Origin: an uncultured Bacilli bacterium
GTDB lineage: Bacteria; Bacillota_I; Bacilli_A; RF39; UBA660
Length of the DNA: 12,950 nt
Direction of reading: 5' to 3'
Assembly: GCA_944363655.1 (NCBI GenBank)
Contig: CALVUU010000136.1
Coordinates: 1-12,950 of the forward strand
In this document: positions 1-12,950 of the stretch, one piece after another
How the letters are laid out: each line of letters opens with the position of its first letter
Position numbering within the stretch: position 1 is the stretch's first letter
Made by a program: the position numbers and the translations under genes
Notes under the pieces: generated by a model
Seen by the model: only the letters and a program-made list of their open reading frames with translations
The model's database searches: none
What the model was told of the DNA's origin: nothing

Positions 1-1
1 A

Positions 2-42
2 ACACAAATGTTAATTTTTTAAAAAAAAGTTAAATTTTGTGT
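2..42. repeat. AT-rich imperfect inverted repeat at the window edge
   Basis: ACACAAAT at 2-9 faces TTTGTGT at 36-42, with matching TTAA and T/A runs between them, so the stretch could fold into an imperfect hairpin. It lies downstream of the short exported protein gene (minus strand) and could help end its transcript, but there is no clean GC stem. The rest of bases 1-97 shows no gene that I can support. Confidence 0.25.
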
Positions 43-97
43 CTTTTTGGCATGTATATAATACCATAAAAATTTACTCTTGACAAATCTTAGAATG

Positions 98-421
98 TCA
101 TTTATCTGAAGTATTAGTTTGTAATAATACCCTTTTATTTTCATCATCCCATGTAAGTGTACTTCCATTTTCACAACCCGATAATCTTTCATTAAAAACA
201 TATCCCTCCTGTGGCCATATTGTGTCACTACTAACTTGATATTCTCCACTACCAGCAGATGTCTCATACATCATAGTAAGTGCATTAGTATTAATAATAT
301 TGTTTTTAGAATTACTTTCATTGCTTATAACAACTTTATCATAATTATATGTATAAAAATATAAACAAGTAAATATCATAACTAATGTTATTAAATTAAA
401 AATTAGTAATTTTCTTTTCAT
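98..421 (-). CDS. short exported or membrane-anchored protein, possibly truncated surface protein
   Basis: This gene encodes 107 residues. Residues 1-25 are a Lys/Arg start followed by a hydrophobic segment, so the protein is exported or anchored with its C-terminus outside. The rest is polar and includes GSGEYQVSSDTIWPQEGY and a segment with a single Cys followed by GSTLTWDDENKRV. From memory, this pattern opens many surface proteins of uncultured gut Bacilli, in which the copy of the SDK at our C-terminus is followed by a Cys-Tyr-Val-Tyr-Phe-Asp-like strand and a longer ectodomain; here the reading frame stops with TGA directly after SDK. It may therefore be a truncated copy, or a stand-alone small protein. 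Start ATG at 419-421 has a weak GGTG ribosome site. A good promoter lies at 454-482, overlapped by an operator-like palindrome, and the divergent HTH gene is its probable regulator. Function unknown. Confidence 0.6.
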   Translation of the reverse strand: MKRKLLIFNLITLVMIFTCLYFYTYNYDKVVISNESNSKNNIINTNALTMMYETSAGSGEYQVSSDTIWPQEGYVFNERLSGCENGSTLTWDDENKRVLLQTNTSDK

Positions 422-453
422 AATTGCACCAACTTTATCTATTATTTAATAAC

Positions 454-482
454 ATTATACAAAATATGTTTTGTAAAATCAA
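454..482 (-). promoter_or_regulatory. sigma-A-type promoter for the short exported protein gene
   Basis: On the minus strand, -35 TTGATT (477-482) and -10 TATAAT (454-459) are separated by 17 bp. The predicted start near 447 gives a leader of about 26 nt before the ATG at 421. The spacer between the two boxes is almost filled by the palindrome at 459-474, so a bound repressor would block this promoter. Confidence 0.65.
459..474. promoter_or_regulatory. operator-like near-palindrome, copy 1
   Basis: ACAAAATATGTTTTGT has perfect ACAAAA/TTTTGT arms around a 4-base centre. It sits between the -10 and -35 boxes of the leftward promoter. An identical copy starts exactly 25 bp further right. The symmetrical half-sites fit a dimeric Cro/CI-type HTH protein such as the one encoded next door; that link is inferred. 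Confidence 0.6.
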
Positions 483-483
483 T

Positions 484-499
484 ACAAAATATGTTTTGT
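484..499. promoter_or_regulatory. operator-like near-palindrome, copy 2
   Basis: This is a base-for-base identical copy of the 459-474 site. It lies directly behind the -35 box of the leftward promoter and abuts a TTGACA at 500-505 pointing toward the HTH gene. A third half-site-like ACAAAA follows at 503-508. I could not identify a convincing -10 box for the rightward promoter. Confidence 0.6.
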
Positions 500-526
500 T
501 TGACAAAATTGTTATAGGTGATATTT

Positions 527-760
527 GTGAATATACAAAGGTTAAAAGAAATACGTGAAGATAAAGATTTAAAGCAAAGTGATGTTGCTAAAGTGTTAGG
601 AATAAAGCAACAACAATATAGCGAGTATGAAATTGGTAAAAGATTAATTCCAATTAATTATTTAAGCGCCTTAGCAGATTTTTATAATACTTCAATAGAT
701 TATTTATTAGGTAAAACTGATGAAAGAACACCTTATCCTAAATCAATTTTTAATCATTAA
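527..760 (+). CDS. Cro/CI-family HTH transcriptional regulator
   Basis: This encodes a 77-residue DNA-binding protein made almost entirely of one HTH_3 (Cro/CI, XRE) domain: a first helix (NIQRLKEIREDKDLKQ), a turn-recognition pair (QSDVAKVLGIKQQQYSEYE, with GKR after it), and closing helices ending in IDYLLGKTDE. There is no extra ligand or protease domain, so it resembles small phage-type or toxin-locus repressors. I chose GTG at 527 because AGGTGAT at 516-522 stands at normal spacing before it; the in-frame GTG at 518 lies inside that ribosome site. It is the only plus-strand gene in the window and diverges from the short exported protein gene across two identical palindromes, so it probably represses that gene and perhaps itself. 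Regulator class is clear; target is inferred. Confidence 0.85.
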   Translation: MNIQRLKEIREDKDLKQSDVAKVLGIKQQQYSEYEIGKRLIPINYLSALADFYNTSIDYLLGKTDERTPYPKSIFNH

Positions 761-786
761 AAATAGAAGCCTTAGGCTTCTATTTT
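760..786. terminator. bidirectional intrinsic terminator between HTH gene and hpf
   Basis: A perfect 12-bp stem (AAAATAGAAGCC at 760-771 and its complement at 775-786) encloses the loop TTA. Arms ending in A and T runs let it work on both strands for two converging genes. On the minus strand it contains the TAG stop (780-782) and last codon of hpf. Confidence 0.8.
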
Positions 787-1310
787 ACGTTAATAATACC
801 GTAACTTTTATCTTTTCTTTTATACAAAACTGAAACACAATCTTCATCAATATTTTTGAAAACAAAGAAATCATGGTTTAATAATTCAATTTGAATTATT
901 GCTTCTTCTTCATCCATTGGTTTCATATCAATATCTTTTCTCTTAACAATTTTTGATGTATTTTCTTCTTCTATTGCATCAAAATCAAAACTCATTTCAA
1001 ACTTAGGTAATCCCCGATACTTTTTATCCAGGCGATCCTTATTTTTTCTTATTTGACCTTCAAGCTTATCGATAACTAAATCAGTCGCCGCATAAAGGTC
1101 TTGATGTCTTTCTTCCGCTCTTAAAGTAAATCTAGAAGTTGGAACCGTTACTTCAATACTTTGTTCTTGATTTTTAACCTTAATTAGAACCTTACATTCG
1201 ATTCCCTTAGGATTTTCAAAATACTTATCAAGTCGGCTTAATTTTTCGCTTACATAATCTTTAATAGATTTAGTGACTGTTACTTTATCACCGCGAATAT
1301 TTACTTTCAA
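780..1310 (-). CDS. hpf: ribosome hibernation promoting factor, long form
   Basis: Long-form HPF pairs 70S ribosomes into inactive 100S dimers in stationary phase or stress. The 176-residue product shows the full layout: an N-terminal S30AE-type ribosome-binding domain (about 1-98, opening MKVNIRGDKVTVTKSIKDYV and containing DLYAATDLVIDKLEGQI), a linker, and the C-terminal dimerisation domain (about 121-176) with KPMDEEEAIIQIELL, HDFFVF and VLYKRKDKSYG. I start it at TTG 1308-1310, preceded by AGAGGTGATTAGA, because this gives the normal family N-terminus; starting further upstream adds residues with no family match. It is preceded by the cold-shock gene, which has its own terminator, so hpf probably has a separate promoter that I cannot pin down. 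It ends in the shared terminator at 760-786. Confidence 0.95.
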   Translation of the reverse strand: MKVNIRGDKVTVTKSIKDYVSEKLSRLDKYFENPKGIECKVLIKVKNQEQSIEVTVPTSRFTLRAEERHQDLYAATDLVIDKLEGQIRKNKDRLDKKYRGLPKFEMSFDFDAIEEENTSKIVKRKDIDMKPMDEEEAIIQIELLNHDFFVFKNIDEDCVSVLYKRKDKSYGIINVK

Positions 1311-1347
1311 TCTAATCACCTCTATTAATAATATAACATAAACCAAG

Positions 1348-1370
1348 AAAAAAAACTACATAATTGTAGT
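1348..1370 (-). terminator. intrinsic terminator of the cold-shock gene, built from its last codons
   Basis: On the minus strand the stem is ACTACA/TGTAGT (1355-1360 with 1365-1370), loop ATTA, followed by eight T residues. The stem covers the last Thr-Thr-Ile-Met codons and the TAG stop, so coding and termination signals overlap. Confidence 0.75.
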
Positions 1371-1574
1371 CATTTGTTCTTCAACAACATCAACCGCTTG
1401 TAAGCCCTTAGCTGTTTCAATAAGTTTGAAGTTTACTAAAGATCCTTCGTTTAATGTCTTGTAGCCATCTTTTTTGATGGCTGAGTAATGGACGAAAATA
1501 TCAGATAGTTGGTCGTATTCGATGAATCCGTATCCTTTTTCATTGTTGAACCATTTAACTCTGCCTTGCATCAT
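1356..1574 (-). CDS. csp: cold-shock family RNA-binding protein
   Basis: This 72-residue single cold-shock domain binds single-stranded RNA and DNA and acts as an RNA chaperone. Visible motifs are GRVKWFNNEKGYGFIEY (strand 1, strand 2 and RNP1), DIFVHYSAI (RNP2) and the closing KGLQAVDVV strand. Family members are normally 65-70 residues, so the ATG at 1572-1574, placed after a strong AAGGAGGGAGT site (1582-1592), is the right start; the reading frame remains open upstream but the extra residues do not belong to the family. A second ATG follows at once (1569-1571). The gene carries a perfect 7-bp internal hairpin (1463-1482). It is monocistronic by appearance, with its own terminator overlapping the stop codon. 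Confidence 0.95.
   Translation of the reverse strand: MMQGRVKWFNNEKGYGFIEYDQLSDIFVHYSAIKKDGYKTLNEGSLVNFKLIETAKGLQAVDVVEEQMTTIM
1463..1482 (-). other. perfect hairpin inside the cold-shock coding region
   Basis: AGCCATC (1463-1469) and GATGGCT (1476-1482) are perfect complements around six A/T bases. In the mRNA this is a 7-bp stem with an A6 loop covering the codons for Ala-Ile-Lys-Lys-Asp-Gly. No T run follows, so it is not a terminator. Possible RNA structure only. Confidence 0.4.
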
Positions 1575-1602
1575 AACACACACTCCCTCCTTCTTCTCTT
1601 TA

Positions 1603-1631
1603 ACTTTAACATATAAACTGCACATAAGCAA
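1603..1631 (-). promoter_or_regulatory. candidate promoter of the cold-shock gene
   Basis: Minus-strand -35 TTGCTT (1626-1631) and -10 TAAAGT (1603-1608) are spaced 17 bp. The predicted start near 1596 gives a short leader that begins just before the ribosome site. The -10 match is mediocre, and a longer leader from another start cannot be excluded. Confidence 0.35.
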
Positions 1632-1747
1632 ACATTTTAGTACGACAAAGTTCGACACTATTTTTCCTTGCTTGTAACAATATTAGCAAATATTTTAATA
1701 AGATATATATAAATTGTTTAAAATAGGTATTTTTATGTCTTAAATAA

Positions 1748-2434
1748 TTAAGATATTTCAATATCATTACGATACTTTTTAGATAACAATTCTATTTTTT
1801 TGCCTGTATCTAAAACAAAATAATTATTTGCCCAATTATATTCTTGAACACGACACATATTTAATAAACATGCACGATGAACTTGTTTAAATCTATTATC
1901 TAAGTGATCTTTTACTTCAGTTAAAGACATACATAAATTATACTTATAATTATCTGTTACTATGACTACTTTTCTTTCACATGTATCACGATATATAAAT
2001 AAAATATTATCATAATAAATATTTAAACTAAATTTACGATTTTCATATTTAAACATGTTACCGATGTAAAAATTATCTAATATTTGTTTTAAATCTAATA
2101 AAATCTTTTTAGGATATTCATAAATATTAGGAAGGAAATCAAAGATATTATTAATCCATCTTTTATAAGTATTACCTAGTAATATTAATTCGCTACGATA
2201 ATCATTATTTCTTACATGTGTGGCTAAATTATTTTTATTTAATTCATATTTACTATTGATAAAATAAATTTTTTTAGTTTCGTGTTCATTAATTGTTTTG
2301 GCTAACTCTTTACTATATTCAGGAAACCATTTTATGATAAGATTTTTGGAATACAAAAAGTCTAACTTTCCAATTATTTTTTTTAAAGTCAGATAATTCC
2401 GTTCATCATTATCAATTAAAATTATTTTTATCAC
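1748..2434 (-). CDS. LytTR-family regulator with degenerate receiver domain
   Basis: The 228-residue protein has the layout of AgrA-like response regulators. Residues 1-120 resemble a receiver domain: IILIDNDER (2-12) supplies the usual acidic pair, but the strand that should carry the phospho-acceptor Asp reads KKIYFINS, with Asn60 in its place, and the later Thr/Ser and Lys positions are also not recognisable. Residues about 130-226 form a LytTR DNA-binding domain (FKYENRK, DNILFIYRD, FKQVHRACLLN, NYFVLDTGKKI). The family binds direct repeats upstream of its targets, but I found none that convinced me. There is no histidine kinase nearby. Start is GTG at 2432-2434 without any Shine-Dalgarno; the promoter at 2443-2471 places the mRNA start almost on this codon. 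It lies in the slot behind the mbl-like gene but appears to be transcribed on its own. Confidence 0.85.
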   Translation of the reverse strand: MIKIILIDNDERNYLTLKKIIGKLDFLYSKNLIIKWFPEYSKELAKTINEHETKKIYFINSKYELNKNNLATHVRNNDYRSELILLGNTYKRWINNIFDFLPNIYEYPKKILLDLKQILDNFYIGNMFKYENRKFSLNIYYDNILFIYRDTCERKVVIVTDNYKYNLCMSLTEVKDHLDNRFKQVHRACLLNMCRVQEYNWANNYFVLDTGKKIELLSKKYRNDIEIS

Positions 2435-2442
2435 TTAAACTA

Positions 2443-2471
2443 AGTATACGATCTGTTTATCTTTTGTGCAA
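2443..2471 (-). promoter_or_regulatory. strong sigma-A-type promoter giving a leaderless mRNA for the LytTR gene
   Basis: Minus-strand -35 TTGCAC (2466-2471), 17-bp spacer, -10 TATACT (2443-2448). The expected start point at about 2436 is only one or two bases before the GTG start codon at 2434, and no ribosome site is present. Confidence 0.65.
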
Positions 2472-2494
2472 ATACTTTTGGTGATAGTTGACAA

Positions 2495-3094
2495 TTAATG
2501 AACGCTATTTAGTAAATAAAATTCATTATCAGTATAAATATAGGTTTTATTTTGATACTCTTTTTCAAAACTTGTAAAAACATCAAAAATAGCATCTCCA
2601 TTGCCAATTAAATATAATTCTTTATTTTCAATTTTACTTTTTATATATTGAAATAATTCTTTATTACTTGAAAAAAAGTTAACAGGAATAAAGAAACTTG
2701 TTATTTTTTTATATTCATCTATATAACTTAATAAGTAATAATTATTGAAAACATTTAAATAAGCATTATTACTATTTAATTTATATAATTTTATTTCTTG
2801 TTCAAATACTATTCGACGATAATTAAATTTTTCTAATATAGTTTTTAAAAAAGATATATCTGCTGGTGTATATATCGGAGATACAATAACTTTAATTGTA
2901 TCTCCGAATAAGTTATTATTTATATGGATTTCATTTAATAATTTACTATATATTTTTAAAAATTTATCAATCCGATAAATTTTTCCATATTTAATTATAC
3001 CTTTATTTATTTTAAATATTATAATATTTTTTTGTTTTTTATTTTTTAAATATATTACTTCATCTGTTAGATATAATACATTGTTATATTTCAT
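2495..3094 (-). CDS. miniaturised, motif-depleted MreB/Mbl-like actin homologue
   Basis: This 199-residue protein occupies the place of mbl, directly after spoIIID. Compared from memory with B. subtilis Mbl (about 333 residues), three segments line up: residues 24-56 (INKGIIKYGKIYRIDKFLK; Mbl PLKDGVIADFEVTEAMLKHF), residues 67-107 (VIVSPIYTPADIS ... RIVFEQEIKLYKL; Mbl ICCPTNITSVE ... HVYLEEEPKVAAI), and residues 156-198 (KELYLIGNGDAIFDVFTSF; Mbl GVIITGGGALLNGLDQLL). The N-terminal DLGTAN phosphate loop is missing, the central DIGGGTTD loop is replaced by SYIDEYKKIT, and the large middle subdomain is absent. It therefore probably cannot bind or hydrolyse ATP like MreB. No TM segment. Its ribosome site AGAGGT lies in the last codons of spoIIID, three bases separate stop and start, and the two are probably co-translated in the mother cell. 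The relationship is inferred by eye; function unknown. Confidence 0.7.
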   Translation of the reverse strand: MKYNNVLYLTDEVIYLKNKKQKNIIIFKINKGIIKYGKIYRIDKFLKIYSKLLNEIHINNNLFGDTIKVIVSPIYTPADISFLKTILEKFNYRRIVFEQEIKLYKLNSNNAYLNVFNNYYLLSYIDEYKKITSFFIPVNFFSSNKELFQYIKSKIENKELYLIGNGDAIFDVFTSFEKEYQNKTYIYTDNEFYLLNSVH

Positions 3095-3097
3095 TTC

Positions 3098-3346
3098 TTA
3101 ACCTCTTTTATATTTTATTTTAGTTGCTTCTCCCCCACGAATATGTTTTATTTCATCATGTTTTTTAAATATTTTATTTATTCTATTAGCTAAATTTTTA
3201 TCAATTTTTTCTAATCTGTTTTTTAAATCCATATGTACTGTGCTTTTACTTACTGAAAAAACTTCAGCTGTTTTTCTAATAGTATCTTTCGTATCTAAAA
3301 CATATTTTGCTTCTTGTAAAACTCTTTTTTTAATAAAAACTTTCAT
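3098..3346 (-). CDS. spoIIID: stage III sporulation transcriptional regulator SpoIIID
   Basis: SpoIIID is the small mother-cell DNA-binding protein that modulates sigma-E genes and helps switch to sigma-K. The 82-residue product matches B. subtilis SpoIIID closely from memory: RKTAEVFSVSKSTVHMDLKNRL (about 25-45) is the helix-turn-helix with the signature VSKSTVH, followed by NLANRINKIF and the conserved HIRGGEATKIKYK near the C-terminus. I start at ATG 3344-3346; the in-frame TTG at 3352 would leave too little space after the AAGGGG ribosome site (3357-3362). That ribosome site forms one arm of a perfect hairpin (3357-3384). The gene is immediately followed by the mbl-like gene, as in Bacillus, and preceded by spoIIQ. 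Confidence 0.95.
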   Translation of the reverse strand: MKVFIKKRVLQEAKYVLDTKDTIRKTAEVFSVSKSTVHMDLKNRLEKIDKNLANRINKIFKKHDEIKHIRGGEATKIKYKRG

Positions 3347-3356
3347 AACCAAACAA

Positions 3357-3384
3357 CCCCTTAATAAATTATATTATTAAGGGG
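3357..3384 (-). promoter_or_regulatory. 11-bp perfect hairpin that covers the spoIIID ribosome site
   Basis: CCCCTTAATAA (3357-3367) and TTATTAAGGGG (3374-3384) are perfect complements with a 6-base loop. On the minus strand the promoter-distal arm ends with AAGGGG, which is the only Shine-Dalgarno for spoIIID. It follows the spoIIQ stop by 12 bases. The trailing sequence is TTGTTTGG, too poor in T for a classic terminator. It may hide the ribosome site, insulate spoIIQ, or both. Confidence 0.6.
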
Positions 3385-3396
3385 TCAATTTATGTT

Positions 3397-4041
3397 TTAT
3401 TGAAGATCATTTATATTCATAGTATAAAATTCTTCAGGATCAATGGTAAAGCCATTATAATAAACTTCAAATAGTAAGCAGTTTTCTGTTTCGCCATCTA
3501 AGAGATTATCACCACTTTTGCCAATTATGTCTCCAGCAGTTAAAACGTCATCTTTTTTAACAGCTATTTCCCCTAGGCTATAATAAACTGTTTTTAAATT
3601 GGTATTGTGGGTAACTTCAACAACATTACCTAATATTTCATCTTCACTTACATTAGTAACAGTTCCATCATAAACACTTACTACATCAAATGTTTCATTT
3701 GCGGAATATAATATTCCACTATTTTGTAAATAAGTTTGTTCATAATATACTAAAGAGTTTTGTTGTGTTTGTTCATCATCATCTTTATTATAATATGATT
3801 TACTAGTACTTACTGAAGTAGAGTTAAATGGTTTAACTATACTGTTAGTTGTTACCTCTTCTTCATTTTTAATTACGGGTTTTACTTCTTCATCTTCAAG
3901 AGCACTTACAGATAAATCATCTTGATAATTAATTTGATTTTGTAAGGCTGATCCTAAAAAAGAAATACTAACAAATAAAATTCCAATTACTAAAACATAA
4001 ACTGTCGGCAAGACAAATCCTTTTAATTTTCTTTTCTTCAT
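3397..4041 (-). CDS. spoIIQ: SpoIIQ-like protein with inactive LytM (M23) domain
   Basis: SpoIIQ is made in the forespore and pairs with SpoIIIAH across the septum to hold the engulfing membranes and the feeding channel together. The 214-residue product has a short basic N-terminus, one TM segment (about 10-31), a polar Ser/Thr/Asn/Asp-rich linker (to about 100), and an M23/LytM beta domain (about 105-205: GTVTNVSEDEILGNVVEVTH, TVYYSLGEIAVKKDD, AGDIIGKSG, LLFEVYYNG). The zinc ligands are gone: the first His motif reads QNSGILYSA and the HxH strand reads CLLFEV. Loss of zinc residues is known in Bacillus SpoIIQ, so the domain is probably structural. Position between spoIID and spoIIID supports the name. 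A forespore-type promoter candidate lies at 4060-4089. Another inactive M23 protein is the only alternative. Confidence 0.88.
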   Translation of the reverse strand: MKKRKLKGFVLPTVYVLVIGILFVSISFLGSALQNQINYQDDLSVSALEDEEVKPVIKNEEEVTTNSIVKPFNSTSVSTSKSYYNKDDDEQTQQNSLVYYEQTYLQNSGILYSANETFDVVSVYDGTVTNVSEDEILGNVVEVTHNTNLKTVYYSLGEIAVKKDDVLTAGDIIGKSGDNLLDGETENCLLFEVYYNGFTIDPEEFYTMNINDLQ

Positions 4042-4059
4042 AATTCACCATCCTAATTA

Positions 4060-4089
4060 AAGTATGAGAATTATTTGAATATTTTATAC
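4060..4089 (-). promoter_or_regulatory. candidate forespore (sigma-F/G-type) promoter of spoIIQ
   Basis: On the minus strand GTATA (4085-4089) and CATACTT (4060-4066) are 18 bp apart. The first resembles the GYATA -35 of sigma-F/G, the second the CATnnTA-like -10 of sigma-G; the GG of the sigma-F -10 is missing. The -35 overlaps the Val codon and stop of spoIID. Confidence 0.35.
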
Positions 4090-4989
4090 ATTTATTTCAA
4101 CGATATCGATATCTTGATAGTAATGATTTAGTATTTCTTCATAATTTGCTCCATTTTTAGCCATTTTATTAGCCCCATATTGACTCATACCTACTCCATG
4201 ACCATACCCTTTAGTAGTTATTTTTATATCATCAGCTATATCAATTGTAAAATCTGTTGAACGCAATCCTAATAAAGTACGTAAGGTTGTTCCTTTAAAT
4301 ACTTTATCATTTATTACAATAGAATTTACGCGATTAGTATTACTACGGGTTATATCATTAATAACTATATTAGAACAATCAATATTTAGTTTGGAACAAA
4401 ATTCTTCTTTAGTAAAAGTTTTAGTTACTAAAAAATTTTTGACAGATTCGTCCCAAGATGAATCGACACTTTTAAGATAGTCGCGAGTCTCACCAAAGAC
4501 TAAAGAAACGTCTTCCGTAGCGCCATTACTCATAGCAAAATAATAAGCACTTATTACGTCTCCTTCGTATTCCATTACTAAATTTTTAGTATCAGTAACA
4601 GCCTTCTTAATTTTATCATAATAAAAATTGTAATCTTCTCCCCATTTTTCTTGCATTTCTTCAGTAGTTATATATACTTGATTAGTAATATCTGTTACTA
4701 AATCATAACTTTCAGTAGATGTTTTAATTTTAGATAAAGCATAACTCCTAGCAGCAATTGCTTGAGCTTTTAGAGCTTCAATCTCAAATGATGCAGGCAT
4801 TTCACCAGCAACTACACCAATAACATATTCTTCTAAATTTAAATCGGTTTCTTTATTATTTTTGGTATCTTTTATTGTAACATTTACTAAATCATCATTA
4901 AAATAAGCAGCCTTTTTTTTACTAGGACTGCTTATAATGGCTATAATACTTAAAACAACTATTATTATAATTAAATATTTATTTTGCAT
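4084..4989 (-). CDS. spoIID: stage II sporulation protein D, peptidoglycan lytic transglycosylase
   Basis: SpoIID cleaves glycan strands from which stem peptides have been removed by SpoIIP; the two drive engulfment of the forespore. The 301-residue product has an N-terminal membrane anchor (about 4-20), then LEEYVIGVVAGEMP with the catalytic Glu63, then EALKAQAIAARSYAL (71-85), the SNGATED segment (154-160) and the C-terminal GYGHGVGMSQYGA (261-273), all signatures of the family. Length is close to that of Bacillus SpoIID. The ATG at 4987-4989 follows a GAGGTT ribosome site. A good sigma-E-type promoter lies just upstream (5005-5033), fitting mother-cell expression. The end of the gene supplies the -35 region of the spoIIQ promoter candidate. 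Confidence 0.96.
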   Translation of the reverse strand: MQNKYLIIIIVVLSIIAIISSPSKKKAAYFNDDLVNVTIKDTKNNKETDLNLEEYVIGVVAGEMPASFEIEALKAQAIAARSYALSKIKTSTESYDLVTDITNQVYITTEEMQEKWGEDYNFYYDKIKKAVTDTKNLVMEYEGDVISAYYFAMSNGATEDVSLVFGETRDYLKSVDSSWDESVKNFLVTKTFTKEEFCSKLNIDCSNIVINDITRSNTNRVNSIVINDKVFKGTTLRTLLGLRSTDFTIDIADDIKITTKGYGHGVGMSQYGANKMAKNGANYEEILNHYYQDIDIVEINV

Positions 4990-5004
4990 ATTTTAACCTC
5001 AATA

Positions 5005-5033
5005 ATTATATGTTTTTAGAAAATATTTTATGA
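5005..5033 (-). promoter_or_regulatory. candidate sigma-E (mother-cell) promoter of spoIID
   Basis: Minus-strand TCATAAA (5027-5033) and CATATAAT (5005-5012) are 14 bp apart, the spacing of B. subtilis sigma-E promoters (known consensus about KMATATT and CATACA-T). spoIID is sigma-E-dependent in Bacillus. The promoter begins right after the DUF1146 stop codon; the transcript would begin at or next to the ribosome site. Confidence 0.45.
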
Positions 5034-5216
5034 TTAATTTACAAATTCTACTACAAAATTAGTTAATAAATAACTTAGAGAAAGACTTAAAATTATTACT
5101 AAAACACGAGCTTCAATTGTCTTATTTTTCTTAATAATTGCATTAAAATTTACTCCCGATAAGGCAAATGCAGCGGTAAAGGTAAAAATAATATAAAGTA
5201 TTATTTTATAATCCAT
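5034..5216 (-). CDS. DUF1146 (YwzB-like) small membrane protein
   Basis: This 60-residue protein has two hydrophobic segments (about 5-22 and 40-56) around a short basic loop (NAIIKKNKTIEAR). The pattern LSGVNFNAIIKK ... ARVLVIILSLSLSYLLTNFVVEFV fits the DUF1146 family, typified by B. subtilis YwzB, whose function is unknown. In Bacillus ywzB also lies just before murAA and spoIID, which supports the assignment. I choose ATG 5214-5216, nine bases after the CGAGG site at 5226-5230; the ATG at 5223-5225 would touch that site. It overlaps the end of rpiB by 11 bases, so the two are co-transcribed and probably translationally coupled. Confidence 0.8.
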   Translation of the reverse strand: MDYKIILYIIFTFTAAFALSGVNFNAIIKKNKTIEARVLVIILSLSLSYLLTNFVVEFVN

Positions 5217-5664
5217 ATGTTCCATCCTCGATTTTCTTAACTTTATCTATTCGTCTTAAATGTCTTTCTTCGCAAGGACTTTTAGTAGCAATAAAAGTAT
5301 CAATTATTTTATAAATAGTATCTAAATCGATATTTACTCCGAATGAAATAACATTTGCTCCGTTATGATTTTTAGCAGTAAAAGCATCATTTTCATCAAA
5401 TACTCTAGCACATCTAATACTCTTAACTTTGTTGGCGGCGATACTCATACCTATACCTGAACCACAAACAAGTATTCCTAAAGCATTTTCTTGTATAACC
5501 TTCTTACAAATATCGTAAGCAAAATCAGGATAATCATCAGTTGCATTATTTTTTAACTCCGATGCTTCTACATCTATACCATTACTTTTTAAATAAGTAA
5601 TTATATCATCTTTATATTTAGCACCTTGATGGTCAACTCCTAAAAATATTTTTATTTTAATCAT
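5206..5664 (-). CDS. rpiB: ribose 5-phosphate isomerase B (RpiB/LacAB family)
   Basis: RpiB interconverts ribose 5-phosphate and ribulose 5-phosphate in the pentose phosphate pathway. The 152-residue product has DHQG (11-14) at the sugar-phosphate site, the conserved CGSGIGMSIAANK (67-79) with catalytic Cys67, and KNHNGANVISFG (98-109) with the conserved His100 and Asn. LacA/LacB subunits share the fold, but no partner subunit or lactose genes are present, so RpiB is preferred; B. subtilis has its rpiB (ywlF) in this same region. The ATG at 5662-5664 has GGGAG touching it, too close for normal initiation, while a TATAAT at 5676-5681 would start transcription only about five bases before the ATG, so a near-leaderless mRNA is possible. 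Confidence 0.93.
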   Translation of the reverse strand: MIKIKIFLGVDHQGAKYKDDIITYLKSNGIDVEASELKNNATDDYPDFAYDICKKVIQENALGILVCGSGIGMSIAANKVKSIRCARVFDENDAFTAKNHNGANVISFGVNIDLDTIYKIIDTFIATKSPCEERHLRRIDKVKKIEDGTYGL

Positions 5665-5675
5665 CTCCCACGTTA

Positions 5676-5681
5676 ATTATA
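5676..5681 (-). promoter_or_regulatory. candidate -10 box of rpiB
   Basis: Minus-strand TATAAT with no recognisable -35 at normal spacing. If used, the transcript starts near 5669, five bases before the rpiB ATG. Confidence 0.3.
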
Positions 5682-5688
5682 CTAAAAA

Positions 5689-5712
5689 AACAAAAATATT
5701 ACTACTTTTGTT
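5689..5712 (-). terminator. weak candidate terminator at the end of rpmE
   Basis: On the minus strand AACAAAA (5706-5712) can pair with TTTTGTT (5689-5695) around a 10-base loop, followed by further T residues. The stem has a single G-C pair and includes the rpmE stop codon. Partial read-through into rpiB is likely if it works at all. Confidence 0.3.
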
Positions 5713-5914
5713 CTTTATCTAAACCAAATTTTTTGTTAAATTTTTCAATATTTCCAGTTTTCTTAGCTTTTCCTTGTGTTCCAGTATAGAATGGGTGACA
5801 TTCACTACATATTTCAACATCAATTTTATCTTTAGTTGAACGAGTTGTAAATGTTGCTCCACAAGCACAAGTTACCACAGCATCTTTAACTTCTGGATGG
5901 ATGTTCTTTTTCAT
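5702..5914 (-). CDS. rpmE: 50S ribosomal protein L31, zinc-binding (type A) form
   Basis: L31 sits on the central protuberance and bridges the two ribosomal subunits. The 70-residue product has [18 protein letters not shown], then [15 protein letters not shown], then [10 protein letters not shown]. Cys16, Cys18, Cys36 and Cys39 form the zinc-binding set of the C+ type, as opposed to the zinc-free YtiA/RpmE2 type made under zinc shortage. ATG 5912-5914 follows a strong AAGGAG site; the reading frame extends upstream to 5944 but those residues lie in the leader and match nothing. A consensus promoter and a leader of about 50 nt with a small hairpin precede it. Confidence 0.96.
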
Positions 5915-5931
5915 TTTTCGCTCCTTCCGCC

Positions 5932-5949
5932 ATGTCAAATTCATGACAT
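5932..5949 (-). promoter_or_regulatory. hairpin in the rpmE mRNA leader
   Basis: ATGTCA (5932-5937) and TGACAT (5944-5949) are perfect complements around a 6-base loop, between the predicted transcript start and the ribosome site. Ribosomal protein leaders often bind their own product; whether this one does is only inferred. Confidence 0.4.
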
Positions 5950-5969
5950 AGTAATCCTTTGTCTTTAAT

Positions 5970-5997
5970 ATTATAACATACTTTTTAGTTATGACAA
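5970..5997 (-). promoter_or_regulatory. sigma-A-type promoter of rpmE
   Basis: Minus-strand -35 TTGTCA (5992-5997), 16-bp spacer, -10 TATAAT (5970-5975). The predicted start near 5963 gives a leader of about 49 nt before rpmE. Confidence 0.7.
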
Positions 5998-6007
5998 GCC
6001 CTATTTA

Positions 6008-6715
6008 TCAATTAAATACTAAATCCGAATATTGTAAATTATCGTTAATAATTGAAATTTTTAATTTACCAGTATACTCTACATTATTGTACTTAGCAAT
6101 AATTATTGCTAAGTAATGATTACCTTCTTTAAATATACGTTTTATATCGTAAGTTATTTCATTTTTTTTAGGAGAATTTAGTAGTAAATAAGCAATTTTA
6201 TAATCTTCATTAATATAATTTTCTATTATATCTATTTCTTCTTCAGGTATATTTGCTAAAACATTAGCATTATAAGCATCTTTTATAGATGTAGGTTCTT
6301 TAATATTTACAAAATAGTTTTCATAAGATGCAAATTCTAATGGACTAATTATTTTATAAATTATGTGGTCATTATATACTATACTAGGATAGTTTTTTTC
6401 ATAAATACAATCCATAATTACTGGGGCATAAAAATTGAAAAAATTTTCATTACTATTTATCTTATAACCCAAATCATTTCCTAAAGTGCGACAAGCGATA
6501 CTATCTGTTATTTTAGTATTATTTATATATGAAAATATATTTATTAGATTATCTTCAATGATAGCAATATTTTCATCAGGTGCTATATATTCGTTGTTTG
6601 AGTGATCTGTGGAAATTTCACTTTTAGTTATAATATAGAATACTAAACAAAATATTGCTACTATTCCTAAAATGATTAAAATTATTTTTATAAAATTACT
6701 AAAATTATTCTTCAT
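6008..6715 (-). CDS. membrane-anchored extracellular protein of unknown function
   Basis: I do not recognise this 235-residue protein. It has a short N-terminus, one strong TM segment (about 9-29) and a polar outside part of about 205 residues. The outer part starts with an acidic stretch and helix-forming residues (ENIAIIEDNLINIFSYI), contains two Cys (75 and 103) that could form a disulphide, and ends in alternating hydrophobic residues typical of beta strands (NHYLAIIIAKYNN, TGKLKISIINDN). ATG 6713-6715 follows a GAGGTC site. It comes 46 bases after the SGNH-like gene on the same strand, and the rpmE promoter begins within 20 bases of its TGA stop, so the pair probably forms its own small unit inserted between murA and rpmE. 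Confidence 0.75.
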   Translation of the reverse strand: MKNNFSNFIKIILIILGIVAIFCLVFYIITKSEISTDHSNNEYIAPDENIAIIEDNLINIFSYINNTKITDSIACRTLGNDLGYKINSNENFFNFYAPVIMDCIYEKNYPSIVYNDHIIYKIISPLEFASYENYFVNIKEPTSIKDAYNANVLANIPEEEIDIIENYINEDYKIAYLLLNSPKKNEITYDIKRIFKEGNHYLAIIIAKYNNVEYTGKLKISIINDNLQYSDLVFN

Positions 6716-6724
6716 ATTGACCTC

Positions 6725-6755
6725 AAATAAAAGATATCATAAATAACTTTTATTT
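6725..6755. repeat. AT-rich inverted repeat between the SGNH-like gene and its neighbour
   Basis: AAATAAAAG (6725-6733) and CTTTTATTT (6747-6755) are perfect 9-base complements with a 13-base loop. It ends right before the ribosome site of the downstream gene. With only one G-C pair the RNA stem would be weak; a protein site is equally possible. Confidence 0.35.
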
Positions 6756-6761
6756 TCAAGG

Positions 6762-7448
6762 TTAATAAATCATTGCCCAAAGATTTTCTGCAATACTTTG
6801 ATGGGCTTTATAATTAAGATAATAACTGGTTTTATCTAGGTAATAAGAATCATTTAAATAATAAGCCATTATGTCTAGAAATTGACAGTTATATTTTCCA
6901 GCTAGTTTTTTTAAATTGTGATTTATTTCATAAGCATCACTTTTATCAAATTTATACGCCGGATATAAACCGATGATAATAATTTCTTTATCGTAAAATT
7001 CGCGAATTGTTTGCAAAAATAATTCATATTCTTTTATATAATTTTCCATTTTTTCAATTGTTAAATTGTTTTGTAAAGAAAGATCAGCAAATTCATCTAA
7101 GCCAATACTTAAAGTAATAATATCAGCAGAAGCAATAGTTTGTTTTATGGGTATTCTTGTAAATTTACCTAAAGTGTTATCTTCCATATATTCATTTAAT
7201 TCATGAATAGTAAGATGAGATAAAGAAAATTCATTATTGTATTTATCTAGTTTATTTTTATTTTCTAATTTATCTTTAAGATAATCATTAAAACTTGGGC
7301 CAGCAACATTATATGGGGTCATACCTAAACTAAAACCATCTCCAATACTAACTAAACTCGTAAGGGATTTAACAGTTATAAAATTTATCAATATAGTTAA
7401 TATTGCTCCGATTACAATTATTAATATAAGTTTATATCTTCGTTTCAT
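6762..7448 (-). CDS. SGNH/GDSL-fold membrane protein with degenerate active site
   Basis: The 228-residue product has an N-terminal TM anchor (about 6-24) and an extracellular SGNH-type domain. Block I reads SIGDGFSLG (34-42), where the family has GDS: the nucleophile Ser is Gly38. It is followed by MTPYN and SFNDYLKD, as in active Bacillota relatives. Block III reads ADIITLSIGLDEF (108-120), with Asp118 where Asn forms the oxyanion hole. In block V the Asp205 region reads LDKTSYYLNYKAHQSIAENL, where the catalytic His position is probably Tyr210 (His216 is four or more residues late). It therefore looks like a pseudoenzyme, perhaps binding acetylated glycans; Ser40 as a shifted nucleophile cannot be ruled out. 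ATG 7446-7448 follows GGGGGT (7452-7457), which lies just behind the murA terminator. Confidence 0.8.
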   Translation of the reverse strand: MKRRYKLILIIVIGAILTILINFITVKSLTSLVSIGDGFSLGMTPYNVAGPSFNDYLKDKLENKNKLDKYNNEFSLSHLTIHELNEYMEDNTLGKFTRIPIKQTIASADIITLSIGLDEFADLSLQNNLTIEKMENYIKEYELFLQTIREFYDKEIIIIGLYPAYKFDKSDAYEINHNLKKLAGKYNCQFLDIMAYYLNDSYYLDKTSYYLNYKAHQSIAENLWAMIY

Positions 7449-7461
7449 AATTACCCCCAAG

Positions 7462-7485
7462 AAAAAAGTAGTGATTACTCACTAC
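7462..7485 (-). terminator. intrinsic terminator of murA
   Basis: On the minus strand GTAGTGA (7479-7485) pairs with TCACTAC (7468-7474) around GTAA, followed by six T residues (7462-7467). The stem begins one base after the murA stop, and the SGNH-like gene's ribosome site starts four bases after the T run. Confidence 0.85.
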
Positions 7486-7491
7486 ATTATA
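7486..7491 (-). promoter_or_regulatory. candidate -10 box upstream of the SGNH-like gene
   Basis: Minus-strand TATAAT overlaps the murA stop codon. A -35 match at 17 bp (TGCTAA) is poor. Transcripts from it would still pass through the terminator at 7462-7485. Confidence 0.25.
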
Positions 7492-8740
7492 CTTCAATAA
7501 TTTTAATATTAGCACCAACAGAAGATAATTTGTTGATAATTCGTTCATAACCGCGGAGAATATGTTCAGCATCATTTATAATGGTTGTACCATCTGCAAT
7601 TAACCCAGCCGTAACTAAGGCTGCTCCAGCTCGAAGATCAGTTGCTGCTATTTCAGCACCATGAAGAGGAGTTGGACCACTTATTTTAGCGTGTTGTCTT
7701 TCCGCTTTAATATTTGCTCCCATTTTATTTAAATATTTGACGTGTCCCATGCGATTTTCCCAAATCGTTTCTTCAAAAAGTGATACGCCATTTGCTTGGG
7801 TTAATAAGACTGCCATCGGTTGACCTAAATCTGTTGGGAAACCAGGATATACCGCTGTTCTAACATTGGTTGGTTTTAAATTTTTAGATTTATTTAAAAT
7901 TATTTTATGGTTCTGCAATTTAAAATTAACACCCATTTCTTGTAATTTATTTAAAAGAAGAATATTATGCTCAGGAATCATCCCTTCAATTGTTAAATTA
8001 TCACCAAGTAATGCTCCCATTATTATGTAAGTTCCCGCTTCAATGCGATCAGGAATAACTTTTACTTCAGCACTGTGAAGTTTTCTAACACCTTCAATAG
8101 TAATTTCTTCAGTTCCAGCTCCAGTAATACTTGCTCCCATATTATTTAATAATTCAGCTATATTTATTATTTCAGCTTCCCTTGCAGCATTCTTTATGTG
8201 TGTCGTTCCTTTAGCCAAAGTGGCTGCAATCATAAGATTGATTGTTGCTCCTACCGAAGCAAAATCTAACATAATATCTGCACCTTTTAATTCAGTAGCT
8301 TCAATTAAATATTTACTTTCTTCTTTAGTTATAGTTGCTCCAAGGGCTTCAAATCCTTTTAAATGCAAATCTATTGGTCTAGATCCTATGTTACAACCAC
8401 CAGGAAAATACATCTCAACTTTTTTAAATCTTGCTAGTAATGCTCCCATAAAGTAATATGAGGCTCTAAGTTTGTTACTTAAACATTCAGGTATTAAAGT
8501 GTTTTTTATATTAGATGCATCTATTTCAATAATACCTGTTGCCTTTTTGACATCAACATTTAATAATTTTAATATTTCTAGTAAAGCATCTTTATCTGAT
8601 ATATTGGGTACATTAGATATTTTAACTTTACCATTTGCCATAATTGCTGCAGGAATTAAAGCAACTACGCTGTTTTTAGCACCACCGATTTTAATTTTAC
8701 CACTCAATATTTTATTACCTTCAATAATAATTTTTTTCAT
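7487..8740 (-). CDS. murA: UDP-N-acetylglucosamine 1-carboxyvinyltransferase MurA
   Basis: MurA transfers enolpyruvate from phosphoenolpyruvate to UDP-GlcNAc, the first committed cytoplasmic step of peptidoglycan synthesis. The 417-residue product has normal length and all main residues: GGAKN with Lys22, PGGCNIGSRP with catalytic Cys116, and YPGFPTDLGQ with Asp304. Cys at the active site predicts fosfomycin sensitivity; many resistant MurA proteins carry Asp there. Repeats of the inside-out barrel end in ATDLRAGAALVTAGL and RGYERI. ATG 8738-8740 follows a consensus AAGGAGGT site. The ATP-grasp gene ends 19 bases before, so both are in one operon, and a strong terminator follows the stop. In Bacillus murAA is also next to spoIID; here two accessory genes and the rpmE-rpiB-DUF1146 block lie between. 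Confidence 0.98.
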   Translation of the reverse strand: MKKIIIEGNKILSGKIKIGGAKNSVVALIPAAIMANGKVKISNVPNISDKDALLEILKLLNVDVKKATGIIEIDASNIKNTLIPECLSNKLRASYYFMGALLARFKKVEMYFPGGCNIGSRPIDLHLKGFEALGATITKEESKYLIEATELKGADIMLDFASVGATINLMIAATLAKGTTHIKNAAREAEIINIAELLNNMGASITGAGTEEITIEGVRKLHSAEVKVIPDRIEAGTYIIMGALLGDNLTIEGMIPEHNILLLNKLQEMGVNFKLQNHKIILNKSKNLKPTNVRTAVYPGFPTDLGQPMAVLLTQANGVSLFEETIWENRMGHVKYLNKMGANIKAERQHAKISGPTPLHGAEIAATDLRAGAALVTAGLIADGTTIINDAEHILRGYERIINKLSSVGANIKIIEV

Positions 8741-8759
8741 ACTTACCTCCTTTATAATT

Positions 8760-9650
8760 TTATTTTGCAAACATTTTATTTATGGCACTTCCATAAACAT
8801 ATTTAGTAATATTTATACCATTAGGGTGAATATTCATAAAATTATCTAACATTACACCACTATTAGCTTCCAGCAAATATAAATTATTTTTATTATCTAA
8901 TATGATATCAATGCTACAAAATCTTACATTTATATCTTTAACTACTTTTAAAGCAAGTTTAAAAATTTTTTCTTCTAAATATGTAGAAATATCCATAAAT
9001 ATATTAGCTCCTCTAGATAAATTAAATTGCCAATTATAAACGTATTTTTCACCACTTTTTAAAACAATATTAGGAATATCTTTCTTATTTTTAAAATAAT
9101 AAGGATTAAAATCAATTAATAATTCAGATAAAGTTTTTTTGCCATCGCCGATGACAACAGGCTTTATTTTACCATACATTAGTAGTATTTGGCTATCTAA
9201 AATTATAACACGATATTCATTTATAATATTAATATAAGGACAAATACTTAAGGAATAATTTTTAATTAAAAGATTATCTAATAAATCATATATTTTTTCT
9301 AAATTATTTTCATGAAATACTTCTTTACCACAAGTACCAAGATTAGCTTTAATAACTAAATTATGATTATATAATTCATATAATTTTTTAATATCCTCTT
9401 TAGAATAATTTTTAAATATTATATGATGTTTTATTATAGGATTTTTCTTTAATTCCATTAGTTCAAAAAAAGCATATTTATAATCAAGTATCTTAGTTAT
9501 AGAATTATTGTTTAAATCAAATTTATGTGATATCATATAATGAATTTGATTATCACGTTCTAATACTTTAATCCAGTTTTTAGATATACTTGTTAATTTA
9601 ATATTTTTTTCTTTACATAATTCATTTATAATATCATTAAATGTAGGCAT
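8760..9650 (-). CDS. ATP-grasp ligase related to the cyanophycin synthetase/RimK group
   Basis: The 296-residue product is a single ATP-grasp enzyme. Visible parts: a helper region with KFDLNNNS and DYKYAFFELM (43-65), LVIKANLGTCGKEV (98-111) with the ATP-binding Lys101 and glycine loop, EYRVIILD (145-152), KPVVIGDGKKTLSELL (163-178) and the metal site Asp248 with LLEANSG (259-265). The order EYRV, then R/KP-x-V-x-GDG-x-x-T-x-x-EL is typical of the CphA-like ATP-grasp domain, which forms amide bonds by acyl-phosphate chemistry. There is no Mur-ligase-like second half as in real cyanophycin synthetase, so the substrate is open. Co-transcription with murA hints at a cell-wall or capsule substrate, but this is inference. 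ATG 9648-9650 follows GGTGAT; the frame upstream of it lacks family features. Confidence 0.85.
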   Translation of the reverse strand: MPTFNDIINELCKEKNIKLTSISKNWIKVLERDNQIHYMISHKFDLNNNSITKILDYKYAFFELMELKKNPIIKHHIIFKNYSKEDIKKLYELYNHNLVIKANLGTCGKEVFHENNLEKIYDLLDNLLIKNYSLSICPYINIINEYRVIILDSQILLMYGKIKPVVIGDGKKTLSELLIDFNPYYFKNKKDIPNIVLKSGEKYVYNWQFNLSRGANIFMDISTYLEEKIFKLALKVVKDINVRFCSIDIILDNKNNLYLLEANSGVMLDNFMNIHPNGINITKYVYGSAINKMFAK

Positions 9651-9678
9651 GAATATCACCAAGTAAATTATATCATTT

Positions 9679-10215
9679 TTAAATAAAAAGGTGAAATATT
9701 CCTAATATTAATAATAATAAAATACCTAAAATAATAGCATATTTACCAATTAATTTACTACTATACTTACCAATAATTATACCTAAATAAGTAAATGCCG
9801 CACTACAAATAGCAAATATAATACTAGCAAGAAAGTAATTAGTTGTTAAATCATTAATACCAAGACCAACAGAAAAACTATCTATTGATACACTTAAAGC
9901 AAATAATATTATACCTAAAAAACTTATTTTTATCTCTGCTTTTTCATCTTTAATATAGTGTATTGCTAAATTAATACCGAGAATTATTAGAACTGATCCT
10001 AAAATTACATTACTAGCTAAATTTAATAATTTAATAATACTTAAACCTATAAAGTTACCTAACAAAGGCATAAAAAAATGAAATATGCCTACAAATATAG
10101 GAAGAATTTTAATAATAGTATTTTGCTTAGTTACTGAACCTACTGATAAAGACAAAGAAAAAGTATCCATTGATAAGGATATTCCTATTAATAAAATGGA
10201 TACTATTTCTTGCAT
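9679..10215 (-). CDS. mntP: manganese efflux pump MntP
   Basis: MntP exports Mn2+ from the cytoplasm. The 178-residue protein has about six TM segments arranged as two similar halves, each opening with the family's acidic motif: SLSMDTFSLSLSVG (Asp17) and ALSVSIDSFSVGLG (Asp112). Its length is near the usual 185 residues. ATG 10213-10215 follows AAGGTGAT. In B. subtilis the mntP homologue (ywlD) also lies downstream of spoIIR, so the position is ancestral. Only 31 bases separate it from spoIIR, too little for a Mn riboswitch, so it probably depends on the upstream operon promoter. Confidence 0.93.
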   Translation of the reverse strand: MQEIVSILLIGISLSMDTFSLSLSVGSVTKQNTIIKILPIFVGIFHFFMPLLGNFIGLSIIKLLNLASNVILGSVLIILGINLAIHYIKDEKAEIKISFLGIILFALSVSIDSFSVGLGINDLTTNYFLASIIFAICSAAFTYLGIIIGKYSSKLIGKYAIILGILLLLILGIFHLFI

Positions 10216-10246
10216 ATGTAATCACCTTAATGAAATATATGCATAC

Positions 10247-10756
10247 TCAAGAAAATTTATCTATAACTTCTTTAATATAAAAAGTATAATTAGGGGAATT
10301 AGTTTTTTCTTCCTCAGCCTCTAGTAAACATAAGGGAGGAAATAAAACACACCACCAGTTTTCGCCGAGACCTGAACCTAACGTTATTACGAGGGATTCA
10401 TAATTACCTTCGGGATACATTACTCCTTTATATTCTTTTTCAGGAAAATAATTATTACCGTAATTAATAGTATATTCGACATTAAAACTATTAAGTATAT
10501 TTTCAAATTTATTCATATTTTTTTCAATTAATTTTTTTGTTTCTTCCTTTGAATTAGATTTTTCAAGAATACTTGCAAAGACTGGTTCTATTTCCTCGCG
10601 AATTTTTATTTTTTTTTCTTGATCTTCTATGGAATTGCTATTAGCAATAATCCGAAACCTAATGGCATTATTGGGTATTAAAACTTCTCCGGATGTTTCT
10701 GTTGATAAACAGAATAAAATTGTTACTATAAATAGAGCAATGATTATTTTTTTCAA
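10247..10756 (-). CDS. spoIIR: stage II sporulation protein R, intercompartment signal
   Basis: SpoIIR is secreted from the forespore and triggers SpoIIGA to cleave pro-sigma-E in the mother cell. The 169-residue product has an N-terminal signal or anchor (about 2-17), then LIPNNAIRFRIIANSNSIEDQ (26-46), a helical middle, the FPEKEYKGVMYPEGNYESL segment (104-122) and the hallmark GENWWCVLFPPLC (131-143). I start at TTG 10754-10756, placed after AGGTGAT; the in-frame GTG at 10763-10765 lies within that ribosome site. It follows prmC as in Bacillus. A forespore-type promoter candidate overlaps the prmC stop, consistent with sigma-F expression. Confidence 0.96.
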   Translation of the reverse strand: MKKIIIALFIVTILFCLSTETSGEVLIPNNAIRFRIIANSNSIEDQEKKIKIREEIEPVFASILEKSNSKEETKKLIEKNMNKFENILNSFNVEYTINYGNNYFPEKEYKGVMYPEGNYESLVITLGSGLGENWWCVLFPPLCLLEAEEEKTNSPNYTFYIKEVIDKFS

Positions 10757-10772
10757 GTATATCACCTAAAAT

Positions 10773-10802
10773 AATAGTGTGTAATCTTTGCTTATTTTAT
10801 TC
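10773..10802 (-). promoter_or_regulatory. candidate forespore promoter of spoIIR
   Basis: Minus-strand GAATA (10798-10802) and CACTATT (10773-10779) are 18 bp apart. Individually weak, but spacing and placement over the preceding stop codon match the spoIIQ promoter candidate exactly, and both genes are sigma-F-dependent in Bacillus. Confidence 0.3.
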
Positions 10803-11528
10803 ATTAAAAATAAATAAATATCTAGTTCGGCCCGTTAAGTCACTTGCAAATTCATATTTTAAATTAGTATTATCATCTAAAAATTTTTGTAAGTCTGATG
10901 ATTCATTATCTCCAATTTCAAAAGCCATAAGTCCTGGTTTATTTAGATTTTTTAAATGCTTGTTGATAATTTGTTTATAAAAGTAAAGTCCATTATCTTT
11001 TGCAAATAAAGCTAAATGAGGCTCATACTTTAAAACGCTATCTTCAATATATCCATCATGAGAAATATATGGGGGATTTGAGATAATAATATCATAATTA
11101 TCTTTTAAATTACTTACCATATCCTCGTGAATGAACTTTATCTCAACATTGTTTTTTTTAGCATTAAGTTTTGCTAAATTTAAAGCATCATAAGAAATAT
11201 CTAGGGCAGTTACTTGCGAGTTGAGGTGTTTTTTTAAAGCAATAGCAATGCAACCACTGCCAGTACCTAAATCGATTACTTTAATTAAGTGATTAAAATG
11301 CTTTTTGGCATAATCTACTACAAGAGATACAAGATACTCAGTTTCAAATCGAGGTATTAAAACTCTATCATCAACATCAATTAGACAATCTAGGAACTCA
11401 ACATTACCAATTAAATATTGGATTGGGTAGCCATTTTTTATTTTGTTTATAATTTCCTCTAAGTTATTTGGATACTTTTCTTTTAATATTTGCCAATCTT
11501 TAATGTTGATATTTTGTGGTCTATTCAA
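10797..11528 (-). CDS. prmC: release factor glutamine methyltransferase PrmC
   Basis: PrmC uses S-adenosylmethionine to methylate the Gln of the GGQ motif in release factors, including RF1 encoded just upstream. The 243-residue product has a short helical N-terminal domain with PIQYLIGNVEF (35-45), LIPRFETE (58-65; most relatives have RPETE), the SAM loop VIDLGTGSG (84-92), and the catalytic NPPYI (151-155). I start it at TTG 11526-11528, six bases after GGAG (11535-11538); this overlaps the prfA stop by 8 bases and implies translational coupling. An upstream in-frame TTG at 11543 lacks a ribosome site. The N-terminal domain is shorter than that of the E. coli protein, which is common in Bacillota. 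Confidence 0.95.
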   Translation of the reverse strand: MNRPQNINIKDWQILKEKYPNNLEEIINKIKNGYPIQYLIGNVEFLDCLIDVDDRVLIPRFETEYLVSLVVDYAKKHFNHLIKVIDLGTGSGCIAIALKKHLNSQVTALDISYDALNLAKLNAKKNNVEIKFIHEDMVSNLKDNYDIIISNPPYISHDGYIEDSVLKYEPHLALFAKDNGLYFYKQIINKHLKNLNKPGLMAFEIGDNESSDLQKFLDDNTNLKYEFASDLTGRTRYLFIFNE

Positions 11529-12585
11529 ATTTCTCTCCAGCAAGTTTTAATTTTAAATCTTCTGTTTGTAAGGCTTCAATGATTGGTTCAAGGTCACCAT
11601 CCATAACACGGTCAAGACTCATGATAGAAAAATTGATACGATGGTCTGTTACTCTATTTTGAGGATAATTATATGTTCTTATCTTTTCTGAACGGTCTCC
11701 GGTACCTATTTTACTTTTTCTTGCTGCTCCAAGTTCTTGTTCTTCTTTCAAACGGGCTTCTTCGTTAATCCTAATTTTTAATAAGTTCATGGCTCTTTCA
11801 CGGTTCTTAAGTTGGCTTCTTTCTACTTGGCAAGTTACAACTATTCCAGTCGGAATATGCGTAAGTCTAACTGCAGAATTGGAAGTATTAACTGATTGTC
11901 CACCGGCACCACTTGAGTGGTAAACATCCATTTTAATGTCACTTTCTTTAACTTCAATATTTGATGTTTCAACTTCTGGCATTACTAAAACTGTAGCAGT
12001 AGATGTGTGAACTCTACCTTGGGTTTCTGTGACAGGTACTCTTTGTACACGATGCGAACCACTTTCATATTTTAATTTAGAGTAAACATTATCTCCCTTT
12101 ACCATAAATTCAATTTGGGAATAACCACCACTGGTTCCTTCAACCTCGTGAATAACTTCAATTTTCCAGTCGTTTGCCTCAGCATAATGCGAATACATTC
12201 TAAACAAGTCTCCGGCGAATATGTTGGCTTCATCCCCACCGGCAGCACCACGAATTTCCATGATAACATTCTTGCCATCATTTTCATCTTTGGGTACTAA
12301 AAGAATTTCTAATTTTTTATATAACTCTTCTTCTTTAGTCGTTAATGATTCAATTTCTCCTTCAGCTATTTCTTTTAATTCGGGATCGTTTTCCATTTCA
12401 TGGGCTTGGGCTAAATTATCTTTTACTTTTTTATATTCATTATAGACATCTACTGTTTCTTTTAAGTCACTTTCTTCTTTAGATAATTCTCTTAGTTTAT
12501 TAAAATCACTTAAAACCTCTGGTTTAACTAATTCTTCTTTTATTTCTTCATATTTTTTTACAATTGCTTCTAATCTATTAAACAT
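11521..12585 (-). CDS. prfA: peptide chain release factor 1
   Basis: RF1 reads UAA and UAG and releases the finished peptide. The 354-residue product has normal length, the codon-reading PVT motif (184-186, in VQRVPVTETQGRVHTS), and GAGGQSVNTS (226-235) with the catalytic GGQ at 228-230. Ser after GGQ is usual in Bacillus RF1. PVT rather than SPF separates it from RF2. The C-terminal region (GTGDRSEKIRTYNYPQNRVTDHR) is typical. ATG 12583-12585 follows AAGGAGGAAAG. It lies directly behind rpoE and its terminator and overlaps prmC. Confidence 0.98.
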   Translation of the reverse strand: MFNRLEAIVKKYEEIKEELVKPEVLSDFNKLRELSKEESDLKETVDVYNEYKKVKDNLAQAHEMENDPELKEIAEGEIESLTTKEEELYKKLEILLVPKDENDGKNVIMEIRGAAGGDEANIFAGDLFRMYSHYAEANDWKIEVIHEVEGTSGGYSQIEFMVKGDNVYSKLKYESGSHRVQRVPVTETQGRVHTSTATVLVMPEVETSNIEVKESDIKMDVYHSSGAGGQSVNTSNSAVRLTHIPTGIVVTCQVERSQLKNRERAMNLLKIRINEEARLKEEQELGAARKSKIGTGDRSEKIRTYNYPQNRVTDHRINFSIMSLDRVMDGDLEPIIEALQTEDLKLKLAGEKFE

Positions 12586-12611
12586 AACTTTCCTCCTTAT
12601 AATTTTTAAAA

Positions 12612-12638
12612 CACAAAACGAAGCTACATATTAGCTTC
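12612..12638 (-). terminator. terminator of rpoE overlapping its stop codon
   Basis: On the minus strand GAAGCTA (12632-12638) pairs with TAGCTTC (12620-12626) around a 5-base loop, followed by GTTTTGTGTTTT. The stem contains the last codons and the TAG stop of rpoE. The T run is interrupted, so read-through into prfA is possible. Confidence 0.55.
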
Positions 12639-12950
12639 ATCTTCGGAATCAATTACAACAAGGTCTGCTAGGTCATCATCATCGACATCTTCAGTTTCAT
12701 CGTCTTTATCATAGAAAATGTCATCTTCTTCTGGTTCTTCGATATTTTCAATTTCTTCATCTTCAATTTCTAATTCTTCTTCGTCTTCTTCTTCATCTTC
12801 AATAACAATATCTAATTTATGACGAGTTTGAAGATCCCAATAACCATTTTTTAACATAATAAACTTTTTATTAATTGACATTAGTTCAAAAAAGTCCATA
12901 AGTTGATCTTCAACAACACTATCTGGTAATTCTAAGGCTTTACAAACTTT
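12624..12950 (-). CDS. rpoE: DNA-directed RNA polymerase delta subunit, partial
   Basis: Delta is a small subunit of Bacillota RNA polymerase that speeds recycling and tunes promoter selection. The window holds the last 108 residues; the 5' end lies beyond base 12950. The visible part covers the end of the folded HARE-HTH-like domain (DVVEDQLM-like helix, then FFELMSINKKFIMLKNGYWDLQTRH, comparable to the LYTDLNLDGRFI ... WGLR pattern) and then a disordered tail of about 60 residues dominated by Glu and Asp, as in all delta subunits. The frame stays open to the window edge, so an internal Met at 12899 is not the start. rpoE and prfA belong to the same region in Bacillus, but with other genes between. 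Confidence 0.88.
   Translation of the reverse strand, partial: KVCKALELPDSVVEDQLMDFFELMSINKKFIMLKNGYWDLQTRHKLDIVIEDEEEDEEELEIEDEEIENIEEPEEDDIFYDKDDETEDVDDDDLADLVVIDSEDEANM

Follow-up and report, generated by a model that had tools for sequence, protein, structure and literature searches.

A shrunken mbl descendant beside spoIIID in a group of small-genome Bacilli seems to have turned an actin into something other than an ATP-driven filament

Gene X and its locus

The window, by which we mean the whole 12,950-nucleotide stretch of DNA analysed here from an uncultured Bacilli bacterium, carries the gene order spoIID-spoIIQ-spoIIID-X-LytTR regulator-csp-hpf, in which csp and hpf are names that we presume from their sequences. 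On the reverse strand lie spoIID (4084-4989; TIGR02870, E 4.1e-92), spoIIQ (3397-4041; PF01551 and, below that model's cut-off, NF053738 SpoIIQ at E 2.5e-38) and spoIIID (3098-3352; PF12116 at E 1.2e-28 and, below that model's cut-off, TIGR02844 at E 5.9e-28). They are followed on the same strand by an open reading frame at 2495-3094, here called X, which begins with ATG and encodes 199 amino acids. As the original prediction had stated, the frame is intact and its ribosome site is coupled to spoIIID: X starts 3 nt downstream of the spoIIID stop codon, and its likely Shine-Dalgarno sequence, AGAGG (3102-3106, reverse strand), lies inside the end of spoIIID.

The position is that of mbl. Across 53 neighbourhoods, the gene after spoIIID was Mbl in 41, X in 7, a LytTR regulator directly in 3 (L026, L052 and L056, with no X in between) and another gene in 2. 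Forty of the Mbl genes were complete at 327-344 aa and one was cut by a contig end, whereas 150 X proteins measured 155-224 aa, some of them possibly contig-cut; intermediate lengths, which the original prediction had proposed to look for, were not seen. Two apparent SpoIIQ-X fusions (P0133 and P0139) were rejected, as the locus matching P0133 (L104) has a TAG stop at the junction; we therefore read P0133 as a TAG translated as glutamine by its source and assume the same for P0139.

In 32 X loci the gene follows spoIIQ or spoIIID, coming directly after spoIIQ where spoIIID has been lost (L102-L105). The median gap from spoIIID to X was 2 nt (15 loci), compared with 41 nt from spoIIID to mbl (41 loci); these counts leave aside two loci in which X overlaps spoIIID and its start is uncertain (L002 and L003), two with an unclear start (L049 and L172) and one identical to another (L014, the same as L001). 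In B. subtilis, according to the available text of PMC4474612, mbl is served by a sigma-E promoter located upstream of usd-spoIIID and by a vegetative sigma-A promoter between spoIIID and mbl. The spoIIID-X gap is too short to contain such a vegetative promoter, although one within spoIIID is possible. A consensus search for a sigma-E-like promoter found none in the window.

Between spoIIQ and spoIIID we observed a hairpin (3354-3387, reverse strand) whose 3' arm, TTAAGGGGT, probably serves as the Shine-Dalgarno sequence of spoIIID. Of the 13 X-type loci folded, most showed a similar hairpin, weaker in some, and neither of the two Mbl-type loci folded (L162 and L164) did. The hairpin could couple translation of spoIIID-X to that of spoIIQ; as it scored terminator-like on both strands and is accompanied by an invariant ATATA at a fixed distance, a promoter or operator is also possible.

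Other features of these neighbourhoods were recorded in passing. In nine loci (L104, L106, L109, L132, L136, L165, L168, L170 and L171), X is followed by a LytTR regulator, a protein of ~420 aa and an opposite-strand protein of ~200 aa, a set that we take to resemble agr-type quorum sensing; the LytTR regulator alone remains of it in the window. An ORF that presumably resembles MraY/WecA lies after spoIIID, in the mbl position, in L111 (genome G012) and after mbl in L139 (genome G070). Elsewhere in the window, an L31-Firmicutes ribosomal protein leader (Rfam RF03156, E 5.8e-5) precedes rpmE at 5921-5951 (reverse strand), and 6008-6715 (reverse strand) encodes a protein of 235 aa whose N-terminal part includes a hydrophobic stretch; it matches no Pfam family significantly and has relatives at 43-58% identity in L001-L003 and L166.

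Homology to Mbl and predicted fold

Single-sequence Pfam and NCBIfam scans with X returned no MreB match at E up to 10; the sole hit, to GNAT at E 0.0013, was below cut-off, and we rejected this identity on the strength of the fold and profile evidence. None of the 24 X members scanned reached the Pfam MreB cut-off, one of them coming to E 0.0022, and searches of PDB sequences with one X protein and then with profile A2 gave chance-level matches only. Similarity to Mbl emerged on comparison of profiles with hhalign, at a probability of 78.8 (E 1.7e-5) for the X profile and of 89.4 (E 2e-6) for eight distant members alone, and none of 200 column shuffles reached the profile score (shuffle maximum 21.4 against 42.6 for the real profile). 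With profile A1 of the near group alone, the signal was too weak (probability 4.35), the link becoming visible with the distant members, and global mode gave a low probability of 16.4.

An HMM built from X sequences alone ranked 34 X ORFs first among 998 ORFs, then 49 of 50 Mbl ORFs (E 2.8e-7 to 0.066), with the best ORF that was neither at E 0.13. Because the top-scoring reversed-ORF control came to E 0.06, individual Mbl hits at the weak end are meaningless alone and the argument rests on the ranking, obtained against a non-random background of loci fetched for their nearness to X, spoIIID or Mbl. Weak hits of the X profile in genome scans also fell on Mbl, in 9 of 12 cases with checked coordinates in one scan; in a second, 37 of 60 lay on Mbl-sized frames of 331-355 aa. 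Sequence homology, which stays below the Pfam cut-off in single-sequence scans, and the locus after spoIIID both place X with MreB/Mbl (PF06723) and support the reading that X descends directly from Mbl, in place at the mbl locus. The original prediction had listed three Mbl blocks in X: the first two recur in the proposed register, with X residues 34-106 aligned to PMKDGVIADFE...EEEPKVAA of Mbl, while the third is absent from the sequence alignment and comes from the structural one.

AlphaFold2 models of two distant X members, of 199 and 180 aa, showed a confident two-lobed predicted fold, and a fold search, which the original prediction had called for, ranked MreB and Mbl among the leading matches for both models. 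Residues 2-199 of the X model aligned with residues 3-320 of an Mbl chain, up to its C-terminus, and both models aligned over nearly all of their residues to chains of ~330 aa. The secondary structure of the models corresponds to actin subdomains IA and IIA only, an assignment that we presume from the general actin fold. The predicted IA-like half (residues 1-105; 2780-3094, reverse strand) contains the KDGVIADFE-like and CPTNIT...EEEP-like blocks, and residues 106-199 (2498-2779, reverse strand) form the IIA-like half, with a presumed border between them. Model lengths and the structural alignment indicate that material of both IB and IIB is missing, rather than the middle subdomain whose deletion had been supposed.

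The loss of the phosphate loops was confirmed. The phosphate-1 (DxGT), phosphate-2 (DxGxGT) and GGG motifs were present in 40 of 40 Mbl proteins and in none of 150 X proteins, a set that includes closely related cluster representatives and omits P0133, P0139 and the chimeric P0110. A vestige of the adenosine loop persists in 46 near X sequences, in which G164 is invariant and G166 occurs in 90% or more; this G-x-G at residues 164-166 is missing from most distant members. Leu62-Phe63 of X (2906-2911, reverse strand) aligns with the hydrophobic pair of Mbl SFLSRPR, and in alignment A2 a hydrophobic residue occupies position 62 in all 39 X sequences and position 63 in 38 of them. In T. maritima MreB, the available text of PMC3163269 describes L93/F94 in domain IA as a membrane-insertion loop and membrane binding as nucleotide-independent. 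We infer from the alignment that the pair in X may be this loop retained, through which X could contact the membrane.

Distribution and association with sporulation genes and MreC

A phmmer search with X returned 110 proteins at E <= 0.01, of which 46 were aligned. With profiles that include the distant members, a set of 288 genomes sampled across the whole GTDB order yielded 82 with X at E <= 6.5e-10, weak short hits in G208 and G302 (E ~8e-6) being excluded; one carrier is listed as 'Candidatus Onthocola', of NCBI class Bacilli. When 98 genomes were searched, 61 had Mbl, 18 had X, 19 had neither and none had both, counts that rest on metagenome-assembled genomes, which may be incomplete. Mbl was detected in 2 of 69 further X genomes, giving 2 of 87 in all. 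In these two (G141 and G269), X and Mbl lie on different contigs that each include a spoIID-spoIIQ set, and these sets belong to different clades; both genomes are best read as mixed bins. The original prediction would have fallen if the predicted structure had lacked actin-like subdomains, or if relatives had an intact mbl elsewhere and no profile similarity to X. Neither outcome was seen: the predicted fold is that of actin, similarity between profiles exists, and an intact mbl elsewhere was found in these two genomes only. True Mbl was defined by PF06723 at E below 1e-50 in the first genome set and at most 1e-30 in the further X genomes; the other PF06723 hits, mostly frames of ~600-630 aa, were taken to be DnaK. 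Genome lists, gap values and length values were compiled by hand from the scan results.

In an unrooted SpoIID+SpoIIQ tree of 46 loci, a single branch (100/96) set all 32 X loci apart, and adjoining them were two loci with neither X nor Mbl. The tree left out eight loci lacking SpoIID or SpoIIQ (L111, L139, L044, L057 and L059-L062) and four same-genome duplicates (L043, L047, L049 and L058).

Each of the 18 X genomes encodes a SpoIID of spore type, defined as an open frame of 297-345 aa; so do 38 of the 61 genomes with Mbl and 9 of the 19 that lack both genes. MreC, which the original prediction had not considered, proved to be the strongest added correlate and hints at a role for X in the Mre cell-wall machinery. 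It was detected (PF04085, E <= 0.001) in 82 of 87 X genomes (17 of 18 and 65 of 69), two of the 17 being weak (G041 at E 6.9e-9; G045 at E 4.2e-5, below cut-off). Of the 61 genomes with Mbl, 53 had it, as did 4 of the 19 with neither gene. Among 27 Mbl-negative genomes with SpoIID, MreC occurred in 17 of 18 with X versus 3 of 9 without (Fisher p 0.0017, kinship ignored). Mbl-negative genomes overall had MreC in 20 of 27 with SpoIID versus 1 of 10 without (p 0.0007, kinship ignored), and Mbl genomes in 32 of 38 versus 21 of 23. Because the tree separates X genomes cleanly from Mbl genomes, the co-occurrences of X and MreC are not independent events, and the Fisher values are optimistic.

The MreC frames of X genomes were short, with medians of 224 and 223 aa versus 285 aa in genomes with Mbl. 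As those in four genomes with neither X nor Mbl were also short (215-241 aa), we regard a short MreC as a clade trait and not an effect of X. Three Mbl-negative genomes (G025, G087 and G098) had SpoIID and MreC (215-231 aa) with no X detected; either X has diverged too far for detection there, or MreC works without any actin. Pfam detected no MreD in the 18 X genomes. At the 7 X loci read, its place is occupied by an ORF of 126-136 aa, and the one scanned matched no Pfam family. The gene order in the loci read was radC-mreC-(mreD)-spoIVFA-spoIVFB, in which radC is presumably identified, and Pfam domains were MreC, M23 and M50 at L140 and MreC and MreD at L145.

Proposed role of X

We propose that X is an Mbl descendant acting as a static membrane adaptor for a reduced MreC complex in sporulation, without a dynamic filament, a reading that we consider about evenly balanced between right and wrong. 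Having kept the predicted IA and IIA core and the membrane-loop hydrophobic pair and lost IB, IIB and the nucleotide motifs, X would hardly be able to run an ATP cycle and would probably form no MreB-type filament. It would most likely lie on the inner membrane face as an adaptor for MreC, and could thus organise sporulation cell-wall synthesis, in engulfment or in the cortex, in place of a dynamic actin filament. Its tight coupling to spoIIID, or in loci without spoIIID to spoIIQ, suggests that X is probably made in sporulating cells, and because sporulation genes accompany X wherever it occurs, and MreC does so almost everywhere, an adaptor of a reduced sporulation Mre complex is the most economical role. 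The original prediction had envisaged a sporulation-specific scaffold descended from a filament protein: descent from Mbl held, sporulation is consistent with the 32 X loci and the SpoIID counts, and the scaffold role is a candidate.

The main rival, a serious one that we judge less likely, makes X a factor of the SpoIID-SpoIIQ-SpoIIID module, such as a scaffold of the engulfment zone independent of MreC, the association with MreC reflecting shared retention in sporulators. The presence of spore-type SpoIID in every one of the 18 X genomes, the position of X directly after spoIIQ where spoIIID is lost and the tight gaps all fit such a factor. However, three genomes (G036, G074 and G081) have SpoIID and SpoIIID and lack both X and MreC, so that sporulation genes are retained without X in genomes that have no MreC, and X still goes with MreC among SpoIID-positive, Mbl-negative genomes. 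It is quite unlikely that X polymerises without nucleotide into a minimal filament held by IA and IIA contacts alone, an idea favoured by the conserved positions, the confident two-lobed predicted fold and the precedent of FtsA, which forms filaments with a rearranged subdomain. X lacks IB and IIB, the subdomains that approach each other on MreB polymerisation in the available text of PMC4051119.

That X is a decaying mbl pseudogene drifting in reduced genomes is very improbable and largely refuted. X does diverge fast, at 17-28% identity to the A4 reference row; three relatives have the LytTR regulator directly after spoIIID; and 11 of 82 X matches contain an in-frame stop, at the C-terminal end in the sole one inspected (G011). 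Nevertheless, frames of similar length, mostly uninterrupted, occur over many genomes, and the confident fold recurs in two distant members. Across the 21 pairs formed by 7 loci, the dN/dS of X (NG86) was 0.19-0.49 and never reached 0.5, which agrees with the earlier suggestion that X is kept for a purpose with dN/dS below 1; dS was near or above 1 in several pairs, and those ratios are rough. The neighbouring spoIIQ, spoIID and LytTR genes gave 0.06-0.17 between the window and three of the 7 loci, about two to four times lower than X in the same pairs, a difference that would suit decay. X is under constraint, less so than its neighbour genes. Finally, it is scarcely credible that a small gene of other origin was inserted in place of mbl and reached the fold by convergence: no member reached the Pfam MreB cut-off and the PDB-sequence profile search returned no MreB, but profile comparisons and genome scans give in-register homology to Mbl.

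Returning to the proposed MreC adaptor, X resembles Mbl/MreB in its locus, its predicted IA/IIA core, a hydrophobic pair aligned with the membrane loop and the company of MreC; it differs in being ~195 rather than ~330 aa long, in lacking IB, IIB, DxGT, DxGxGT and GGG, and in diverging much faster. EutJ (3h1q), the top Foldseek match (E 8.2e-9), whose PDB title assigns it to ethanolamine utilisation, shares a compact actin-like fold with X, a likeness by fold only. The cytoplasmic domain of GspL/EpsL is an actin-fold adaptor without nucleotide and thus comparable, although it belongs to a secretion system and an unrelated locus. FcmB, as far as the available account of it goes, is likewise an actin-fold protein outside the four classical families with a link to cell shape, but it forms filaments and derives from plasmid partitioning systems, whereas X derives from Mbl and has no ATP motifs. 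Ovococci also keep MreCD without any MreB, so an actin partner is dispensable for MreC; in X genomes, by contrast, a relic fills the mbl locus, and the available text of PMC4607420 mentions no MreB relic for ovococci.

A broader reading, which we advance tentatively as possible though doubtful, is that one Bacilli order made a nucleotide-free membrane adaptor from a cytoskeletal actin at its own locus and withdrew the whole Mre machinery from vegetative growth to a sporulation device, a fossil-actin elongasome kept only in spore formers. It stems from the near-confinement of MreC to SpoIID-positive genomes among the Mbl-negative ones, set against the Mbl genomes. A search of the open-licence literature, with subscription papers outside its range, found no earlier description of such an Mbl-derived protein, and the main text of a published study of sporulation and the loss of the wall in related orders of Bacilli does not include MreB, Mbl or MreC.

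Collectively, a group of small-genome Bacilli seems to carry, beside spoIIID, a shrunken mbl descendant in which an actin has been turned into something other than an ATP-driven filament. If true, this would be a natural case of an actin without ATP, and probably without filaments, that is still selected alongside MreC. Such an actin would allow one to ask which part of MreB's job differs from filament dynamics, and the loss of MreB in small-genome, spore-forming Bacilli would become traceable at a single locus.
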